Position numbers and translations under genes: made by a program. Of a DNA stretch of 64,000 bases, positions 1-64,000 are shown one piece after another. Every line of letters begins with the position of its first letter. Within the stretch, counting starts at the first letter, position 1. The stretch comes from Agromyces sp. S2-1-8 (GTDB lineage: Bacteria; Actinomycetota; Actinomycetes; Actinomycetales; Microbacteriaceae), in the NCBI RefSeq assembly GCF_021129215.1, contig NZ_JAJOLP010000001.1:3906001-3970000 (forward strand), read 5' to 3'. The notes below the pieces were generated by a model. That model was not told where the DNA came from. It saw only the letters and a list, made by a program, of their open reading frames with translations, and did not search any database.

Positions 1-110
1 CGATCGAGTACGCCGGCCACACCGACGCCACCTGGGACCGCACGGTCGACGAGGCGATCACCGAGATCCATCCCGGCGGCGTCGCGTACTACTGGAGCAT
101 CCCCGAGTAG
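1..110 (+). CDS. Amidase-domain protein, C-terminal end only
   Basis: This is the last 35 or so codons of a gene that begins before the window, ending at TAG 108-110. The visible tail contains YAGHTDATWDRTVDEA and ends in YYWSIPE. It closely matches the end of the next gene (YAGHTDATWDRSVDDH, then YFWSVTG), so the two are tandem paralogs. By analogy it should be a secreted Cys/His hydrolase acting on amide or peptide bonds, perhaps in the cell wall. The catalytic part lies outside the window, so activity cannot be judged. Confidence 0.8.
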   Translation, partial: IEYAGHTDATWDRTVDEAITEIHPGGVAYYWSIPE

Positions 111-169
111 CGCCCGACGATGCGCGTGCCCTCCGGCCGACCGTCGACGCACGACGTAGCGTGGAACCG

Positions 170-874
170 ATGAGCCAGCCGACCCCGCGACCCTCTCCCG
201 GCGTGTACCTGCGCCGGCGCCTCGTCGTGGGCGGCGCGCTGCTCGTCGCCGTCGGGCTCGTCGTGTGGCTCGTCGTGGCGATCGTGACCGCGGCGGTCGC
301 CGCCGCCACGCCGCCCGGCCCGACCGGGCCGGGAACGCAGGGCGGCCACGGCAGCCGTCCGAACGCGGCGGCGCTCGAGCTCGACCCCGAGCTGCCGGCC
401 CCCGTGCTGCGCCAGCTCGAGTACGTGCGCGAGCACTGGGACGGCGCGAACGAGCAGTACGGCGTGCTCGGCGACGACGACTGCGTGAACTTCGCCTCGC
501 AGTCGCTCGTCGAGCGCGGCTGGCAGCCCGACGCCGAGTGGTGGTACTCGGCGGACGGCGACCCGTACGCGTCGAGCGACGCGTGGCGATCGTCGACCGT
601 GTTCCGCGACTACCTCACGGCGCACCCCGAGCGGGCGACGCCGCTCTCCGACGCGCAGCGAGCGAAGGTGAAGCCCGGCGACATCGTGCAGTTCGACTGG
701 GACGCCTCGGGCGATCGCGACCACACCGCCATCGTCACGGCCGTCATCGAGGACGAGGACGGCGACGTGCACGTCTACTACGCGGGGCACACCGACGCGA
801 CGTGGGATCGGTCGGTCGACGACCACCCGAAGCACCCCGAGACGAAGGTGTACTTCTGGAGCGTGACGGGCTGA
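170..874 (+). CDS. Membrane-anchored amidase-domain protein (Amidase_6-like)
   Basis: This 234-residue protein has a basic N-terminus, one hydrophobic segment (about residues 18-42), an Ala/Pro/Gly linker, and a C-terminal domain like the putative amidase domain Amidase_6 (PF12671). The block DDDCVNFASQSLVERGW carries the likely nucleophile Cys105, and DHTAIVT carries His185; such a Cys/His pair is typical of papain-like hydrolase folds. A single N-terminal anchor puts the domain outside the membrane. Substrates of the family are poorly known; wall peptide or amide bonds are an inference. ATG 170 is used; GTG 161 is in frame and possible, and neither has a strong ribosome site. It follows a truncated paralog after a 60-bp gap, so the locus is a tandem duplication. 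Confidence 0.8.
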   Translation: MSQPTPRPSPGVYLRRRLVVGGALLVAVGLVVWLVVAIVTAAVAAATPPGPTGPGTQGGHGSRPNAAALELDPELPAPVLRQLEYVREHWDGANEQYGVLGDDDCVNFASQSLVERGWQPDAEWWYSADGDPYASSDAWRSSTVFRDYLTAHPERATPLSDAQRAKVKPGDIVQFDWDASGDRDHTAIVTAVIEDEDGDVHVYYAGHTDATWDRSVDDHPKHPETKVYFWSVTG

Positions 875-899
875 CGCCCGTGGCGGTCGCGACCGCCGG

Positions 900-1196
900 T
901 CAGGCCGGTTCGAAGTCGAACTCCTGGAAGTCGGCGACCTCGGGCACCCAGCGCTCCTCCACGAAGCCGACGTGAGCGGGATGGCGGTTGTAGGCGTCAT
1001 ACGCCGCGGCATCCGCGAACACCATGCGGAACTGGTGGGTGAACGGGCTCCCGGGGCTGACCTGACGCATGACCGCGAAGCCCGTCACCCCGGGGATCGC
1101 CGTCAGCGTGTCGCGGCCGGCGCGCAGGAACGCCGACTCCTCGTCGGAGCCGGCCTCGTGCACGAGGCGGAAGACGACGGTGTGCTCGATCGGCAT
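900..1196 (-). CDS. Dabb-family (stress-responsive alpha/beta barrel) protein
   Basis: A 98-residue protein starting MPIEHTVVFRLVH and containing FRMVFADAAAYDAYNRHP followed by HVGFVEERW. This is the usual Dabb ferredoxin-like fold: the EHxVxF start strand and the YxxHPxH motif. Dabb proteins form small dimeric barrels; a few are enzymes, for example polyketide cyclases, but most are uncharacterised. It is the last gene of a minus-strand sugar locus, 8 bp after the larger isomerase, so it is probably an auxiliary enzyme or stabiliser in that pathway. The exact role is unknown. Confidence 0.85.
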   Translation of the reverse strand: MPIEHTVVFRLVHEAGSDEESAFLRAGRDTLTAIPGVTGFAVMRQVSPGSPFTHQFRMVFADAAAYDAYNRHPAHVGFVEERWVPEVADFQEFDFEPA

Positions 1197-1204
1197 GCGA
1201 GCCC

Positions 1205-2218
1205 CTACTGGTTCGAGAACGCCGCGTCGAACGAGGCGGTCGGGCGCGGGAAGAGCTTCGAGCGGATGAACCCGACCGCCTCGGCGGCACCGTGCAGCCG
1301 GTCCATGCCGGCGTCCTCCCACTCGACCGAGATCGGGCCCGTGTAGCCGATCGCGTCGAGCGCGCGGAACGCGTCCTCCCACGGCACGTCGCCGTGCCCC
1401 GTCGAGACGAAGTCCCAGCCGCGCCGCGGGTCGCCCCACGGCAGGTGCGAGCCGAGGATTCCCGGCCGGCCGGTCGCGGGCCGCATCCTCGTGTCCTTGC
1501 AGTCGACGTGGTAGATCCGGTCCTGGAAGTCCCAGATGAAGCCGACGGGGTCGATGCCCTGCCACATCATGTGCGAGGGGTCCCAGTTGAAGCCGAACGC
1601 GGCGCGGCGGTCGATCGCCTCGAGCGTGCGCACGCTCGTCCAGTAGTCGTAGGCGATCTCGGAGGGGTGGACTTCGTGGGCGAAGCGCACGCCCTCGGCG
1701 TCGAACACGTCGAGGATGGGGTTCCAGCGGTTCGCGAAGTCCTCGTAGCCGGCGTCGATAACGCTCGCCGGCACGGGCGGGAACATGGCCACGTACGGCC
1801 AGATCGCCGAGCCCGTGAACCCGACGACGGTGTCGACGCCGAGCGCGCGGGCGACCCGCGCCGCCCGCTTCATGTCGTCGGCGGCACGCTGCCGCACCCC
1901 CTCGGGGTCGCCGTCGCCCCACGTGTACGGGCGCACGATCGCCTCGTGGCGGAAGTCGATCGGATCGTCGCAGACGGCCTGGCCCGTCAGGTGGTTCGAG
2001 ATCGCGTGGACCTCGAGCCCGTGCCGCTTCAGGATCTCCTGCCGCTCGGCGAGGTAACCGGGCTCCTCCTCCGCCAGCTTCAGGTCGAGGTGGTCGCCCG
2101 AGCAGGCGATCTCGAGCCCGTCGTAGCCCCAATCGGCGGCGAGGCGCGCCACCTCGGCGAACGGCAGGTCGGCCCACTGGCCGGTGAACAGCGTGACGGG
2201 ATGGGTTGCGGCGGTCAT
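1205..2218 (-). CDS. Sugar phosphate isomerase/epimerase family protein (TIM barrel)
   Basis: This 337-residue protein belongs to the AP_endonuc_2 / COG1082 TIM-barrel superfamily. Candidate metal ligands appear in order: Glu and His in HEVHPSEIAYDY, Asp and His in NWDPSHMMWQGID, His in YHVDCKD, and Glu in ISVEWED. It opens with LFTGQWADLPFAEVARLAADWGYDGLEIA, typical of the first barrel strands. The start ATG overlaps the TGA of the upstream isomerase by four bases, with AAAGG upstream, so the two are translationally coupled. It probably isomerises or epimerises a ketose or keto-glycoside intermediate. Some relatives are C-glycoside deglycosidase subunits, but the expected small partner subunit is not beside it. 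The substrate is not determined. Confidence 0.85.
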   Translation of the reverse strand: MTAATHPVTLFTGQWADLPFAEVARLAADWGYDGLEIACSGDHLDLKLAEEEPGYLAERQEILKRHGLEVHAISNHLTGQAVCDDPIDFRHEAIVRPYTWGDGDPEGVRQRAADDMKRAARVARALGVDTVVGFTGSAIWPYVAMFPPVPASVIDAGYEDFANRWNPILDVFDAEGVRFAHEVHPSEIAYDYWTSVRTLEAIDRRAAFGFNWDPSHMMWQGIDPVGFIWDFQDRIYHVDCKDTRMRPATGRPGILGSHLPWGDPRRGWDFVSTGHGDVPWEDAFRALDAIGYTGPISVEWEDAGMDRLHGAAEAVGFIRSKLFPRPTASFDAAFSNQ

Positions 2219-3084
2219 GCGGGGTACCTTTCGTCGTTCAGGGCGGTCAGGTAGCGGATGCTTCGTGCCGCCAGCTCGTCCTGCGAGGGCGCGAGCGGCC
2301 GCCAGACCGAGGCGGCCACCGCGATCGTGGCGTTCTCGCCCGTGAAGCTCTCGAGCCCGAGCGCCCCGGCGTACCCGACCTCGTCGAGTGCGTCGAGGAA
2401 CGCCGGCCAGTCGAGGTGGTCGTCGCCGACGGCGCCGCGGTCGTTGCCGCAGACCTGCACGTAGGCGAGGTTCGGGCCGGCCGCACGGATCGCGTCGCCG
2501 ATCGACTTCTCCTCGATGTTGAGGTGGTAGCTGTCGAGCGCGAGCCCGAGGCCGGGGCCGAGCAGCGGCCCGAGCGCCTCGAGCGCCTGCTCGACCGTGT
2601 TCACGAGGCTCGTCTCGTACCGGTTGAGCGGTTCGATCGCGAGCCGGATGCCACGAGCCTCGGCCTGTCGCACGAGCGGCGCGAGCGCCGTGCGGAGCTC
2701 GCGGTACCGGGCCTCGCGCTCCTCGGCGTCCATGCGCCAGGCGCGGCCGGTGGCCGCGGTGAAGGGGCCGGCCACGACCGGGGAGCCGAGGCGCTCGGCG
2801 ACGCCGAGGCAGTGCACGAGGTAGTTCTGGGTCGCCACGATCTCGGAGCCGGGCGCGGCGACGAGGTTGCGGCCGGGGCCCATCGCCCCGATCACGATCG
2901 GGGCGAGGCGGTGCTCGCGCAGGATCTCCACCGCGGCATCCGCCGACCAGTCGCCGGGGTTCTCGACCGGCAGCTCGATCGCCCCGAAGCCGAGCGCCGC
3001 CGCCTTCGCGGCGAGCGCGGGCAGGTTCTCGGCGGTGAGGGGCGAAGCCCACACCCAGGTGTTCACGCCGATGGTGCGGCGCAT
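2215..3084 (-). CDS. Sugar phosphate isomerase/epimerase, ketose 3-epimerase-like
   Basis: A 289-residue TIM-barrel protein resembling D-tagatose/D-psicose 3-epimerases. Diagnostic blocks are LAIEPLNRYETSLVNT (first metal Glu), LALDSYHLNIEEKS (metal Asp/His), VQVCGNDR, and GALGLESFTG with the second Glu. The start has a strong ribosome site, AAGGAGG four bases before ATG 3084. It overlaps the following isomerase by ATGA. It acts in the cytoplasm on a carbohydrate imported by the adjacent ABC system. Family-level assignment is firm; the actual sugar is not visible in the sequence. Confidence 0.85.
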   Translation of the reverse strand: MRRTIGVNTWVWASPLTAENLPALAAKAAALGFGAIELPVENPGDWSADAAVEILREHRLAPIVIGAMGPGRNLVAAPGSEIVATQNYLVHCLGVAERLGSPVVAGPFTAATGRAWRMDAEEREARYRELRTALAPLVRQAEARGIRLAIEPLNRYETSLVNTVEQALEALGPLLGPGLGLALDSYHLNIEEKSIGDAIRAAGPNLAYVQVCGNDRGAVGDDHLDWPAFLDALDEVGYAGALGLESFTGENATIAVAASVWRPLAPSQDELAARSIRYLTALNDERYPA

Positions 3085-3103
3085 GCTGCCTCCTTGCAGA
3101 ACT

Positions 3104-3227
3104 CCGTCGGTCGAGTAGGGAGCGAAGCGAGCGTATCGAGACCCGCCGCCGGTCGACGAGCGCAGCGTATCGAGACCACGATCGTGCGTGTGGTCCCGAT
3201 ACGCGCTCCGCGCTCCTCGACCGACGG
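3104..3227. repeat. Composite palindromic intergenic repeat
   Basis: The gap between the isomerase and binding-protein genes holds a long imperfect palindrome. Outer arms CCGTCGGTCGAG (3104-3115) and CTCGACCGACGG (3216-3227) are perfect inverted repeats. Inside are two more copies of the unit GAGCGnAGCG followed by TATCGAGACC, in opposing orientation. The same unit recurs at 13568, 21545, 23346 and 60382, so it is a dispersed REP-like family. Here it could damp transcription or stabilise the upstream mRNA end between the transporter part and the enzyme part of the operon. Confidence 0.75.
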
Positions 3228-3235
3228 ATCAGGGT

Positions 3236-4441
3236 TTACGGGATGATCCGGTCCTCCCAGACCTGCGGGTAGCCGGGCAGGTCCTCGCCGCCGAACTTGG
3301 CGTAGTGGCCGTCGGGCATGTTCTCGTTGAGCGCGAGGTACTCGTCGACCTCCTCCTCGGTGATCGGCGACTGCGGCAGCACCCACTCCTGGGGCACCTC
3401 CTCGCCGGCGAAGATCTTCTGCGCGGCGAGCAGCGGCGTGCGCCACTGGAAGTTCGAGTACACCGGCGCGAGGCCCGTGAGCCCGGTCTCCTTCCACTTG
3501 CGGAGGAAGCTCATCTCGTCCTCGCCCGTCATCACCGGGTAGTCGGCGCCGGCGTCCTCGAACGCCTCGATGGCGGCGACGGCGCCGTCGCCGGCGTCCA
3601 TCCAGATGCCCTGGACGTCGCCCTTGGCGAGCTCGTCGGAGATGATCTTCTTGATCTCGGCGGGGTCGGCGCCCGTGAAGTAGTCGACGGCCTCGATGCC
3701 GGCCTCGTCGAACAGCTTCTCGGCCGCGGCCCAGCGCTGCTCGAGCACGTCGACGCCCGGCAGGATGCGCAGCGCCACGACCTTGTCGCCCTCGTCGAGC
3801 TCGTCGATGAGGAACTCGGCCGTGTCGATGCCCCACGCGAATCCGCCGATGGGGTGGATGAACGTGACGGGGCAGTCGGTCTGCACGCCGCGGTCGAACA
3901 CGACGACGGGCTTGCCCGTGTCGCAGGCGCGCTCGACGGCCGGGGTCATCGCCGCCGTCGAGTTCGGCGAGATGAGGAAGATGTCGCAGTTGCCCTCGTT
4001 GATGAAGTAGTCGATGTCGGCGATCTGCGTGTCGTCGGAGTCCTGCGCGTCGCGGGTCTCCATCTCGCTGATCACACCGGCGTCCTGCAGCACCTTCAGC
4101 TGCTGGTTCATCGTGATCCAGCCGGTCTGGCGCCACGGGTTCGAGATCGAGGCGTTGGCGAAGCACGCCTTCTTCGCTCCCTCGCTCGCGAATTCCGAGG
4201 TGTCGACCATCTCGGCGTTGATGTACTGCAGCCACGGCTGCCCTTCGGGGCCCTCGGGCACGACGTCGCGTTCGGCGTCCTGCTTGTCGAAGAGCTCCTG
4301 GTCGAACCACTCGACCGCTTCCTCCGTGGCGCCGGCGTCTTCCGTCGGCGCGGCCACGTTGGGGTCGGTGGTACAGCCGGCCATCGTCAGCAGCGCGAGG
4401 GCGCCGACCATTGCGGATGCCACCGCATACTTGCGTCGCAT
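3236..4441 (-). CDS. Sugar ABC transporter substrate-binding lipoprotein
   Basis: A 401-residue secreted lipoprotein: basic MRRKYA start, hydrophobic core, and a lipobox ending MAGC with lipid-bearing Cys23. The mature part resembles type I periplasmic binding proteins of the RbsB kind: a two-lobed receptor with YFINEGNCDIFLISPNSTAA, TGKPVVVFDRG and MTGEDE blocks. It should capture the sugar outside the membrane and hand it to the two permeases encoded just upstream. ATG 4441 is chosen over the in-frame GTG 4444 because GGAGG sits six bases before the ATG but only three before the GTG. The ATG shares one base with the permease stop codon, so translation is coupled. Confidence 0.9.
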   Translation of the reverse strand: MRRKYAVASAMVGALALLTMAGCTTDPNVAAPTEDAGATEEAVEWFDQELFDKQDAERDVVPEGPEGQPWLQYINAEMVDTSEFASEGAKKACFANASISNPWRQTGWITMNQQLKVLQDAGVISEMETRDAQDSDDTQIADIDYFINEGNCDIFLISPNSTAAMTPAVERACDTGKPVVVFDRGVQTDCPVTFIHPIGGFAWGIDTAEFLIDELDEGDKVVALRILPGVDVLEQRWAAAEKLFDEAGIEAVDYFTGADPAEIKKIISDELAKGDVQGIWMDAGDGAVAAIEAFEDAGADYPVMTGEDEMSFLRKWKETGLTGLAPVYSNFQWRTPLLAAQKIFAGEEVPQEWVLPQSPITEEEVDEYLALNENMPDGHYAKFGGEDLPGYPQVWEDRIIP

Positions 4442-5676
4442 CACGAACCTCCCTTGGTTTCGTTGTCAGCCCTCGACGTCGAGGGAATGGATGCAGGGCG
4501 AGCGGATGCCTCGGCATCGCGCTCCTCCGCCGGTGCCGGCGAAGTCTGGGTCGCCGTGTCCGGCGAGGTCTGGGTGGCGGTCCCGGGCGAGCCGCCCGAT
4601 GCCGCGTCGGATGCCTCGGCCGAGGCATCCGGAATCGTCGTCGATGCCGCGGGTGCCGGGTCGATGCCCTTGCCGCGGCGTCGTGCGCGGAAGGTGGTCG
4701 CCGAGTAGGCGACCGCGATGATGATGATCGCGCCCTGCACCGCGTCGCGGTAGGTCGAGGGCACGCCGGCGAAGTTGAGCAGGGTGAACAGGGCCTCGAG
4801 CGCGAACGCGCCCGCCGCCGCCGCGACGACCCAGCCGCGCCCGCCGCCGAGCACCACGCCGCCGAGCACGACCGCGGTGATCGCGATGAACTCGTAGCCG
4901 CGACCGACCGACGGGTGGACACCGGCGTAGCCCACGAGCAGCACGCCCGCGATCGTCGCGGAGAGCGAGGAGATCATGAAGGTCGACGTCTTCACCCACC
5001 AGCTGCGGGCGCCCGCGAACCGCGCGGTCGTCGGGTTGTCGCCGAGCGCGATGATCGTGCGGCCGAACGGGCGCTTCGAGAACCAGATCGCGACGGCGAG
5101 CACGACGGCGAGCACGAGGACCGACCACGGCAGGATGTCGATGACGGGGATGCCGCGGATGCCGCCGCGCCCGATCTCGCGGAACCCGTCGGCGGGGTTG
5201 CCGGTCGCGGCGCCGCCCGTCCAGTAGAGGGTGCCGCCGAGCAGCGCGAGCATCATGCCGAGGGTGACGATGAAGCTCGGCACCTTGAGGAACGAGACGA
5301 TGAGTCCGTTGACCAGCCCGATGAGGGCGCCGAACGCGAGCATGAGCGCGAGCACGGGCAGCGACTTCGCCTCGTCCTGGCCGATGAGGTTGCCGGCGAT
5401 CACGACCTGGGCCGTGACGACCGATCCCATCGACAGGTCGAACTCGCCGCCGACGATGACGAAGTACTGGCCGATCGCGACGATCGCGATGGGCGCCACG
5501 CGCTGGATGAAGCGGATGAACTGGCTCGGTTCGGCGAACGACGGGTTCAGGACGGTGATCGCGACCAGCAGCACGATGAGCAGCAGGAACACGGCGCCGC
5601 GCGGGCTCACGAGGGTGCGGCCGAGGTCGGCCAGGCGGCTGCCCAGGTCGCGGCGGTCGGTGCTGACGGCGGTCAT
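4441..5676 (-). CDS. Sugar ABC transporter permease (RbsC-like), with long polar C-terminal tail
   Basis: A 411-residue membrane permease of the BPD_transp_2 family used by ribose-type importers, with about eight to ten membrane segments. Family blocks include IAIVAIGQYFVIVGGEFDLSMGS and LGDNPTTARFAGA. The last 70 or so residues are hydrophilic, rich in Ala/Thr/Pro/Ser, with a TATQTSPDTATQTSP repeat; this cytoplasmic tail is unusual and is not needed for transport in relatives. Its coding DNA contains a perfect 22-bp palindrome (4609-4630) built from two inverted GGATGCCTCG copies. It overlaps the neighbouring permease start by four bases and probably forms a heterodimer with it. Confidence 0.9.
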   Translation of the reverse strand: MTAVSTDRRDLGSRLADLGRTLVSPRGAVFLLLIVLLVAITVLNPSFAEPSQFIRFIQRVAPIAIVAIGQYFVIVGGEFDLSMGSVVTAQVVIAGNLIGQDEAKSLPVLALMLAFGALIGLVNGLIVSFLKVPSFIVTLGMMLALLGGTLYWTGGAATGNPADGFREIGRGGIRGIPVIDILPWSVLVLAVVLAVAIWFSKRPFGRTIIALGDNPTTARFAGARSWWVKTSTFMISSLSATIAGVLLVGYAGVHPSVGRGYEFIAITAVVLGGVVLGGGRGWVVAAAAGAFALEALFTLLNFAGVPSTYRDAVQGAIIIIAVAYSATTFRARRRGKGIDPAPAASTTIPDASAEASDAASGGSPGTATQTSPDTATQTSPAPAEERDAEASARPASIPSTSRADNETKGGS

Positions 5677-6758
5677 GCGCGGGCCTCCTCTCGTGCGTCG
5701 TTCCCGTCGACGTCGCCTCCGGCGCCGTCGGGGCCGGTCGGCGGTGCCGAGGCGTTCGCGAACCTCGGCCTGCGCCGGTCGACCGACCGGCTCGTGTAGA
5801 CCGCGACGGCCGCGACGATGACGACGCCGCGCACGACGTCCTTCAGGAAGGGGTTCACCTGCATGACGCTCATCACGTTGTCGACGACGGCGAAGATCGC
5901 GACGCCGCCGATCGTGCCCCAGATCGAGCCGCGGCCGCCCATGAGCAGGGTGCCGCCGAGCACGACCGCGGCGATCGAGAGCAGGTCGTAGCCGCCCTGG
6001 GTGCCGACGACCGGACTGCCGACGCCGAGCCGGCTCGCGAGCAGCAGCCCGGCGAGCGCCGCCGTGATCGAGCACAGCATGTGCGCGACGATGAGCGGTC
6101 GTGCGGTGCGGATGCCCGACAGGCGCGCGACCTGCTCGTTGCCGCCGACCGCGAACATGTGGTTGCCGGTGCGCGTGCGGGCGAGGAAGAACGCCCCGGC
6201 GAGCGCGACGAGCAGCATGAGCAGCGTCGAGACGGGGATCGGTCCGATGCCCGTGGCGCCGATGAGCTGGAACTCCCACGGCACCTGGCCGCTCGTGCCC
6301 TTGTAGTTCGTGTCGAGGTAGCCCTTGATGATGAGGCCGGTGCCGAGCGTCGCGATGAAGCCGTTGACCTTGAGCTTCGTGACGATGAGCCCGTTCGCGA
6401 GCCCGATGACCGCGGCGACGACGATCACGGCGACGACGGCCATCGGGATGTTCGCGGGGTTGCCGGCCATGAGGTCGGCCGCGATGAGGCTCGACAGGCT
6501 CACGACGTAGGGCACCGACAGGTCGAGGGACGCGCACAGGATGACGAGGGTCTGGCCGATGGCGACGAAGCCGAGCACGCTCATTCCGGTGAGGATGTCG
6601 CGGATGTTGCCGGCGCTGAAGAAGTTGCGGCCGACGGAGGCGACGAGGACGGCGCCGATCGCGATGACCGCGACCAGCGCGATGCCGACGATGAGGCTCG
6701 AGTCGAGCCGGCGACGGCGCGGTGTCGCGCGCCGGGCGGTGGGGGTCGTCGCGCTCAT
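5673..6758 (-). CDS. Sugar ABC transporter permease (RbsC-like)
   Basis: A 361-residue integral membrane protein of the same BPD_transp_2 family as its neighbour. It begins with an Arg-rich cytoplasmic leader (ARRATPRRRRLD), then about nine membrane segments. Characteristic blocks are GFVAIGQTLVILCASLDLS, NGLIVTKLKVNGFIATLGTG and GGNEQVARLSGI. It overlaps the ATPase stop codon and the next permease start by four bases each. It should form the channel half of a sugar importer energised by the dual ATPase. Specificity is not readable, but the neighbouring isomerases and dehydrogenase suggest a rare monosaccharide, polyol or glycoside. Confidence 0.9.
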   Translation of the reverse strand: MSATTPTARRATPRRRRLDSSLIVGIALVAVIAIGAVLVASVGRNFFSAGNIRDILTGMSVLGFVAIGQTLVILCASLDLSVPYVVSLSSLIAADLMAGNPANIPMAVVAVIVVAAVIGLANGLIVTKLKVNGFIATLGTGLIIKGYLDTNYKGTSGQVPWEFQLIGATGIGPIPVSTLLMLLVALAGAFFLARTRTGNHMFAVGGNEQVARLSGIRTARPLIVAHMLCSITAALAGLLLASRLGVGSPVVGTQGGYDLLSIAAVVLGGTLLMGGRGSIWGTIGGVAIFAVVDNVMSVMQVNPFLKDVVRGVVIVAAVAVYTSRSVDRRRPRFANASAPPTGPDGAGGDVDGNDAREEARA

Positions 6759-8305
6759 CGCAGCTCCTCCCCGCCGACGCGCAGGGTTCCCGTCGCGGCG
6801 CCGAGGATCGTCGCCTCGTCGCTGCGAGCCGGCAGTTCGGCCGAGGCCCGGCCGTCGTGCATGACGATGATGCGATCGGACATGCCGATCACCTCGGGCA
6901 GTTCGGACGAGATCATCAGGATGGCGACCCCTTCTTTCGCGAGTCGGCGCATGAGCGTGTAGACGGCGACCTTCGCGCCGACGTCGATGCCGCGGGTCGG
7001 TTCGTCGAGGAGCACGACGCGGGGCTTGGTCGCGAGCCATTTCGCGAGGACGACCTTCTGCTGGTTGCCGCCCGAGAGGAACTGCACCTCCTGGTCGAGG
7101 CCGCGCGACGACAGCTCGAGCGAGGAGAGCACGCCCGGCAGCTCTCGCCGCGTCTCGCGGGTGCGCCGCGAGAACACCGAGCGGATCACGAGGAGCGCGT
7201 TGTCGGCGATCGACTGGTTGAGCGCGAGGCCCTGGGCCTTGCGGTCCTCGGTGATGAGGGCGACGCCCCGCCTCACCGCCTGCCGGGCCGAGGAGATCTG
7301 CACCGGCCGGCCGTCGAGGCGCAGCTCGCCGCGCGTGAACGGCGCGATGCCGAACACGGCCTCGACGAGTTCGGTGCGACCCGAGCCCTGCAGGCCCGCG
7401 ACACCGACGATCTCACCGGCGCGCAGCTCGAGGTCGACCCCGTCGACGTAGGCGTTGCCGGCGGCGCGGAGCTCGAGCCGGGGCTCGCCCCTCACGGTGC
7501 CCGGCTCGGGGTCGGGGAAGTACGCGGAGATCGGCCGGCCGACCATCCGCCGCACGAGCTCGTCGGTGTCGAGCTCGGACGCGGGCCCGCTCGAGACGAG
7601 CGCACCGTCTTTCAGCACCGTGATCGTGTCGCAGAGGTCGAAGATCTCCTTCAGCCGGTGCGAGACGTAGATGATCGCGACGCCGCGCGCCTGCAGGCGC
7701 CGGACGATCGCGTAGAGCAGCTCGACCTCGTGATCGGCGAGCGCGGCGGTCGGCTCGTCCATCTGGATGACCCGGGCGTCGACCGAGAGCGCCTTGACGA
7801 TCTCGACGATCTGCTGCTCGGCGACGGTCAGGGTGCGGACCGGCGCGTCGGCGTCGATCGAGTCGATGCCGAGCTCGGCGAGCAGCGCCCGCGTCTCGGC
7901 GAGCATCGCCTTGCGGTCGACGAGGCCGCGCCGCTTCGGCTCGCGACCGAGGAAGACGTTCTGCGCGACCGTGCGCTCGGGCAGCAGGTTGAACTCCTGG
8001 AAGACCGTCGCGAGGCCGGCCCGCGCGGCCTGCACGGGGTGGCTGAACGCGACCTCCTCGCCGCCGAGTCGCACACTGCCCGCGTCGCGCTCGTAGACGC
8101 CCGCGAGGATCTTCATGAAGGTCGACTTGCCGGCGCCGTTCTCGCCGACCAGGCCGTGGACCTCGCCGGCGCGCAGGGTCAGCCCCACGCCGCGCAGCAC
8201 GGTCACGCCGAAGAACGACTTCTCGAGCCCCTCGGCGACGAGCACCGGCTCGCCGGCCGCGGCGACTGCGCCGGGCGACGACGATGCGGGGGTCGCGGCG
8301 CTCAT
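6755..8305 (-). CDS. Sugar ABC transporter ATPase with two nucleotide-binding domains (RbsA-like)
   Basis: A 516-residue ATPase with two ABC domains, the usual size for RbsA/MglA/XylG. The first domain has Walker A GENGAGKST (residues 54-62), the variant signature LTVAEQQIVEI, and Walker B IQMDEPTAAL. The second has the degenerate Walker A GLQGSGRTE, the signature SGGNQQK, and VVLLDEPTRGID. Degeneracy of the second Walker A is normal in this family. It powers import through the two permeases downstream. It lies between the dehydrogenase and permease genes with four-base overlaps on both sides, making one tight operon. Confidence 0.93.
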   Translation of the reverse strand: MSAATPASSSPGAVAAAGEPVLVAEGLEKSFFGVTVLRGVGLTLRAGEVHGLVGENGAGKSTFMKILAGVYERDAGSVRLGGEEVAFSHPVQAARAGLATVFQEFNLLPERTVAQNVFLGREPKRRGLVDRKAMLAETRALLAELGIDSIDADAPVRTLTVAEQQIVEIVKALSVDARVIQMDEPTAALADHEVELLYAIVRRLQARGVAIIYVSHRLKEIFDLCDTITVLKDGALVSSGPASELDTDELVRRMVGRPISAYFPDPEPGTVRGEPRLELRAAGNAYVDGVDLELRAGEIVGVAGLQGSGRTELVEAVFGIAPFTRGELRLDGRPVQISSARQAVRRGVALITEDRKAQGLALNQSIADNALLVIRSVFSRRTRETRRELPGVLSSLELSSRGLDQEVQFLSGGNQQKVVLAKWLATKPRVVLLDEPTRGIDVGAKVAVYTLMRRLAKEGVAILMISSELPEVIGMSDRIIVMHDGRASAELPARSDEATILGAATGTLRVGGEELR

Positions 8306-9408
8306 GCGGGCACCTCCGTCCAGTCGCGGCGTTCGGCCGAAGCGAGCACGGCCTCGGTGACCTGTGCGGCGCGCAGCCCGTCGGCGAAGACCGGGAGCCC
8401 GTCGGGCCGCGCGCCGTCGATCGCCGCGTAGGCGTCGGCGACGAAGGCGTTGAACGCGTCCTGGTAGCCCATCGGGTGCCCGGCGGGCACGAGCGAGAGC
8501 CGGGCCGCGTCGGCGTCGAGCCGCGCCGGATCGCGCTCGATGATGCTCGAGGCCGCGGTGCGGCCCACCCAGAGGGTGTCGGGGCGCTCCTGCTCGAACC
8601 GGATGCTCGCCTCGGTGCCCGCGAGCTCGATCGAGAGGGCGTTCTTGCGACCCGGAGCGACCTGCGAGACGAGCAGCGTGCCGAGTGCGCCGGAGGCGAA
8701 CTCGACGACGAGCGCCACGAGGTCTTCGGTCTCGACGGCGACGTGGTCGACGCGCTCGGCGTACGCGGTGCTGGTCGAGGCGGTGAGCCTCGCGATGCGC
8801 TCGCCCGCGACGAACTCGACGAGGTCGACGAGGTGGGAGCCGATGTCGGCGAACGCCCGCGACGGCCCTCCGAGCGCGGGGTCGACGCGCCAGTCGTCGT
8901 CACCCGGCGTCGAGAGCCAGTCCTGCAGGTAGGCCCCGTGCACGCTGAGCAGCCGGCCGGTCTCCCCGGCGGCGACACGGGCCCGCGCCTCGCGGACCAT
9001 CGGGTGGAAGCGGTAGACGAACGGCACCGCGGCGACGAGGCCGCGCTCGTCGGCGAGCCGCACGAGTTCGACGGCGTCGGCCGCGGTCGTCGCGAGCGGC
9101 TTCTCGCAGACGACGTGCTTGCCGGCCTCGAGCGCGGCCCTCGCGAAGCGGGCGTGCGTCGTGTTCGGCGTGCAGATGTGCACCACGTCGATGTCGGGGT
9201 CGGCGAGCAGGGCTTCGAACGAGTCGTAGGCGGCACCGAGACCGAGGCGCTCGGCCGCCGCGGCGGCACGACCCGAGGTCGACGAGGCGGCGCCGACGAG
9301 CTCGGCTCGGGCGGCGCGGGCGGCACGCGAGTGCACCGCGGCCATGAAGCCGCCACCGATGAAGCCGGCACGTCGTGTGCGGGTCGGGGCGATGACGTCC
9401 GTTGTCAT
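8302..9408 (-). CDS. Gfo/Idh/MocA family NAD(P)-dependent oxidoreductase
   Basis: A 368-residue dehydrogenase with an N-terminal Rossmann motif GFIGGGFMAAVHSR and the family hallmark CEKPLATT (Glu102-Lys103-Pro104), followed by the C-terminal alpha/beta dimer domain. Relatives oxidise inositols, sugars or glycosides, often to keto derivatives that TIM-barrel isomerases then process, which fits its neighbours. It is the promoter-proximal gene of the locus. ATG 9408 is used; a GTG six codons upstream is in frame and neither has a clear ribosome site. The ROK operator at 9433-9462 lies directly upstream, so repression by the divergent ROK protein is likely. Confidence 0.9.
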   Translation of the reverse strand: MTTDVIAPTRTRRAGFIGGGFMAAVHSRAARAARAELVGAASSTSGRAAAAAERLGLGAAYDSFEALLADPDIDVVHICTPNTTHARFARAALEAGKHVVCEKPLATTAADAVELVRLADERGLVAAVPFVYRFHPMVREARARVAAGETGRLLSVHGAYLQDWLSTPGDDDWRVDPALGGPSRAFADIGSHLVDLVEFVAGERIARLTASTSTAYAERVDHVAVETEDLVALVVEFASGALGTLLVSQVAPGRKNALSIELAGTEASIRFEQERPDTLWVGRTAASSIIERDPARLDADAARLSLVPAGHPMGYQDAFNAFVADAYAAIDGARPDGLPVFADGLRAAQVTEAVLASAERRDWTEVPA

Positions 9409-9432
9409 GGGGACATCGTGACACACTCATGG

Positions 9433-9462
9433 CAACTTTTGCTAGCACTCCGTCAAAAGTTG
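9433..9462. promoter_or_regulatory. Inverted-repeat operator between ROK regulator and sugar operon
   Basis: A perfect 9-bp inverted repeat: CAACTTTTG at 9433-9441 and CAAAAGTTG at 9454-9462, with a 12-bp spacer. The arms start 21 bp apart, two helical turns, as expected for a dimeric winged-helix repressor. It lies in the 116-bp gap between the divergent sugar operon and ROK gene and is AT-rich against its surroundings. ROK (NagC/XylR-type) regulators commonly bind such sites. A minus-strand TTGACG (rc 9450-9455) overlaps one arm and could be a -35 element. Confidence 0.7.
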
Positions 9463-9524
9463 TTCTCCGGACAACAGGTAGTGGCTGTGCCATACGTCGA
9501 AGACCTTGTGCTTTACTCAGTTGC

Positions 9525-10712
9525 ATGGTGGACATCAGCCGAGGATCCGCGCTCGGCACATCGGGTGCCAGTGAGCTGTTCCAGCTCCTGCGCGACGGCG
9601 TGCCGCGCACGCGCGCGTCGCTCGCGCAATCGACCGGGCTCGCCCGTTCGACGATCGCGGCGCGGGTCGACGAGCTCATGCGGCTCGGACTCGTCACACC
9701 GGTCGCCGACGCCGCCTCGACCGGGGGGCGCCCGCCGTCGCAGTTCGCGCTCAACCCCGCCGCGCGCATCGTGCTCGCGGCCGACCTCGGCGCGTCGCAC
9801 GCGACGCTCGCCGTCACCGACCTCTCCGGCACGGTGCTCGTCGAGCGCTCCGAGCCGAAGGACATCGCCCTCGGCCCCGAGGCCGTGCTCGGCTGGATGG
9901 TCGAGCAGGGACTCGCACTCATCGAGGGGCTCGGCCGCGACCGCCGCGAGCTCGTCGCCATCGGCATCGGCGTTCCCGGCCCGGTCGAGCACTCGACGGG
10001 GCGGCCGGTGAACCCGCCGATCATGCCCGGCTGGGACCGCTTCGACGTGCCCGGCTGGGTGCAGCAGCACCTCGAGGTGCCGGTGCTGGTCGACAACGAC
10101 GTGAACATCATGGCCCTCGGCGAGCAGGCGCTCGCCTGGCCGCAGATCGAGCACCTCATGTTCGTGAAGGTCGCGACCGGCATCGGCTCGGGCATCATCT
10201 CGGGCGGGCGGCTGCAGCGCGGCGCGCAGGGCATCGCGGGCGACATCGGCCACGTGCGGGTGGCGCGCGGCAGCGACGTGCCCTGCCACTGCGGCAACCG
10301 CGGATGCCTCGAGGCGCTCGCCTCGGGGCCGGCGATCGCCCGCGCGCTGCGCGAGCAGGGCGTCGACGCGGCGTCCGGCGGCGATGTCGTCGAGCTCGTG
10401 AAGCGCGGCGACATCGACGCCATCCAGGCGGTGCGCCAGGCCGGTCGCGACATCGGCGAGGTGCTGACCGCGTGCGTCAGCCTCGTGAATCCCTCGGTCA
10501 TCGCCATCGGCGGCTCGATGGCGCGAGCCGGCGAGCACCTCATCGCCGGCGTGCGCGAGGTCGTCTACACGCGCTCGATGCCGCTCGCGACCGAGCACCT
10601 CGCGATCGTGCAGTCGGCCGCGGCCGAGAACGCGGCCGTGCTCGGCGCGAGCATGCTCGCGATCCACCACGTGCTCTCGCCCGAGGGCATCGACGCGCTC
10701 GCCGCGCGCTGA
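9525..10712 (+). CDS. ROK family transcriptional repressor
   Basis: A 395-residue protein with an N-terminal winged helix (about residues 18-65, LARSTIAARVDELMRLG) and a C-terminal ROK sugar-kinase fold. Visible features are the ATP-loop-like block LAADLGASHATLAVTDLSG, VPVLVDNDVN (position of the kinase catalytic Asp), and the zinc site CHCGNRGCLE. It is divergent from the sugar operon and should repress it until a sugar or sugar phosphate binds. The kinase residues look largely intact, so residual kinase activity is possible. ATG 9525 places the helix-turn-helix at the usual distance from the N-terminus. Confidence 0.9.
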   Translation: MVDISRGSALGTSGASELFQLLRDGVPRTRASLAQSTGLARSTIAARVDELMRLGLVTPVADAASTGGRPPSQFALNPAARIVLAADLGASHATLAVTDLSGTVLVERSEPKDIALGPEAVLGWMVEQGLALIEGLGRDRRELVAIGIGVPGPVEHSTGRPVNPPIMPGWDRFDVPGWVQQHLEVPVLVDNDVNIMALGEQALAWPQIEHLMFVKVATGIGSGIISGGRLQRGAQGIAGDIGHVRVARGSDVPCHCGNRGCLEALASGPAIARALREQGVDAASGGDVVELVKRGDIDAIQAVRQAGRDIGEVLTACVSLVNPSVIAIGGSMARAGEHLIAGVREVVYTRSMPLATEHLAIVQSAAAENAAVLGASMLAIHHVLSPEGIDALAAR

Positions 10713-10758
10713 CCGCGAGGCATCCCCGGCGGTACCGGTGTCCCTGAGGTGCGGCAGC

Positions 10759-10788
10759 CGGGGGCGCGCCTGCCACGACGCGCCCCCG
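10759..10788. terminator. Bidirectional hairpin terminator
   Basis: Between the convergent ROK and exported isomerase genes is a perfect 10-bp GC stem: CGGGGGCGCG at 10759-10768 and CGCGCCCCCG at 10779-10788, with a 10-base loop. There is no T-run, which is usual for high-GC actinobacterial terminators. It can serve both converging transcripts. Confidence 0.65.
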
Positions 10789-10800
10789 ACCGCGACACCG

Positions 10801-11760
10801 TCAGAACCGCAGCTCGCGGAGGTAGTCGTACCCGACCTCCGCGGTCTGCAGCGGGGTGACGTCGGGAGTGTCGTTCTCGACGATGTACTCCTCGACGGCG
10901 TGCGCCCGGAAGATCCGCGCGAAGTCGATCGTGCCGGTGCCGAGGTCGGCCATGTCGCCTCCCACGTGACGGTCCTTGACGTGGAACTGCCGCACCCGCT
11001 GCGGCGCCGCGTCGATCACGTCGATCGCGAACTGCTCGGGGTCGGCGGCGCCGTCACCGCTCTGGATACCGCCGGTGACGGCCCAGTAGAGGTCGACCTC
11101 GAGGTGCACGAGGGCGGGGTCGAGCCGCTCGGTGAGCACCTGCCACGGGGTGAGCCCGCCGCCCAGATCGGTCGTGAACTCGTGCGCGTGGTTGTGGTAG
11201 CCGTAGGCGATGCCGTACGAGGCCGCGGCCTGCGCCTCGGCGTTCATCGTGTCGGCGAGCTGCTGCCACTCGGCGAGCGCACCCGAGGCGAAGTACGGCA
11301 CGTTGAGATAGCGCTGGCCGAGCGTCGCCGCGTTCTCGAGCTTCTGCTCGAGGGCGGCCGCGTCGGACGAGGGGCCGTCGTGCGACGACGACGCCCAGAC
11401 GCCGATCTCGTCGTAGAACGCGCGCAGTCCGGCGGCGGTGCGGCCGAAGTAGCCGAGCGCCTGCTCGACGCGCGGGTAGCCCATGTCCGCGATCGCGCCC
11501 AGCGTCGTGTCGTAGTCGCCGGGACCCCATGGTGCTCCGAGCGCCTCGCGCACCGTCCACAGCTGGATGCTGATCTTGCCGGGCGGCACCCGCTTCCACG
11601 GCTTCGTCGCGACGTCCGCCGCGGCGGGGATCGCCCCGGCGGAGAACGTCGCGGCCGCGGCCGTCGCGCCCAGTGCTCCGAGGAGGAGGCCGCGTCGGCT
11701 CACCCCGCGCCCGGCGAGCGATTCGCGCAGCGCCCCTCGTCCGTCATGTCCGTAACACAT
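10801..11760 (-). CDS. Tat-exported TIM-barrel sugar isomerase/epimerase-like protein
   Basis: A 319-residue protein with an N-terminal twin-arginine signal: VSRRGLLLGALGATAAAATF, followed by an Ala-rich cleavage region (AIPAAADVAT). The mature part is an AP_endonuc_2/COG1082 barrel: ISIQLWTVREALG, SYGIAYGYHNHAHEF, VHLEVDLYWAV, FHVKDRHVG and EEYIVENDTP. Two His, Glu and Asp side chains are in metal-binding positions. Export of a sugar isomerase fold is odd, because phosphorylated sugars are not expected outside; exported members may act on 3-keto-glycosides or other unphosphorylated sugars. It probably belongs to the ROK-controlled carbohydrate module. Confidence 0.85.
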   Translation of the reverse strand: MCYGHDGRGALRESLAGRGVSRRGLLLGALGATAAAATFSAGAIPAAADVATKPWKRVPPGKISIQLWTVREALGAPWGPGDYDTTLGAIADMGYPRVEQALGYFGRTAAGLRAFYDEIGVWASSSHDGPSSDAAALEQKLENAATLGQRYLNVPYFASGALAEWQQLADTMNAEAQAAASYGIAYGYHNHAHEFTTDLGGGLTPWQVLTERLDPALVHLEVDLYWAVTGGIQSGDGAADPEQFAIDVIDAAPQRVRQFHVKDRHVGGDMADLGTGTIDFARIFRAHAVEEYIVENDTPDVTPLQTAEVGYDYLRELRF

Positions 11761-11810
11761 GCTGGTTCCTTCCGTCTCATCGTCGAGAGTCCGTGCGGAA
11801 CACTGTCGCC

Positions 11811-11841
11811 TACTTTTGTCGTCGCGTCAATCGAAAGTTGT
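11811..11841. promoter_or_regulatory. Possible second ROK-type operator
   Basis: Upstream of the exported isomerase lie CTACTTTTG (11811-11819) and CGAAAGTTG (11833-11841). They form a 7-of-9 inverted repeat resembling the perfect operator at 9433-9462, but with a 13-bp instead of a 12-bp spacer. The position, about 50-80 bp before the start codon, suits an operator. If bound by the same ROK protein, the exported isomerase joins the sugar regulon. Confidence 0.4.
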
Positions 11842-11934
11842 TTGTGATGGTCACAGAAGTCGCAACCACGTCACCTGAACGGTGCGGCGCCGGTCATACG
11901 GCGGCCGTGCGGACGGGGCGACCGCCCGCACCCG

Positions 11935-12408
11935 TCAGACGAGTGCGATCGTCGCGCACAGCAGCAGGATCGACAGGCCGAGCAGCACCGCACGGAGCAC
12001 GATGATCGACTCCCATCGCGACTGCAGCGCGCGAGCGTCGGCCGGCACGTCGCCGGCCAGGGCCGCTGCGGTGAGCACCTTGTTGATCGGCGCCGAGATG
12101 CGGGCGAAGAGTCCGAGCCAGGCGAGCAGCAGGGCGAGCGCGATCGCCGAGAGCGTCGTGGTGACGGCCGTTCCCCAGCCGACCGCGAGCGCGACCGTGA
12201 TCGCCGCCAGCACCGTGCCGAGGATGCCGACGACCGGCAGACGCCGATCGCCGTAGTAGTGGCCCCGGCCGACCACCTGCACCATGGTGCGGTCGTCGAC
12301 CTCGGCATAGACGGGACGCAGCACGACCGCCGCGACCACGTCGGTGCCGAAGATCACGGCGAGGTTCAGCACTGCAAGGGCCGCGGCTGCGGCGATGACG
12401 ATCGACAT
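11935..12408 (-). CDS. DUF1772 (anthrone oxygenase-like) membrane protein
   Basis: A 157-residue protein with four predicted membrane segments, near residues 5-28, 58-78, 82-102 and 136-156. The block LQSRWESIIVLRAVLLG is the conserved RWE...H/N-x-R region of DUF1772 proteins. Some members are anthrone oxygenases; most bacterial ones are of unknown function. AGGAG lies five bases before ATG 12408. It is divergent from a TetR regulator across a 58-bp gap filled with that regulator's likely operators, so it is probably the regulator's target. Confidence 0.8.
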   Translation of the reverse strand: MSIVIAAAAALAVLNLAVIFGTDVVAAVVLRPVYAEVDDRTMVQVVGRGHYYGDRRLPVVGILGTVLAAITVALAVGWGTAVTTTLSAIALALLLAWLGLFARISAPINKVLTAAALAGDVPADARALQSRWESIIVLRAVLLGLSILLLCATIALV

Positions 12409-12427
12409 CTCGACTCCTTCGACTGGT

Positions 12428-12458
12428 GTTAGCGCTGCTAACTGTTACCGCTGCTAAC
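12428..12458. promoter_or_regulatory. Tandem TetR operators with overlapping promoters
   Basis: Two 15-bp dyads lie 16 bp apart: GTTAGCGCTGCTAAC (12428-12442, perfect 6-bp arms around GCT) and GTTACCGCTGCTAAC (12444-12458, one mismatch). TAACAT at 12455-12460 is a good -10 for the TetR gene; it would start transcription at about the ATG at 12467, giving a leaderless mRNA. Occupancy of the dyads would block both divergent genes. Confidence 0.7.
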
Positions 12459-12466
12459 ATAGCGAC

Positions 12467-13030
12467 ATGGCACGCACCCCGCAAGAGGCGGAACGCTTCC
12501 GCGAACGCGAACGCCTCATCCTCGACACCACGCGTCGGATCGCCGAGGACGAGGGCTGGGCCGCAGTCACGGTGCGCCGGCTCGCCGACGAGATCGGGTT
12601 CAGCCAGCCGATCCTCTACCGTCACTTCCCCGGGGGGCGCGACGAGATCGTCGAGCGACTCGTCGTCACCGGCTATACCGAACTCGCCACCCGGATGGCG
12701 TCGCCCGACGACGACCTGCGCCACCTGATCACGGCGTACCTCGACTACGCACGCACGAATCCCGCCCTCTACGAGGCGATGGCGTCAGCACGCACGAGCT
12801 TCGCCTTCGCCTCCGGCGAGACGCCCGAGGTCCTCGTCTCGGGCTTCGCCGTCGTCGAACGCGCCGCGGGCGGACGCGACGCGCACGATCGAACGGTCAG
12901 GGCCGAACTGCTCTGGAGCCTGCTGCACGGGGTCAGCGGGCTCTCGGCCGGCGGGCGACTCGACGACGCGCTCGGCGCCGACCGCGAACGGCTCATCGCG
13001 ACGCTCTTCGCGACGCCAGTCGACGGGTGA
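12467..13030 (+). CDS. TetR/AcrR family transcriptional regulator
   Basis: A 187-residue regulator with the N-terminal TetR helix-turn-helix at about residues 20-65: WAAVTVRRLADEIGFSQPIL then YRHFPGGRDEIVE. The helical C-terminal ligand domain resembles the WHG/TetR_C family. It probably represses itself and the divergent DUF1772 membrane gene through the paired dyads between them. The ATG may be the first transcribed base, since the best -10 lies only seven bases upstream. The inducer is unknown. Confidence 0.9.
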   Translation: MARTPQEAERFRERERLILDTTRRIAEDEGWAAVTVRRLADEIGFSQPILYRHFPGGRDEIVERLVVTGYTELATRMASPDDDLRHLITAYLDYARTNPALYEAMASARTSFAFASGETPEVLVSGFAVVERAAGGRDAHDRTVRAELLWSLLHGVSGLSAGGRLDDALGADRERLIATLFATPVDG

Positions 13031-13033
13031 CGC

Positions 13034-13546
13034 CTACCGTGCGAGCCAGGCGAGGAGCGCGCCGAGCGCGAGCACGTTGACGACGACGCCGACCCAGAAC
13101 ACGCGGCGGAAGCTGCGCTTGCGCGTCTTGTGCCGCAGCCGCTGCTGCGCGACGATCGCACCGGGCCAGCCGCCGACGATGTCGAGGAGGTGCAGCGTGC
13201 GTTCGGGCACCCGCTGCGAGCCGCGCCTCGCGGCGAGCTTGTCGAGCCCGTAGGCCGCGAACGCGACGAGCGACACCGCGCCGTACCACGCTGCGATCCA
13301 CCACGGCGCGACCCCGGCCACCACCGTCGCGGCGACGAGCAGTGCGAAGGCCGCGAGGACGCCCCAGCTCAGCGCGGCGGGCAGCGGGCGCGACAGGTCC
13401 CTCCCGGCGGGCGACGTCGGCGCGGCGGGCAGCGGGCGCGACAGGTCCCTCCCGGCGGGCGACGTCGGCGCGGTGGCGGGGCGACCGTTCGGACGGGATG
13501 CCGCGGGGCGGGCGCCGCGCGCGGCGGTCGTCGAATCACGGGCCAT
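13034..13546 (-). CDS. DUF1294 membrane protein with duplicated linker
   Basis: A 170-residue protein. The C-terminal 110 residues match DUF1294: YGLDKLAARRGSQRVPE, LHLLDIVGGWPGAIVAQQ, RHKTRKRSFRRVFW, with three membrane segments. The N-terminal 60 residues are a low-complexity arm containing two identical 16-residue copies of APTSPAGRDLSRPLPA, encoded by a 48-bp tandem DNA repeat. Many DUF1294 proteins carry an N-terminal cold-shock domain; here it is absent. The function of the family is unknown. Confidence 0.8.
   Translation of the reverse strand: MARDSTTAARGARPAASRPNGRPATAPTSPAGRDLSRPLPAAPTSPAGRDLSRPLPAALSWGVLAAFALLVAATVVAGVAPWWIAAWYGAVSLVAFAAYGLDKLAARRGSQRVPERTLHLLDIVGGWPGAIVAQQRLRHKTRKRSFRRVFWVGVVVNVLALGALLAWLAR
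13374..13469. repeat. 48-bp perfect tandem repeat, two copies
   Basis: Two adjacent copies, 13374-13421 and 13422-13469, appear identical base for base, with the first few bases of a third copy following. Being a multiple of three, the repeat keeps the DUF1294 reading frame and duplicates a 16-residue linker. Exact identity suggests recent slippage or recombination, and copy number may vary between strains. Confidence 0.85.
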
Positions 13547-13567
13547 GCCGTCGATCGTACGATGCGC

Positions 13568-13590
13568 GGGTCTCGAGACGCTCGCTCGAC
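13568..13590. repeat. REP-like fragment
   Basis: GGTCTCGAGACGCTCGCTCGAC in the gap between the divergent DUF1294 and YqaJ genes is a degenerate, inverted copy of the repeat unit seen at 3104, 21545, 23346 and 60382. The assignment rests only on similarity by eye. Confidence 0.4.
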
Positions 13591-13651
13591 AACCCGCTCG
13601 ACGACCGCACGCCGCGCCGCATCCGACGGTGGCGGCGGGTACGCTCGGAAC

Positions 13652-14347
13652 GTGCCAGAACCGTTCGCCCTCTTCGACCTCGAGGGCGACACGTGGGCTC
13701 CTCCGCCCGAACCCCGGCCGAGGCATCCGCACGAGACCCGCGTCGTCGCCGACTCGAGCGACCGCGTCGCCTGGCTGCGCGCCCGGTCGCAGGGCATCAC
13801 GGCGACCGACGCGGCGAAGCTCGCGACGCGCGAGTCGGTGCGCACCGCCGCCCACGAGAAGCTGCACGGGTCGCGGCACAGCTTCGGCGGCAGTCGCTAC
13901 ACCGACCACGGCCGCGCCCGTGAGCCCGTCATCGCCGAGTGGGCGAAGCAGACGCACGGCCTCGAAGGCTCGACGCTGCTGTTCCACGCCGAGACCGAGC
14001 GGCGGCACCTCGCGACGCCCGACGGGCTGCGTGTGGCGCCGAACGGCGCACTCGAGCTGTGCGAGATCAAGACGACGTCGAAGCCCTGGCGCGGCATCCC
14101 GCGCGGGTACCTCAGACAGGTCTGGTGGCAGCAGTACGTGCTCGGCGCCGAGCGCACCCTCGTCGTGTGGGAGGAGCACGCCGACTTCGTGCCCGTCGAC
14201 GACGAGCCGAAATGCCGCTGGGTCGACCGCGACGACGACCAGATCGCGATCCTCGTCGGGCTCGCGAACGAGCTGCTGGCCGCGATCCGGCCGAACCCGC
14301 GCGCCGCCGACCCGCGCGCGTTCTACCGTCCGGGCGCCCTCGCGTGA
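13652..14347 (+). CDS. YqaJ-like exonuclease/recombinase family protein
   Basis: A 231-residue protein with the PD-(D/E)xK nuclease layout of the YqaJ viral recombinase family: GITATDAAKLA near residue 50, GRAREPVIAEWA, the metal Asp in LATPDGLRVA, the Glu-x-Lys motif in LELCEIKTTSK, and QVWWQQYVLGAERTLV. Such enzymes digest DNA ends and in phages support single-strand annealing. No phage genes surround it and codon use matches the neighbours, so it looks like a chromosomal gene. GTG 13652 is the assumed start. Its stop overlaps the following hydrolase start (GTGA). Confidence 0.8.
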   Translation: MPEPFALFDLEGDTWAPPPEPRPRHPHETRVVADSSDRVAWLRARSQGITATDAAKLATRESVRTAAHEKLHGSRHSFGGSRYTDHGRAREPVIAEWAKQTHGLEGSTLLFHAETERRHLATPDGLRVAPNGALELCEIKTTSKPWRGIPRGYLRQVWWQQYVLGAERTLVVWEEHADFVPVDDEPKCRWVDRDDDQIAILVGLANELLAAIRPNPRAADPRAFYRPGALA

Positions 14348-15147
14348 CCACGCTCCTGCTGCACGGGCTCGGCGCCGACCGCCGCCAGCCGCTCGAGCTG
14401 TTCGCCCCGGCGGTGCGCGCCGCCGCCGGCGACGACGAGCTCGTCATCGCCCCCGACGTCCGCGCCCACGGCGGCTACCTCACCGTCGGCGAGCCGGCCG
14501 ACTTCGCGATCGACCGACTGGCTGCCGAGATCGCGGCGACGACGCGGGCGCAGGTCGAGAAGACGACCGGGCGACCGGTCGACGACGACGGGCCGCTGAC
14601 GGTCATCGGGCTCTCGATGGGCGCCGCGATCGCGATGCGGCTCCTGCTCGGCGGCATGCTGCCCATCGACCGGGCCGTGTTCGTGCGCCCGGCCTTCGAC
14701 GACCGCTCGCTGCCCGACAACCTGCGGGCGTTCCCCGTGATCGGACAGCTCCTCATCGACGCCGGCCCGGCGGGCGCCCAGGAGTTCCGCGAGCGGGAGC
14801 TCTACCAGCGGGTCGCCGACGAGTCGCCCGCCGCGGCGAAGGGGCTGCTCTCGCAGTTCACCTCCCCCGACGCGGCGCGGCGGGCCATGCGCCTCGTCGA
14901 GATCCCCCGCAACCGGGCGTTCGCGAACGACGCCGAGCTCGCCGCCCTCGGCGGACGCGGCGTCAGCACCTTCGTCATCGCGGCGCCCCGCGACCCGGTG
15001 CACCCCGTGCCCACCGCCGAGCACTGGGCCGGAGCGCTCGGCGCACCGCTGGCGATGCTCACCGAGCGCGACGCCGGCCAGGCCCGGCAGAACGCGGTGC
15101 TCGCCGAGCACCTCGCGCGGTGGCTCGAACGCGCGCCCCGCACCTGA
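14344..15147 (+). CDS. Alpha/beta hydrolase
   Basis: A 267-residue cytoplasmic hydrolase with no signal peptide. The N-terminal LLLHGLGAD is the oxyanion loop, the nucleophile elbow is VIGLSMGAA (Ser in GLSMG, near residue 98), and a late block FVIAAPRDPVHPVP offers the catalytic Asp and a candidate His. The substrate is unknown. GTG 14344 overlaps the nuclease stop by four bases, so the genes are co-translated, although no functional link is known. Confidence 0.8.
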   Translation: MTTLLLHGLGADRRQPLELFAPAVRAAAGDDELVIAPDVRAHGGYLTVGEPADFAIDRLAAEIAATTRAQVEKTTGRPVDDDGPLTVIGLSMGAAIAMRLLLGGMLPIDRAVFVRPAFDDRSLPDNLRAFPVIGQLLIDAGPAGAQEFRERELYQRVADESPAAAKGLLSQFTSPDAARRAMRLVEIPRNRAFANDAELAALGGRGVSTFVIAAPRDPVHPVPTAEHWAGALGAPLAMLTERDAGQARQNAVLAEHLARWLERAPRT

Positions 15148-15163
15148 CCGGCACGAGCCACGC

Positions 15164-15871
15164 TCAGCGTGCGTCGACGCGGTCTGCGTCGGAGGCGGCC
15201 TCCGGCGCCACGACCGGGGATGCCTCGGCTGCGCCGCCGCGGTACGGCCACGCCGTTCGGCTGATCGCGATGACCCCGGCACCGACGAGCAGGATGAAGG
15301 CGGCGATCGCGACGACGTACACGAGCACGCCGTCGTAGCCGACGCCGGGCTTCACGGCGGGGTCGAGGAACGGGTACGGGTACCAGCCGACGATCGCGCC
15401 GCGGAGCATCGTGTACGCGGCCCAGGCGAGCGGGAAGAGCGCGACGGTCCAGAGCCGCCGCCACGGCACCGGACGACGACCGGGCGCGAGCACCCAGTCG
15501 GCGAGCAGGTAGAGCGGCGCCCAGACGTGCAGGATCTCGTTCGACCAGGGCACCGTCGTCGCCTGGTCGAGCGAGATGTCGCGCAGCAGCGTGTTGTAGA
15601 CCACGAGGGTGGTGGTCATGTAGGCCGTGGCGCAGACCCGCACGACCGTGAACCCGGGGCTGTCGGTCTCGCTCCGGAACGCGAACCACGCGGCCGCGAG
15701 CAGCACGACGGCCGCGAGCGCGTTCGAGAGGATCGTGAAGAAGCTGAAGAAGTTCACCACGAAGGACCCCGGGTCCTCGACCATCGAGAGGCTCTTCACG
15801 AACTGGCCGACGATCGCGGTGATGATCAGCGCGGCGGCCAGCACCCGCAGTACCCCGAAGACCCGTCGCAT
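15164..15871 (-). CDS. Pr6Pr family membrane protein
   Basis: A 235-residue protein with six predicted membrane helices, matching Pr6Pr (FAR-17a/AIG1-like) membrane proteins. Typical blocks are NFFSFFTILSNALAAV in the second helix region, VPWSNEILHVWAPLYLLADW, and the re-entrant motif GAIVGWYPYPFLDPA. Conserved Asn and His residues in the membrane are seen in related lipid hydrolases, but the bacterial role is unproven. A paralog with the same plan (FFSYFTVQSAF, DVGWYPYFFLDE) lies at 62068-62832. Confidence 0.8.
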   Translation of the reverse strand: MRRVFGVLRVLAAALIITAIVGQFVKSLSMVEDPGSFVVNFFSFFTILSNALAAVVLLAAAWFAFRSETDSPGFTVVRVCATAYMTTTLVVYNTLLRDISLDQATTVPWSNEILHVWAPLYLLADWVLAPGRRPVPWRRLWTVALFPLAWAAYTMLRGAIVGWYPYPFLDPAVKPGVGYDGVLVYVVAIAAFILLVGAGVIAISRTAWPYRGGAAEASPVVAPEAASDADRVDAR

Positions 15872-15973
15872 CGCGCTCCCCTCGTGCCGTCGTGCGGCGC
15901 AGTCGGGCCGAGCCCGTCGCGACGCTGAGTGCAGCCTAGCGATGACGGCATGATGGAGGTGGGAGGACGACGC

Positions 15974-16963
15974 ATGACGCAGACGACGCAGGCCCCGACG
16001 ATGCACGCACTCGTGATCGACCGCACGGGCGGCCCCGACGAGTTCCACCTCGCCGAGGTGCCGCGGCCACTGCGGGTGAGCGACGAGGTGCTCGTGCGGG
16101 TCGTCGCCGCGAGCCTCAACCCGATCGACGTGAAGACGCGTGCCGGCCGCGGCACCGCGGCGGCGATCACGGGCTTCCCCGTCGTGCTCGGCCACGACTT
16201 CGCGGGAATCGTCGAGCAGGTGCCCTACGCGGCGCATCCGCTGCAGCCGGGAGACCGGGTCTACGGCATGGGCCGGGTGCCCCGCACCGGCGGCAGCTTC
16301 GCCGAGCTCATCAGCGTGAGCTCGATGAGCGTCGCGCGGATGCCCGCCTCACTCGACTTCGCGCACGCCGCCGCCGTCCCGCTCGCCGCGCTCACGGCGT
16401 GGGGCGCGGTGGTCGACACGGCGCGGGTGCACGACGGCCAGCGCATGCTCGTGCATGCGGGCGCCGGCGGCGTCGGCCATTTCGCCGTACAGTTCGCGGC
16501 GTATTTCGGCGCGAACGTCACCGCGACCGCATCGGCCCGCAACGCCGAGTTCGTCCGCGACCTCGGCGCCCGCCGCGTCGTGGACTACACGACCGAGCGC
16601 TTCGAGGAGGTCGCCCGCGACCAGGACGTCGTGATCGACCTGATCGGCAACGTGAAGGACGACACGGGCGTGCGCTCGCTCGACGCGCTGCGCCCGGGCG
16701 GACTGGTCGTGAACGTGCCGACCAGCTCGTGGCCGACCATGCGGGAGGACGCGGAGGCCCGCGGCCTGCGCGCCACCGGGTACTCGGTGTCGCCCGACGC
16801 CCGCACGCTCGCGGTCATCACCCGCCTCATCGACGACGGGGCCGTGCGCGTGCACGTCGACCGCGAGCTGCCGCTCGCCGACGGCGCCGAGGCGAGCCGG
16901 CTCGTCGAAGCCGGGCACGTGCGCGGCAAGATCGTGCTGCGGGTCGCGCCCGATCCCGCCTGA
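15974..16963 (+). CDS. NADP-dependent quinone oxidoreductase-like protein (MDR superfamily)
   Basis: A 329-residue medium-chain dehydrogenase/reductase without the structural zinc cysteines, like quinone oxidoreductases. It has the GroES-like N-terminal half (VVLGHDFAGIV, AHPLQPGDRVYGMG) and the Rossmann motif LVHAGAGGVGHFAVQFA around residues 158-174. Probably it reduces quinones or enones with NADPH. ATG 15974 is preferred over upstream in-frame starts because GGGAGG is seven bases before it. Confidence 0.88.
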   Translation: MTQTTQAPTMHALVIDRTGGPDEFHLAEVPRPLRVSDEVLVRVVAASLNPIDVKTRAGRGTAAAITGFPVVLGHDFAGIVEQVPYAAHPLQPGDRVYGMGRVPRTGGSFAELISVSSMSVARMPASLDFAHAAAVPLAALTAWGAVVDTARVHDGQRMLVHAGAGGVGHFAVQFAAYFGANVTATASARNAEFVRDLGARRVVDYTTERFEEVARDQDVVIDLIGNVKDDTGVRSLDALRPGGLVVNVPTSSWPTMREDAEARGLRATGYSVSPDARTLAVITRLIDDGAVRVHVDRELPLADGAEASRLVEAGHVRGKIVLRVAPDPA

Positions 16964-16978
16964 CCGGCGGGAGGTCGC

Positions 16979-17935
16979 TCACCGCCCGGCGGCGAGCAGC
17001 GACGAGCCGAGTTCGCTGCGCAGGTAGAGCATGCTGTGACCGTACCGGGTCGAGACGACGAGCCCCGCGTCGCGGAGCACCCGCAGGTGCTGGTTCACGG
17101 CCGACGCGGTGACGCCGAACCGCACCCCGAGCTCGGTCGACGAGGCGGGGTCGCCGAGCGCCGAGAGCAGGCGGGCGCGCGTCTCGCCGAGCACCGCGGC
17201 GACGGCCGCCGGGTTCGCGACGTCCTCGGCCTCCCACAGGGCGCCCTGGCCGCGGGCCGGGTACATGAGCATCGGCGGGCCGTCGCCGACCGGCGCCGAG
17301 GCGCGACGCGTGAACATCGTCGGCACGAGCGTGAGCCCCGAGCCGCCGACGGCCCGGGTGCGCTCGATCGGATGCCGCAGTCGTACCGCGAGCACCCCGT
17401 CGGCGAACTCGACCGTGCTGGTCAGGCCGTTCAGCATCGTCGCCACGCCCGACTGCGCGATCTGACGGCCCCGGTGCACGACGTCGGCCTCGAGCACCGC
17501 GCGCATGCGCGGCCAGTACGGTGCGAACGACGACTCCCAGAGTTCGTCGAGCGCGGCGACGATGCGCCGCAGCGCCGCCCGGTGCGAGCCCGCGAACACC
17601 GCGGGCACCGCGCCGTGCACCGCTTCGAGGTCGCGGCGGAACACCTCGGCCGGCGTCTCGAGCAGCGCCTCGAGCTCGTCGTCGAGGCGGGTGAGCGGCG
17701 ACTCCGGCCTCGGGTTCAGGAAGTCGGGCGTCCACAGGCGATCGTCGATGAGCGCCGCGAGCACGGCGTGGTCGAGACCCGCCCGTGCCGTCTCGGTGCG
17801 GGCGACCCAGGGCAGCTGCAGCGGAAACCGCGACGGGTCGCGCACGGCGCGCAACGAGAGGCCGAGCTCCGAGAGCGGCGAGATGCCGAAGCGCACGGCT
17901 GCGACATCGTTCTCGTTCAGCACGTAGCGCAACAT
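16979..17935 (-). CDS. DUF5937 family regulator with ArsR-like winged helix
   Basis: A 318-residue protein whose first 230 residues match DUF5937 (MLRYVLNENDVAAVRFGISP, a typical start). The C-terminal 70 residues form an ArsR-type winged helix: TELGVRFGVTASAVNQHLRV then LRDAGLVVSTRYGHSMLYLR. No metal-binding cysteines are visible. It is divergent from an MFS exporter with a 55-bp gap, so it probably represses the transporter in response to a small molecule. Confidence 0.8.
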   Translation of the reverse strand: MLRYVLNENDVAAVRFGISPLSELGLSLRAVRDPSRFPLQLPWVARTETARAGLDHAVLAALIDDRLWTPDFLNPRPESPLTRLDDELEALLETPAEVFRRDLEAVHGAVPAVFAGSHRAALRRIVAALDELWESSFAPYWPRMRAVLEADVVHRGRQIAQSGVATMLNGLTSTVEFADGVLAVRLRHPIERTRAVGGSGLTLVPTMFTRRASAPVGDGPPMLMYPARGQGALWEAEDVANPAAVAAVLGETRARLLSALGDPASSTELGVRFGVTASAVNQHLRVLRDAGLVVSTRYGHSMLYLRSELGSSLLAAGR

Positions 17936-17990
17936 GAAGGCATACGCTACATCAATTTCGCGGCGCCTCGGCCTCTGCCAGAACTGAACC

Positions 17991-19400
17991 GTGAGCCCTA
18001 CCTCCCCGACCGACACCGACCCCGCTCCCGGCACCGGCTCGACGCCGGCCGTCGGCTCCGAGGCATCCCCGCCTCTCGAGACGCCGGGCGCACGCCCCAC
18101 CTGGCGCGCCCGCCTCGCCGCCTCGGTCGCCGACCCGGTGCTGCGCATCCTCGTCGGCGCGACCCTCATCTCGCGGATCGGCCGCGGCATCTTCCTCGCC
18201 GTCACGGTGCTGTACTTCACCCTGATCGTCGGCCTCGCGCCGGGAGAGGTCGCGATCGTGCTCGCCTCGGCGAGCGCGGCCGGGGTCGTCGCGTCGTTCG
18301 CCGGCGGATGGCTCGCCGACCGGTTCAGCGCGAAGCGGCTGCTCATCCTCTTCACCGCGGTCGAGGGCGTGGCGCTCATCGCGTACGTCTTCGCGGGCGA
18401 CTTCGCGACGGCACTCGTGATCGCCGTCGTCTGCGGGTTCTTCGAGCAGGGCGCGAACTCGACCCGCTCCGCGATCATCGCGCGCGCCTTCGAGGGCGAG
18501 TCGCGCGTGCACGCCAGGGCGGTGCTGCGCACCGTCACGAACGTCTCGATCGCGGTCGGCTCGGGCCTCGGCGCCCTCGCCCTCGCGCTCGGCACCGCCG
18601 AGGCGTACCGGGGGCTCATCATCGGCGCGGGCGTGCTCTACCTGCTCGGCCTGTTCCAGCTCGTGCGGCTGCCCGCGCACGTCGATGCACCGGCACGGCC
18701 GACGGTCGCCGACGTGGTCACCGCCACGGGCTCCGTGGATGCCGCGGCCACCGCCGACGCGATCGCCGAGGAGCGCCGCAACTGGCGCGCCCACTCGCCG
18801 TGGCGCGACCCGCGCTACCTCGCCCTCACGGTGCTCAGCGCGATCTTCGGCATGCAGTTCGGCGTCGGCGAGCTCGGCGTGCCGTTGTGGATCACCCGCG
18901 ACACGTCCGCGCCCGAGGTGCTCATCGCCGCCCTGCTCATCCTCAACACGGCGATCGTCGTCGTCTTCCAGGTGCCGATGTCGCGCGGCACGCACGACCT
19001 GCGGGTCGCGGGTCGCGTCTCGGCGATCGCCGCGTGGCTCATGGCCGGGGCGTGCCTCGTGTACGCCGCGGCCGCAGGGCTGCCGACCGGGTTCGCCGTC
19101 ACCGTGCTCGTGATCGCCGCACTGGCGCACGCCTTCGCGGAGGTGCTCTCGCAGGCGGGCGGCTGGGGCCTCAGCTTCGAGCTCGCCGACCCCGTGCGCG
19201 CCGGCACCTACCAGGGCGTGTTCGGCATGGGCTACTCGGTCGGTGCGCTCGCGGCACCCCTCGTGGTGAACGCCACCGCGATCTCGAACGGGCTCTGGGG
19301 CTGGACGGTGCTCGCTGTGATCTTCCTCGTCTCGGGCCTCGGCACGGCCTGGATCGCCAGGCGCGCGGCTCGCGCCGCGGCATCCGCCTCGCCCGCCTGA
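17991..19400 (+). CDS. MFS transporter
   Basis: A 469-residue transporter with about twelve membrane segments and a 40-residue polar leader. LADRFSAKRLLILF is the loop 2-3 signature of the family (G/A-D-R-x-x-x-R/K-R). The central loop (about residues 225-275) is long and hydrophilic. Drug or metabolite efflux is likely but the substrate is not known. GTG 17991 is the assumed start. It is divergent from a DUF5937/ArsR regulator. Confidence 0.88.
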   Translation: MSPTSPTDTDPAPGTGSTPAVGSEASPPLETPGARPTWRARLAASVADPVLRILVGATLISRIGRGIFLAVTVLYFTLIVGLAPGEVAIVLASASAAGVVASFAGGWLADRFSAKRLLILFTAVEGVALIAYVFAGDFATALVIAVVCGFFEQGANSTRSAIIARAFEGESRVHARAVLRTVTNVSIAVGSGLGALALALGTAEAYRGLIIGAGVLYLLGLFQLVRLPAHVDAPARPTVADVVTATGSVDAAATADAIAEERRNWRAHSPWRDPRYLALTVLSAIFGMQFGVGELGVPLWITRDTSAPEVLIAALLILNTAIVVVFQVPMSRGTHDLRVAGRVSAIAAWLMAGACLVYAAAAGLPTGFAVTVLVIAALAHAFAEVLSQAGGWGLSFELADPVRAGTYQGVFGMGYSVGALAAPLVVNATAISNGLWGWTVLAVIFLVSGLGTAWIARRAARAAASASPA

Positions 19401-19430
19401 ACTCCCGGTGACCGCTCGCGGCGCGGCGGC

Positions 19431-19988
19431 TCAGCCGAGCGGCTGCGCGAGCACCCAGTCGTTCTCGAGGCGGCCGCCGACGGTGAAGTGCTTGCGGCCG
19501 GCCTTCGCGAAGCCGTGCTTCTCGTAGAAGCGGATCGCCCGGGCGTTCTGCTCGTTCACGCCGAGCCAGCACGCGATCGCACCGGTCGCCCCGGCGGCGT
19601 CGAGGGTCGCCGCCATGAGCGGCGCGGCGATGCCGCCGCCGTGCTCGTCGGCACGCGTGTAGAACTTGCTGAGCTCGATCGCCGGGCGGGCGGCGACCGC
19701 GGCGGCGGCATCCGCGTCGCCTGGCTCGCCGCCCACGAGCATGCTGTATCCGACGAGCCGGGCCGACGTCCCGTCGCTGCGCTCGGCCACGAGCACGATG
19801 CGATCGGGGTCGGCCAGGTGGCTCGCGAAGTGCTCGGGCAGGAAGTTGCGCGCGACGAAGTCGGCGACGGCCTCCGCCGTCGTGTGCGGCGGGCACGCGA
19901 GCGGGAAGGTCTCGGCGGCGAGCTCCGCGAGCGGCTCGACATCGGTCGCGGCCGCAGGACGGATGAGGAGTTCGGTCACGGCGCTCAC
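19431..19988 (-). CDS. GNAT family N-acetyltransferase
   Basis: A 185-residue acetyltransferase. The acetyl-CoA loop appears as IELSKFYTRADEHGGGIAAPLM (Q/R-x-x-G/A region), followed by CWLGVNEQNARAIRFYEKHG, the classic motif B with the conserved Asn and Tyr. The substrate is not known. GTG 19988 is used because family homology begins directly after it (VTELLIRPA); an ATG at 20075 in the same frame would add 29 residues with no recognisable content. Confidence 0.82.
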   Translation of the reverse strand: MSAVTELLIRPAAATDVEPLAELAAETFPLACPPHTTAEAVADFVARNFLPEHFASHLADPDRIVLVAERSDGTSARLVGYSMLVGGEPGDADAAAAVAARPAIELSKFYTRADEHGGGIAAPLMAATLDAAGATGAIACWLGVNEQNARAIRFYEKHGFAKAGRKHFTVGGRLENDWVLAQPLG

Positions 19989-20134
19989 GCCGCGATTCTG
20001 CCAGAGCACGACCCGCAGCGCGCCGAACGTGACGTCGGCGATCGCCCGCGAGGCCGCGGTGCGCACGACGGCCATGCCGGCGCGTCGCCGGGAAGTCCTG
20101 TCACCGGTCGGACCCTCCGTGCCATGATCGGCGC

Positions 20135-21520
20135 ATGGCCGACCGCAGCTCGCCGCTCCTCGCCCGCTCCGACGACGGGCGATCGTTCACGATCGCGGAT
20201 GCCTCCGGCACGCCGTTCACCGCCGGCACCCTGCTGCTCGTCACGGCCGACGACCGGCGGCACCTCGCGATCGTCGAGGAGCGCGGCGCGGCCGGCGGCG
20301 AGCCCGACGCCGTGCTCGGTCGCCTGATCGGCATCATCGACGGCACCCGGTTCGACCCTCGGGGCGGCTCGCCGTTCTCCGACGCCGTGGTCGAGATCGC
20401 CGACGCCGACACCATCGACCTCGTGCACGCGGCGATGGGCGCGACGCTCGAGATCGGCGTGAACCTCAGCCCGCCGATCCGCCCGGCGCGACTGCTCAGT
20501 CATCGCTTCAACCGGCACACCTTCTGGTGCGGGCAGAGCGGGTCGGGCAAGACGTACGCCCTCGGCGTCGTGCTCGAGCAGCTCATCGCGCACACCGCGC
20601 TGCCCGTCGTGGTCTTCGACCCGAACTCCGACTTCGTGCGGCTCGGCGAGCTCAACCCCGGCGCGAGCGGGCCAACGGCCGAACTGCTGGGCCAACGCGA
20701 CATCCGCGTGCTGCGCCCGAGCACGCCGGGCGCCGAGCCGTTGCGCGCCCGCTTCCCCGCCCTGAGCCTCGAGGCGAAGGCCGCGGTGCTCCGCCTCGAC
20801 CCGGTCGCCGACCGCGAGGAGTTCAACGCGGTCGTGCATCTCGGCGACACGCTCAGCGCCGACGAGCCCGACGAGGTGCTGCCCGAGCTGCTCGGCTCCG
20901 ACGATCCGGTGCGTCGTGCGCTCGGCCTTCGCATCGAGAACATGGGCCTCCTGAACTGGGAGGTGTGGGCGGGCCACGACCGCGAGGCGACGCTCGTCAT
21001 CGACGAACGCGCCGACGCGACCGTGCTCGACCTGGGCGGGTTCTCGACGCCCGACCAGCACCTCGTCGTCGCGCTGTCGGTGCTCGAGGAGCTCTGGGAG
21101 CGGCGCGAGGAGCGGCGGCCCACCCTGCTCGTGATCGACGAGGCGCACAACCTCTGCTCCCCCGCGCTCACGTCGCCCCTCGCGATCGCGGTGCGCGACC
21201 GCATCGAGCAGATCGCCGCAGAGGGCCGCAAGTACGGCCTCTGGCTGCTCATCTCGACGCAGCGCCCGTCGAAGGTGCACCCCGGCATCGTCTCCCAGTG
21301 CGACAACCTCGCCCTCATGAAGATGAGCTCGCCGATCGATCTCGCGGGCATCGCCGAGTACTTCGGGTATGCGCCGGCCGCGCTCGTCGCGCGCTCGCCG
21401 TGGTTCCGCCAGGGCGAGGCGCTCTTCGCCGGCGGTTTCGCCCCCGCGCCGACCCTGCTCGCGATGAACCGGCGTCTCACGCCCGAGGGCGGAAGCGACG
21501 TGGGCGTGCCCCTGCGCTGA
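20135..21520 (+). CDS. HerA/DUF87-like ATPase
   Basis: A 461-residue P-loop ATPase. An N-terminal beta-barrel-like domain (residues 1-115) precedes the motor domain with Walker A CGQSGSGKTYALG (about 131-143), VVVFDPNSDF, Walker B TLLVIDEAHNLC, and the sensor block LWLLISTQRPSKVHP. This is the HerA/FtsK order seen in DNA pumps. Archaeal HerA works with a NurA nuclease; none is adjacent here. It is convergent with aceB. A role in DNA handling is inferred only from the family. Confidence 0.8.
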   Translation: MADRSSPLLARSDDGRSFTIADASGTPFTAGTLLLVTADDRRHLAIVEERGAAGGEPDAVLGRLIGIIDGTRFDPRGGSPFSDAVVEIADADTIDLVHAAMGATLEIGVNLSPPIRPARLLSHRFNRHTFWCGQSGSGKTYALGVVLEQLIAHTALPVVVFDPNSDFVRLGELNPGASGPTAELLGQRDIRVLRPSTPGAEPLRARFPALSLEAKAAVLRLDPVADREEFNAVVHLGDTLSADEPDEVLPELLGSDDPVRRALGLRIENMGLLNWEVWAGHDREATLVIDERADATVLDLGGFSTPDQHLVVALSVLEELWERREERRPTLLVIDEAHNLCSPALTSPLAIAVRDRIEQIAAEGRKYGLWLLISTQRPSKVHPGIVSQCDNLALMKMSSPIDLAGIAEYFGYAPAALVARSPWFRQGEALFAGGFAPAPTLLAMNRRLTPEGGSDVGVPLR

Positions 21521-21544
21521 CCGCGGTCGCTCGGTGATCGGCGT

Positions 21545-21593
21545 CGGTCGGTCGAGCGGTCGAGCGGTCGAGTGCAGCGTCTCGAGACCACCG
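21545..21593. repeat. REP-like repeat
   Basis: A copy of the dispersed repeat: GGTCGGTCGAG, then CGGTCGAG units in short tandem, then GCAGCGTCTCGAGACCACCG. It lies between the convergent HerA-like and aceB genes, directly before the hairpin at 21604. The triplicated GGTCGAGC unit is a local expansion. Confidence 0.6.
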
Positions 21594-21603
21594 CGGCACA
21601 GCA

Positions 21604-21640
21604 GGATGCCTCGGCGGGATCGTGTCCCGCCGAGGCATCC
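21604..21640. terminator. Perfect 16-bp hairpin, bidirectional terminator
   Basis: The arm starting GGATGCCTCG (21604-21619) and the arm ending CGAGGCATCC (21625-21640) are perfect complements around a five-base loop, TCGTG. It sits between convergent genes, so it can end both transcripts. No T-run follows. Its outer ten bases are the over-represented 10-mer GGATGCCTCG discussed in the findings. Confidence 0.75.
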
Positions 21641-21654
21641 CCTCGATCAGCCCG

Positions 21655-23322
21655 TCACAGGAACCGGGCGTAGGCCCCCAGCGTGAGGAACGTGGGGAAC
21701 TCGGGCTCGAGCGCGACCGAGCGGAACACCTGGATGGCGTCGTCGAAGCGGTCGCCCTCGAATCGGGGCAGGCTGCGCACCGCCTCGCCCATCGCCCCGA
21801 CGATGTACGTCTGGTCGATGCGGGTGCCCTCTGCGGTGACGGTGTTGTCGTGCAGCCACTGCCAGATCTGCGACCGCGAGATCTCGGCCGTCGCCGCGTC
21901 CTCCATGAGGTTCTCGATCGCCGCGGCGCCGATGCCGCGCAGCCACGACTCGATGTAGCGGATCGCGATCTGGATGTTGTCGATCACTCCCGCCTCGGTG
22001 ACGGCGCCGCCCACCGACGGGATGTCGAGCAGCTGGGCACCGGTCACCTCGACGTCCTCGCGCAGGCGGTCGAGCTGGTTCGGCCGCTCGCCGAGCACCG
22101 CGTCGAACTCGGCCCGTGCCGTCGGGATGAGGTCGGGGTGCGCCACCCAGGTGCCGTCGAACCCGTCGCCGGCCTCTCGGCGCTTGTCGGCCGACACCGC
22201 GGCGAGCGCACGCTCGGTCACCTCGGGGTCTCGGCGGTTCGGGATGAACGCGCTCATGCCGCCGATGGCATACGCACCGCGCTGGTGCGCCGTCGAGACG
22301 AGCAGCTCGGTGTAGGCCCGCATGAACGGCACCGTCATCGTGATCTGCGTGCGGTCGGGGAACACCCAGCGGCGGCCCCGGCTGCGGAACGTCTTCACGA
22401 TCGAGAAGATGTAGTCCCAGCGACCGGCGTTGAGGCCCGCGCAGTGGTCGCGCAGCTCGAAGAGGATCTCCTCCATCTGGAAGGCGGCCTGGATGGTCTC
22501 GATGAGCACCGTCGCCCGGACGGTGCCCTGCGGGATGCCGACGTAGTCCTGCGCGAACACGAAGATGTCGTTCCAGAGCTTCGCCTCGCGGTGCGACTCG
22601 AGCTTCGGCAGGTAGAAGTACGGACCCCGGCCGAGCTCGATGAGCCGGCGTGCGTTGTGGAAGAAGTAGAGCCCGAAGTCGACGAGCGAGCCCGAGGCGT
22701 GCATGGCGCGGCCCGAGCGGTCGTGGAACTTCAGGTGCTTCTCGGTCAGGTGCCAGCCGCGCGGGCGGAACACGATCGTCGGGGTCTCCGTGATCGGGCG
22801 CTCGAGACGGTACTGCCGGCCCTCGGGGCTCGTGAACTCGAGCCGGTCGCGCAGGGCGTCGAACAGGCTCAGCTGGCCCTCGACGACGTTGCGCCAGGTG
22901 GGGCTCGTCGCGTCCTCCTGGTCGGCGAGCCAGACCTTCGCGTCGCTGTTGAGCGCGTTGATCGCCATCTTGCGGTCGGTCGGGCCGGTGATCTCGACGC
23001 GGCGGTCCTCGAGGCCGGGGCCGGCGCCGGCGACGCGCCAGCTGCGGTCCTCGCGGATGCGGGCGGTCTCGGGCAGGAACTTCGGGTCGCGCCCGTTCGC
23101 GGCGTCGACCCGGGTCTGCAGCCGGGCGGCGAGCAGCTCGTGCCGGGTGTGCGCGAACCGGTCGTGCAGCTCGGCGATGAACTCGAGCGCCTCGGGCGTG
23201 AGGATCTCGTCGTACCGCTCGCCGAGCTGGGCGGTGATCTCGATGCGCGGGTCGACGACGGCGAAGCTGCCCGTCGCGGTGCGCGGTTCGGTCTCGGCGC
23301 GTTCGAGGGTGATGGTGCTCAT
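21655..23322 (-). CDS. aceB: Malate synthase A
   Basis: A 555-residue enzyme, the normal length for malate synthase A. It condenses glyoxylate with acetyl-CoA to malate in the glyoxylate shunt. Family blocks seen: VWLADQEDATSPTW, FRPRGWHLTEKHL, PYFYLPKLESHREAKLW, RATVLIETIQAAFQMEEIL, and the catalytic-region GGMSAFIPNRRDPEV. AAGGAG lies eight bases before ATG 23322. It is codirectional with and downstream of aceA across a REP-type hairpin, so the two may be one transcript with a processed or attenuated junction. RamB-type control is likely (see 40330-41838). Confidence 0.95.
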   Translation of the reverse strand: MSTITLERAETEPRTATGSFAVVDPRIEITAQLGERYDEILTPEALEFIAELHDRFAHTRHELLAARLQTRVDAANGRDPKFLPETARIREDRSWRVAGAGPGLEDRRVEITGPTDRKMAINALNSDAKVWLADQEDATSPTWRNVVEGQLSLFDALRDRLEFTSPEGRQYRLERPITETPTIVFRPRGWHLTEKHLKFHDRSGRAMHASGSLVDFGLYFFHNARRLIELGRGPYFYLPKLESHREAKLWNDIFVFAQDYVGIPQGTVRATVLIETIQAAFQMEEILFELRDHCAGLNAGRWDYIFSIVKTFRSRGRRWVFPDRTQITMTVPFMRAYTELLVSTAHQRGAYAIGGMSAFIPNRRDPEVTERALAAVSADKRREAGDGFDGTWVAHPDLIPTARAEFDAVLGERPNQLDRLREDVEVTGAQLLDIPSVGGAVTEAGVIDNIQIAIRYIESWLRGIGAAAIENLMEDAATAEISRSQIWQWLHDNTVTAEGTRIDQTYIVGAMGEAVRSLPRFEGDRFDDAIQVFRSVALEPEFPTFLTLGAYARFL

Positions 23323-23345
23323 GGTTTCGTCTCCTTGCGACGTGC

Positions 23346-23424
23346 CGGCCGAGGAGCGCGGAGCGGGTGTCGAGACCGGTGTGGTGGTCTCGACACGGCG
23401 CTTCGCGCCTCCTCGACCGACGGA
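23346..23424. repeat. REP-like palindrome between aceA and aceB
   Basis: The aceA-aceB gap is almost entirely a palindrome. The core is GTGTCGAGACC (23367-23377) and GGTCTCGACAC (23386-23396), perfect 11-bp arms with an eight-base loop. Outer parts GAGGAGCGCGGAGCG and CGCTTCGCGCCTCCTC pair imperfectly. It belongs to the family at 3104, 21545 and 60382, and could set the aceA:aceB mRNA ratio. Confidence 0.75.
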
Positions 23425-23428
23425 TGCG

Positions 23429-24763
23429 TCAGTGGTTGAACTGGTCTTCCTCGGTCGATCCGACGAGGGCGAGCGTGGCGCTCTGCGGGTTCAGCGCGGT
23501 GGCGATCTGGTCGAAGTAGCCGGTGCCGACCTCGCGCTGGTGGCGCGTGGCGGTGTAGCCGGCGGCCTCCGAGGCGAATTCCGCCTCCTGGAGCTCGACG
23601 TAGGCCGACATGTGACGCTCGTTGTAGTCCTTGGCGAGCGTGAACATGGAGTGGTTGAGGGCGTGGAAGCCCGCGAGGGTGATGAACTGGAACGCGTAGC
23701 CCATCGACGCGAGCTCCCGCTGGAACTTCGCGATCTGGTCGTCGTCGAGGTGGCGCTTCCAGTTGAACGACGGCGAGCAGTTGTACGAGAGGCGCTTGCC
23801 GGGGAACTTCGCGTGCACGGCCTCGGCGAACCGGCGGGCGAGCTCGAGGTCGGGCTCGGCCGACTCGACCCAGAGCAGGTCGGCGTACTCGGCGTAGGCG
23901 AGGCCGCGGGCGATGACCGGCTCGATGCCGTTCTGCACCTCGTAGAAGCCCTCGGCGGTGCGCTCGCCCGTCACGAACGGGCGGTCGCGCTCGTCGTGGT
24001 CGCTCGTCAGCAGCGTCGCGGCGAGCGCGTCGGTACGGGCGATGATGATCGACGGCACGCCCGCGACGTCGGCCGCGAGGCGGGCCGCGTTGATCGTGCG
24101 GATGTGCTGCGAGGTGGGGATGAGCACCTTGCCGCCCATGTGCCCGCACTTCTTCTCGCTCGCGAGCTGGTCCTCCCAGTGCACGCCCGCGGCTCCGGCC
24201 TCGATCATCTGGTGCATGAGCTCGTAGGCGTTGAGCGGTCCGCCGAAGCCCGCCTCGGCGTCGGCGACGATCGGCGCCATCCAGTCGGCGATGCCCGTGG
24301 CCGAGGCATCCGTCTCGATCTGGCCGGCCCGGAGGAGCGCGTTGTTGATGCGGCGCACGACGGCCGGCACCGAGTTCGCGGGGTAGAGCGACTGGTCGGG
24401 GTAGGTCTGGCCCGAGAGGTTCGCGTCGGCGGCGACCTGCCAGCCGCTCAGGTAGATCGCCTTGAGGCCCGCGCGAACCTGCTGCACGGCCTGGTTGCCG
24501 GTGAGGGCGCCGAGCGCGGCCGACCACTCGGGGTCCTCCATGCGCTCGAACGCGTTCCCGGTGTTCTTCTGGATGTTCTCCCAGAGCTTCTCGGCGCCGC
24601 GCTTGGCGAGCGTGCGCTCCTCCCGCACGGGGCCGCGGAGCGCGATGACGTCTTCGGCGGTGTAGTCGCGCTTGACGCCCTCCCAGCGCGGGTCGGCGTC
24701 CCACTCGAGCTGCAGCTCGGCAGCGGTCTGGGTCTGGTCGCCGGGGCGGGTGGGGGTGCTCAT
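23429..24763 (-). CDS. aceA: Isocitrate lyase
   Basis: A 444-residue isocitrate lyase, which splits isocitrate to glyoxylate and succinate at the start of the glyoxylate shunt. The catalytic signature [14 protein letters not shown] is present with Cys206, and metal/substrate blocks [26 protein letters not shown] and NCSPSFNW are intact. GAAGGAG lies seven bases before ATG 24763. It allows growth on acetate, fatty acids or C2 products, including those of the amine-degradation genes in this window. The upstream region has a pair of TTCTGCGG direct repeats that may be regulator sites. Confidence 0.96.
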
Positions 24764-24884
24764 CGTCGTGCTCCTTCGGTCGTGCGGGGTCGTGATGCGG
24801 GATGCCTCGTGGCGGGGCGTCCGCTCGTCGTGAAACCCATGCTGCGCCCGCCGGGACGGGCCGCATCGACGATCCGGGGGGTGA

Positions 24885-24906
24885 ACTTCTGCGGTATTTC
24901 TGCGGC
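24885..24906. promoter_or_regulatory. Candidate regulator site upstream of aceA
   Basis: AACTTCTGCGG at 24885-24895 is followed by a second TTCTGCGG at 24899-24906. The two TTCTGCGG copies are 11 bp apart, one helical turn. Related elements occur upstream of the RamB-like gene (CGCAGAACTTCGCAAC at 40269-40284) and at 60459. This suggests, without proving, a binding site for the RamB-like regulator about 120-140 bp before aceA. Confidence 0.4.
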
Positions 24907-24960
24907 ACGGAAGAAGCGCCACCGGTTGGCCGCCGCTCGCCTCCACCGGCGCCGTCGTGG

Positions 24961-24996
24961 TACCTTGCAGTTCTAGGTATCTAGCAGCTCAAGGTA
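24961..24996. promoter_or_regulatory. PadR autoregulatory operator
   Basis: A 36-bp interrupted palindrome lies directly before the PadR gene. The outer arms TACCTTG (24961-24967) and CAAGGTA (24990-24996) and the inner arms CTAG (24973-24976, 24981-24984) share one centre of symmetry at 24978.5. AGGTAT half-sites occur at 24975 and 24992. PadR proteins usually repress their own operons from such dyads. Confidence 0.65.
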
Positions 24997-25007
24997 TGGA
25001 GACGGTC

Positions 25008-25370
25008 ATGCGCATCGGCAAAGACCTGGTCGCGGCGGCCGCGACGCCCGTCGTGCTCGGCATCCTCGCCGAGGGCGAGTCGTACGGGTACGCGATCCTG
25101 CAGCGGATCACCGCCCTGTCGGGCGGTGAGCTCGAGTGGAGCGACGGCATGCTCTACCCCCTCCTGCACCGGCTCGAGCGACTCGGGCACGTGCACTCCG
25201 AGTGGCGTCAGAGCGACTCGGGCCGGCCGCGCAAGCACTACCGCCTGAGCGAGCAGGGTGAGGCGGTGCTCGCCGAGCAGCGCCGGCAGTGGTCGGTCGT
25301 CGGCGACGTGCTGAGCAAGGTGTGGCCCGACGACCGCCCCCGGCTGCGCCTCGCGCTCGGGGAGGTCTGA
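25008..25370 (+). CDS. PadR family transcriptional regulator
   Basis: A 120-residue PadR repressor: winged helix with PVVLGILAEGESYGYAILQR, LEWSDGMLYPLLHRLERLG and SGRPRKHYRLSEQGEAVL, all canonical. ATG 25008 is chosen because GGAG (24998-25001) is six bases before it; the upstream ATG 24996 lacks such spacing. It is followed after one base by a membrane protein with a permease-prefix domain, a standard PadR partner, so the pair is an autoregulated operon probably sensing membrane or envelope stress. Confidence 0.92.
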   Translation: MRIGKDLVAAAATPVVLGILAEGESYGYAILQRITALSGGELEWSDGMLYPLLHRLERLGHVHSEWRQSDSGRPRKHYRLSEQGEAVLAEQRRQWSVVGDVLSKVWPDDRPRLRLALGEV

Positions 25371-25371
25371 C

Positions 25372-26811
25372 GTGCCGATCGACGCGCCCCACGACCTGCC
25401 GACCGACCTCGACGCGCTCGTCGCCTCGTGGCGGCGATGGATGCAGCGGCACGATGCGATGAGCGCGACCGACCTCGCCGAGCTCGAGAGCCACCTCTAC
25501 GACACCGTCGACCACTTCGTCGCCGCCGGGCTCACCCCCGACGAGGCGTTCCTGGTCGCGGTGAAGCGCCTCGGCGCGACCGACGATCTCTCCCGCGAGT
25601 ACGCACGAGAGCACTCCGAGCGGCTCTGGAAGCAGCTCGTGCTGACGGGCGACGGCGGCACCGACGCCGTCGATGAGGAGGACGCCGCCCGTCCCCTCCC
25701 GTTCCACCGCCGGGCGAACGGGCTCGCCGTCGCGCTGGCGCTCGGCGCCGGCGCCGGCCTCGCCGTGAAGGCCGTGGACCTCGCGACCGACGACCCCGCC
25801 CAGGTCGTGCTGAACAGTGCCGTGATCGTGCTGCCGTTCCTCGCGCTCTGGTTCGCGTGGCGCCGCCGGCCCTCCCTCGGGGTGCTCGCGACCGTGGGCG
25901 CCGTCTTCCTCGTCACCGGGCTCGCGCTCAACCTCTACCCGTTCGCGGTCCCCGACACGGCCACCGCCGGATCCGAGGTCGCCGGGATCACCGCGGCGAC
26001 GGAGATCATCGCGATGATCGGCTCGTTCGTCGTGCTCTGGCTCGCGGTCGGCATCGCCTACGCCGGCAGCGGCTGGCGCGACGAGCGCACCCGCATGGAC
26101 GTCGTGCGCTTCAGCGGCGAGTGGTTCGTCTACTACCTGCTCATCGCCCTCGGCGGTGGCGCGCTCTCGGCGCTGACGGTCGCGGTGTTCGCCTCGATCG
26201 GCGTCGACGTGATGCAGTTCGTGGGCGAGTGGGTGCTGCCGCTCGGCGCGGCGGGAGCGGTGCTCGTCGCGGCGTGGCTCGTCGGGGCGAAGCAGCGCGT
26301 GATCGAGAACATCGCCCCCGTGCTCACGAAGGTCTTCACACCCCTGTTCACCCTCTTGCTGCTCGCGCTCGTCGTCGCGGCGCTCGTGCAGTGGAACCTC
26401 GTCGACGCGAGCCGCGACCTGCTCATCGCCTTCGACGCCGTGCTCGTCGTGGTGGTCGGCCTCCTCGTCTACTCGATCTCGGCGCGCGACCCGCTGCTGC
26501 CGCCCGGGTGGTTCGACCGACTGCAGGCCCTGATGCTCGCGAGCGCCCTCGTGCTCGACGTGGTCGTCCTCATCGCGATGCTCGGGCGCACCGGCGAGTT
26601 CGGCTTCAGCGCGAACAAGACCGCGTCGCTCGGCCTCAACCTCATCCTGCTCGTCAACCTCGCCTGGGCGATGCGCCTGCAGGTCGGCTTCCTGCGGCGT
26701 CGCACGGGCTTCGGCGCGCTCGAGCGCTGGCAGACCGCGATGCTCCCGGTGTACTTCGCGTGGGCCGCGATCCTCGTCGTGGTCTTCCCGCCGCTGTTCG
26801 GCTTCGCCTGA
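25372..26811 (+). CDS. Permease-prefix-domain membrane protein, PadR partner
   Basis: A 479-residue protein. Residues 1-90 form the helical permease prefix domain (LDALVASWRRWMQRHDAMS, AELESHLYDTVDHFVAAGL, DEAFLVAVKRLGATDDLSREY). About ten membrane helices follow, from residue 115 onward. The prefix domain is typically encoded right after PadR genes and is thought to connect regulator and membrane protein. There is no FtsX-type extracellular domain, so this is not a classical ABC permease. GTG 25372 starts one base after the PadR stop. Its end is one base from the convergent response regulator. Confidence 0.8.
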   Translation: MPIDAPHDLPTDLDALVASWRRWMQRHDAMSATDLAELESHLYDTVDHFVAAGLTPDEAFLVAVKRLGATDDLSREYAREHSERLWKQLVLTGDGGTDAVDEEDAARPLPFHRRANGLAVALALGAGAGLAVKAVDLATDDPAQVVLNSAVIVLPFLALWFAWRRRPSLGVLATVGAVFLVTGLALNLYPFAVPDTATAGSEVAGITAATEIIAMIGSFVVLWLAVGIAYAGSGWRDERTRMDVVRFSGEWFVYYLLIALGGGALSALTVAVFASIGVDVMQFVGEWVLPLGAAGAVLVAAWLVGAKQRVIENIAPVLTKVFTPLFTLLLLALVVAALVQWNLVDASRDLLIAFDAVLVVVVGLLVYSISARDPLLPPGWFDRLQALMLASALVLDVVVLIAMLGRTGEFGFSANKTASLGLNLILLVNLAWAMRLQVGFLRRRTGFGALERWQTAMLPVYFAWAAILVVVFPPLFGFA

Positions 26812-26812
26812 G

Positions 26813-27484
26813 CTATCCGCCTGCCGCGTGTTCGCCGGGTCGCACGAGCCCCGACTCGTAGGCGGCGACGACGGCCTGCACCCGGTCGCGCACACCGAGC
26901 TTCACGAACAGGCGGGTGATGTGCGCCTTGACCGTGGCCTCGCTGAGGAAGAGCTCAGCGCCGATCTCGTGGTTCGAGAGCCCGCGCGCGATGAGCGACC
27001 ACACCTCGCGCTCGCGTGGGGTGAGGTCGACGGATGCCGTCGCGCGCGCGTCGGGCGGCGGCGCCGCGAGGTAGCGCTCGATCAGCCGCCGGGTGAGCGA
27101 GGGCGCCAGCAGCGACTCGCCCCCGGCGATCGTGCGCACGGCGTCGACGAGCCGGTCGGGCGGTGCGTCCTTCAGCAGGAATCCCGAGGCGCCGGCCTGC
27201 AGTGCGCGGTACACGTACTCGTCGAGGTCGAAGGTCGTGAGCACGAGCACCCGCGGCGCTCCCGGCGCCCCGGCGATCCGACGCGTGGCCTCGATGCCGT
27301 CGAGGCCGGGCATGCGGATGTCCATGAGCACGACGTCGGGGCGGAGCCGGCGCACGAGCTCCACGGCCTCGATGCCGTCGCCCGCCTCGCCGACCACCTC
27401 GAGATCGGCCGCCTCGAGCAGACCGACGATGCCCGAGCGTACGAGCGCGTGGTCGTCGACGACGAGGAGCCGGGGGCCGCTCAC
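26813..27484 (-). CDS. NarL/LuxR-type response regulator
   Basis: A 223-residue response regulator. The receiver domain has the acidic pocket LVVDDH (Asp10, Asp11), the phosphoacceptor in VVLMDIRMPG (Asp55) and the conserved Lys in GFLLKDAP. The C-terminal LuxR helix-turn-helix (LTPREREVWSLIARGLSNHE, then KAHITRLFVKLGV) binds DNA as a dimer when phosphorylated. GTG 27484 overlaps the kinase stop by four bases, so they form one two-component operon. Likely targets are adjacent membrane genes, but no site is recognised. Confidence 0.93.
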   Translation of the reverse strand: MSGPRLLVVDDHALVRSGIVGLLEAADLEVVGEAGDGIEAVELVRRLRPDVVLMDIRMPGLDGIEATRRIAGAPGAPRVLVLTTFDLDEYVYRALQAGASGFLLKDAPPDRLVDAVRTIAGGESLLAPSLTRRLIERYLAAPPPDARATASVDLTPREREVWSLIARGLSNHEIGAELFLSEATVKAHITRLFVKLGVRDRVQAVVAAYESGLVRPGEHAAGG

Positions 27485-28695
27485 GCGTGCGATCCGATCG
27501 GCAGGGGGCCGAGCGGAAGGCTCGCGGCGACGCGCCAGCCCGCCCCGGATGGGCCCGCCTCCAGCGACCCGCCGTACACCCGCACGCGCTCGCCCATGCC
27601 CGGCAGTCCACGCCCGCTGCCGGGGGCACCGGGGCGGACGACCGTCGGCGCCCCGTTCACGACCGCCACCACGACCGCCCGCTCGTCGCGCGAGACCCGC
27701 ACCTCGACGGGCGCTCCAGCGGCGTGGGTGCGGACGTTGGTGAGCGACTCCTGGACGATGCGGTGCACCGCCAGGGCGTGGCCGTCGGGGATGTCGCGCG
27801 CCGGCTCGTCGACCTGGAGGCGGCACTCGTGCCCGGCGGCCTCGGTCTCCGCGATGAGCTCGGGCAGGCCCGAGAGACCCGGCTGCGGCGCGTAGACCGC
27901 CCCGTCCTCGCGCAGCACGCCGAGGAGGTGCCGCATCTCGTCGAGGGCCGACTGCGCGGTGCCTCGCGTGAGGGTGAGATGGCGTCGCGCACGGTCGAGG
28001 TCCTTGTCGAGGAACTGCTCGGCGGCCCCGGCCTGCAACGCGACGATCGAGAGCGCGTGCGCGACGATGTCGTGGAGCTCTCGTGCGATGCGCACGCGCT
28101 CGGCGGCGACCGCGTCGGCGGCCAGGCGATCGGAGCTGTCGCGCGTGCGTTGCAGGGTGAGCGCGCGATGGCGGACCACGCGACCCGCCGTCCAGGTCGC
28201 GCCGACGAAGAACACCAGGAAGACGGTGCCGGCCGTCTCGATGCCGGGCGAGCCGAAGTAGCCGAGGACGTGGGCGCCGAGCATCGCCGCGATCGGCACG
28301 AGGCCGAGCAGCGCGGCCCGCCACCACGCCGCGATGCGCTCGGCGACCGTGAAGGTGGCGACGAGCAGGCTCGGGAACGGGTTGAAGGTCGCGTCCGGCC
28401 CGCTCGTCGCGGCGTGCAGCAGCAGCGCGCAGGCGACCGCGAGCATCACGAGCGCCGGAAACCGGCGCCGCACCACGAGCGGCAGCGAGACGGCGAGCGC
28501 GAAGCCGAGCTGGGCGACGACGTTCGCCGAGGGAACGAGCAGCGCCTCCAGCACCGCCCAGAGCGCGATACCGCCCGCGAGCGCGAGGTCGAACGGCGTG
28601 GTCCACGCGCGCCAGCCGCGGGCGCCGGGCGCGATCGGGCGGAGCACCTCGTGCTCGTCTCGCGCGCGCTCACTCGTGGGGTGCCGGCTCGTCAC
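27481..28695 (-). CDS. Sensor histidine kinase (HisKA_3 type)
   Basis: A 404-residue kinase with about six membrane helices in residues 33-175. A HisKA_3 dimerisation domain follows with phospho-His208 in RIARELHDIVAHALSIVALQ, then a HATPase domain with HRIVQESLTNVRTHA (N box) and a G box SGRGLPGMGERV. It has no large extracellular sensor, so it probably senses membrane state, as DesK/LiaS-like kinases do. It is cotranscribed with the response regulator. GTG 28695 is the start. Confidence 0.9.
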   Translation of the reverse strand: MTSRHPTSERARDEHEVLRPIAPGARGWRAWTTPFDLALAGGIALWAVLEALLVPSANVVAQLGFALAVSLPLVVRRRFPALVMLAVACALLLHAATSGPDATFNPFPSLLVATFTVAERIAAWWRAALLGLVPIAAMLGAHVLGYFGSPGIETAGTVFLVFFVGATWTAGRVVRHRALTLQRTRDSSDRLAADAVAAERVRIARELHDIVAHALSIVALQAGAAEQFLDKDLDRARRHLTLTRGTAQSALDEMRHLLGVLREDGAVYAPQPGLSGLPELIAETEAAGHECRLQVDEPARDIPDGHALAVHRIVQESLTNVRTHAAGAPVEVRVSRDERAVVVAVVNGAPTVVRPGAPGSGRGLPGMGERVRVYGGSLEAGPSGAGWRVAASLPLGPLPIGSHA

Positions 28696-28893
28696 GCTCC
28701 GATGCTAGGCCGAGGAACGGCACCCACGACAGCGACGAAGGTCGGCATTCGGCCCCGATCCGAGTCGTATCCGGGGCCGCCCGCGAGTCGAGCCGCCCGT
28801 CGACCCTCGGACGATGCCGGCGCCTGCTGGCCGTCCGTAGCGTCGCATCGCCGGCCGATCGTGCCGGCCTCGAACTCGAACGGAAGGCCGACC

Positions 28894-29565
28894 ATGGCAC
28901 CCCTCACCGAATCCGGATCAGCGCCCGACCGGGAGCTCCGCCCATCGCCGCGTCCCACGGCCGGCACGCGGCCCGCCGGCGCCGCCTACCCCCGGCCCGG
29001 CCGCGTCGGCCACCGCCTCGCGGGCGCCGCCGCCCTCACCGCCGGAGCCCTGTCGATCGTGATCGGCACGTTGCAGATCCTCTTCCCGCAGGACGAGGAT
29101 CCGACGATCGATCCGCGGACCCGGGTCATCCTCGCGATGTTCACGGTCAGCCTCTGGGCGCTCGCGGTGCTCTTCCTCGGACTGGCCCGGTACGCCGGAT
29201 CGAGCTGGGGCGCGATCGTCGCCGCCGTCGGCACGGTCCTGCTCACCGTCGGCACCATCACGAGTGCCGTGAACGGCGTCGACCTCGAGTTCTTCCCGAT
29301 CGTGGCGATGGCGGCCAATGCGCTGTGGCTCATCGGCTCGATCGCACTGTGCGTCTCGCTCGTACGCGCACGCCGGGTCGGCCTCTGGCTCGCGATCGCC
29401 CTGCCCTTCGTCCAGGTGCCGCTGCTCTTCCTCTCGCAGCTCGGCGGCGGCACGGTCGCGGGCGCCTACCTCGTGGCGGTGGGCTGCGTGCTCCTCGCGG
29501 GCCGCGTCCAGCAGCGTGCGCGCCGGCGCGAGCTCGAGGAACGCAGCGCGACACCCGGCGCCTGA
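28894..29565 (+). CDS. Hypothetical five-helix membrane protein
   Basis: A 223-residue protein not assigned to a family. A Pro/Arg-rich cytoplasmic leader of about 45 residues precedes five hydrophobic segments (near residues 47-65, 80-100, 107-126, 135-155 and 165-195) and a charged C-terminus (RRRELEERS). GGAAGG lies six bases before ATG 28894. It is divergent from the two-component operon with a gap of about 200 bases, so it is a candidate target of that system. No function can be stated. Confidence 0.65.
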   Translation: MAPLTESGSAPDRELRPSPRPTAGTRPAGAAYPRPGRVGHRLAGAAALTAGALSIVIGTLQILFPQDEDPTIDPRTRVILAMFTVSLWALAVLFLGLARYAGSSWGAIVAAVGTVLLTVGTITSAVNGVDLEFFPIVAMAANALWLIGSIALCVSLVRARRVGLWLAIALPFVQVPLLFLSQLGGGTVAGAYLVAVGCVLLAGRVQQRARRRELEERSATPGA

Positions 29566-29636
29566 ACCGACGGCCCGGGCGGCACGGTGCGCGTATCACC
29601 GCGAGCCCCGACGCCGCCCGGGCATTCCGCACCACC

Positions 29637-29663
29637 GACCGTCCGGGCACCGACCGGACGGTC
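29637..29663. promoter_or_regulatory. Perfect inverted repeat upstream of the polyamine transporter operon
   Basis: GACCGTCCGG (29637-29646) and CCGGACGGTC (29654-29663) are perfect 10-bp arms with a seven-base spacer. It lies 70 bp after a membrane-protein gene and 130 bp before the ATPase gene. It could be a terminator for the former or an operator for the latter; the sequence alone does not decide. Confidence 0.5.
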
Positions 29664-29791
29664 TGTCCGATGCCGGTCGCGGGTTCGTCTGGTTCGTCCA
29701 GTTCGGGCGTCGCGCGTTTGCGTCCGGTCGGGTGCGCGGATTGAATGGCGACGAACGCGACGAGGCGTCCGAGTGAAAGAGGTGCCGCACC

Positions 29792-30958
29792 GTGACCAGC
29801 GCAGCCACGATCGAGTCCAAGCCGACCACTTCCACGACCGGCGAGGCGCCCGGCACGGTCGTCGTCGATGCCGTCACGAAGCGCTACGGCAACGCGACCG
29901 CGGTCGACGGCATGTCGCTCACGATCGAAGCGGGCGAGTTCATCTCGCTGCTCGGCCCCTCGGGCTGCGGCAAGACCACGACGCTGCGCATGATCGCCGG
30001 GTTCGAGCAGCCCGACGCCGGCGACATCCGCGTCTCGGGCCGTTCGGTGCTCGGCGTGCCGCCCTACCGCCGCGACGTGAACACGGTGTTCCAGGCCTAC
30101 GCGCTCTTCCCGCACATGTCGGTCGCGGAGAACGTCGCCTACGGCCTGCAGCAGCGCCGCACGCCGAGGTCGGAGGTGCGCGACCGCGTGGTCGAGGCGC
30201 TCGACCTCGTGCAGATGCGCCGATTCGCCGACCGCAAGCCGACCCAGCTCTCGGGCGGACAGCAGCAGCGCATCGCGCTCGCGCGCGCACTCGTGAACCG
30301 TCCGTCGGTGCTGCTCCTCGACGAGCCGCTCGGTGCGCTCGACCGTCAGCTGCGCGAAGAGATGCAGCTCGAACTGAAGCTCCTGCAGTCGCGCCTCGGC
30401 ATCACGTTCGTGTTCGTCACCCACGACCAGGGCGAGGCCCTCTCGATGAGCGACCGCATCGCGATCATGCGCGACGGCCGCATCGAGCAGCTCGCCGACG
30501 CCGACACCGTCTACGCGCGGCCCGCTTCGGCCTACGTCGCGGCGTTCGTCGGCCAGCAGAACTTCTTCCGCGGCGAGGTCGCCGAGGGCGGCGCGGCCGT
30601 CGCATCGACCCACGCGCTCGTGCGCGGTACGGCGCCCGAGCTCGCGGGGCTCGCGAACGGCCAGGCCGCGGTGCGGCCCGAGTTCGTCGAGATCGCCGCG
30701 GCCCGGTCGGATGCCTCGGCCGAGGTCAACCTCGCGCGCGGCACGCTGCTCGGGGTCTCGCACCTCGGCGAGACCATGCAGTACCTCGTGCGGCTCGGCG
30801 ACGACCAGAGCCTCATCGTGCGCCGCCCCACCCCCGAGGCGCCGAACCTCACCGTCGGCGACCCCGTCGAGTGCTCGTGGCGCGCCGAGAGCGTGCTGCT
30901 GTTCCCCGCCGACGATGCGGCGAGCGCGGGCGGCTACGTCGCCCCGCCGACGGCCTGA
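29792..30958 (+). CDS. potA: Spermidine/putrescine-type ABC transporter ATPase
   Basis: A 388-residue ATPase: Walker A GPSGCGKTT (residues 55-63), Q-loop VFQAYALFPHMSV, signature LSGGQQQR, Walker B VLLLDEPLGALD, switch VTHDQGEAL, and a C-terminal TOBE domain from about residue 290. This matches PotA-type importers. GTG 29792 follows a GAAAGAGG ribosome site. It heads a five-gene set with a binding protein, two permeases and an amidohydrolase. Polyamine specificity is inferred from the binding protein and permeases; related spermidine, mannopine or GABA importers look alike. Confidence 0.88.
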   Translation: MTSAATIESKPTTSTTGEAPGTVVVDAVTKRYGNATAVDGMSLTIEAGEFISLLGPSGCGKTTTLRMIAGFEQPDAGDIRVSGRSVLGVPPYRRDVNTVFQAYALFPHMSVAENVAYGLQQRRTPRSEVRDRVVEALDLVQMRRFADRKPTQLSGGQQQRIALARALVNRPSVLLLDEPLGALDRQLREEMQLELKLLQSRLGITFVFVTHDQGEALSMSDRIAIMRDGRIEQLADADTVYARPASAYVAAFVGQQNFFRGEVAEGGAAVASTHALVRGTAPELAGLANGQAAVRPEFVEIAAARSDASAEVNLARGTLLGVSHLGETMQYLVRLGDDQSLIVRRPTPEAPNLTVGDPVECSWRAESVLLFPADDAASAGGYVAPPTA

Positions 30959-31058
30959 GCCGGCCCGCAGCGCCGGCCACGAGGCATCCCGTCGCCGTGC
31001 GCACGTCTGCGACCTCCACCCCTGAACCGCGATCCCTTCCCATCACCAGGAGACTCCG

Positions 31059-32240
31059 ATGACCGATTCCCTCCCCACCGTCCGCATCCTCGCTCACGAG
31101 AGCGCCGCGAAGGTCATCGGCCGCGAGCTCAACCGCCGCCGGTTCCTGAGCTTCGCCGCGGCCGCCGGCGCGACCGGCTTCCTCGCCGCGTGCTCGACGG
31201 GCGGCACCCAGGCCGCCCCCGTCGCGACCGGCGGCCCGCTCGAGTCGAAGCTCTCGATGTACACGTGGGGCGACTACGACGCGCCCGACGTGCTCGAGGC
31301 GTTCACCTCGGAGCTCGGACCGAAGATCACGCTGAGCTCGTTCAACTCGAACGAGGAGATGATCTCGAAGCTCGTCGCCGCGAAGGGCACGAGCGGCTTC
31401 GACATCGTCGTGCCGACCGGCACGTTCATCCCGCAGATGGTCGAGAACGGCCTGCTGCAGAAGCTCAACCACGACCTCATCCCGAACCTCGAGCACATGG
31501 ACGCCGCCTTCGTCGGCCGCGCATGGGACCCCGAGAACGACTACTCGATCTGCAAGGCGTGGGGCACGACCGGCTTCGTCTACGACAAGACCGTCATCAC
31601 GCGCGAGCTCAAGGACTGGAACGACTTCCTCGACGCCGCGCAGAACGAGGCGAGCGGCAAGACGTCGCTCCTCGACGACCCCGCCGAGCTCACCGGCCTC
31701 TACTTCTGGGCGAACGGCGTCGACTGGAACACGACCGACCCCGCCGAGCTCGACGCCGCCGAGGACTACCTCGTCAACACCCTCGCCCCGCACGTGTCGG
31801 CCTTCGACTCCTACCCGGGCGGTGCGGCCATCCCGCAGGCGACGCACGCACTGCTGCAGGCGTGGAACGGCGACGCCCGCATCGGCATCCTCGAGTCGGG
31901 CGACCCCGACCGCTGGCAGTGGGTGCTCGGTTCGCCCGACACCGAGATCTGGATGGACAACTGGGCGATCCCGACCGGTGCGCCGAACCCCGAGGCCGCG
32001 CACGCGTTCATCAACTACGTGCTCGACCCCGAGAACTCGCTCGCCGAGCTCGACTACATCGGCTACCACACGGGCGTCGCCGGCATCGAGGAGGCGGCGC
32101 AGGCCGCTGAGCTGCCGATGCTCGACCTCGTGTTCTTCACGCCCGAGCAGATCGAGACCATGAACGAGGGCGCGGTCACCGAGGCGCAGGCCCGCATCGT
32201 CGAGATCTGGAACGCGACGAAGGCGGCGGCGGGTGAGTAA
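31059..32240 (+). CDS. potD: Spermidine/putrescine-binding-type lipoprotein
   Basis: A 393-residue secreted receptor. It has both a twin-arginine motif (NRRRFLSFAA) and a lipobox (FLAAC, Cys45), so it is probably folded before Tat export and then lipidated. The mature sequence matches SBP_bac_8/PotD proteins: LSMYTWGDYDAPDV, GFDIVVPTGTFIPQM, SICKAWGTTGFVYDKT, WMDNWAIPTGAPNPEAAH. It captures a polyamine or related amine for the permeases. Its stop codon is overlapped eight bases by the next gene. Confidence 0.88.
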   Translation: MTDSLPTVRILAHESAAKVIGRELNRRRFLSFAAAAGATGFLAACSTGGTQAAPVATGGPLESKLSMYTWGDYDAPDVLEAFTSELGPKITLSSFNSNEEMISKLVAAKGTSGFDIVVPTGTFIPQMVENGLLQKLNHDLIPNLEHMDAAFVGRAWDPENDYSICKAWGTTGFVYDKTVITRELKDWNDFLDAAQNEASGKTSLLDDPAELTGLYFWANGVDWNTTDPAELDAAEDYLVNTLAPHVSAFDSYPGGAAIPQATHALLQAWNGDARIGILESGDPDRWQWVLGSPDTEIWMDNWAIPTGAPNPEAAHAFINYVLDPENSLAELDYIGYHTGVAGIEEAAQAAELPMLDLVFFTPEQIETMNEGAVTEAQARIVEIWNATKAAAGE

Positions 32241-33204
32241 GAGGTCCGGCGCCGCCCTCGCGATCCCCGCGTGGGCGTGGCTGCTGATCTTCTTCGTCGC
32301 GCCCGTCGCGATGGTGATCTGGTTCAGCTTCGGCTACAAGCCGGGCATCTTCGGCACGCACGCGAACGACGTGCTGTCGTTCGACCGCTACGCCGAGGCG
32401 ATGTCGCCGACCTTCTTCGCGACGTTCCAGAACACGCTGTGGGTCGGCATCGCGGGCACGCTGCTGTGCCTCGTGGTCGGCCTGCCGGTCGCGTACTGGA
32501 TGGCGGTCAAGGCGTCGCCCGCCCGGCGGGGCCTCCTCGTCGCGCTCGTGATGGTGCCGTTCTGGACCAACTTCCTCGTGCGCACGATCGGCTGGCAGGT
32601 CATCCTCGCACCCGAGGGGTGGCTGTCGACGACGCTGCAGCAGGTCGGGCTCATCGGCGGCCCGCTCGACATCCTGTACACCCGCGGGGCCGTGCTGCTC
32701 GGCGTGGTCTACAACTACCTGCCGCTCATGATCCTGCCGCTGTTCGTCGCGTTCGACCGGGTCGGCCCACCGCTGCGCGAGGCCTCGAAGGACCTCGGCG
32801 CCGGCAAGTGGACGACGTTCTTCCGGGTGACCCTGCCGCTCGCCCGGCCGGGCGTCGTCGCGGGCGTGCTGCTCGTGTTCATCCCGCTCATGGGCGACTA
32901 CATCACCGCGACCGTGCTCGGCGGTGCGAAGGGCAACATGGTGGGCCAGCTCGTGGCGAGCCAGTTCCAGACCGCGCAGAACTGGGCGCTCGGCTCGGCG
33001 ATGGCGGTGCTCCTGATCATCGTGATCATGCTGACCGTCGCCGTCGGCGCGCTCGTCGTGTGGCTCGTGACGCTGCCGTTCCGCTCGCGCAACCGGCTCG
33101 TGATCGGCGACGCGGCGAACGCCGCACCGGCTCGCCCGGTGACGACGGCGATCGCGGCGATCCGCTCCCGGCCCGCGCCGGCCGACGAGGAGGTCTCCGC
33201 ATGA
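32233..33204 (+). CDS. potB: Spermidine/putrescine-type ABC transporter permease 1
   Basis: A 323-residue membrane protein with six helices. The ABC-coupling EAA loop appears as LREASKDLGAGKWTTFF then RVTLPLARPGV. The motif MVPFWTNFLVRTIGWQVIL is typical of PotB. GTG 32233 lies inside the end of the binding-protein gene. A polar C-terminal tail of about 40 residues follows the last helix. It pairs with the next permease. Confidence 0.88.
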   Translation: MSKRSGAALAIPAWAWLLIFFVAPVAMVIWFSFGYKPGIFGTHANDVLSFDRYAEAMSPTFFATFQNTLWVGIAGTLLCLVVGLPVAYWMAVKASPARRGLLVALVMVPFWTNFLVRTIGWQVILAPEGWLSTTLQQVGLIGGPLDILYTRGAVLLGVVYNYLPLMILPLFVAFDRVGPPLREASKDLGAGKWTTFFRVTLPLARPGVVAGVLLVFIPLMGDYITATVLGGAKGNMVGQLVASQFQTAQNWALGSAMAVLLIIVIMLTVAVGALVVWLVTLPFRSRNRLVIGDAANAAPARPVTTAIAAIRSRPAPADEEVSA

Positions 33205-34136
33205 CCGTCCAGCAGTCCCAGCCGCAGCAGCAGGCCCCGGCGCCGGAGCAGTCGAAAGGCCCGGGCACGACCCCGGCCGCGGTGCGGCAGCACCGGCGAC
33301 GCCGCCCGTGGTCCGACATCGTGCTCAACGTGTGGGGCGTCGCGGTCTTCGCGTTCCTGTTCGCGCCGATCGTCGTCATCATCCTGTCGTCGTTCAACGT
33401 CGGCCGCCTCCTCGTGTCATGGCAGGCCTTCGGCTTCGACTCCTTCCTCGCGATCGCCTCGAAGCCCGCGATCCGCGACGCCGTCTGGATCTCGGTGCAG
33501 ACGGGCTTCATCGCGGCGATCGTGGCGACGCTGCTCGGCACGCTCGCCGGCATCGCGATGGCGAGGCATCCCGGCAAGTGGGTCTGGTGGTTCCTCGGGT
33601 TGCTGCTGCTCGTCTCGGTGACCCCCGAGATCGTCGACGCCGTCGCCCTGCTGCCGTGGATGGTGTTCCTCGGCCAGGATCTCGGCCTCGCGATCTTCAA
33701 CGACGGCATCGTGCGCCTCGTGGTCGGCCATTCGCTGTTCTCGGTCGCGGTCGTGTCGTACCTCGTCCGGGCCCGCCTCGTCGGCCAGGACGCGCAGCTC
33801 GAGGAGGCCTCCGCCGACCTCTACGCGAAGCCGTTCAACACGTTCCGCCGCGTGACGCTGCCCCTCGCCATGCCCGCCGTGCTGGCCGGCTTCCTGCTGT
33901 CGTTCACGTTGAGCCTCGACAACACGGTCATCGCCGCGTTCGTGCAGGTGTCGGGCACGACGCCGTGGCCCGTCTACGTGCTGAGCGCGCTGCGCAGCGG
34001 CCTGCGGCCCGAGATCGCCGCGGTGTCGACGATCATGCTCGTGCTCACGCTCATCGCGCTCGGTCTCGTGGCGTACGTGCTGCGCCGGGCCGGCGACTCG
34101 GCCGCCGACATCGCACGCACCATGAGCGGCGGCTGA
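33201..34136 (+). CDS. potC: Spermidine/putrescine-type ABC transporter permease 2
   Basis: A 311-residue permease with a Gln/Pro-rich cytoplasmic leader of about 35 residues and six membrane helices. The EAA loop is QLEEASADLYAKPFNTFR then RVTLPLAMPAV. FSFTLSLDNTVIAAFVQ-like residues (SFTLSLDNTVIAAFV) match PotC. GAGGAGG lies eight bases before ATG 33201, which overlaps the previous stop by four bases. The MARHPGK stretch is encoded with AGG CAT CCC, rare codons here, because it carries the 10-mer CGAGGCATCC. Confidence 0.88.
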   Translation: MTVQQSQPQQQAPAPEQSKGPGTTPAAVRQHRRRRPWSDIVLNVWGVAVFAFLFAPIVVIILSSFNVGRLLVSWQAFGFDSFLAIASKPAIRDAVWISVQTGFIAAIVATLLGTLAGIAMARHPGKWVWWFLGLLLLVSVTPEIVDAVALLPWMVFLGQDLGLAIFNDGIVRLVVGHSLFSVAVVSYLVRARLVGQDAQLEEASADLYAKPFNTFRRVTLPLAMPAVLAGFLLSFTLSLDNTVIAAFVQVSGTTPWPVYVLSALRSGLRPEIAAVSTIMLVLTLIALGLVAYVLRRAGDSAADIARTMSGG

Positions 34137-34243
34137 TCCGCCGCACCGCACCGACGAGGGAGCGCGACGAGACCATCGCGGCTCGTCGCGCTCCCTCGGC
34201 GTCCGCCCCGATCACCCCACCGCCGCCACGAAAGGACTCGCCC

Positions 34244-35899
34244 ATGCCCCACGCCGACCTCGTCTTCACCGGCGGCCCCGTCTTCACCGCGAACACGGTG
34301 CGTTCGCGCGCCACGGCCGTCGCCGTGCGGGCCGGCCGCATCGTCGCCGTCGGCACCGATCACGACGTGCGCGACCTCGTCGGCCCGGGCACCGAGGTCG
34401 TCGACCTCGGCGGGCGCCTGCTCGTGCCCGGCTTCCAGGACGCGCACGTGCACCCCGTGTGGGGCGGCCTCGACATGCTGCGCTGCGACCTGCGCGACGG
34501 CGAGAGCGAGGCCGACTACCTCGAGACGATCGCGGCGTACGCCGCGTCGCACCCGGATGCCTCGTGGGTGCAGGGCGGCGGATGGTCGATGTCGGCCTTC
34601 CCGGGCGGGACGCCGACCGCCGCGGCCCTCGACCGGGTGCTGCCCGACCGTCCGGCGTTCCTGCCCAACCGCGACGGCCACGGCGCCTGGGTGAACTCGG
34701 CGGCCCTGCGTCTCGCCGGCATCGACCGGGGCACGCCCGACCCCGCCGACGGCCGCATCGAGCGCGACGCCGCCGGCGAGCCGACCGGGACGCTGCACGA
34801 GGGCGCGATGGACCTCGTTCGCCGCCACCTCCCCGAGACGACGCCGGCCGAGCTCGTCGACGCCGTGCTCGAGGGGCAGCGCTACCTGCACTCGTTCGGC
34901 GTCACGGCCTGGCAGGATGCGATCGTCGGCGACTACGGGGTCGGCGACGACCCCGGGCTCGCCTACCTCGCCGCGGCCGCCGCGGGCACCCTCACCGGCC
35001 GCGTCGTCGGCGCCCTCTGGTGGGACCGCACGCGCGGCCTCGAGCAGATCGACTCGCTCGTCGAGCGCCGCGAGCGCTACCGGGGCGGGCGCTTCGCCGC
35101 GACGAGCATCAAGGTCATGCAGGACGGCGTCGCCGAGAACTTCACGGCCTCGATGCTCGAGCCGTACTGCGACGGCCACGGCCACGCGACCGACAACTCG
35201 GGCATCTCGTTCGTGCCGCCCGAGATCCTGAACGAGGCGGCCCCGCGGCTCGACGCCCTCGGCTTCCAGCTGCACTTCCACGCGATCGGCGACCGCGCGG
35301 TGCGCGAGTGCCTCGACGCCGTCGAGCACGCGATCGCGCGCAACGGCCGCAGCGACCACCGCCACCACATCGCGCACCTGCAGGTCGTGCACCCCGACGA
35401 CGTGTCGCGATTCCGCGAGCTCGGCGTGGTCGCGAACATGCAGTCGCTGTGGGCGGCGCTCGAGCCGCAGATGGTCGATCTGACGCTGCCGTTCCTCGGC
35501 TCGCCGCGCGACGCGTGGCAGTACCCGTTCGGCGACCTGCTGCGCGCGGGCGCCGTGCTCGCGGCAGGCAGCGACTGGTCGGTCTCGACGCCGAACCCGC
35601 TCGCCGCGATCCACGTCGCGGTGAACCGGGTGTCGGCGCCGGGCGAGGAGGAGGGCGAGTACCCGCCGTTCCTCCCCGAGCAGGCGATCGACCTCGCGAC
35701 CTCGCTCACCGCGTACACGGCGGGGTCGGCGTACGTGAACCACCTCGACGAGACCGGCACGATCGAGGTCGGCAAGCTCGCCGACCTCGCCCTGCTCGAC
35801 CGAGACCCCTTCGCCGGGCCCGCCGACGCGATCGGCGCGACGCGCGTGCTGCAGACCTTCGTCGAGGGCGAGCGCGTCTACGCGGCAGGCGACGCCTGA
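34244..35899 (+). CDS. Amidohydrolase family 3 protein (YtcJ-like)
   Basis: A 551-residue metal-dependent hydrolase. The metal motif FQDAHVHP (His68, His70) follows the usual beta-sandwich start, and later blocks [26 protein letters not shown] and [14 protein letters not shown] supply further His and the catalytic Asp. YtcJ-like enzymes hydrolyse amide or carbamoyl bonds of poorly known substrates. It lies 107 bp after the polyamine permease with GAAAGGA upstream, so it is probably cotranscribed and may free amines from N-acylated or formylated forms. Confidence 0.85.
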
Positions 35900-35983
35900 T
35901 CGGGATGCCGCGGGCGTGCGCTTCGTCGTCGTGGCATCGCCCGACGACAGGGGCCCGGCACGAGGCATCCCTGAGATGCGGGA

Positions 35984-36015
35984 AGCGGGGGCGCACCCGA
36001 AGGTGCGCCCCCGCT
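35984..36015. terminator. Perfect 14-bp hairpin, bidirectional terminator
   Basis: AGCGGGGGCGCACC (35984-35997) and GGTGCGCCCCCGCT (36002-36015) pair perfectly around a CGAA loop. It separates the convergent amidohydrolase and lipoprotein genes. No T-run is present. Confidence 0.75.
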
Positions 36016-36029
36016 CCGCAATCCGTGCG

Positions 36030-36491
36030 TTACGCGCAGATCGTGGTGAGCTCCGTGATGCTCGTAGTGAGCGACTCGAGGTGGTCGCTCATCGCCGAGA
36101 TGTCGGCGTTCGCCGGGTCGGCGAGCATGCCGTCGACGTACTCGACGTACTCGTTCATGGCGGTCGCGGCACCGTCGAGCGCGGGCTTGACGTCGGCGTT
36201 CGAGACCTGGTCGGCCGCGTCACCAACCTTGGCCTGGGCACCCTTGAACGCCTCGAGCGCGGCGGTCGGGTCGCTCGCGTCGACCGACGAGAGCGACTGC
36301 AGGTCGGTGAGGGTGCCCTCGACGATCTCGCACGCCTCCTCCTTGCTCTGGTCGGCGGCGGGTGCAGCCTCGGCGCTGTCGGCCTTCGAGTCGGACTTCG
36401 CGTCGTCGGCGGAGCCGGTGGCGGCACAACCCGTGAAGAGCAGCGCGAGCAGCGCGAACGAGGCGGCGGCGAGCGGACGTGATGCAGTCAT
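36030..36491 (-). CDS. Small secreted lipoprotein, helical
   Basis: A 153-residue predicted lipoprotein: signal MTASRPLAAASFALLALLFT, lipobox LFTGC with Cys22, a Ser/Asp/Ala-rich spacer, then about 110 residues of amphipathic helices with a Cys near each end (EEACEIVEG and ITELTTICA), which could form a disulfide. No family is recognised. A perfect dyad at 36574-36591 lies about 80 bp upstream. Function unknown. Confidence 0.75.
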   Translation of the reverse strand: MTASRPLAAASFALLALLFTGCAATGSADDAKSDSKADSAEAAPAADQSKEEACEIVEGTLTDLQSLSSVDASDPTAALEAFKGAQAKVGDAADQVSNADVKPALDGAATAMNEYVEYVDGMLADPANADISAMSDHLESLTTSITELTTICA

Positions 36492-36573
36492 CTGTGTGAT
36501 TCCCCTGGATTTTCGGTACCGAGTCGTTCCCGGTCCCCCGCTCCATCCAAGCAGGAGGCACCGACAGCGCGAA

Positions 36574-36591
36574 ATGGGGACCCGTCCCCAT
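36574..36591. promoter_or_regulatory. Tight perfect dyad upstream of the lipoprotein gene
   Basis: ATGGGGAC (36574-36581) and GTCCCCAT (36584-36591) are perfect 8-bp arms with only a two-base spacer, too short for a stable RNA hairpin loop. It therefore looks like a protein-binding dyad rather than a terminator. It lies between the WYL gene end and the lipoprotein start, upstream of the latter. Confidence 0.45.
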
Positions 36592-36622
36592 CGCCGGCCG
36601 ACCGCCGTCGAGCGCCGCCGGG

Positions 36623-37621
36623 TCAGGGGTACCGCGCCGTGAGGGCGACGCCGACCTGGGCGAGTCGTCCACGGAGTCCGACGGGTGCGACGACCTCGAT
36701 CTCCGCAGCCCAGCCCGCGAGTCGTCGAACGAGGACCGTCTCGCTCTGGGCGACGACGCGCACCCGCACCCGCCCGTCGCGCACGTCGCCGGGGCCGTCG
36801 ACGTCGTCGTGGACCTCCTCGTCGACGAGGCCCCCGACCCAGCCGCGGAACTCGTCGGCCGCGGCCGGGTCGACGAGCACGACGGCCTCGACGCGGCGGC
36901 GAGCGCGCTGCGCGGCGGCGCGCAGGTCGGCCCAGGCGACATCGAGGTCGAAGTCCGCGGGCGGCTCGAACCGCTCGGCGAGCGCCTCGACGTCGGCCAT
37001 GCGATCGACGCGGTAGCTCCGTCGATCGGCGACGTCGGGCGCCACGTCCGCCGAGTCGTGCGGCACCCGGTCGGCGATCAGGTACCACGTGCCGCGCGTG
37101 TCGATGAGACCGAGCGGGCGCACGGTGCGCGACGCCGGCTCGCCGCCCCAGCGCGTGTAGGTGAAGCGCACGACACGTCGCTCGACCACCGCCGCCTGCA
37201 GCACCTCGACCCGGTGCGACGGCCGGGTCGCCGGCGCGTCCCACCCGCCGGAGTCGACGACGATCGACTCGGCGGCGGCCTCGGCCTCGGCGCGGAACGT
37301 CGCGGGCAGGGCCCGCAGCACCTTGCGCAGGGCCGAGCGCGCCTCCTCGCTCTCACCGGCGCGAGGTCCGAACAGGAGGAACAGCGCTCGCGCCTCGGCC
37401 GCCGTGAAGCCGCTGAGGTCGGTGCGGCCCTCGCCGAGGAGCTGCCAGCCGCCGCCCCGGCCCGGCTGCGGGTAGACGGGGATCCCGGCCGCCGACAGCG
37501 CCTCGAGGTCGCGGCGGGCCGTGGCGACCGAGATCTCGAGCTCCTCGGCGAGCTGCCTCGCGGTGACCCTGCCTCGCGCCTGCATGACGAGGAGGGTCGC
37601 GACGAGTCGGTCTGCACGCAT
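36623..37621 (-). CDS. YafY-like WYL-domain transcriptional regulator
   Basis: A 332-residue regulator: N-terminal winged helix (RVTARQLAEELEISVATARR then DLEALSAAG), the loop VYPQPGRGGGWQL, a WYL domain (RTVRPLGLIDTRGTWYLIA) and a C-terminal WCX extension. WYL domains bind nucleic acid or small ligands. It is divergent from a VOC-family gene, a common WYL-regulator arrangement, so that gene is its probable target. Confidence 0.9.
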   Translation of the reverse strand: MRADRLVATLLVMQARGRVTARQLAEELEISVATARRDLEALSAAGIPVYPQPGRGGGWQLLGEGRTDLSGFTAAEARALFLLFGPRAGESEEARSALRKVLRALPATFRAEAEAAAESIVVDSGGWDAPATRPSHRVEVLQAAVVERRVVRFTYTRWGGEPASRTVRPLGLIDTRGTWYLIADRVPHDSADVAPDVADRRSYRVDRMADVEALAERFEPPADFDLDVAWADLRAAAQRARRRVEAVVLVDPAAADEFRGWVGGLVDEEVHDDVDGPGDVRDGRVRVRVVAQSETVLVRRLAGWAAEIEVVAPVGLRGRLAQVGVALTARYP

Positions 37622-37723
37622 GTTCCGATTCTCGTCGCAAAAGTAGTCAAGAGGTGAGCACTTCTGCGTTCGATCATGGATTCATCAGGGCGACGACCGG
37701 TCGCCGAGGACGAGGAGAATCCC

Positions 37724-38158
37724 ATGCTGCGAGGCATCGCCACCATCAACTGCTACGTCGACGACCCCGCCGCGGCCGCGGCCTGGTACACCGAGGTGCT
37801 CGGCATCGAGCCGTACTTCAGCCGTCCCGGCCCCGACGGGAGCCCGGCCTACGTCGAGTTCCGCATCGGCGACCACCAGCAGGAACTCGGGTTCATCGAC
37901 CGCCGGTTCGCGCCGGCGGGGCTCGGCGCCGGCACCGGCGGCGCGCTCGTGCACTGGCACGTCGACGACCTGGAGCGGGCGGTCGCGCGGCTCGTCGAGC
38001 TCGGCGCGACGCCCCTCATGCCGATCACGGAGCACGGCCCCGGTTTCGTCACGGCCTCGGTCGTCGACCCGTTCGGCAACGTCCTCGGCGTGATGACCAA
38101 CGTGCACTACCTCGACATGCTCGGCGGGCCGGCGCCCGTGCTCGCGCGCGAGGGCTGA
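37724..38158 (+). CDS. VOC family (glyoxalase/dioxygenase fold) protein
   Basis: A 144-residue protein with two beta-alpha-beta-beta-beta modules: ATINCYVDDPAAAAAWYTEV at the start and VHWHVDDLERAVARLVELGA then VVDPFGNVLGVM in the second half. Many related proteins are glyoxalases or bleomycin-resistance-like binders; the substrate is unknown. ATG 37724 is preferred over the in-frame 37676 because GAGGAG is six bases upstream. It is divergent from the WYL regulator. Confidence 0.85.
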   Translation: MLRGIATINCYVDDPAAAAAWYTEVLGIEPYFSRPGPDGSPAYVEFRIGDHQQELGFIDRRFAPAGLGAGTGGALVHWHVDDLERAVARLVELGATPLMPITEHGPGFVTASVVDPFGNVLGVMTNVHYLDMLGGPAPVLAREG

Positions 38159-38186
38159 GCCGGCCGGGGGCCGCAGGCGGGTGATC

Positions 38187-38215
38187 GGCCGCCCGGGTCC
38201 CCGACCCGGGCGGCC
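38187..38215. terminator. Perfect 13-bp hairpin, bidirectional terminator
   Basis: GGCCGCCCGGGTC (38187-38199) and GACCCGGGCGGCC (38203-38215) pair perfectly around a three-base CCC loop, between the convergent VOC and epimerase genes. Confidence 0.75.
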
Positions 38216-38221
38216 CGTCCG

Positions 38222-39094
38222 TCAGGCGACGGATGCCTCGTCGGCGACGATCTCGTCGATCACGCTCGTGCGCTCCGGAACCCAGCCGAGTGCGCGGGCC
38301 TTCGCGCCGAATGCACGCTGGTCGAGGAGCAGCGCATCGGCGAACGCCTCGCCGAGCCGCGAGCGCGAGCGCCCGGCGCCCTCAGCGACGACGCCCGTGG
38401 CACCTCCCCGACCGACGACCGCCTCGGCGACCTCGCGCACGGTCGTCGGCGATCCGTCGCTGCCGACGACCCGGCCGAGCCCTGACTCGTGCTCGACCGC
38501 GAGCCGGTACAGGCGCGCGAGGTCGTCGACGTGCACCCACGTCCAGTGCTGGTCCCCGTCGCCGATGAGCTCGAGGCGGCCGGCGGCGTCGCGCGGCGCC
38601 TCCACGACCAGCCCGGAGAGCCCGCGACCGCGCCCGTAGACGACGCCCGGTGCGATGACCGTCACCGCATCGGATGCCGCGAGCAGCCGCTCCTCGATCG
38701 GCACCCGCCACGCGACCAGTTCCGGCGGGTTGGGCACGGCGTCGTCGTCGAGGTCGTCGCCCGCGCCGTACGCCCAGATGCCGCCGGTGTGCACGTACCG
38801 GCGGCCGGTGCCCGCGAAGGCGTCGAGCACCGCCTCCGCGATCGCCCTGTCGAACGCGGCCGCATCGGCGGCGGGCGCCGCGGTGTGGATCGCCGCGTCG
38901 ACGCCGTCGAGCCGACGCGCGAGCCACGAGGCATCCGTCAGTTCGCCGATCGCCGCGGTCGCACCGCGCACGGTGACGTCGTCGGCCGCGCGCTCACTGC
39001 GCACGGCCGCGACGACGTCGTGTCCCGCGCCGACGAGTTCGTCGAGCACGGCCGATCCGATGTATCCGGTCGCCCCGGTCAGTAGAATCCTCAT
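38222..39094 (-). CDS. NAD-dependent epimerase/dehydratase family protein
   Basis: A 290-residue extended short-chain dehydrogenase. The dinucleotide motif is LLTGATGYIGSAVLDEL at residues 4-20. Further blocks are GVDAAIHTAAPA, the YVHTGGIWAYGAG region where the catalytic Ser/Tyr normally lies, and WTWVHVDDLARLYRLAVE. The usual YxxxK is not obvious, so catalysis may be altered or the protein may act as an NAD sensor. It is divergent from an HxlR regulator with a small dyad between them and is likely its target. Confidence 0.85.
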   Translation of the reverse strand: MRILLTGATGYIGSAVLDELVGAGHDVVAAVRSERAADDVTVRGATAAIGELTDASWLARRLDGVDAAIHTAAPAADAAAFDRAIAEAVLDAFAGTGRRYVHTGGIWAYGAGDDLDDDAVPNPPELVAWRVPIEERLLAASDAVTVIAPGVVYGRGRGLSGLVVEAPRDAAGRLELIGDGDQHWTWVHVDDLARLYRLAVEHESGLGRVVGSDGSPTTVREVAEAVVGRGGATGVVAEGAGRSRSRLGEAFADALLLDQRAFGAKARALGWVPERTSVIDEIVADEASVA

Positions 39095-39124
39095 GCCCGA
39101 GACGCTACGGACGCGTCGCCGGTT

Positions 39125-39138
39125 ACTTCAACGGAAGT
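39125..39138. promoter_or_regulatory. Small dyad between HxlR regulator and epimerase gene
   Basis: ACTTC (39125-39129) and GAAGT (39134-39138) form a perfect dyad with four bases between; the wider GGTTACTTC and GAAGTTCCC match at seven of nine positions. HxlR proteins usually bind short dyads in divergent promoters like this one, so it is a plausible operator. Confidence 0.45.
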
Positions 39139-39172
39139 TCCCTCGGGGGAACCGCACCTGCACGGGGGTCCG

Positions 39173-39553
39173 ATGTCCGAGCCGAACGCCATCACCGCAG
39201 AGCCGTGGAGCGTGCTCGCGCCCGACTGCCCGAGCCGGGTCATCTTCGGGCGCATCGGCGAGCGCTGGACCATGTTCGTCATCCTCGCGCTCTCGCGCGC
39301 CGGCACCCTGCGATTCACCGAGCTGCGCGCCCGCGTCGGCGAGGTCACGCCGAAGGTGCTCACCGAGACGCTCCGGGCGCTCGAGGGCGACGGGCTCGTC
39401 GAGCGCCGCGCCTTCGCCGACTCGCCGCCCCGCGTCGAGTACTCGCTCACCCCGCTCGGCGAGTCGCTGCTCGAGCCGATCGGCGCGTTGCGCGACTGGG
39501 CCGAGCGGCACGTGCCCGAGGTGCTCGCGTCGCGCGAGCGCGCGCTCGGCTGA
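39173..39553 (+). CDS. HxlR family transcriptional regulator
   Basis: A 126-residue regulator of the HxlR/MarR-like winged-helix class: RIGERWTMFVILALSRAGTL, RFTELRARVGEVTPKVLTET and PPRVEYSLTPLGESLL are the family blocks. One cysteine is present in the N-terminal part (APDCPSRV); in HxlR-type redox or aldehyde sensors this is the sensing residue. Divergent from an NAD-dependent epimerase-like gene, which it likely controls. Confidence 0.9.
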   Translation: MSEPNAITAEPWSVLAPDCPSRVIFGRIGERWTMFVILALSRAGTLRFTELRARVGEVTPKVLTETLRALEGDGLVERRAFADSPPRVEYSLTPLGESLLEPIGALRDWAERHVPEVLASRERALG

Positions 39554-39618
39554 CGCACGCCGCGCACACGCGAGCACCGCGTGTCGAGAGCACCCACCCG
39601 TCGCGCTACGGTGGGCGG

Positions 39619-40203
39619 GTGACCCGCGTGCTGCTCATCATCGACATCCAGCAGGACTACTTCCCGGGCGGGCGGCACCCGCTCGTCGACCCCGATGCCG
39701 CGGCCGCCGCAGCGGCGCGCCTGCTCGCCGCGTGGCGCGAGCGCGGCGAGCCGGTCGTGCACGTGCAGCACGTCTGGGACGCGCCCGACGCCGCGTTCTT
39801 CCAGCCGGGCACGCCGGGCGTCGAGATCCATCCGGTCGTCGCACCGCGCGCGGACGAAGCCCTCGTCACGAAGTCGAATCCGAACGCGTTCCTCGAGACC
39901 GACCTCGCCGAGCGCCTCGACGAGCTGGCCCGCAGCGCCGCGACGCCGGGCGACCCGATCAGCCCGGTCGACCTCGTCGTCGCGGGCATGATGTCGAGCA
40001 TGTGCGTCGACGCGACCGTGCGCGCCGCCGCCGACCGCGGTCATGCCGTCGCCGTCGCGCACGACGCGTGCGCCGCACCCGACCTCGAGTTCGACGGCGT
40101 CGTCGTCCCAGGTGCCCAGGTGCACGCGGCGTTCATGGCGGCGCTCGCCGACGGCTACGCCGCGGTCGACCTCGCCGACGAGATCATCGCGCGCATAGCG
40201 TAG
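39619..40203 (+). CDS. Isochorismatase-like cysteine hydrolase
   Basis: A 194-residue hydrolase with the family triad visible: Asp in LLIIDIQQDYF (near residue 9), Lys in ALVTKSNPNAF, and Cys129 in MMSSMCVDATVR. Such enzymes are nicotinamidase-, N-carbamoyl- or isochorismatase-like; the cysteine excludes true isochorismatase chemistry. It may hydrolyse an amide. GTG 39619 is the start. It lies 65 bp after the HxlR gene and may be cotranscribed. Confidence 0.88.
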   Translation: MTRVLLIIDIQQDYFPGGRHPLVDPDAAAAAAARLLAAWRERGEPVVHVQHVWDAPDAAFFQPGTPGVEIHPVVAPRADEALVTKSNPNAFLETDLAERLDELARSAATPGDPISPVDLVVAGMMSSMCVDATVRAAADRGHAVAVAHDACAAPDLEFDGVVVPGAQVHAAFMAALADGYAAVDLADEIIARIA

Positions 40204-40268
40204 TTTCGAGGTTATTCCGGCGCGCGACATCCAAATTGAGCCCGAAGCGGGGCCGAAGTCCCGAGTCT

Positions 40269-40284
40269 CGCAGAACTTCGCAAC
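40269..40284. promoter_or_regulatory. Candidate RamB-like autoregulatory site
   Basis: CGCAGAACTTCGCAAC lies about 50 bp before the RamB-like gene. Its core AACTTCGCAAC resembles the corynebacterial RamB box, which I recall as containing ACTTTGCAAA. CGCAGAA is the reverse complement of the TTCTGCG element repeated upstream of aceA. Autoregulation plus aceA control would mirror known RamB biology. Confidence 0.4.
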
Positions 40285-40329
40285 TTCTTCCGTTTGCGGG
40301 AACGCCGCGCGCGTGTGACCATCGATGGC

Positions 40330-41838
40330 ATGATCACCGCCGATCGCGCGCACCTCGCCCCCGTCGAACCGGCGGGCGCGCCCGCCGCCGCGCCCGAAGG
40401 GGCCGGTGAGCTCGACGCCCTCACGCTCGGCCGCCGCATCCGTGAGCGCCGGGTCGCACGAGGGATGACGCTCGGCGAACTGGCCCGCGCGATCGACCGG
40501 GCGCCCAGCCAGGTGTCGGCGATCGAGAACGGCAAGCGCGAGCCGCGACTGTCGATGCTGCGCACGATCGCCCTCGCACTCGGCACGAGCGTCGACGAGC
40601 TGCTGCGCACCGATGCGCCGAGCGAGCGGGCCGCCCTCGAGATCGCCGTCGAACGCGCCCAGCGGGGCCCGGTCTTCTCGGCGCTCGGACTCGACCCGTT
40701 CCGCGTGGCGAAGTCGATGAGCGACCAGACCCTGCAGACGATCCTCGCGCTGCACAACGAGATCGACCGCCTGCACCGCGAGCGCGCCGCGACCCCCGAG
40801 GAGGCGCGCCGGGCGAACGCCGAGCTGCGCGCCGAGATGCGCGCCCGCGACAACTTCTACCCCGAGCTCGAGCAGAAGGCGGCCGAGCTGCTCGAGGCCG
40901 TCGGCCACACCGGGGGCCCGGTCTCGCATCAGCTCGTCGCCGACATGGCGACCCACCTCGGCTACTCGCTGCACTACGTCGGCGACCTGCCGCACTCCAC
41001 CCGCTCGGTGACCGACAAGCGCAACGGCCGCATCTACCTGCCGACCCAGCAGTCGCCGTCGCGCGACTCCCGCTCCCCCATCCTGCAGGCGCTCGCGAGC
41101 CACCTGCTGGGTCACGAGGAGCCTGCGAGCTACGGCGACTTCCTGCGCCAGCGCATCGAGACCAACTACCTGACCGCAGCGATCCTGCTGCCCGAGCAGG
41201 CCGCGGTGCGCTACCTCACCGAGGCGAAGAACCTGCGGCGCATCTCGATGGAGGAGCTGCGCGACCACTTCGCGGTCTCGTACGAGACGGCGTCGCACCG
41301 GTTCACGAACCTCGCGACGGCCCGCCTCGACATCCCCGTGCACTTCATGAAGGTGCACGAGTCGGGCACGATCATCAAGGCGTACGAGAACGACCGGGTG
41401 CGGTTCCCCTCCGACGCACTCGGCGCCGTCGAGGGCACCACCGTCTGCCGCAACTGGACCGCTCGCACGGTCTTCGACGTCGACGACCGCTTCAGCCCCT
41501 GGTACCAGTACACCGACACGCCGTCGGGCACGTTCTGGTGCACGTCGCGCATCGAGAAGGCCAAGGAGGGCGAGTACTCGGTCTCGGTCGGCGTGCCGTT
41601 CGAGCACGTCAAGTGGTTCCGCGGCCGGGAGACACCGCATCGTGCGGTTTCTCGCTGCCCCGATCCGTCGTGCTGCCAGGCTCCCGCGGGCCTCGCCGAG
41701 AAGTGGGCGGATGCCTCGTGGCCGGCCGCGCGCACTCCGACATCGCTGCTCGCGGCGCTGCCGACGGGCACGTTCCCCGGCGTCGACCAGACCGAGGTGT
41801 ACGAGTTCCTCGAGCAGCACGCACCGGCGCTCGGCTGA
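40330..41838 (+). CDS. ramB: RamB/ScfR-like regulator of acetate and glyoxylate metabolism
   Basis: A 502-residue short-chain fatty acyl regulator. An XRE helix-turn-helix lies at about residues 33-90 (GMTLGELARAIDRAPSQVSA, IENGKREPRLSM). A peptidase-like IrrE/ImmA-type middle domain (LASHLLGHEEP, RQRIETNYLTAAILLPE) and the C-terminal ScfR domain with conserved Cys (FWCTSRIEKAKEGEYS, RCPDPSCC) follow. In Corynebacterium and Mycobacterium, RamB controls aceA, aceB and related genes; both occur in this window. ATG 40330 is used rather than TTG 40294; no strong ribosome site is seen for either, so the message may be leaderless. Confidence 0.88.
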   Translation: MITADRAHLAPVEPAGAPAAAPEGAGELDALTLGRRIRERRVARGMTLGELARAIDRAPSQVSAIENGKREPRLSMLRTIALALGTSVDELLRTDAPSERAALEIAVERAQRGPVFSALGLDPFRVAKSMSDQTLQTILALHNEIDRLHRERAATPEEARRANAELRAEMRARDNFYPELEQKAAELLEAVGHTGGPVSHQLVADMATHLGYSLHYVGDLPHSTRSVTDKRNGRIYLPTQQSPSRDSRSPILQALASHLLGHEEPASYGDFLRQRIETNYLTAAILLPEQAAVRYLTEAKNLRRISMEELRDHFAVSYETASHRFTNLATARLDIPVHFMKVHESGTIIKAYENDRVRFPSDALGAVEGTTVCRNWTARTVFDVDDRFSPWYQYTDTPSGTFWCTSRIEKAKEGEYSVSVGVPFEHVKWFRGRETPHRAVSRCPDPSCCQAPAGLAEKWADASWPAARTPTSLLAALPTGTFPGVDQTEVYEFLEQHAPALG

Positions 41839-41853
41839 CGGCCGAACGACGAA

Positions 41854-41892
41854 GGAGCGCACCGAGCCCCTCACGGGGTCCCGATGCGCTCC
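41854..41892. terminator. Hairpin terminator after the RamB-like gene
   Basis: GGAGCGCA (41854-41861) and TGCGCTCC (41885-41892) form the outer stem, with an inner CCCC/GGGG stem at 41867-41870 and 41875-41878. It lies between the convergent ramB-like and DUF7144 genes. Confidence 0.6.
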
Positions 41893-41914
41893 TCCGGCCG
41901 GCGCCGGCGTCGAC

Positions 41915-42319
41915 TCAGCGCGCGGCGGCCTTCAGCTCGCGTCCGTGCACCGTCAGCGCGTAGATCACGAGGATGTCGAGCACGATCAGGATGATCGACA
42001 GCCAGGGCTGGGCGGGAATCAGGAAGAGCTGCCCGATCGCGTTGACGATCGCGAGGATGATCGCGATGACCCGTGCCCAGGTGGCGCCTCCGAAGAGCGC
42101 GAGCGACGTGATGATCAGGAAGGCGCCGATGATCAGGTGCCACCAGCCCCACCCGGCGACGTTCATCATGAACAGGTTCTCGCTCGTGAGGAAGTAGGCG
42201 CTGTCGGGGCCGATGATGGCCATGAGTCCGTAGATCGCGTCGAAGATACCCGCGATCAGCAGCACGATCGCAGCGAAGTATCCCCAGCCGACCCAGCCGG
42301 TGGTTTCGGTGTCGCTCAT
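41915..42319 (-). CDS. DUF7144 family membrane protein
   Basis: A 134-residue protein with four membrane helices (about residues 12-32, 56-76, 83-100 and 106-126). WVGWGYFAAIVLLIAGIFDA and a NLFMMNVAGWGWWHLIIGA stretch are typical of the DUF7144 family, which has no known function. It begins a group of conserved small membrane and DUF proteins. The dyad at 42416-42434, about 100 bp upstream, resembles the sites at 46447 and 46483. Confidence 0.8.
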   Translation of the reverse strand: MSDTETTGWVGWGYFAAIVLLIAGIFDAIYGLMAIIGPDSAYFLTSENLFMMNVAGWGWWHLIIGAFLIITSLALFGGATWARVIAIILAIVNAIGQLFLIPAQPWLSIILIVLDILVIYALTVHGRELKAAAR

Positions 42320-42415
42320 TTCGGTTCCTCCCTGTGGGGTTGGACGGGCGCCCGGGAGTGAACCCGCGCGTCGCCTCGGTTGCCGTCACGGTACCGAGCC
42401 GCGACCTGCACAGGC

Positions 42416-42434
42416 ATCACTCAGGTTGCGTGAT
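42416..42434. promoter_or_regulatory. 19-bp dyad, shared with the 46447 locus
   Basis: ATCACTCAGGTTGCGTGAT: perfect ATCAC and GTGAT arms around nine bases. It agrees with ATCACGCAGATCGTGTGAT (46447-46465) at 15 of 19 positions. It lies upstream of the DUF7144 gene. Confidence 0.55.
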
Positions 42435-42461
42435 TCGCAGCCCCGGCGAGGTCTCGCGGGG

Positions 42462-43139
42462 TCAGAGCCGCCCGATGCCCGAGACGATGACGAACACGCC
42501 GATCACGACGAGGATCAGGCCCGTGATCGACCGGCTGTTCCGCGACATCCAGTCGCGCATGCTCGTGAGGCGGGGGGCGGTGCGCCGGGGCGCGACCTTC
42601 GCCGAGACGATGGGCACGGCGACGGTCGAGGCCCCGATGACGACGAAGCACGCGATCACCACGACCGACTCCACGGCCGTGAGCCCGGCGCCGCGGATGG
42701 AGAGCGCCGCCGCGACGACGAGCAGCAGGCTCTTCGGCCGGATGTTGAGCACCGCGCCGAGCGTGAACGCCTCGCCCGGGCCGAGCCGGCTGATGCGCCC
42801 GAGCCACTTCGGCGGCTGGTCGGCGGGCGTGCGCGGAGCGCGCAATCGTCCCACGATGGCGACGACGATGATGAGCGCGCCGACGATGATCTCGGCGATG
42901 CCGACGGCCTGCTCGGGCTCGCGCTGCGACCCCTGGCGCGGCAGCACCTGCGCGAGCGCCGTGCACCCGATGACGAGCGCGGTCATGCCGACGAGCCATC
43001 CCGCGAGGAACGGCCCGGCGACCCGGTCGCCGTTCGGCGACAGCAGGATGGAGAGCGTGACGAGGATCGGCACGGAGCTCGCCGCGACCGCGACCGCGAT
43101 CGGCACGACATGCGCGAATGCCTGAAGCGTTCCGCTCAT
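42462..43139 (-). CDS. GAP family membrane protein
   Basis: A 225-residue protein with six membrane helices matching the GAP family (related to mycobacterial Gap/Sap exporters of glycolipid surface molecules and to LysE-like folds). Blocks: PIAVAVAASSVPILVTLSIL, GPFLAGWLVGM, LGPGEAFTLGAVLNIRPKSL. A transport-accessory role in the membrane is likely; the substrate is unknown. It lies between the DUF7144 and arylsulfatase genes on the same strand. Confidence 0.85.
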   Translation of the reverse strand: MSGTLQAFAHVVPIAVAVAASSVPILVTLSILLSPNGDRVAGPFLAGWLVGMTALVIGCTALAQVLPRQGSQREPEQAVGIAEIIVGALIIVVAIVGRLRAPRTPADQPPKWLGRISRLGPGEAFTLGAVLNIRPKSLLLVVAAALSIRGAGLTAVESVVVIACFVVIGASTVAVPIVSAKVAPRRTAPRLTSMRDWMSRNSRSITGLILVVIGVFVIVSGIGRL

Positions 43140-43186
43140 GCCGCGCCGATCGCGGACTCGTCAGTTCTCTGCGTGTTCAGTGGGAC

Positions 43187-45541
43187 TCAAGCCTTCGCCG
43201 GCAGGTGGTACGCGACATGGACGCTGTCGATCGTACCGTCGAAGGCGAAGGGCATCTTGTCGAAGTACGCCCGCGAGACGGGTCCGCCGTACGCGCGGCC
43301 GATGTCGAGGCAGTCGTTCGCCGAGAACAGCAGCGGCGCGCTGACGGGCACCGTGCCCGAGCCGACCTCGGCGCCGTTCACCTTCAGCGAGACCGAGAGC
43401 GGTCCGCCGGGCCGGGGCTCGAGGTAGTCGGTCACGATCTCGATCGTCGCCTCGCCCGCCGCGAGCGGCTCGGCCGAGGCGATGATCGTGCGCTGCACCA
43501 GGAACAGGTTGTACTCGTAGTGCAGCACGCCGTCGACGAGGTAGGCCGTGAGCCCGCCGCCGGCGCCGCCGAGCTTGTAGAGCACGCCGTTCGCCTGCTC
43601 GGGCAGGTCGACCTGCATCGAGACCGTGTTCGGCTTGTTGCCGAGCGCCGGCGCGCAGAACTCGGGGATGCGGACGGTATCGCCCGACAGCTCCCACTCG
43701 GTGTAGGCCGGGCCGAGCCGGAACTCGGGGTGGTAGACCGGAACCCAGAGCCCGCCGCCGACCGGCAGCACTTCGTTCTTGGCCGCCTCGATCGCGAACA
43801 GCTCCTTCAACTGCGCGAGCTTCTCGGGATGCTCCGCGGCGAGGTCGCGCGCCTGGCTCCAGTCCTCGTCGAGGTGGTAGAGCTCCCACTTGTCGGCGTC
43901 GGGAGTCCAGGTCGCGATGCCGGGAGGCGCCCCGGGCACCCACGGCAGGCGCGGCCCCGTCGCAGACGCGATCCACCCGTCTGAGTAGATCGATCGGCTC
44001 GCCATGATCTCGAAGTACTGCACCCGGTGCCGTCCGTCGGCCGACGGGTCGTCGATCGCGTACGCGAAGCTCGTGCCGTCGATCGGGTCCTGCGGGATGC
44101 CGTTCACCATGTCGGGGTGCGAGATGCCGAGGATCTCGTAGATCGTCGGCACGACGTCGATGACGTGGTGGAACTGGGTGCGCGGCTCGGGGTCGTGCGC
44201 GATCCGGCCGGGCCACTGCACGAACATCGGGTTGCGGGTGCCGCCGAGGTGCGAGGCCATGAGCTTCATGCCCTGGTACGGCGTCGACCCCGCCCACGCC
44301 CACGCCGCGTGGTACTGGTTGTCGGTCGCAGGGGTGCCGAGCGCGTCGAGCCCGCCGAGCTCCTCGAGCGCGGCGATGTGCTGGTCGATCGTCGTGGGGA
44401 TCATGTTCTGCGCCAGCAGCTCGCTGATCGTGCCGTTCTGGCCCTCGCCCGACGACCCGTTGTCGCCCCAGATGTAGACGATGATCGTGTTGTCGAGGTA
44501 GCCGAGGCGCTCGATCTCGTCGATGAGGCGGCCGGCCTGCACGTCGGCGTGCTCGCCGAAGCCGGCGCACACCTCCATCAGGCGCGCCTGGAACGGCTTC
44601 TGGTGATCGGGGATGTCGTCCCAGCCCTGCAGGCTCTCGGGTCGCGGGGTGAGCTCGGCCGAGTCGGGGATCCAGCCGGACTCCTTGGCCCCGGCGAACG
44701 CCGTCTCGCGGTAGGCGTCCCAGCCGTCGTCGAACTTGCCCTTGTACTTGTCGGCCCACTCCTTCATGATGTGGTGCGGCCCGTGGATGGCGCCCGTCGC
44801 CCAGTACATGTAGAAGGGCTTGTCGGGCGCGTTCGCCTTGTGGTCGCGCAGCCAGTGCATCGCGTCGTCGGCGAGGTCCTCACTCAGGTGGTAGCCCTCT
44901 TCGGGCGACTTGGGCGGCAGCACGCCGGTCGTGTTGCGCACGAGGTTCGGTTCGTACTGGGATGCCTCCCCCGCGAGGAACCCGTAGAAGTACTCGAACC
45001 CGTAGCCGGTGGGCCAGCGGTCGTACGGACCGGCCGACGTGGTCTCTTCAGCCGGCGTGTTGTGCCACTTGCCCCAAGCGCCGGTCGAGTACCCGTAGTT
45101 GCGGAGGACCTCCGCCATCGTCGCACTCGACTTCGGGATGTGGCCCGAGTAGCCGTCCCAGTCGTTCGCGAGCTCGGCGATCTGACCGCTGCCGACCCGG
45201 TGGTGGTTGCGGCCCGTGAGCAACGACGCACGGGTGGGCGAGCACATCGCCGTCGTGTGGAACCGGTTGAACCCGATGCCGCCGGAACGGATGCGGTCGA
45301 GGGTCGGCGTCTCGACGACGCCGCCGAGCGGCTTGGGCAGAGCGGGCCCCGCGTCGTCGATGAGCACGACGAGGACGTTGGGCGCCTGCTCGCCGAGATG
45401 GCGCTCGGCGGGCAGCGGCGCGTACGTCGATTCGCCGAGCGTGCGTCCGGCGATGCTGCCGGACGCCTTCGGCGCGAAGGGCAGCGTGCGAGCCGGTGGG
45501 AGCTGTGCCCCGATCACGGAACGAGATGCGGTATCGGTCAT
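43187..45541 (-). CDS. Arylsulfatase (formylglycine-dependent)
   Basis: A 784-residue type I sulfatase. Asp62/Asp63 in VLLVVLIDDAG-like context (NVLVVLIDDAGPA) bind calcium. The maturation motif is CSPTRASLLTGR with Cys100, which must become formylglycine. Further metal and substrate blocks are YIWGDNGSSGEGQ and GKWHNTPAEE. The C-terminal 150 residues form a beta-sandwich (LPEQANGVLYKLGGAGGGL) common in large arylsulfatases. No export signal is visible, so it appears cytoplasmic. No formylglycine-generating enzyme is in this window. It sits within the DUF cluster with short gaps on both sides. Confidence 0.92.
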   Translation of the reverse strand: MTDTASRSVIGAQLPPARTLPFAPKASGSIAGRTLGESTYAPLPAERHLGEQAPNVLVVLIDDAGPALPKPLGGVVETPTLDRIRSGGIGFNRFHTTAMCSPTRASLLTGRNHHRVGSGQIAELANDWDGYSGHIPKSSATMAEVLRNYGYSTGAWGKWHNTPAEETTSAGPYDRWPTGYGFEYFYGFLAGEASQYEPNLVRNTTGVLPPKSPEEGYHLSEDLADDAMHWLRDHKANAPDKPFYMYWATGAIHGPHHIMKEWADKYKGKFDDGWDAYRETAFAGAKESGWIPDSAELTPRPESLQGWDDIPDHQKPFQARLMEVCAGFGEHADVQAGRLIDEIERLGYLDNTIIVYIWGDNGSSGEGQNGTISELLAQNMIPTTIDQHIAALEELGGLDALGTPATDNQYHAAWAWAGSTPYQGMKLMASHLGGTRNPMFVQWPGRIAHDPEPRTQFHHVIDVVPTIYEILGISHPDMVNGIPQDPIDGTSFAYAIDDPSADGRHRVQYFEIMASRSIYSDGWIASATGPRLPWVPGAPPGIATWTPDADKWELYHLDEDWSQARDLAAEHPEKLAQLKELFAIEAAKNEVLPVGGGLWVPVYHPEFRLGPAYTEWELSGDTVRIPEFCAPALGNKPNTVSMQVDLPEQANGVLYKLGGAGGGLTAYLVDGVLHYEYNLFLVQRTIIASAEPLAAGEATIEIVTDYLEPRPGGPLSVSLKVNGAEVGSGTVPVSAPLLFSANDCLDIGRAYGGPVSRAYFDKMPFAFDGTIDSVHVAYHLPAKA

Positions 45542-45565
45542 TTCAGCTTTCCTGTCTCTTCGTTC

Positions 45566-45904
45566 TCAGCCGAGCAGCTTGGCCTTGGCGGCCTCGAACT
45601 CGGCGTCGCTCAGCACGCCCTGCTCCTTGAGCGTCGCGAGCTGCTGCAGTTCGGCGACGACGTCGGTGCCGCCGGCCGCCGGTGCCGCGGCAGGCGCCGG
45701 GGCGGGCGGAGGCGGAGGCGGCGCCTGGTACATCGCGGCCTGCTGCTGCATCTCGTACTGCTGGGCCTCGTACTTCTCGTCGGCCTTGCGCTGCTGGTGC
45801 CGCATGACCCCGCCGCTCACGGCGGTCGCCGTTCCGGCGACGACCGCGGTGCGCGCGGCCATTCCGATCAGACCCGGTCGACCGAACCTTCTCAACAGTG
45901 GCAT
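45566..45904 (-). CDS. SHOCT domain protein
   Basis: A 112-residue protein with a short N-terminal hydrophobic stretch (GMAARTAVVAGTATAVSGGV), a Gln-rich then Pro/Ala-rich linker, and a C-terminal SHOCT motif: LQQLATLKEQGVLSDAEFEA followed by KAKLLG. SHOCT segments mediate oligomerisation. ATG 45904 is chosen; the frame stays open upstream without homology. It lies 24 bp before the sulfatase and 16 bp after the DUF6325 gene, all apparently in one operon. Confidence 0.85.
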   Translation of the reverse strand: MPLLRRFGRPGLIGMAARTAVVAGTATAVSGGVMRHQQRKADEKYEAQQYEMQQQAAMYQAPPPPPPAPAPAAAPAAGGTDVVAELQQLATLKEQGVLSDAEFEAAKAKLLG

Positions 45905-45920
45905 CGTCGTTTCTCCCCCT

Positions 45921-46343
45921 CTAGAGCGCGTCGCGCGCTTCCGCGACCACGGCATTGACCACCGGTGCGGGGATCCGCACCGAATCGACGACGACACCAC
46001 CGGCCGCGAGCAACCTGCTCGCGAGGTGCCTCGCCCAGACCAGTTCGACGACGAGCAGGAGCGCCGATGCGCCGACCGGAAGGCGGCCGCCGAGCTCGTT
46101 CACGTCGTCTTCGCCGACGAGGCCCTCGCCGGCCAGTTCGATCTCGCCGAACTCGATGCCCGTCTCGTCGAGCTCGAGGAACTCGATGCCGTCGGCCGTG
46201 CGCGCGACGTGCACGAGGTCGAGGAGCCGCACGGTACCGGCCTCGACGAGGTCGAGCACCGCCTCCACGACGCCCGCATCCGGCGCATCGCCGTCATATG
46301 CGGCGAGCACCAGCTCGACCGGTCCGAATTCGAGATCTTCCAT
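45921..46343 (-). CDS. DUF6325 family protein
   Basis: A 140-residue acidic protein: FGPVELVLAAYDGDAPDAGV, VEAGTVRLLDLVHVARTADG, and the helical end RLPVGASALLLVVELVWARH then LAAGGVVVDSVRIPAPVV. This resembles DUF6325, a small family often encoded next to SHOCT proteins; its function is unknown. It heads the operon toward the arylsulfatase. The 46438-46503 dyad cluster lies about 95 bp upstream and could control it and the divergent CMD-like gene. Confidence 0.75.
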   Translation of the reverse strand: MEDLEFGPVELVLAAYDGDAPDAGVVEAVLDLVEAGTVRLLDLVHVARTADGIEFLELDETGIEFGEIELAGEGLVGEDDVNELGGRLPVGASALLLVVELVWARHLASRLLAAGGVVVDSVRIPAPVVNAVVAEARDAL

Positions 46344-46437
46344 GGATCGCGCCCCCTCGGCAGTTCGGCTCGGAGCGCTTCGCTCCGGCGGTCGGGCACG
46401 CGGAACCGCACCCGCTCCCATCGTGCTGACGCCACCC

Positions 46438-46503
46438 ATCACCTGCATCACGCAGATCGTGTGATGACCACCCGCCGACGCGATCGCGTGATCTGCGTGA
46501 TGC
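46438..46503. promoter_or_regulatory. Cluster of ATCAC/GTGAT dyads in a divergent promoter
   Basis: A perfect 14-bp inverted repeat, GCATCACGCAGATC (46445-46458) and GATCTGCGTGATGC (46490-46503), spans two 19-bp dyads: ATCACGCAGATCGTGTGAT (46447-46465) and, inverted, ATCGCGTGATCTGCGTGAT (46483-46501). Their centres are 36 bp apart. An extra ATCAC is at 46438. The similar site at 42416 suggests a shared regulator. It sits in the 211-bp gap between the divergent DUF6325 and CMD-like genes. Confidence 0.65.
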
Positions 46504-46554
46504 GGGCGGAGCCGAATCGCGGTGTGATCGAAGGCATCGATTGGAGCACCCGCC

Positions 46555-46884
46555 ATGGACCACATCGAAGCGCTGCGCCGACTCGCCATCGCCGACGAGC
46601 GGCTCTCGAGCGAGGTCTTCGGCGAGCCCGACACCAGCTCGCTCACGGCGAAGTCGCTCGCGCTCTCGCGCCTCGGTGCCCTGGCGGGCGTGGGGGGCAC
46701 CGACGCCTCGTTCGCCGCAGTGGCCGACGCGGCCGTCCGGGCGGGGGCTTCGACGGCCGAGCTCGTGCACGTGGTCGTCGGCGTGGTCCCGATCGTCGGG
46801 GCGCCGCGAGCGGTCGCCGCCGCGCAGCACCTGGCGGTCGCGCTCGGGCTCGACCTCGAGACGTTCATCACGGGTGACGCGTGA
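46555..46884 (+). CDS. Carboxymuconolactone decarboxylase-like protein
   Basis: A 109-residue all-helical protein resembling the CMD/AhpD fold: SLALSRLGALAGVGG, AVRAGASTAELVHVVVGVVP and GAPRAVAAAQHLAVALGLD. The CxxC and catalytic His of AhpD are absent, so it is not a peroxidase-type AhpD; function is unknown. It is divergent from the DUF6325-SHOCT-sulfatase operon and shares its dyad-rich promoter region. It is convergent with the large LuxR gene, 22 bp away. Confidence 0.7.
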   Translation: MDHIEALRRLAIADERLSSEVFGEPDTSSLTAKSLALSRLGALAGVGGTDASFAAVADAAVRAGASTAELVHVVVGVVPIVGAPRAVAAAQHLAVALGLDLETFITGDA

Positions 46885-46906
46885 TCGTCGACCGCCGTCC
46901 CGACGC

Positions 46907-49183
46907 TCAACCGAGGAGGCCGAGTTCGCCGGCACGCTCGACGGCGGCGCCGCGCGTGGTGACCTGCAGCTTGCGGTAGATCGAGCCGACCTGCGAGCTC
47001 ACCGTGTTGCGCGAGACGAACAGCCGCTCGCCGATCTCGGCGATCGTGAGGTGCGTCTGCAGGTAGGGCAGCAGTCGCAGCTCGGCCGGCGTGAGCGGCG
47101 AGCTGCCGAGCACCTCGCGCGAATGCTCGAGCGAGGAGCGGAGCTCGTCGACGGCGTCGACCAGGGTGCCGAGGTCGGGTCTCGCGCGCAGCAGTTCGTC
47201 GATCTCGTGCAGCAGGTGGGCGGCCGTCGGGTTCCGGCCCAGGGCGGCGAATGACCGGGCGAGCTCGAGCCGCACCTTGACGGCGAACACCGGCATGACA
47301 TGCGTGCAGAGCCCGCGATCTCGCATGGCGCTCACGAGCAGGCGCTCGGCGGTCGCGAGGTCGCGCCGGCGGATCGCGATGCGGGCGCTGACCGCGAGCG
47401 CGAGCATCGTCGTCGCGTAGCCGTGCATGTTGCTGGACTCGATGACGTTCATCGCCCGGTCGGCATGGCCTGCGGCCTCATCGATCGCACCCCGATCGAA
47501 CGCCATGACGGCGAGCTCGGCTTCGCTCAGCAGGATCGTGTCGGCGTTGCCGAACAGTTCGGCCTGAGCCGTCGCCTGCTCGAAGGCGCGCTTCGCCCCG
47601 CCGTCATCGCCGGCGAGCTGCTTCGTCCAGCCGAACAGGTGCAGCGCCTGGTCGCGCCACAGGCTCGACGGCGACTCGGCGCCGAGCGCGTAGGCGGCGT
47701 CCTCGGTGGCCGAGGCGAGTCCCTCGCGCCACATGATGACCCGCACCATCGCCCGCGCCGAGTGGTATTGCGGAAGCCCGAACTCGGGCGGAGCGTCGTA
47801 CTCGATCGCGTCGAACATGCGCGCCCATCGATCGGCCTCGGCCGCCTGCCCCGCGAGGATGGCTCGGAGCCCTGCGTGCACGACGAGGGGAGGGAACGAG
47901 GCGATCGCCTCGTCGCCGAGCTCCTGCATCCAGCGCGTCAGGGCCGCGAGCTCGCCGGCCTGGTAGGCCGTGAGCCCGCGCTCGGCGACGAGCCGCACCG
48001 ACTGCGCGCGGTCACCGGCAGCGAGCAGGTGCTCGATGGCGAGGTGCACGTGATCGTGCTCCTCGCACCAGCGCGCGGCCCGACGATGCAGCTCGGTGTC
48101 GGCGCCGGGCTCGACTCGGTCGAGTTCCGCGAGCAGGAACTCCCGGAAGAGCTGGTGATAGCGGTACTCGCCGCGGCGGCGGTCGATCGGCACGAGGAAG
48201 AGTCCGCGTCGTTCGAGATCCCGTAGTCGCGCACGCGAGTCGTGGCGTTCGAGCACCGCGTCGCAGCATCCGGCCGAGAGGTGCTCGAGCAGGGCGGTGC
48301 GCCGCAGGAAGGACTGGTCGTCTGGCTCGAGCCCGGCGTAGCAGGCGCGGTACAGGTAGTCGGCGACGAAACGGTCGTCGCCGCCGACGTCGACCGGGTC
48401 GCCGCCGTCGCGGGCGACCAGCGCGGCGAGCGTGATGCCCGTCGGCCAGCCCTCGGTGTGCTCGACGAGCCGTCGGAGCTCGGCGTCGTCGGTGCCGGCG
48501 TCGAGCAGCTCGAAGACCTGGCGGGCGTCGTCGACGTCGAGCCGCAGGTGGTCGGCGCCGATCTCGACGATGTCACCGCCGAGCCGGAGCCGCGAGAGGA
48601 ACGGCGGAACGCGCCGGCTCGCCATCACGACCTGGGACCCCTCGGGCACGCGCGCGAGCGCGACCTCGAGCACGTCCTGGCAGTCCGGCGAGTCGGCCTC
48701 GTGCACGTCGTCCAGCACGAGGACGAACGGAACGCCGAGCCGCTCGATCGCCGAGGCGAGGAGCGGGGCCGCCCGGCCCAGCACTCCGGGACCGGTCATC
48801 GGCAGGGCGGCGACGCCCGCGATCCGCTCGTCGCCCGGCAGCGCATGGTCGAACGCCTCCGCCAGCACGTTGACGAGTGCCGCCGGGTCGTCGTCGAAAC
48901 GGTCGAGCGAGACCCAGACGAGCAGGCGCTCGTCGAGCTCGGCCCACTCGCGCAGCATCGTCGACTTCCCGTACCCCGCCGGGGCCACGAGGCTCACGAG
49001 CGCGGCCCGCGAGGTTCGCGCGCGCTCGATCAGTCGTCGACGGCTCACGGTGGCGCCGCGCGCTCTGGGCGGCGCGAACTTCCGCTCGTGCCCGTCTGGC
49101 ACGGACAGCCCGTCGATCGTCGGGATCGGGTCTGCACCCGATCCCGACGACGCGTCCCCCCGCACGGCCGTCATACCGTCCAT
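46907..49183 (-). CDS. Large LuxR-family regulator with ATPase domain (MalT/LAL-like)
   Basis: A 758-residue regulator. An N-terminal STAND-type ATPase has Walker A LVAPAGYGKSTML (near residue 70), VLVWVSLDRFDDDP-like (LLVWVSLDRFDDDPAAL) and VLVLDDVHE Walker B. TPR-like helices fill residues 330-690, and a C-terminal LuxR helix-turn-helix follows (LTIAEIGERLFVSRNTVSSQ then VGSIYRKLQV). MalT-like proteins integrate an inducer and ATP to activate operons. ATG 49183 is used. It is a good candidate to control the neighbouring DUF/sulfatase cluster or the divergent amine oxidase operon; no direct evidence. The 228-bp gap upstream shows no clear dyad. Confidence 0.85.
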   Translation of the reverse strand: MDGMTAVRGDASSGSGADPIPTIDGLSVPDGHERKFAPPRARGATVSRRRLIERARTSRAALVSLVAPAGYGKSTMLREWAELDERLLVWVSLDRFDDDPAALVNVLAEAFDHALPGDERIAGVAALPMTGPGVLGRAAPLLASAIERLGVPFVLVLDDVHEADSPDCQDVLEVALARVPEGSQVVMASRRVPPFLSRLRLGGDIVEIGADHLRLDVDDARQVFELLDAGTDDAELRRLVEHTEGWPTGITLAALVARDGGDPVDVGGDDRFVADYLYRACYAGLEPDDQSFLRRTALLEHLSAGCCDAVLERHDSRARLRDLERRGLFLVPIDRRRGEYRYHQLFREFLLAELDRVEPGADTELHRRAARWCEEHDHVHLAIEHLLAAGDRAQSVRLVAERGLTAYQAGELAALTRWMQELGDEAIASFPPLVVHAGLRAILAGQAAEADRWARMFDAIEYDAPPEFGLPQYHSARAMVRVIMWREGLASATEDAAYALGAESPSSLWRDQALHLFGWTKQLAGDDGGAKRAFEQATAQAELFGNADTILLSEAELAVMAFDRGAIDEAAGHADRAMNVIESSNMHGYATTMLALAVSARIAIRRRDLATAERLLVSAMRDRGLCTHVMPVFAVKVRLELARSFAALGRNPTAAHLLHEIDELLRARPDLGTLVDAVDELRSSLEHSREVLGSSPLTPAELRLLPYLQTHLTIAEIGERLFVSRNTVSSQVGSIYRKLQVTTRGAAVERAGELGLLG

Positions 49184-49411
49184 ATGGTGGAGTTTATTCA
49201 CGGATGAGGGATCCTCCGGCACGACATCTCGCACCAATCCGGGCCATGCCCCACGAACGGGGGGTACGTTCCAGGAGTGCGTTGCGACAGCGGCTGCAGC
49301 CGATCGGACAAGTCGTTCGGTCGCGAGCCCAGATCGCGACACCCGCCGCTGGCGACCTCGACCCGCCGCCGTCAGGATGGATGGCAACCAATCGCATCGG
49401 AGTGATACCCC

Positions 49412-50863
49412 GTGGGCACCACCGTCTTCGAACGACGCACCCCCCGTCCATCCGTCATCGAGCACTCGCTCGCCACCACCGATCACGCGGTGTTCTGGCG
49501 CGACGACCTGCCCGCAACCCTCACGCCGAACCGGCCGAAGCTCGCCGGCACGAAGGTCGCCGAGCTCGTCGTCGTCGGCGGCGGGTACACCGGCCTCTGG
49601 ACGGCGCTGCTCGCGAAGGAGCGCAACCCCGACGCGCGCGTCGTGCTCGTCGAGGCGAAGCGCATCGGCTGGGCGGCCTCCGGCCGCAACGGCGGCTTCT
49701 GCGAGGCGAGCCTCACGCACGGCGACGAGAACGGCAAGGCCCGCTGGCCGAAGGAGATGCACCTGCTCCACCGCCTCGGCATGGAGAACCTCGACGCCAT
49801 CGAGGCGAGCGAGGCGAAGTACGGCATGGACTTCCAGTTCGAGCGCACCGGGCAGCTCGCCCCCGCGATCGAGGAGCACCAGGTCGAGTGGCTGCGCGAG
49901 TGGGCCGACGAGGCGGCGTCGAACGGCGAGGCCGACGACGTCGTGTTCCTCGACGAGGCCGCGGTCCGGGCATCCGTCGATTCGCCGACCTATCTCGCCG
50001 GAGTCTGGGAGAAGCGCACCAACGCCATGGTGCACCCGGCGCGCCTCGCGGCCGAGCTCGCCCGTGCGGCCGAGGAACGCGGCGTCGAGATCTTCGAGGG
50101 CTCGCCCGTGCGCAGGCTCGAGACTCCCGGGTCGACGGGCGCGGTGAGCATCGTCACCGATGGCGGCCGCGTCGACGCGAAGCACGCGGTGCTCGCCACG
50201 AACGTCTTCCCGTCGCTCCTGAAGCGCAACCGGCTCATGACGGTGCCGGTGTACGACTACGTGCTCATGACCGAGCCGCTGTCGGCCGAGCAGCTCGCCT
50301 CGATCGGCTGGAACGACCGCCAGGGCATCGGCGACATGGCGAACCAGTTCCACTACTACCGCCTCTCGAAGGACAACCGGATCCTGTTCGGCGGCTACGA
50401 CGCGATCTACCACTACGGCCGCAAGGTGCGCGAGCAGTACGAGAACCGCCCCGAGACCTGGCAGAAGCTCGCGAGCCACTTCTTCACGACGTTCCCGCAG
50501 CTCGAGGGGCTGCGGTTCAGCCACCAGTGGGCCGGTGCGATCGACACCTCGACGCAGTTCACGGCGTTCTTCGGCACGGCGCGCGACGGCCGCGTCGCCT
50601 ACGCGCAGGGCTTCACGGGCCTCGGCGTCGGATCGACGCGGTTCGCCGGCGAGGTCATGCTCGACCTGCTCGAGGGGCGCGAGAACGAGCGCACCTCGCT
50701 CGAGATGGTGCGCAAGCGCCCCCTGCCCTTCCCGCCCGAGCCCGCAGCGGCGATGGGCATCAACGCCACGCGCTGGTCGCTCGACCGAGCCGACCACAAC
50801 CGCGGCAAGCGCAACGTGCTGCTGAAGACGCTCGACGCGCTCGGCCTGGGGTTCGACTCGTGA
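49412..50863 (+). CDS. FAD-dependent amine oxidoreductase (PuuB-like DAO family)
   Basis: A 483-residue flavoenzyme. The Rossmann motif is ELVVVGGGYTGLWTALLAKE (residues 51-70), followed by RIGWAASGRNGGF typical of PuuB and related oxidases. QFHYYRLSKDNRILFGGYDA and AYAQGFTGLGVGSTRFAGE complete the DAO fold. PuuB oxidises gamma-glutamylputrescine; related members act on other amines. Next to a cupin, a semialdehyde dehydrogenase and (in the wider window) a polyamine importer, amine oxidation to an aldehyde is the likely role. GTG 49412 follows GGAG at nine bases. Confidence 0.88.
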   Translation: MGTTVFERRTPRPSVIEHSLATTDHAVFWRDDLPATLTPNRPKLAGTKVAELVVVGGGYTGLWTALLAKERNPDARVVLVEAKRIGWAASGRNGGFCEASLTHGDENGKARWPKEMHLLHRLGMENLDAIEASEAKYGMDFQFERTGQLAPAIEEHQVEWLREWADEAASNGEADDVVFLDEAAVRASVDSPTYLAGVWEKRTNAMVHPARLAAELARAAEERGVEIFEGSPVRRLETPGSTGAVSIVTDGGRVDAKHAVLATNVFPSLLKRNRLMTVPVYDYVLMTEPLSAEQLASIGWNDRQGIGDMANQFHYYRLSKDNRILFGGYDAIYHYGRKVREQYENRPETWQKLASHFFTTFPQLEGLRFSHQWAGAIDTSTQFTAFFGTARDGRVAYAQGFTGLGVGSTRFAGEVMLDLLEGRENERTSLEMVRKRPLPFPPEPAAAMGINATRWSLDRADHNRGKRNVLLKTLDALGLGFDS

Positions 50864-51249
50864 GCGCCGACGGGCAGGGCGACGTGCTGCGGCTTCTCGC
50901 CGGTGCGGTGACGGATGCCGCGGGGCTGGCGCTCGAGCACGAGCCGGTGCCGGCCGACCAGGTCGTCGCGGGCAGCCCGACGACGGCGTACCTCCCCCTC
51001 GACGAGTCGGCGGTCGGCGAGATCGGCGTCTGGGAGATGTCGGTCGGCGCGATGCGCGACGTCGAGGTCGACGAGGTGTTCGTCGTGCTCGCGGGCGCCG
51101 CGACGGTCGAGTTCGAGCACGTGCCGTCGACGGGCCGCCCCGGCGACCCGATCGTGCTGGCGCCGGGAGCCGTCGTGCGACTCGAGGCCGGCATGAAGAC
51201 CATCTGGACGGTCCGCGAACCGCTCCGCAAGGTGTTCATCTCGCGCTGA
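50860..51249 (+). CDS. Cupin domain protein
   Basis: A 129-residue small beta-barrel protein. GEIGVWEMSVGAMRDVEVDE, FVVLAGAATVEFE and RLEAGMKTIWTVREPLRKVF match the DUF861/Cupin_3 type found beside amine oxidases. The usual metal His residues are largely replaced, so metal binding is doubtful. GTG 50860 overlaps the oxidase stop by four bases. It may bind a product or stabilise the oxidase. Confidence 0.82.
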   Translation: MSADGQGDVLRLLAGAVTDAAGLALEHEPVPADQVVAGSPTTAYLPLDESAVGEIGVWEMSVGAMRDVEVDEVFVVLAGAATVEFEHVPSTGRPGDPIVLAPGAVVRLEAGMKTIWTVREPLRKVFISR

Positions 51250-51293
51250 GGCGCGTTCTACGTTTCAGGATTCAGGTTTCAGGAGGAGCAGAC

Positions 51294-52670
51294 ATGGCCA
51301 AGTACCGGGTGCAGAACCCCGCGACGGGGGAGATCGTCGAGACGTTCGAGTCGGCGACCGACGCCGAGATCGAGCAGACGCTCGCGGCGGCCGACGCCGC
51401 CTACCGCGAGTGGCGCGAACGCAGCGTGCAGGAGCGCGCCGCCGTGGTCAAGCGCGTCGCCGAACTCTTCGACGAGCGTCGAGACGAGCTCGCCCGCCTC
51501 ATCGCCGTCGAGATGGGCAAGTCGATCGCGGAGTCGCTCGACGAGGTCGAGTTCGCCCGCTCGATCATCGAGTACTACGCGGTGTACGGCCCGAGCCTCA
51601 TCACCGACCACGAGATCCCGTCGACCATCCCCGGCAAGGCCGTCATCGAGCAGCTGCCCGTCGGCGCCCTGCTCGGCGTCATGCCGTGGAACTTCCCCTA
51701 TTACCAGGTCGCCCGCTTCGCGGCGCCGAACCTCGTGCTCGGCAACACGATCATCCTGAAGCACGCCGACATCTGCGCGCGCTCGGCCCTGACCGTCCAG
51801 GAGATCATGGAGGAGGCCGGCGTTCCGGTCGGCGGCTACCAGAACGTGTTCGCCTCGCACGACCAGATCGCGACCATGATCGCCGACCCGCGCGTGCAGG
51901 GCGTCTCGCTCACGGGCTCCGAGCGCGCCGGCGCCATCATCGGCGAGCAGGCGGGCCGCCACCTCAAGAAGGCCGTGCTCGAGCTCGGCGGCATCGACCC
52001 GATGGTCGTGCTCGACGCCGACGACGTGGCCTCCGTGGCGAAGGCGGCGTGGGACTTCCGCGTCTACAACGGCGGCCAGGTCTGCAACTCGAACAAGCGC
52101 ATGATCGTCATGGACGACATCTACGACGAGTTCGTCGCCGAGCTGACGAAGCTCGCGACGGGCCTCGAGCCGGGCGACCAGCTCGACCTCGGCGAGGGCC
52201 AGTACGCCCCGCTGTCGACGCGCACCGCCGCCGAGACGGTGCACGCGCAGGTGCAGAGGGCGATCGCCGAGGGTGCGAAGCTCCAGGCGGGCGGCGTCCT
52301 CGCCGACGGCCCCGGGGCGTACTACTCCCCCGCCGTGCTCACCGACGTTCCGCGCGACTCGGAGTCGTACCGCGAGGAGATCTTCGGACCGGTCGCGACG
52401 GTCTACCGGGTGCACAGCGACGAGGAGGCCCTCGAACTCGCCAACGACTGCGCGCTCGGCCTCGGCGGCTCGGTCTTCTCGACCGACGAGGCACGTGCCG
52501 CCCGCGTCGCCTCGCGTCTCGAGGTCGGCATGACGCACGTCAACACGATCGCCGCCGAGGCCGCCGAGCTGCCGTTCGGCGGGGTCAAGCGATCGGGCTT
52601 CGGCCGCGAGATGGGCCCCATCGGCATCGGCGAGTTCTCGAACAAGCGGCTCTCGTTCGTCGCGAAGTAG
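51294..52670 (+). CDS. gabD: NAD(P)-dependent succinate-semialdehyde dehydrogenase-like enzyme
   Basis: A 458-residue aldehyde dehydrogenase. The catalytic Cys264 is in GGQVCNSNKR, the general-base Glu in LELGGIDPMVV, and the NAD-site motif is GVMPWNFPYYQVAR. Length and MGKSIAESLDEVEFARSIIEYY match the succinate-semialdehyde dehydrogenase subgroup. It would oxidise the aldehyde formed by amine degradation, for example succinate semialdehyde to succinate. AGGAGGAG lies upstream of ATG 51294. Same strand as the oxidase and cupin, 44 bp downstream. Confidence 0.88.
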   Translation: MAKYRVQNPATGEIVETFESATDAEIEQTLAAADAAYREWRERSVQERAAVVKRVAELFDERRDELARLIAVEMGKSIAESLDEVEFARSIIEYYAVYGPSLITDHEIPSTIPGKAVIEQLPVGALLGVMPWNFPYYQVARFAAPNLVLGNTIILKHADICARSALTVQEIMEEAGVPVGGYQNVFASHDQIATMIADPRVQGVSLTGSERAGAIIGEQAGRHLKKAVLELGGIDPMVVLDADDVASVAKAAWDFRVYNGGQVCNSNKRMIVMDDIYDEFVAELTKLATGLEPGDQLDLGEGQYAPLSTRTAAETVHAQVQRAIAEGAKLQAGGVLADGPGAYYSPAVLTDVPRDSESYREEIFGPVATVYRVHSDEEALELANDCALGLGGSVFSTDEARAARVASRLEVGMTHVNTIAAEAAELPFGGVKRSGFGREMGPIGIGEFSNKRLSFVAK

Positions 52671-52685
52671 CCCGCCCGAGCGGGC
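52670..52685. terminator. Short hairpin after the semialdehyde dehydrogenase gene
   Basis: GCCCGC (52670-52675) and GCGGGC (52680-52685) pair with a CCGA loop, directly at the stop codon and before the convergent lipoprotein gene. A weak but well placed bidirectional terminator. Confidence 0.4.
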
Positions 52686-52703
52686 CGGGTCCGGCGATGT
52701 CGT

Positions 52704-53552
52704 CTAGCCCCAGAGCGGCACGTCGCCGGGCCCGGCCCGCTCGATCTCGACCTCGATGCCGGATGCGGCTGCGAGCTGCTCGGCGAGCGCCGTCGCCGAG
52801 TCGAGGTCGGTGACCGTCACGAGGAGGCTGACCTCTCCCTCCCTGATCCGGCCCGCCTCGACCGGATACGAGGCCCGCACCTCGTCGAAGACGTCGAACT
52901 CGGCCTCGAGGGAGACGCCGGGGTCGGCGACGGCCTCGAACCGCGTCGGCATCCCGTATCGCCCCTGCATCAGGACCTGGTCATAGCCGTCGGCCGGTTC
53001 ACCCTCGACGGGCACGAACGCGCCGACCTCCGCAGTTGAACGGACCTCGAGCGAGTCATGGGCCGCGAGCGCCTGGGAACGGCGTGCCGCCGGCTCGAGC
53101 CCGTCGGCGTCGACGGCCGACATCAACACCTCCGACGCGCTCAGCACGCCTTCGACGCCGCTCTCCCACATCGGACCCGCGATGGCGAGCCGCGTGTCGT
53201 TCAGGGCGCGATCGTCGGTGATCTCCACCGTGAAGCTCTCGTACTCGATCGCACCCTTCCACGACACGGCGCCGCCGCCGTCGTGCGCCATGAACGCACC
53301 GAGCTCGTGACCGAGCTCGACGGCGCGCTCGGGCGACGCTGCGTCGTCGACGCGGAGCACGACGTTCGCGGACCCCATGAACGGCAGGTTGTTCGAACCG
53401 CTGACTGCGACCTCGTCGACGTCGGCGACGCCGCTGAAGCGCTCGGACGCCCGCGAGGTCGCGGCGCCGCCCGCGTTGATCGCGCAGCCCGAGCAGGCGG
53501 CGAGCACGGCAGCGACCGCGAGCGCCGCGAGGACTCCTCTGGCTCGGCTCAT
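52704..53552 (-). CDS. Hypothetical secreted lipoprotein
   Basis: A 282-residue predicted lipoprotein with a signal peptide (MSRARGVLAALAVAAVLAAC, lipobox LAAC at Cys20, alternative SGC at 23). The mature part is mixed alpha/beta with alternating acidic strands (VDEVAVSGSNNLPFMGSANV, FTVEITDDRALNDTRLAIAG). I recognise no family. It follows another lipoprotein gene by 11 bp on the same strand, so the two may form an operon. No function is proposed. Confidence 0.7.
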   Translation of the reverse strand: MSRARGVLAALAVAAVLAACSGCAINAGGAATSRASERFSGVADVDEVAVSGSNNLPFMGSANVVLRVDDAASPERAVELGHELGAFMAHDGGGAVSWKGAIEYESFTVEITDDRALNDTRLAIAGPMWESGVEGVLSASEVLMSAVDADGLEPAARRSQALAAHDSLEVRSTAEVGAFVPVEGEPADGYDQVLMQGRYGMPTRFEAVADPGVSLEAEFDVFDEVRASYPVEAGRIREGEVSLLVTVTDLDSATALAEQLAAASGIEVEIERAGPGDVPLWG

Positions 53553-53563
53553 GGTCGGCACGT

Positions 53564-54220
53564 TCAACCGCAGAACTCCTTCGGAATGCCGGCCCGGTCC
53601 TGGACCCCGATCATCACGACGACATCGTTCTCGACGAGGAAGTTGAGGTACCCGCTCGCCTCGTCGCCGGCGGCGTAACCGTACGACTCGGCACCCGTCT
53701 GGTTCGACGGCGCGAGGTCGGGGTAGGCGGCTGCGAGCTCGTCCATGGTCGACCCGAGCGCTACACCGGTCTCGGTCTTCGGCGACGCGGGCACCACTCC
53801 CTCGGCGTCGGCGCGGCCGTTGGCCCACACCCCGCCGATCGCGTCAGCGCCCTCGGGGTGGGTCAACAGCATCGAGGCCGAACCCTCCGTCGAGAGCTGC
53901 ACGATCCCGGGGCAGTACTCCTCTGACTCGAAGGCCGTGAGCTCGGCGATGGCCGCCTCGGCCGAGGCTCCTCGCTGGATCGGCCCGATGCCGCTCGTCG
54001 TGATCGTCCAGGTCGACACATCAGCCGGATCGACGGCGACCGGCGCGACCGTCGGTGTGGCCGTCGGTGTCTCGACGGGTGTCGGCGCGGCCGTGACCGC
54101 GGCCGTCGGCTCGGGCTCGGTCGCGTCGCCCGACGTCGCGCACCCGACGAGCACGAGCGCTGTGCCCGCTGCGAGAACCGCTCCGGCCCACGATCCGACG
54201 AAAGATACGTTGCGAGGCAT
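53564..54220 (-). CDS. Hypothetical secreted lipoprotein with Thr/Pro linker
   Basis: A 218-residue predicted lipoprotein: signal with lipobox VLVGC (Cys27), a long Ala/Thr/Pro linker (PTPVETPTATPTVAPVAV), then a compact domain with Cys residues in EEYCPGIVQL and at the very end KEFCG that may form a disulfide. GSTMDELAAAYPDL resembles small secreted domains of unknown function in actinobacteria. It is upstream of the second lipoprotein gene in the same direction. Confidence 0.7.
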   Translation of the reverse strand: MPRNVSFVGSWAGAVLAAGTALVLVGCATSGDATEPEPTAAVTAAPTPVETPTATPTVAPVAVDPADVSTWTITTSGIGPIQRGASAEAAIAELTAFESEEYCPGIVQLSTEGSASMLLTHPEGADAIGGVWANGRADAEGVVPASPKTETGVALGSTMDELAAAYPDLAPSNQTGAESYGYAAGDEASGYLNFLVENDVVVMIGVQDRAGIPKEFCG

Positions 54221-54323
54221 GGATCTCCTTCATGCACGTGGCCCCCGGCCGTGTCCGATCAACGTACCGGCCCGCTCCCGTCCGCAGGAAGGAGTTCTCC
54301 GTATCGCTTGGATAACGCCCGCC

Positions 54324-55058
54324 TCACGCGACCGCCGCGTCGGCCGCCCCCTGCGGCGGCCCCGCCGGCTCGATGCGGAACGTCTCGCTGAACCGCGCGA
54401 GCAGCTCGGCGTCACCTGCGAACGACTTCGACACGGATGCCTCGCCCGCCAGCAGTGCTCGCAGCCGGCCTGGTGCGAGCTCGAGTTCGAGCACGGCCTG
54501 CGGCACGGGCTCGAACGCCGATCGCCGGGGTTGCGGCAGGGCGCCGGGGCCGACGGGCGCGACGTCGAGCGTGCTGCCCACGACGATCGCCGACACCGAG
54601 ACGACCACCGCGTCGGGAGCACTCTCGTCGGCCAGGTGCAGCACGTATTCCGTGGGCGGCATCGACGCCGCGGCATCCGGCCGGAATGCCGATCGCAGCG
54701 CGAAGGCGACGGAGTCGGCGCTCACCGTCTCGCCGTCTCCGGGGTCGCCGAGCACCGCCCAGCCCCAGCGTTCGAGCGCGGCGACGACGGGCGCGAGCTC
54801 ACGCCCGAGGGGCGTGAGCTCGTAGCCGCCGCGCACCATCGGAACGCGCCGGATCACCCCCGACTCCCCGAGCTCGCGCAGCCGGTCGCTCAGGATGTTC
54901 GTCGGGATGCGCGGCAGCGACGCCTTGAGGTCGCTGTACCGCCGCGCGCCCCCGAGCAGGTCGCGGACGATGAGCAGCGCCCACCGTTCGCCGACCCGCT
55001 CGAGGGCCCGTGCCACGCCGCTGTACTGGCCGTAGCCGCGCGCGGCGCGCGTCGCCAT
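54324..55058 (-). CDS. HxlR-type regulator with C-terminal extension
   Basis: A 244-residue regulator. Residues 1-110 are an HxlR winged helix: ALERVGERWALLIVRDLLGG, ARRYSDLKASLPRIPTNILS, GGYELTPLGREL. The remaining 130 residues form an extra domain with ALLAGEASVSKSFAGDAELL near the end, resembling the SCP2-like ligand domain seen in long HxlR proteins. It is 10 bp downstream of a VOC gene whose promoter carries a strong dyad, so the operon is probably autoregulated. Confidence 0.85.
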   Translation of the reverse strand: MATRAARGYGQYSGVARALERVGERWALLIVRDLLGGARRYSDLKASLPRIPTNILSDRLRELGESGVIRRVPMVRGGYELTPLGRELAPVVAALERWGWAVLGDPGDGETVSADSVAFALRSAFRPDAAASMPPTEYVLHLADESAPDAVVVSVSAIVVGSTLDVAPVGPGALPQPRRSAFEPVPQAVLELELAPGRLRALLAGEASVSKSFAGDAELLARFSETFRIEPAGPPQGAADAAVA

Positions 55059-55068
55059 GCGGGATGCC

Positions 55069-55530
55069 TCAGGCCGAGGCCGCGCCGCCGGCCGACGCCT
55101 GCTGCGCCAGGTACGCGTCGGGGCCCTGCTCGACGGCCGCCTGCTCCATGAAGAGGAACCCGAGGATGTTGCCGTCGGGGTCTTCGAGGTCGCGCGAGTA
55201 CATGAACCCGTAGTCCTGCGCCTCGCGCGGCTCCGACCCGCCCGCTGCGAGGCCCTTGGCGAGCACCGCGTCGACTTCGTCGCGCGAGTCGCGGGTGAAC
55301 GAGATGCTCGTCTGCGCCTGCGTCTTCGGGTCGATGATCTGCTTGTCGGTGAAGGTGCCGAGGTACTCGCGGGTGAGCACCATGAAGTAGATGTTCTCGT
55401 CGAGCACGACGCACGCGGCGTTCTCGTCGGTGAAGAGCGGGTTGATGCTGAAGCCGAGGGCCTCGTAGAACGCCTTCGAGCGGTCGAGGTCGGTCGTCGG
55501 CAGGTTCACGAAGATGCTGGTCGTGGTCAT
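55069..55530 (-). CDS. VOC family protein
   Basis: A 153-residue glyoxalase-fold protein: SIFVNLPTTDLDRSKAFYEA, LGFSINPLFTDENA, YFMVLTREYLGTF and a second module with DPDGNILGFLFME. The pattern is of the PhnB/27-kDa-type subgroup with unknown substrate. ATG 55530 has GGAGGAG four bases upstream, and so is preferred over upstream in-frame starts. It is transcribed with the HxlR gene from a promoter that contains a 9-bp perfect dyad. Confidence 0.88.
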   Translation of the reverse strand: MTTTSIFVNLPTTDLDRSKAFYEALGFSINPLFTDENAACVVLDENIYFMVLTREYLGTFTDKQIIDPKTQAQTSISFTRDSRDEVDAVLAKGLAAGGSEPREAQDYGFMYSRDLEDPDGNILGFLFMEQAAVEQGPDAYLAQQASAGGAASA

Positions 55531-55592
55531 GATCTCCTCCATCGGGATCGTCGTTCGTTCGTGGGTTGCGAGACTCAGCTTGCTCTTAACAA

Positions 55593-55617
55593 GTTCACTT
55601 GTCAATAGCAAGTGAAC
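55593..55617. promoter_or_regulatory. Operator dyad upstream of the VOC-HxlR operon
   Basis: GTTCACTTG (55593-55601) and CAAGTGAAC (55609-55617) are perfect 9-bp arms with the spacer TCAATAG. The site lies 63-87 bp before the VOC start in an unusually AT-rich patch. On the minus strand TTGACA overlaps the spacer and could be a -35 element. Control by the HxlR protein of the same operon is likely. Confidence 0.7.
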
Positions 55618-55632
55618 ACCGGTTCGCCGGTG
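55617..55632. terminator. Short TTCG-loop hairpin after the PucR gene
   Basis: CACCGG (55617-55622) and CCGGTG (55627-55632) pair around a TTCG loop two bases after the end of the PucR gene on the minus strand. It probably ends the PucR message before the VOC promoter. Confidence 0.5.
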
Positions 55633-55633
55633 C

Positions 55634-57277
55634 TCAGCGCGTCCCGCTGCGGCGCACGAGCAGGGCGAGATGCAGGGCCGTCAGCGTCTCGCCGTCGTCG
55701 AGGTCGACGTCGAGCAGGTCGCCGATGAGCGCGAGCCGCTGGTAGAAGACCGACCGCGACAGGTGCGAGGCCGACGCCGCCGCCGTGCGGTTGCCCGGGT
55801 GCGCGAGCGTCGCGCCCAGCACGTCGAGCAGGTCGCCGCCGCGGGCGAGGTCGTACTCGATGAGCGGGGCGAGCATCTGCTCGCTGTGCCGCTGCAACCG
55901 ATGGTCGTCGCGCAGCGACGTCACGAGCCGCACGAGCGGACGGTTCTCGGCACGCCGCAGCACCGGCCCGCGACTCGGCCGGGCGCCCGGCGCCCGCGCC
56001 AGGTCGAGCGCCTCCTGCACCGAGCCCAGCAGGCCGTCGAGCCCGGTCGCGCGCGATCCGATGGCGATCACCATGCGTTCTGCGGATGCCTCGGAGCCGA
56101 CGATCGCCCGCGCGAACCCGCGTGCCGCCTCGTCGTCGAGCACCGCCCGCTGGGGCAGGGAGACGAGCACGATCGTCGCGGGTGCAGCGCCGGTGGCCGT
56201 GCCGGCGAGCGCCCGCCCGCCGAGTTCGCGCGCCGCGGCGTCGACCGCGCGCGCCTCGATCGGGGCGCCGGTCGCGACGAGCCCGTAGAGTGCCGCCTGC
56301 TCGACGGGGAAGCCCGCCGCGACGAGCCGGCCGGCCGCGGCCGGCAATCCGGCGAACCGGCCGTCGAGCAGCGCGTCGATGAGCCGTTGGCGCCCCGCCC
56401 GCACCCACTCGTCGACCTCGATGCCGTCGGCGAGGCGACCGAGCGCGAGCGCGATCGCCCCCTGCTCGAGCACGCCCGTACGGCCGGCCGGATGCGGCGG
56501 GCCCGGCAGCGCGATGAGCCGCCCCCACCTGATGCCGCGCGCCTCGACCGGCACGATGAGCAGGGCGTCGTCGTCGTGGGCGTGCCGCGAACGGGTCTCC
56601 CAGTTCGCGAAGAGCTCGGCTTCGTCGCCGCCCGGCACCTCGGCGGCCACGACCTCGTGCGCGAGGTTCTCGAGCACGACGGGGGCGCCGAGGGTCTGCG
56701 CGAGCTGCTGCACGATGTAGTCGGCGGGCGAACCGCGAAGGCTCAGCGCCGTGAATCGCTCGCGCACCTCGTCGCGCGCGCGGAGTGCGGCGGTCTGCTC
56801 GGAGATGATGCGGCTGTGCACCGCCTCGGTGAGGGCGACGAACTTGACTTCGCGATGCAGCGCGACGAGCGCGAGGCCGTGCTCCTGCGCCGTCTCGACG
56901 ACGACGGCCGGCACGTACCGGTAGTGCGCGCCCAGCTCGAGCACGAGGCCCGAGAGTCCCGCGTCGACGAGCCCGCGCACGAAGGCCGAGAGCTCGTCGG
57001 GCTCGGTGGGCCACCCGGAGCCCGTCGACAGGAGCAGCTCGCCGCCGTCGAGGAGTCGCGCCACTCCGGCGCTGTCGGAGACGTGCGCCCAGCGCACGGG
57101 GGCCTCGAGGGCCTCGCCGCCGACCAGCACCTCGGGCACCCCGTCGGCGAACGCCTGGAGCCCGACGATCTCGCGAACGGTCGGCATCGCCGCCCCGTCG
57201 CCGACCGCCGGCATCACCGGGCTCTGACCCGTCGGACGATCCGTTCGGATCGCCTCATCTTCGCGACGAACTGCCAT
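55634..57277 (-). CDS. PucR family transcriptional regulator
   Basis: A 547-residue regulator. The N-terminal PucR sensor domain begins TVREIVGLQAFADGVPEVLV. A CdaR-like GGDEF-related middle domain follows, and the C-terminal HTH_30 helix-turn-helix reads LLDVLGATLAHPGNRTAAAS then ASHLSRSVFYQRL. PucR proteins activate nitrogen-compound catabolism, such as purines, GABA or polyamines. It is divergent from the semialdehyde dehydrogenase/aminotransferase operon, its probable target. Starts at 57289 (GTG), 57277 (ATG) and 57184 (ATG, at the domain edge) are all possible. A minus-strand TAAGCT (57322-57317) could be its -10. Confidence 0.88.
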   Translation of the reverse strand: MAVRREDEAIRTDRPTGQSPVMPAVGDGAAMPTVREIVGLQAFADGVPEVLVGGEALEAPVRWAHVSDSAGVARLLDGGELLLSTGSGWPTEPDELSAFVRGLVDAGLSGLVLELGAHYRYVPAVVVETAQEHGLALVALHREVKFVALTEAVHSRIISEQTAALRARDEVRERFTALSLRGSPADYIVQQLAQTLGAPVVLENLAHEVVAAEVPGGDEAELFANWETRSRHAHDDDALLIVPVEARGIRWGRLIALPGPPHPAGRTGVLEQGAIALALGRLADGIEVDEWVRAGRQRLIDALLDGRFAGLPAAAGRLVAAGFPVEQAALYGLVATGAPIEARAVDAAARELGGRALAGTATGAAPATIVLVSLPQRAVLDDEAARGFARAIVGSEASAERMVIAIGSRATGLDGLLGSVQEALDLARAPGARPSRGPVLRRAENRPLVRLVTSLRDDHRLQRHSEQMLAPLIEYDLARGGDLLDVLGATLAHPGNRTAAASASHLSRSVFYQRLALIGDLLDVDLDDGETLTALHLALLVRRSGTR

Positions 57278-57380
57278 CGCTCCGCTCACTTCGCCTCTGC
57301 AACACTTGGAAACAGAAGCTTAGCCGAGCATCGGGCATTCTGTCCGACCCGGCCCCGCACGACCAGCTGAAGGAGCTGCG

Positions 57381-58931
57381 ATGAGCATCACGGAGACGGC
57401 CTCGTCACCCACCACGACCCCCGAATCGCGCGTGATCGGACACTGGATCGACGGCGCGCTGCGCACCTCGACCTCGGGCCGCACCGCACCGGTGTACAAC
57501 CCCGCCACCGGTGCCGTGCAGGCCGAGGTCGCCCTCGCCGACCAGGCCGAGATCGACGCGGCGATCGCGTCGGCCGTCGCCGGCTTCAAGGTCTGGTCGG
57601 AGTACTCGATCGCGAAGCGCCAGGCGGTGCTGTTCTCGTTCCGCGAGCTGCTCAACTCGCGCAAGGGCGAGCTGGCCGCCATCATCACCGCCGAGCACGG
57701 CAAGGTCCTCTCCGACGCCGCGGGCGAGATCGCCCGTGGGCAGGAGGTGGTCGAGCTCGCGACCGGCTTCCCGAACCTCATCAAGGGCGCGTTCAGCGAG
57801 AACGCCTCGACCGGCATCGACGTGTACTCGATCAAGCAGCCGCTCGGCGTGGTCGGCATCATCAGCCCCTTCAACTTCCCGGCCATGGTGCCGATGTGGT
57901 TCTTCCCCATCGCGATCGCCGCGGGCAACGCCGTCGTGCTGAAGCCCTCCGAGAAGGACCCGTCGGCTGCGCTCTGGCTCGCCGAGCTGTGGAAGGAGGC
58001 CGGCCTGCCCGACGGCGTGTTCACCGTGCTGCAGGGCGACAAGGAGGCCGTCGACGGCCTGCTCACCTCCCCCGACGTGCAGTCGATCTCGTTCGTCGGG
58101 TCGACGCCGATCGCGCAGTACATCTACGAGACGGCCTCGAAGCACGGCAAGCGCGTGCAGGCGCTCGGCGGGGCGAAGAACCACATGCTCGTGCTGCCCG
58201 ACGCCGACCTCGACCTCGCCGCCGACATGGCGATCAACGCGGGCTACGGCGCCGCGGGCGAGCGCTGCATGGCGATCTCGGTCGTGCTGGCCGTCGAGCC
58301 GGTCGCCGACGAGCTCATCGAGAAGATCACCGAGCGCATCGGCAAGCTGAAGATCGGCAACGGCGCGGGCGTCGACGGCGTCGAGCCCGACATGGGCCCG
58401 CTCATCACCGACGTGCACCGCGACAAGGTGTCGTCGTACGTCGACATCGCCGAGGCCGACGGTGCCGCGGTCGTCGTCGACGGCCGCGGATTCACCGTCG
58501 ACGGCCACGAGGACGGCTTCTTCTTCGGCCCCACCCTGCTCGACCGCGTGCCGACCACGTCGCGCGCCTACACCGAGGAGATCTTCGGCCCGGTCCTGTC
58601 GATCGTGCGCGTCGAGACCTTCCAGGAGGGCGTCGACCTCATCAACTCGGGCCAGTTCGGCAACGGCACCGCGATCTTCACCAACGACGGCGGTGCGGCC
58701 CGTCGCTTCCAGAACGAGATCGAGGTCGGCATGATCGGCATCAACGTGCCGATCCCCGTGCCCGTCGCCTACCACTCGTTCGGCGGCTGGAAGCAGTCGC
58801 TCTTCGGCGACTCGAAGGCGTACGGCGCGCACGGCTTCGACTTCTTCACCCGCGAGAAGGCCATCACGAGCCGCTGGCTCGACCCGGCCACCCACGGCGG
58901 CATCAACCTGGGCTTCCCCCAGAACCACTGA
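57381..58931 (+). CDS. mmsA: CoA-acylating methylmalonate-semialdehyde dehydrogenase
   Basis: A 516-residue aldehyde dehydrogenase of the MMSDH subgroup. The catalytic Cys296 is in AAGERCMAISV, and the general-base Glu of hydrolytic enzymes is replaced (LGGAKNHMLVLP), the hallmark of CoA-dependent acylation. It also has ISPFNFPAMVPMWFFPIAIA and FVGSTPIAQYIYE. It converts malonate or methylmalonate semialdehyde with CoA to acetyl- or propionyl-CoA. With the adjacent omega-aminotransferase it suggests beta-alanine or related amino-acid breakdown. It is divergent from PucR and begins the operon. Confidence 0.92.
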   Translation: MSITETASSPTTTPESRVIGHWIDGALRTSTSGRTAPVYNPATGAVQAEVALADQAEIDAAIASAVAGFKVWSEYSIAKRQAVLFSFRELLNSRKGELAAIITAEHGKVLSDAAGEIARGQEVVELATGFPNLIKGAFSENASTGIDVYSIKQPLGVVGIISPFNFPAMVPMWFFPIAIAAGNAVVLKPSEKDPSAALWLAELWKEAGLPDGVFTVLQGDKEAVDGLLTSPDVQSISFVGSTPIAQYIYETASKHGKRVQALGGAKNHMLVLPDADLDLAADMAINAGYGAAGERCMAISVVLAVEPVADELIEKITERIGKLKIGNGAGVDGVEPDMGPLITDVHRDKVSSYVDIAEADGAAVVVDGRGFTVDGHEDGFFFGPTLLDRVPTTSRAYTEEIFGPVLSIVRVETFQEGVDLINSGQFGNGTAIFTNDGGAARRFQNEIEVGMIGINVPIPVPVAYHSFGGWKQSLFGDSKAYGAHGFDFFTREKAITSRWLDPATHGGINLGFPQNH

Positions 58932-58963
58932 GTCCCGGCGAACGACTGAACGAGGCATCCGAA

Positions 58964-60373
58964 ATGACCGACACCCTCACCGACGGGCCCGCCTACACCG
59001 ACCGCCAGGGGTCCGTGCACCAGCTCCCCGACCCCGCCGCCGACGCGCAGGTGCGCGCCGACGACCGGGCCCACGTGTTCCACTCGTGGAGCGCGCAGGC
59101 CCTCATCGACCCGCTGCCCGTCGCGGGTGGCGCCGGCGCCACCTTCTGGGACTACCAGGGCGACGAGTACCTCGACTTCTCGTCGCAGCTCGTGAACCTG
59201 AACCTCGGCCACCAGCACCCCGACCTCGTGACGGCGATCCAGCAGCAGGCGGCCCGCCTCGCGACGATCCAGCCGTCGATGGCGTCCGACGTGCGCGGCG
59301 AACTCGCGCGCCGCATCGCCGAGGTCGCCCCCGGCGACCTCGACAAGGTGTTCTTCACGAACGGCGGCGCCGACGCGAACGAGTACGCGGTGCGTCTCGC
59401 ACGCGGCGTCACCGGTCGTCGCAAGGTGCTGTCGATGTACCGCAGCTACCACGGCGGCACCGCGACCGCGATCTCGCTCACGGGCGACCCGCGCCGCTGG
59501 GCGAACGAGCCGAGCGACGGCAGCGTCGCGCACTTCTTCGGCCCGTACGAGTACCGCTCGTCGTGGGGCGCGACGACCCCTGCCGAAGAGGCGCAGCGCG
59601 CGCTCGCGCACCTCGAGCAGGTCATCGTGCTCGAGGGCGCGTCGACGATCGCCGCGATCATCATGGAGACGATCGTCGGCACCAACGGCGTGCTCGTGCC
59701 GCCGCCCGGCTACCTCGAGGGCGTGCGCGCGCTGTGCGACAAGTACGGCATCGTGTACATCGCCGACGAGGTCATGGTCGGCTTCGGCCGCGTCGGCGAG
59801 TGGTTCGCCGTGAACCACTTCGGCGTCACTCCCGACCTCATCACCTTCGCGAAGGGCGTGAACTCGGGCTACGTGCCGCTCGGCGGCGTCGTGATCTCGC
59901 AGAAGATCGCCGCGCACTTCGACACGGTCGCGTTCCAGGGCGGGCTCACGTACTCGGGCCACCCGCTCGCGTGCGCCCCGGGCGTCGCGACGTTCGAGGT
60001 GTTCGAGCGCGACGGCATCCTCGAGCGCGTGCGCGACCTCGGCGAGCGCGTCGTCGGCCCGCGCCTGCGCGAGATCGCCGCGAAGCACCCGTCGGTCGGC
60101 GAGGTGCGCGGCCTGGGCCTCTTCTGGGCCATCGAGCTCGTGAAGGATGCCTCGACCCGCGAACCGCTCGTGCCGTTCAACGCCGCCGGCGCCGACGCGG
60201 CGCCCATGGGCGCCGTCGCAGCCGCGTGCAAGCAGGCCGGACTGTGGCCGTTCATCCACTTCAACCGCATGCACGTCGCACCGCCGCTCGTGATCAGCGA
60301 GGAGGAGCTGGTGCGCGGCCTCGACATCATCGACGAGGCGCTCACCGTCGCCGACGGCCACGTCACCGCGTGA
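58964..60373 (+). CDS. Class III omega-amino-acid:pyruvate-type aminotransferase
   Basis: A 469-residue PLP enzyme. The cofactor Lys297 is in LITFAKGVNSGYVPLGG, and the PLP-pyridine Asp in YIADEVMVGFGR. FTNGGADANEYAVRLAR and MYRSYHGGTATAISLTGDPR belong to the beta-alanine/taurine/GABA class of aminotransferases. It would transfer the amino group of beta-alanine or GABA to pyruvate or oxoglutarate, giving a semialdehyde for the enzyme encoded 32 bp upstream. ATG 58964 is used. A hairpin follows at 60420. Confidence 0.9.
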   Translation: MTDTLTDGPAYTDRQGSVHQLPDPAADAQVRADDRAHVFHSWSAQALIDPLPVAGGAGATFWDYQGDEYLDFSSQLVNLNLGHQHPDLVTAIQQQAARLATIQPSMASDVRGELARRIAEVAPGDLDKVFFTNGGADANEYAVRLARGVTGRRKVLSMYRSYHGGTATAISLTGDPRRWANEPSDGSVAHFFGPYEYRSSWGATTPAEEAQRALAHLEQVIVLEGASTIAAIIMETIVGTNGVLVPPPGYLEGVRALCDKYGIVYIADEVMVGFGRVGEWFAVNHFGVTPDLITFAKGVNSGYVPLGGVVISQKIAAHFDTVAFQGGLTYSGHPLACAPGVATFEVFERDGILERVRDLGERVVGPRLREIAAKHPSVGEVRGLGLFWAIELVKDASTREPLVPFNAAGADAAPMGAVAAACKQAGLWPFIHFNRMHVAPPLVISEEELVRGLDIIDEALTVADGHVTA

Positions 60374-60381
60374 CCGAACCC

Positions 60382-60416
60382 GGTCGGTCGAGGAGCGAAG
60401 CGCATCGAGACCACCG
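60382..60416. repeat. REP-like repeat
   Basis: GGTCGGTCGAGGAGCGAAGC then GCATCGAGACCACCG: the clearest single copy of the dispersed family also found at 3104, 13568, 21545 and 23346. It lies just after the aminotransferase stop. Confidence 0.65.
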
Positions 60417-60419
60417 CCC

Positions 60420-60455
60420 CGGATCGCCTGCATCTGCATGGATGCGGGCGATCCG
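60420..60455. terminator. Hairpin terminator after the aminotransferase operon
   Basis: CGGATCGCC (60420-60428) and GGCGATCCG (60447-60455) are perfect arms; the stem continues inward (one T-G pair, then GCATC with GATGC) to a loop TGCATG at 60435-60440, about 15 pairs in all. No T-run is present. Confidence 0.65.
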
Positions 60456-60611
60456 TCGTTCTGCGGAAAGTTGCAGGACCATTCGGCCGGCACCGCCCAC
60501 GAGCGGGGTGGTCGTCTCCTGATCCTGCAGCTTTTCGGCGAGCACGTCTCCGCACGCGTCCTCCTTCGTCGGGCGCTCCTCGATGAGCCGACACCCGGAT
60601 AGCCTGAGAGC

Positions 60612-62186
60612 ATGCGTGAGCGAGGCGGCGGGGGCGGCGTGAGCCGGCGCGGGTTCCTCGCCGCGGCGCTTTCCGGCACCGCCGCCGTCGTGCTCGCGAG
60701 CTGCACCGGGCCCGAGCCGAAGCCCTCCCCCACTCCCACTCCCACTCCGACGCCGACGACGCCCGCCCCGACCGCGACGCCCGGCGGCGTGCCGCTGCCG
60801 ACGGCGATGCGCCGCTCGCGCTGGGCGGCCGACCCGTTCGCCCGCGGAGCATTCGGCTTCCGCGCCGTCGACACCACGCCCGGACTGCGCGAGGCGCTCG
60901 CCGAACCCGTCGGCGACCGGCTCTGGTTCGCCGGTGAGGCCTGTTCGCCCGATGCCCCCGGCACCCTGCACGGCGCACTGCGCTCGGGCGTGGATGCGGC
61001 AGCCTCCCTCATGGCCGTGTCCGAGCCCGGCGAACGCGTCGCCGTGATCGGCGCCGGCCTCGCCGGTCTCGCCGCCGCCCGCGAACTCGATCGCGGCGGT
61101 TTCGAGGTCATCGTGGTCGAGGCGCGCACGCGGATCGGCGGACGCATCGAGACCGTCGGCGACGACGCCTTCGGGCGGCCGGTCGAGCTCGGCCCGCTCT
61201 TCGTCGGCGACGACGCCGCGCTCGCGCGGCTCCTCGACGAGGCATCCGTCACGACCGTGCCGTTCACCGCACGCACCGAGACCCGCTCGCTCGACGGGCG
61301 CACCGTCGCGGTGCCCGCGACCGGCCCCGACGCGGTGGCCGCCGCGCACGCGTGGGCGGCTGAGCAGCCCGACGACGTCTCGCTCGCCGCCGCGCTCATG
61401 GGCGCCGGCGAACTCCCGCCGAAGGACGGCGACACCGACGGCGTCGACGCCGGCGAGTGGCTCAGCCACACGGTGCGCACCGGCGTCGAACCCTTCACCG
61501 GGGCCGGCTCGACGGTGGTCTCCGCGAACACCGATTTCGCCGCGCTCGCCGCGACCCCGCGCAGGCTCATCACCGGGCGGCTCTCCGACGTCGCCGACCT
61601 GCTCGCCGAGGGCCTCGACATCGCCGTCGGCAGCGCGGTCACCCGCCTCGCCGCGACCGATCGCCGCGTCTCGCTGCGGCTCGACTCGGGCGAGTCGGTG
61701 TCGGCCGACCGGGCCGTCGTCGCCGTGCCGCTCGGCGTGCTGCAGTCCGACGCGTTCGAGTTCGACCCGCCGCTGCCCGCGGGGCACCGCCGCGCGCTCG
61801 ACGAGCTCCGCACGGGCGCGGTCGACCTCGTCTGGCTGCGCTTCGACGAGGCGTTCTGGCGACCCGAGCAGCCCGGATCGGGCGAGACGACGGGCGACGC
61901 CTCCGCCTCGGCGCCCGACCTCTACACCGTCGTCGGCGTCGGCACCCAGGTCTCCGCCTGGATCGACCTCGGTGCCGCGAACGGCTATCCGAAGCCCGAC
62001 CCTGCCGAGGTCGACGGCGGCGAGGCGACCGGCCCCTTCGGCGGCGGCCCGCCCGTGCTCGTCGGCATCATCGCTGCCGCGCAGGCTCGCCTGCTCGACG
62101 ACCTCGACGACCAGGCGTTCCAGTCCGCGGTGCTCGACGACCTCGCTCCCTTCGCGACCGCCCCGCCCGCTGCAGCCACCGGTTGA
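60612..62186 (+). CDS. Tat-exported lipoprotein flavin amine oxidase, circularly permuted
   Basis: A 524-residue exported flavoprotein. Residues 11-31 hold a twin-arginine signal (SRRGFLAAAL) and lipobox LASC (Cys31); a Pro/Thr linker follows to about 60. Residues 70-126 then show RWAADPFARGAFGF and WFAGEACSPDAPGTLHGAL, which in normal amine oxidases lie at the C-terminus. The FAD Rossmann motif VIGAGLAGLAAARELD (145-160) and EARTRIGGRIE (170-180), normally N-terminal, come after. The protein ends in AVLDDLAPFA, where canonical enzymes would continue into RWAxDPF. All blocks for FAD binding are present but in circularly permuted order. Likely an extracytoplasmic monoamine or polyamine oxidase; substrate unknown. 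It overlaps the convergent Pr6Pr gene. Confidence 0.85.
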   Translation: MRERGGGGGVSRRGFLAAALSGTAAVVLASCTGPEPKPSPTPTPTPTPTTPAPTATPGGVPLPTAMRRSRWAADPFARGAFGFRAVDTTPGLREALAEPVGDRLWFAGEACSPDAPGTLHGALRSGVDAAASLMAVSEPGERVAVIGAGLAGLAAARELDRGGFEVIVVEARTRIGGRIETVGDDAFGRPVELGPLFVGDDAALARLLDEASVTTVPFTARTETRSLDGRTVAVPATGPDAVAAAHAWAAEQPDDVSLAAALMGAGELPPKDGDTDGVDAGEWLSHTVRTGVEPFTGAGSTVVSANTDFAALAATPRRLITGRLSDVADLLAEGLDIAVGSAVTRLAATDRRVSLRLDSGESVSADRAVVAVPLGVLQSDAFEFDPPLPAGHRRALDELRTGAVDLVWLRFDEAFWRPEQPGSGETTGDASASAPDLYTVVGVGTQVSAWIDLGAANGYPKPDPAEVDGGEATGPFGGGPPVLVGIIAAAQARLLDDLDDQAFQSAVLDDLAPFATAPPAAATG

Positions 62187-62832
62187 CCGCGACGAGCCCC
62201 GCCGTGAGCGTCACGAAGATCACGAGCACGAGGGCGCAGTAGAGCGCGACCCCGACCGGTCCGCCGACCTGCGCCTCGTCGAGGAAGAAGTACGGGTACC
62301 AGCCGACGTCGGCGCCGCGGGCGAGCGTGTAGACGAGCCACGCCGACGGATACACCAGCACCCACCCCACCGTCGACCACGGCACGGGCGGGTTGACCGC
62401 GATGATGCTGTCGGCCGTCCATGCGATCACGGCGAGGGCGGGCACGACGAAGTGCAGCAGCGTGTCGGACCAGGGCACGTCGACCCGGTAGTCGTGCGTC
62501 GACGCCTGCGTCACGATGAGCGCGAACACGATGCCCGAGACGAGCACGTACACCGTCACCATCGTGCGGACGATGCCGAGCCACGGCGGGTCGCGCGGCG
62601 CGAGCAGGGCGAACGCCCCGGCCACGCCGAGCGTCGCGACCGCCGCGAACGCCGACTGCACGGTGAAGTAGCTGAAGAAGTTCGCCGTCGCGAAGAAGCG
62701 GAAGCCCAGCACGTACTGGAAGTTGCCGATGAGCGCGATCACCTCGAGCGCCGCGATGAGCAGCCGGAAGACGCCGAGCGCGCGACGCGCGCGCACCACC
62801 CCCGGTCCGTTCGGGGCGGGCGAGCCGGGCAT
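62068..62832 (-). CDS. Pr6Pr family membrane protein, run-on C-terminus
   Basis: A 254-residue six-helix membrane protein, paralogous to the one at 15164-15871: FFSYFTVQSAFAAVATLG, VDVPWSDTLLHFVVPALAV, ADVGWYPYFFLDEAQVG. Function unknown. Family similarity ends near VAVNRWLQRAG; the last 40 residues are an Arg-rich tail (RSRRERGRRAPRTG and beyond) read from DNA antisense to the amine oxidase end, an overlap of 119 bp. This tail looks like loss of the original stop codon rather than a real domain. Confidence 0.8.
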   Translation of the reverse strand: MPGSPAPNGPGVVRARRALGVFRLLIAALEVIALIGNFQYVLGFRFFATANFFSYFTVQSAFAAVATLGVAGAFALLAPRDPPWLGIVRTMVTVYVLVSGIVFALIVTQASTHDYRVDVPWSDTLLHFVVPALAVIAWTADSIIAVNPPVPWSTVGWVLVYPSAWLVYTLARGADVGWYPYFFLDEAQVGGPVGVALYCALVLVIFVTLTAGLVAVNRWLQRAGRSRRERGRRAPRTGTPGRRGRRAGEPARQR

Positions 62833-62875
62833 GCCTCCACGCTAGCCCGCCGTCGCCCGACCGGCCGACGCCGGC

Positions 62876-63676
62876 TCAGTCGAGCGGCCGCAGGATGCGC
62901 TCGAGGAACCGCTTGGTGCGCGGCTCGCGCGGGTTCGAGAACAACTCCTTCGGGGCGCCGCGCTCGACGACGACGCCGCCGTCCATGAACATGACCTCGT
63001 CGGCGGCATGCCGCGCGAAGCCGAGCTCGTGCGTGACGACGACCATCGTCCAGCCCTCGTCGGCGAGCTCCTTGATGACCTGCAGCACCTCGCCCACCAG
63101 TTCGGGGTCGAGCGCGCTCGTCGGCTCGTCGAAGAGCAGCAGCTGCGGCTTCAGCGCGAGCGCGCGCACGATGCCGACCCGCTGCTGCTGCCCGCCCGAC
63201 AGCTCGAACGGGTAGGCGTCGCGCTTCTCGGCGAGGCCGACGCGTTCGAGCAGTGCGGATGCCTCGGCCACCGCCTGCTCGCGCGGCACCTTCTGCACGC
63301 GCAGGGGCCCCTCGATGACGTTCTGCAGCACCGTCATGTGCGGGAACAGGTTGTGCTGCTGGAACACCATGGCCGAGCGGTCGCGCAGCGCGTACCGCTC
63401 GGACTTCGAGATCGGCTTCGAGAAGTCGAGCGAGGGTCCGCCGGCGATCGACACGGTACCGCCGTCGGGCGTCTCGAGGCCGTTGAGCGAGCGCAGCACG
63501 GTCGTCTTGCCCGAGCCGCTCGGGCCGATGAGCACCACGACCTCGCCGCGGCGCACCTCGAGGTCGATCGAGCGCAGCACCTCGTTGTCGCCGAACGACT
63601 TGCGGATGCCTCGGGCCTCGAGCAGCACGCTGTCGTCGGGCGTCTCGACGGGGGCGAGCGGGTCAGTGGGCGACAT
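62876..63676 (-). CDS. Polar amino acid ABC transporter ATPase (GlnQ-like)
   Basis: A 266-residue ATPase: Walker [14 protein letters not shown] (near residue 52), Q-loop [17 protein letters not shown], signature [15 protein letters not shown], Walker [17 protein letters not shown] and the switch [20 protein letters not shown] are all typical of GlnQ/HisP. It powers amino-acid uptake with the permease encoded upstream, whose stop it overlaps by 14 bases. The binding protein is expected beyond the window. Confidence 0.93.
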
Positions 63677-64000
63677 AGCGGTCCAGCCTCTTCTCGACGA
63701 GGTTCTGCGCGCCCGAGAGCACGAAGCAGAAGATCCAGTAGATGAGCGCCGCCTCCATGTAGATGAGGAGGAACTTCTGGCTGAACGCCGCGATCTCCTG
63801 GGCGACCCGGAACATCTCGGTCACGAGGATGGTCGAGGCGAGCGACGTGTCCTTCACGAGCGAGATGAAGGTGTTCGAGAGCGGCGGCACCGAGACGCGC
63901 GCCGCCTGCGGCAGGATGAGCCGCCGGAGCGTCGTGCCGGGCGACATGCCGATCGTGTACCCGGCCTCCCACTGCCCCTTCGGCACCGAGAGGATCGCCG
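63663..64000 (-). CDS. Polar amino acid ABC transporter permease, partial
   Basis: The C-terminal 112 or so residues of a HisM/GlnP-type permease; the start lies beyond the right edge. The EAA loop is visible: [18 protein letters not shown] then [18 protein letters not shown], followed by [13 protein letters not shown] and a last membrane helix. It pairs with the downstream ATPase. The frame is open to base 64000. Confidence 0.9.

Follow-up and report, generated by a model that had tools for sequence, protein, structure and literature searches.

Introduction

Flavin amine oxidases such as MAO, LSD1 and PAO are among the best-studied flavoenzymes. The described proteins closest to the one analysed here are LSD2 and LSD1 (KDM1B and KDM1A), whose oxidase domain gives its best PDB matches in sequence and fold, and the polyamine oxidases (maize PAO 1b37, spermine oxidase and Fms1), which also match in both respects. 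LSD proteins have extra SWIRM, zinc and tower parts. The domain order of two further relatives, NicA2 and Pnao, is presumably canonical. According to PMC12224317, these two enzymes carry twin-arginine signals, have a cytochrome c gene adjacent to their own, use cytochrome c as acceptor and offer a precedent for poor use of O2, while keeping the flavin-N5 lysine (Lys340 in NicA2). The same paper describes this lysine as shared by almost all members of the superfamily, even the dehydrogenases, and as enhancing the reaction with O2, and Tat-exported members without a cytochrome neighbour as oxidases with one exception. In MAO A, according to PMC8009472, the substitutions K305S and K305M lower kcat by about 100 and 200 fold, and K305Q is as active as the wild type.

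An earlier note on a 64,000-nucleotide stretch of the Agromyces sp. S2-1-8 genome (the window) had proposed that one of its genes encodes a circularly permuted flavin amine oxidase exported by the Tat pathway. We read the product of this gene (Table 1) as an exported, circularly permuted flavin amine oxidoreductase nearest to LSD and PAO, and we give this reading a probability of about 0.8; its Agromyces form may be a tethered dehydrogenase or may have changed its substrate.

Table 1. Window coordinates of the permuted oxidase gene, its parts and neighbouring genes
Feature	Coordinates	Strand	Basis and remarks
Circularly permuted flavin amine oxidoreductase gene	60612..62186	+	524 aa, ATG start, no internal stops
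Putative signal region, residues 1-31	60612..60704	+	Twin arginine R12-R13; lipobox L-A-S-C (28-31), ending at C31
Pro/Thr-rich linker, residues 32-58	60705..60785	+	Sequence; alignment A1
Canonical C-terminal block, residues 60-135	60789..61016	+	LSD2 chain 700-774; PF01593 371-442
Short new connector, residues 136-141 (old C-terminal helix to first Rossmann strand)	61017..61034	+	AlphaFold model
Residues 142-514, Rossmann FAD motif to last helix	61035..62153	+	PF01593 best stretch 150-514 on 1-364
Leu406 codon at the conserved flavin-N5 lysine position	61827..61829	+	Column table; LSD2 alignment
Pr6Pr family membrane protein gene	62068..62832	-	NF038065, E 9e-30; tail-to-tail with the oxidase gene
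Class III aminotransferase gene	58964..60373	+	Upstream neighbour, kept in 8 of 9 Agromyces regions
CoA-acylating methylmalonate-semialdehyde dehydrogenase gene	57381..58931	+	Upstream neighbour, kept in 8 of 9 Agromyces regions

Natural circular permutation of an amine-oxidase domain

In the oxidase, RWAADPFARGAFGF begins at residue 70 and WFAGEACSPDAPGTLHGAL covers residues 105-123, and the Rossmann motif GAGLAG (residues 147-152) lies C-terminal to the moved block. This block of about 76 aa, which carries RWAADPFARGAFGF and WFAGEACSPDAPGTLHGALRSG in the pattern RWxxDPF ... FAGEAxxxxxGTxxGAxxSG, is followed by a Rossmann part running from GAGLAG to EARTRIGGR, and the C-terminal end comes just past AVLDDLAPFA. 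Residues 142-514 are the canonical N-terminal and middle part, C-terminal in the window protein; the canonical PF01593 order, with the Rossmann part N-terminal and FAGEA C-terminal, is reversed, and the FAD motifs GxGxxG, ExR...RxGGR and FAGEA...T..GA are all present. A phmmer search against PDB sequences placed three stretches on LSD2 (4gu0_A) in permuted order, query residues 60-134 on 700-774, 132-180 on 328-376 and 307-423 on 516-632. The native protein matched Pfam PF01593 in two stretches (170.1 bits, cut-off 19.8), the best of which aligned residues 150-514 with profile positions 1-364 of 443, and the 80-aa C-block alone fell on positions 371-442 (50.2 bits, E 3.3e-13), that is, on the canonical C-terminus. 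When the protein was re-ordered in silico, one stretch (12-451) covered positions 1-442 of 443 with 186.4 bits. Taken together, the LSD2 stretches and the PF01593 matches of the native, block and re-ordered sequences indicate that every domain part is present once and that the order is cyclically changed. The oxidase is a natural circular permutation of the PF01593 amine-oxidase domain.

LSD2 and LSD1 share with the window protein the FAD motifs and the strand into the FxxxFW region but carry the N- and C-terminal parts in the opposite order, and their matches are confined to the oxidase domain. The polyamine oxidases likewise have the canonical order, and the two halves of the junction match them separately. 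An AlphaFold model of window residues 56-524, built with 65 diverse permuted rows (alignment A4, without L065 and L114), formed one domain with a mean pLDDT of 92.5 and a pTM of 0.91; with 20 Agromyces rows instead the model was poor (pLDDT 58.3), and its Foldseek matches were set aside. In the A4-based model (m313bf0fda053) the moved N-terminal block, read in steps of ten residues, had a pLDDT of 88-98, confidence was low for two loops close to the C-terminal third, and a helix at model residues 64-81 (window 119-136) and a strand at 87-91 (window 142-146) flanked the connector. The best PDB match in Foldseek was LSD2 (E 8.9e-23, TMq 0.64, 400 columns), and further matches were LSD1, then putrescine and polyamine oxidases (maize PAO 1b37, TMq 0.61, TMt 0.62), TM scores that we take as floors, since Foldseek follows the order of the chain and so cannot align the moved block along with the remainder of the domain. 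The window protein is thus predicted to keep the amine-oxidase fold as a single ordinary domain, and we infer the geometry of its FAD site from the motifs. The cut lies in the loop that leads from the final helix of the middle part to the RWxxDPF strand. The former C-terminal FAD block now comes first, a connector of a few residues runs from it to the first Rossmann strand, and the FAD-contact motifs are all retained.

The permuted order is conserved and occurs in at least three phyla

A contiguous permuted ortholog was present in 56 of 60 genomes of the genus, the window's own included. The exceptions were G020, with fragments only, and G011, G016 and G050, with none; G011, G020 and G050 are fragmented assemblies of 460-840 contigs. 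With a 137-aa junction-spanning query, the contiguous junction was found in at least 135 of 398 Microbacteriaceae genomes and 31 of 85 genera, a lower bound with at most 10 candidates scored per genome and three partial alignments (G031, G071, G416). The spacing from W to GAG was 76 aa in 45 of 61 distinct permuted proteins and 73-81 aa in all 61, a pattern-collected set that does not include the permuted L074, L075, L135, L138 and L159 and from which L056, a false match of the order pattern, was excluded. Across eight Agromyces ortholog pairs, dN/dS (NG86) was 0.16-0.27, indicating purifying selection. The permuted arrangement goes beyond chance. That the gene is an assembly or frameshift artefact fusing two gene fragments is ruled out, to near certainty, by the single open frame, the identical order in 56 of the 60 genus genomes and in 31 genera of the family, and the conserved junction length. 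The ortholog check and the two other checks that the earlier note had proposed, alignment to PF01593 and structure prediction (here with a sequential aligner), all agree with the permutation it had claimed, which is borne out by the order on LSD2, the full PF01593 match after re-ordering, the constant junction and the single-domain model.

The other 49 loci of the contig scan comprised 46 of canonical order and three that could not be judged (L051, L052, L057). A canonical-order relative without evident signal is also encoded in the same genome as the permuted oxidase (G000:C1:935775-937088, L002/L004) and is 41% identical in the C-block.

Wider searches by junction profiles, with strict cut-offs and limited candidates scored, gave counts that are lower bounds: permuted proteins were found in four genomes among 396 for the order outside the Microbacteriaceae (G493, G560, G561, G635), in six among 396 for other Actinomycetota classes (G906, G957, G976, G1002, G1131, G1155) and in four of 149 at class level (G957, G1155, G1296, G1301). 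Under the same limits, the phylum of a Rhizobiaceae genome (Pseudomonadota) yielded 3 of 180 genomes, two orders of that phylum 3 of 95 and 5 of 101, the search centre included in each, and the phylum of a Myxococcales genome (Myxococcota) 1 of 34. None of 181 genomes was permuted in a Chloroflexi-centred search, where two matched with the C-block alone, and none of the nine records of a plasmid search reached 80% query coverage. The block order was verified within the open frames of the wider-search loci. Permuted amine oxidoreductases are therefore not one protein but a multi-phylum family, occurring in Actinomycetota, Pseudomonadota and Myxococcota. The open frame of one permuted gene (L110/L113 in G1155) spans just 290 aa, and this gene is possibly broken or frameshifted.

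Among PDB sequences, the best 60 of the 283 matching junction profile A3 cover one junction half only, and no description of a permuted amine oxidase was found in the open-access PMC literature, Agromyces amine oxidases included, although such an absence is no proof. Within the scope of these searches, the earlier statement that no permuted member is described remains consistent with what we found, and the permuted oxidase is a real, widespread and apparently undescribed variant of a known superfamily. The family is easily missed, since an order-blind profile search labels its members as ordinary PF01593. As a natural and long-lived permutation, it indicates that new chain ends next to the FAD site are compatible with the amine-oxidase fold, a point of relevance to the assembly of such folds around FAD and to the placement of tags and fusions.

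Predicted export, the flavin-N5 lysine and proposed function

A twin arginine with a lipobox was found in all 43 Microbacteriaceae members and in 49 of the 61 permuted proteins, in agreement with the Tat lipoprotein type of N-terminus noted earlier. Two N-terminal styles occur among permuted proteins, the twin-arginine style, usually with lipobox, and one with no evident signal (L125-L130, L134). Several canonical relatives, e.g. L010, L017, L030 and L111, which belong to the same family, have a similar twin-arginine and lipobox N-terminus, but the Rossmann block follows their signal and the C-block is C-terminal, opposite to the window protein. Since such relatives already carry this N-terminus, a late fusion is not required; of the earlier proposal that a signal was fused to the new N-terminus, the signal itself stands, and export may have preceded the permutation. 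The N-terminus suggests Tat export of the window protein followed by lipid anchoring, and the Pro/Thr tether would then hold the enzyme on the outer face of the cytoplasmic membrane. We infer its FAD binding, catalysis and acceptor, as well as its export.

The flavin-N5 lysine position, named from the literature and the alignment with LSD2, was read in a column table of the 70 rows of the 70-row tree described below. The lysine was present in 31/31 canonical rows and in 19/19 permuted rows from outside the Microbacteriaceae, and in 3/20 Microbacteriaceae rows. When one further locus was taken per Microbacteriaceae genus (23 loci, 20 readable; L164, L172 and L181 were not recovered by pattern), 8 of 20 kept it, and both sets joined gave 9 of 27 typed genera with the lysine and 18 with a replacement. 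The window protein has Leu406 where LSD2 has its lysine, and thus differs at this position from maize PAO (Lys300, 3kpf entry title) as well as from NicA2. Its GASWIHG loop is altered to GPLFVGDD; the loop is kept in L161 and nearly so in L167 and L173 (GPSWIHG). FAD motifs were largely retained in all 70 compared rows. The earlier view that nothing had been lost therefore holds for the domain parts and FAD motifs but fails for the active site. L161, L167 and L173, which have an ancestral look with lysine and WIHG loop kept, come from small, partly incomplete Microbacteriaceae genomes (about 1.2-1.7 Mb). Loss of the lysine with FAD motifs kept offers a natural series for testing the role of this residue in O2 reactivity.

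The replacement of the flavin-N5 lysine by Leu406 makes a classical O2-using oxidase activity of the window protein doubtful, as judged from sequence. Given the lysine loss and the role assigned to this residue in PMC12224317 and PMC8009472, we tentatively take the window protein not for a classical oxidase but for a flavin dehydrogenase tethered to the membrane, or for a protein with altered chemistry, at odds somewhat short of even. Under this proposal, the proteins of Agromyces and most typed Microbacteriaceae genera would be flavin dehydrogenases, or enzymes whose substrate has changed, that react poorly with O2 and pass electrons to another acceptor. Neither a redox partner nor an adjacent cytochrome c gene was recognised among the five identified flanking genes of the window, the other regions having been searched for the window's neighbours only. 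The same replacement in the window protein and 18 typed genera, with FAD motifs kept, together with the loss of the WIHG loop in the window protein, would also suit non-catalytic flavoproteins with a structural, sensing or electron-storing role, in which FAD binding was kept and amine chemistry lost; purifying selection on the whole gene and the nine genera with lysine, where activity is probably retained in parts of the family, make this unlikely. A classical exported amine oxidase that produces extracellular H2O2 even with the lysine replaced appears improbable: it would agree with the predicted fold and the retained FAD motifs, with the Tat-exported oxidases that have no cytochrome neighbour (with the one exception in PMC12224317) and with the active K305Q form of MAO A, whereas the O2-activating lysine is a leucine here and K305M and K305S were severely impaired according to PMC8009472. 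For the compared permuted members from outside the Microbacteriaceae and for some Microbacteriaceae genera, by contrast, the retained lysine, often together with a GASWIHG-type loop, suggests that they probably oxidise amines.

Origin of the permutation

Trees of re-ordered cores with 74, 70 and 62 rows needed 5, 4 and 3 order changes, respectively. The 74-row tree held 40 permuted and 34 canonical proteins; L118, L119, L120 and L135 (far or long) were dropped from the 70-row tree and AU set, and the 62-row tree and AU set additionally went without L115, L117, L060, L063, L078, L128, L131, L133 and L137, with L159 added. Permuted proteins formed strong clades in the Microbacteriaceae together with L103/L104/L107, in the group that lacks a signal, and in the Pseudomonadota with L124, L136, L137 and L139. 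Between the GGR motif and the PLGVL strand, a loss of some 45 residues was found in L109, L124, L136, L137, L138, L139 and L159, i.e. only in permuted proteins, from three phyla, and in 0/26 measured canonical rows, with 11 of 72 rows not measurable (6 permuted, 5 canonical).

These data bear on whether several independent permutations occurred at one loop or one ancient event was spread by descent and transfer. Several origins, which we regard as possible at odds clearly below even, would account for the number of order changes in the best trees, for the 0% of 200 bootstrap trees with a single permuted clade (70-row and 62-row trees) and for the Myxococcota protein L159, whose closest relative in identity (51%) is a canonical Chloroflexota protein. 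However, the AU test did not reject one permuted clade (p 0.237 for the 70-row set and 0.211 for the 62-row set), and the supported (starred) branches demand just one order change. The nearly constant W-to-GAG spacing of the connector and the shortening common to seven permuted proteins also argue against several origins and would favour shared descent. The earlier note had named tandem duplication followed by trimming as the route; this was not demonstrated, as no second C-block was found in the flanks of 61 permuted loci, which reach a median of just 1308 nt upstream of the open frame and 659 nt downstream of it.

Gene neighbourhood

A Pr6Pr gene lay downstream and tail-to-tail in each of the 15 regions read from Microbacteriaceae; in one of them it is 0.65 kb distant. 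None was found in four regions with permuted genes outside the Microbacteriaceae or at the 49 other contig-scan loci, part of which have short flanks. Pr6Pr was also not matched in the short-flank loci L080, L084, L085 and L087; the longer region L149, with the gene of L080, does have it. An alignment of 13 Pr6Pr rows showed N-[FY]-F-[SG]-Y-[FL]-T, LHF and WYPYFFLD to be conserved. The AIG1/ADTRP membrane hydrolases, distantly similar to Pr6Pr, use a Thr and a His. In the window, the oxidase gene and the convergent Pr6Pr gene have 119 bp in common at their 3' ends (62068-62186), and by tblastn ranges an overlap recurs in 8/9 Agromyces regions (not L148) and in 0/6 regions of other Microbacteriaceae.

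Upstream, the trio of aminotransferase, semialdehyde dehydrogenase and PucR is kept in 8/9 Agromyces regions and was found in none of the six other Microbacteriaceae regions, L150 having only a distant aldehyde dehydrogenase match (30%). An amine-catabolic operon was therefore rejected, as the trio is absent from all six of these regions, whereas Pr6Pr is present in 15/15. Synteny by itself is no proof that oxidase and Pr6Pr have a function in common. Speculatively, one ancient permutation may have founded a separate, mostly exported lineage in at least three phyla, whose Microbacteriaceae member became a lipid-tethered dehydrogenase that repeatedly lost the lysine, with Pr6Pr as partner or acceptor; as a whole, we hold this scenario to be rather unlikely.

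In one region (L152 in G084), a single permuted oxidase gene lies between two Pr6Pr genes, one on each side. In the window, an antisense open frame of 1014 aa (58769-61813, minus strand) runs opposite the oxidase and aminotransferase genes and is most likely a high-GC effect.
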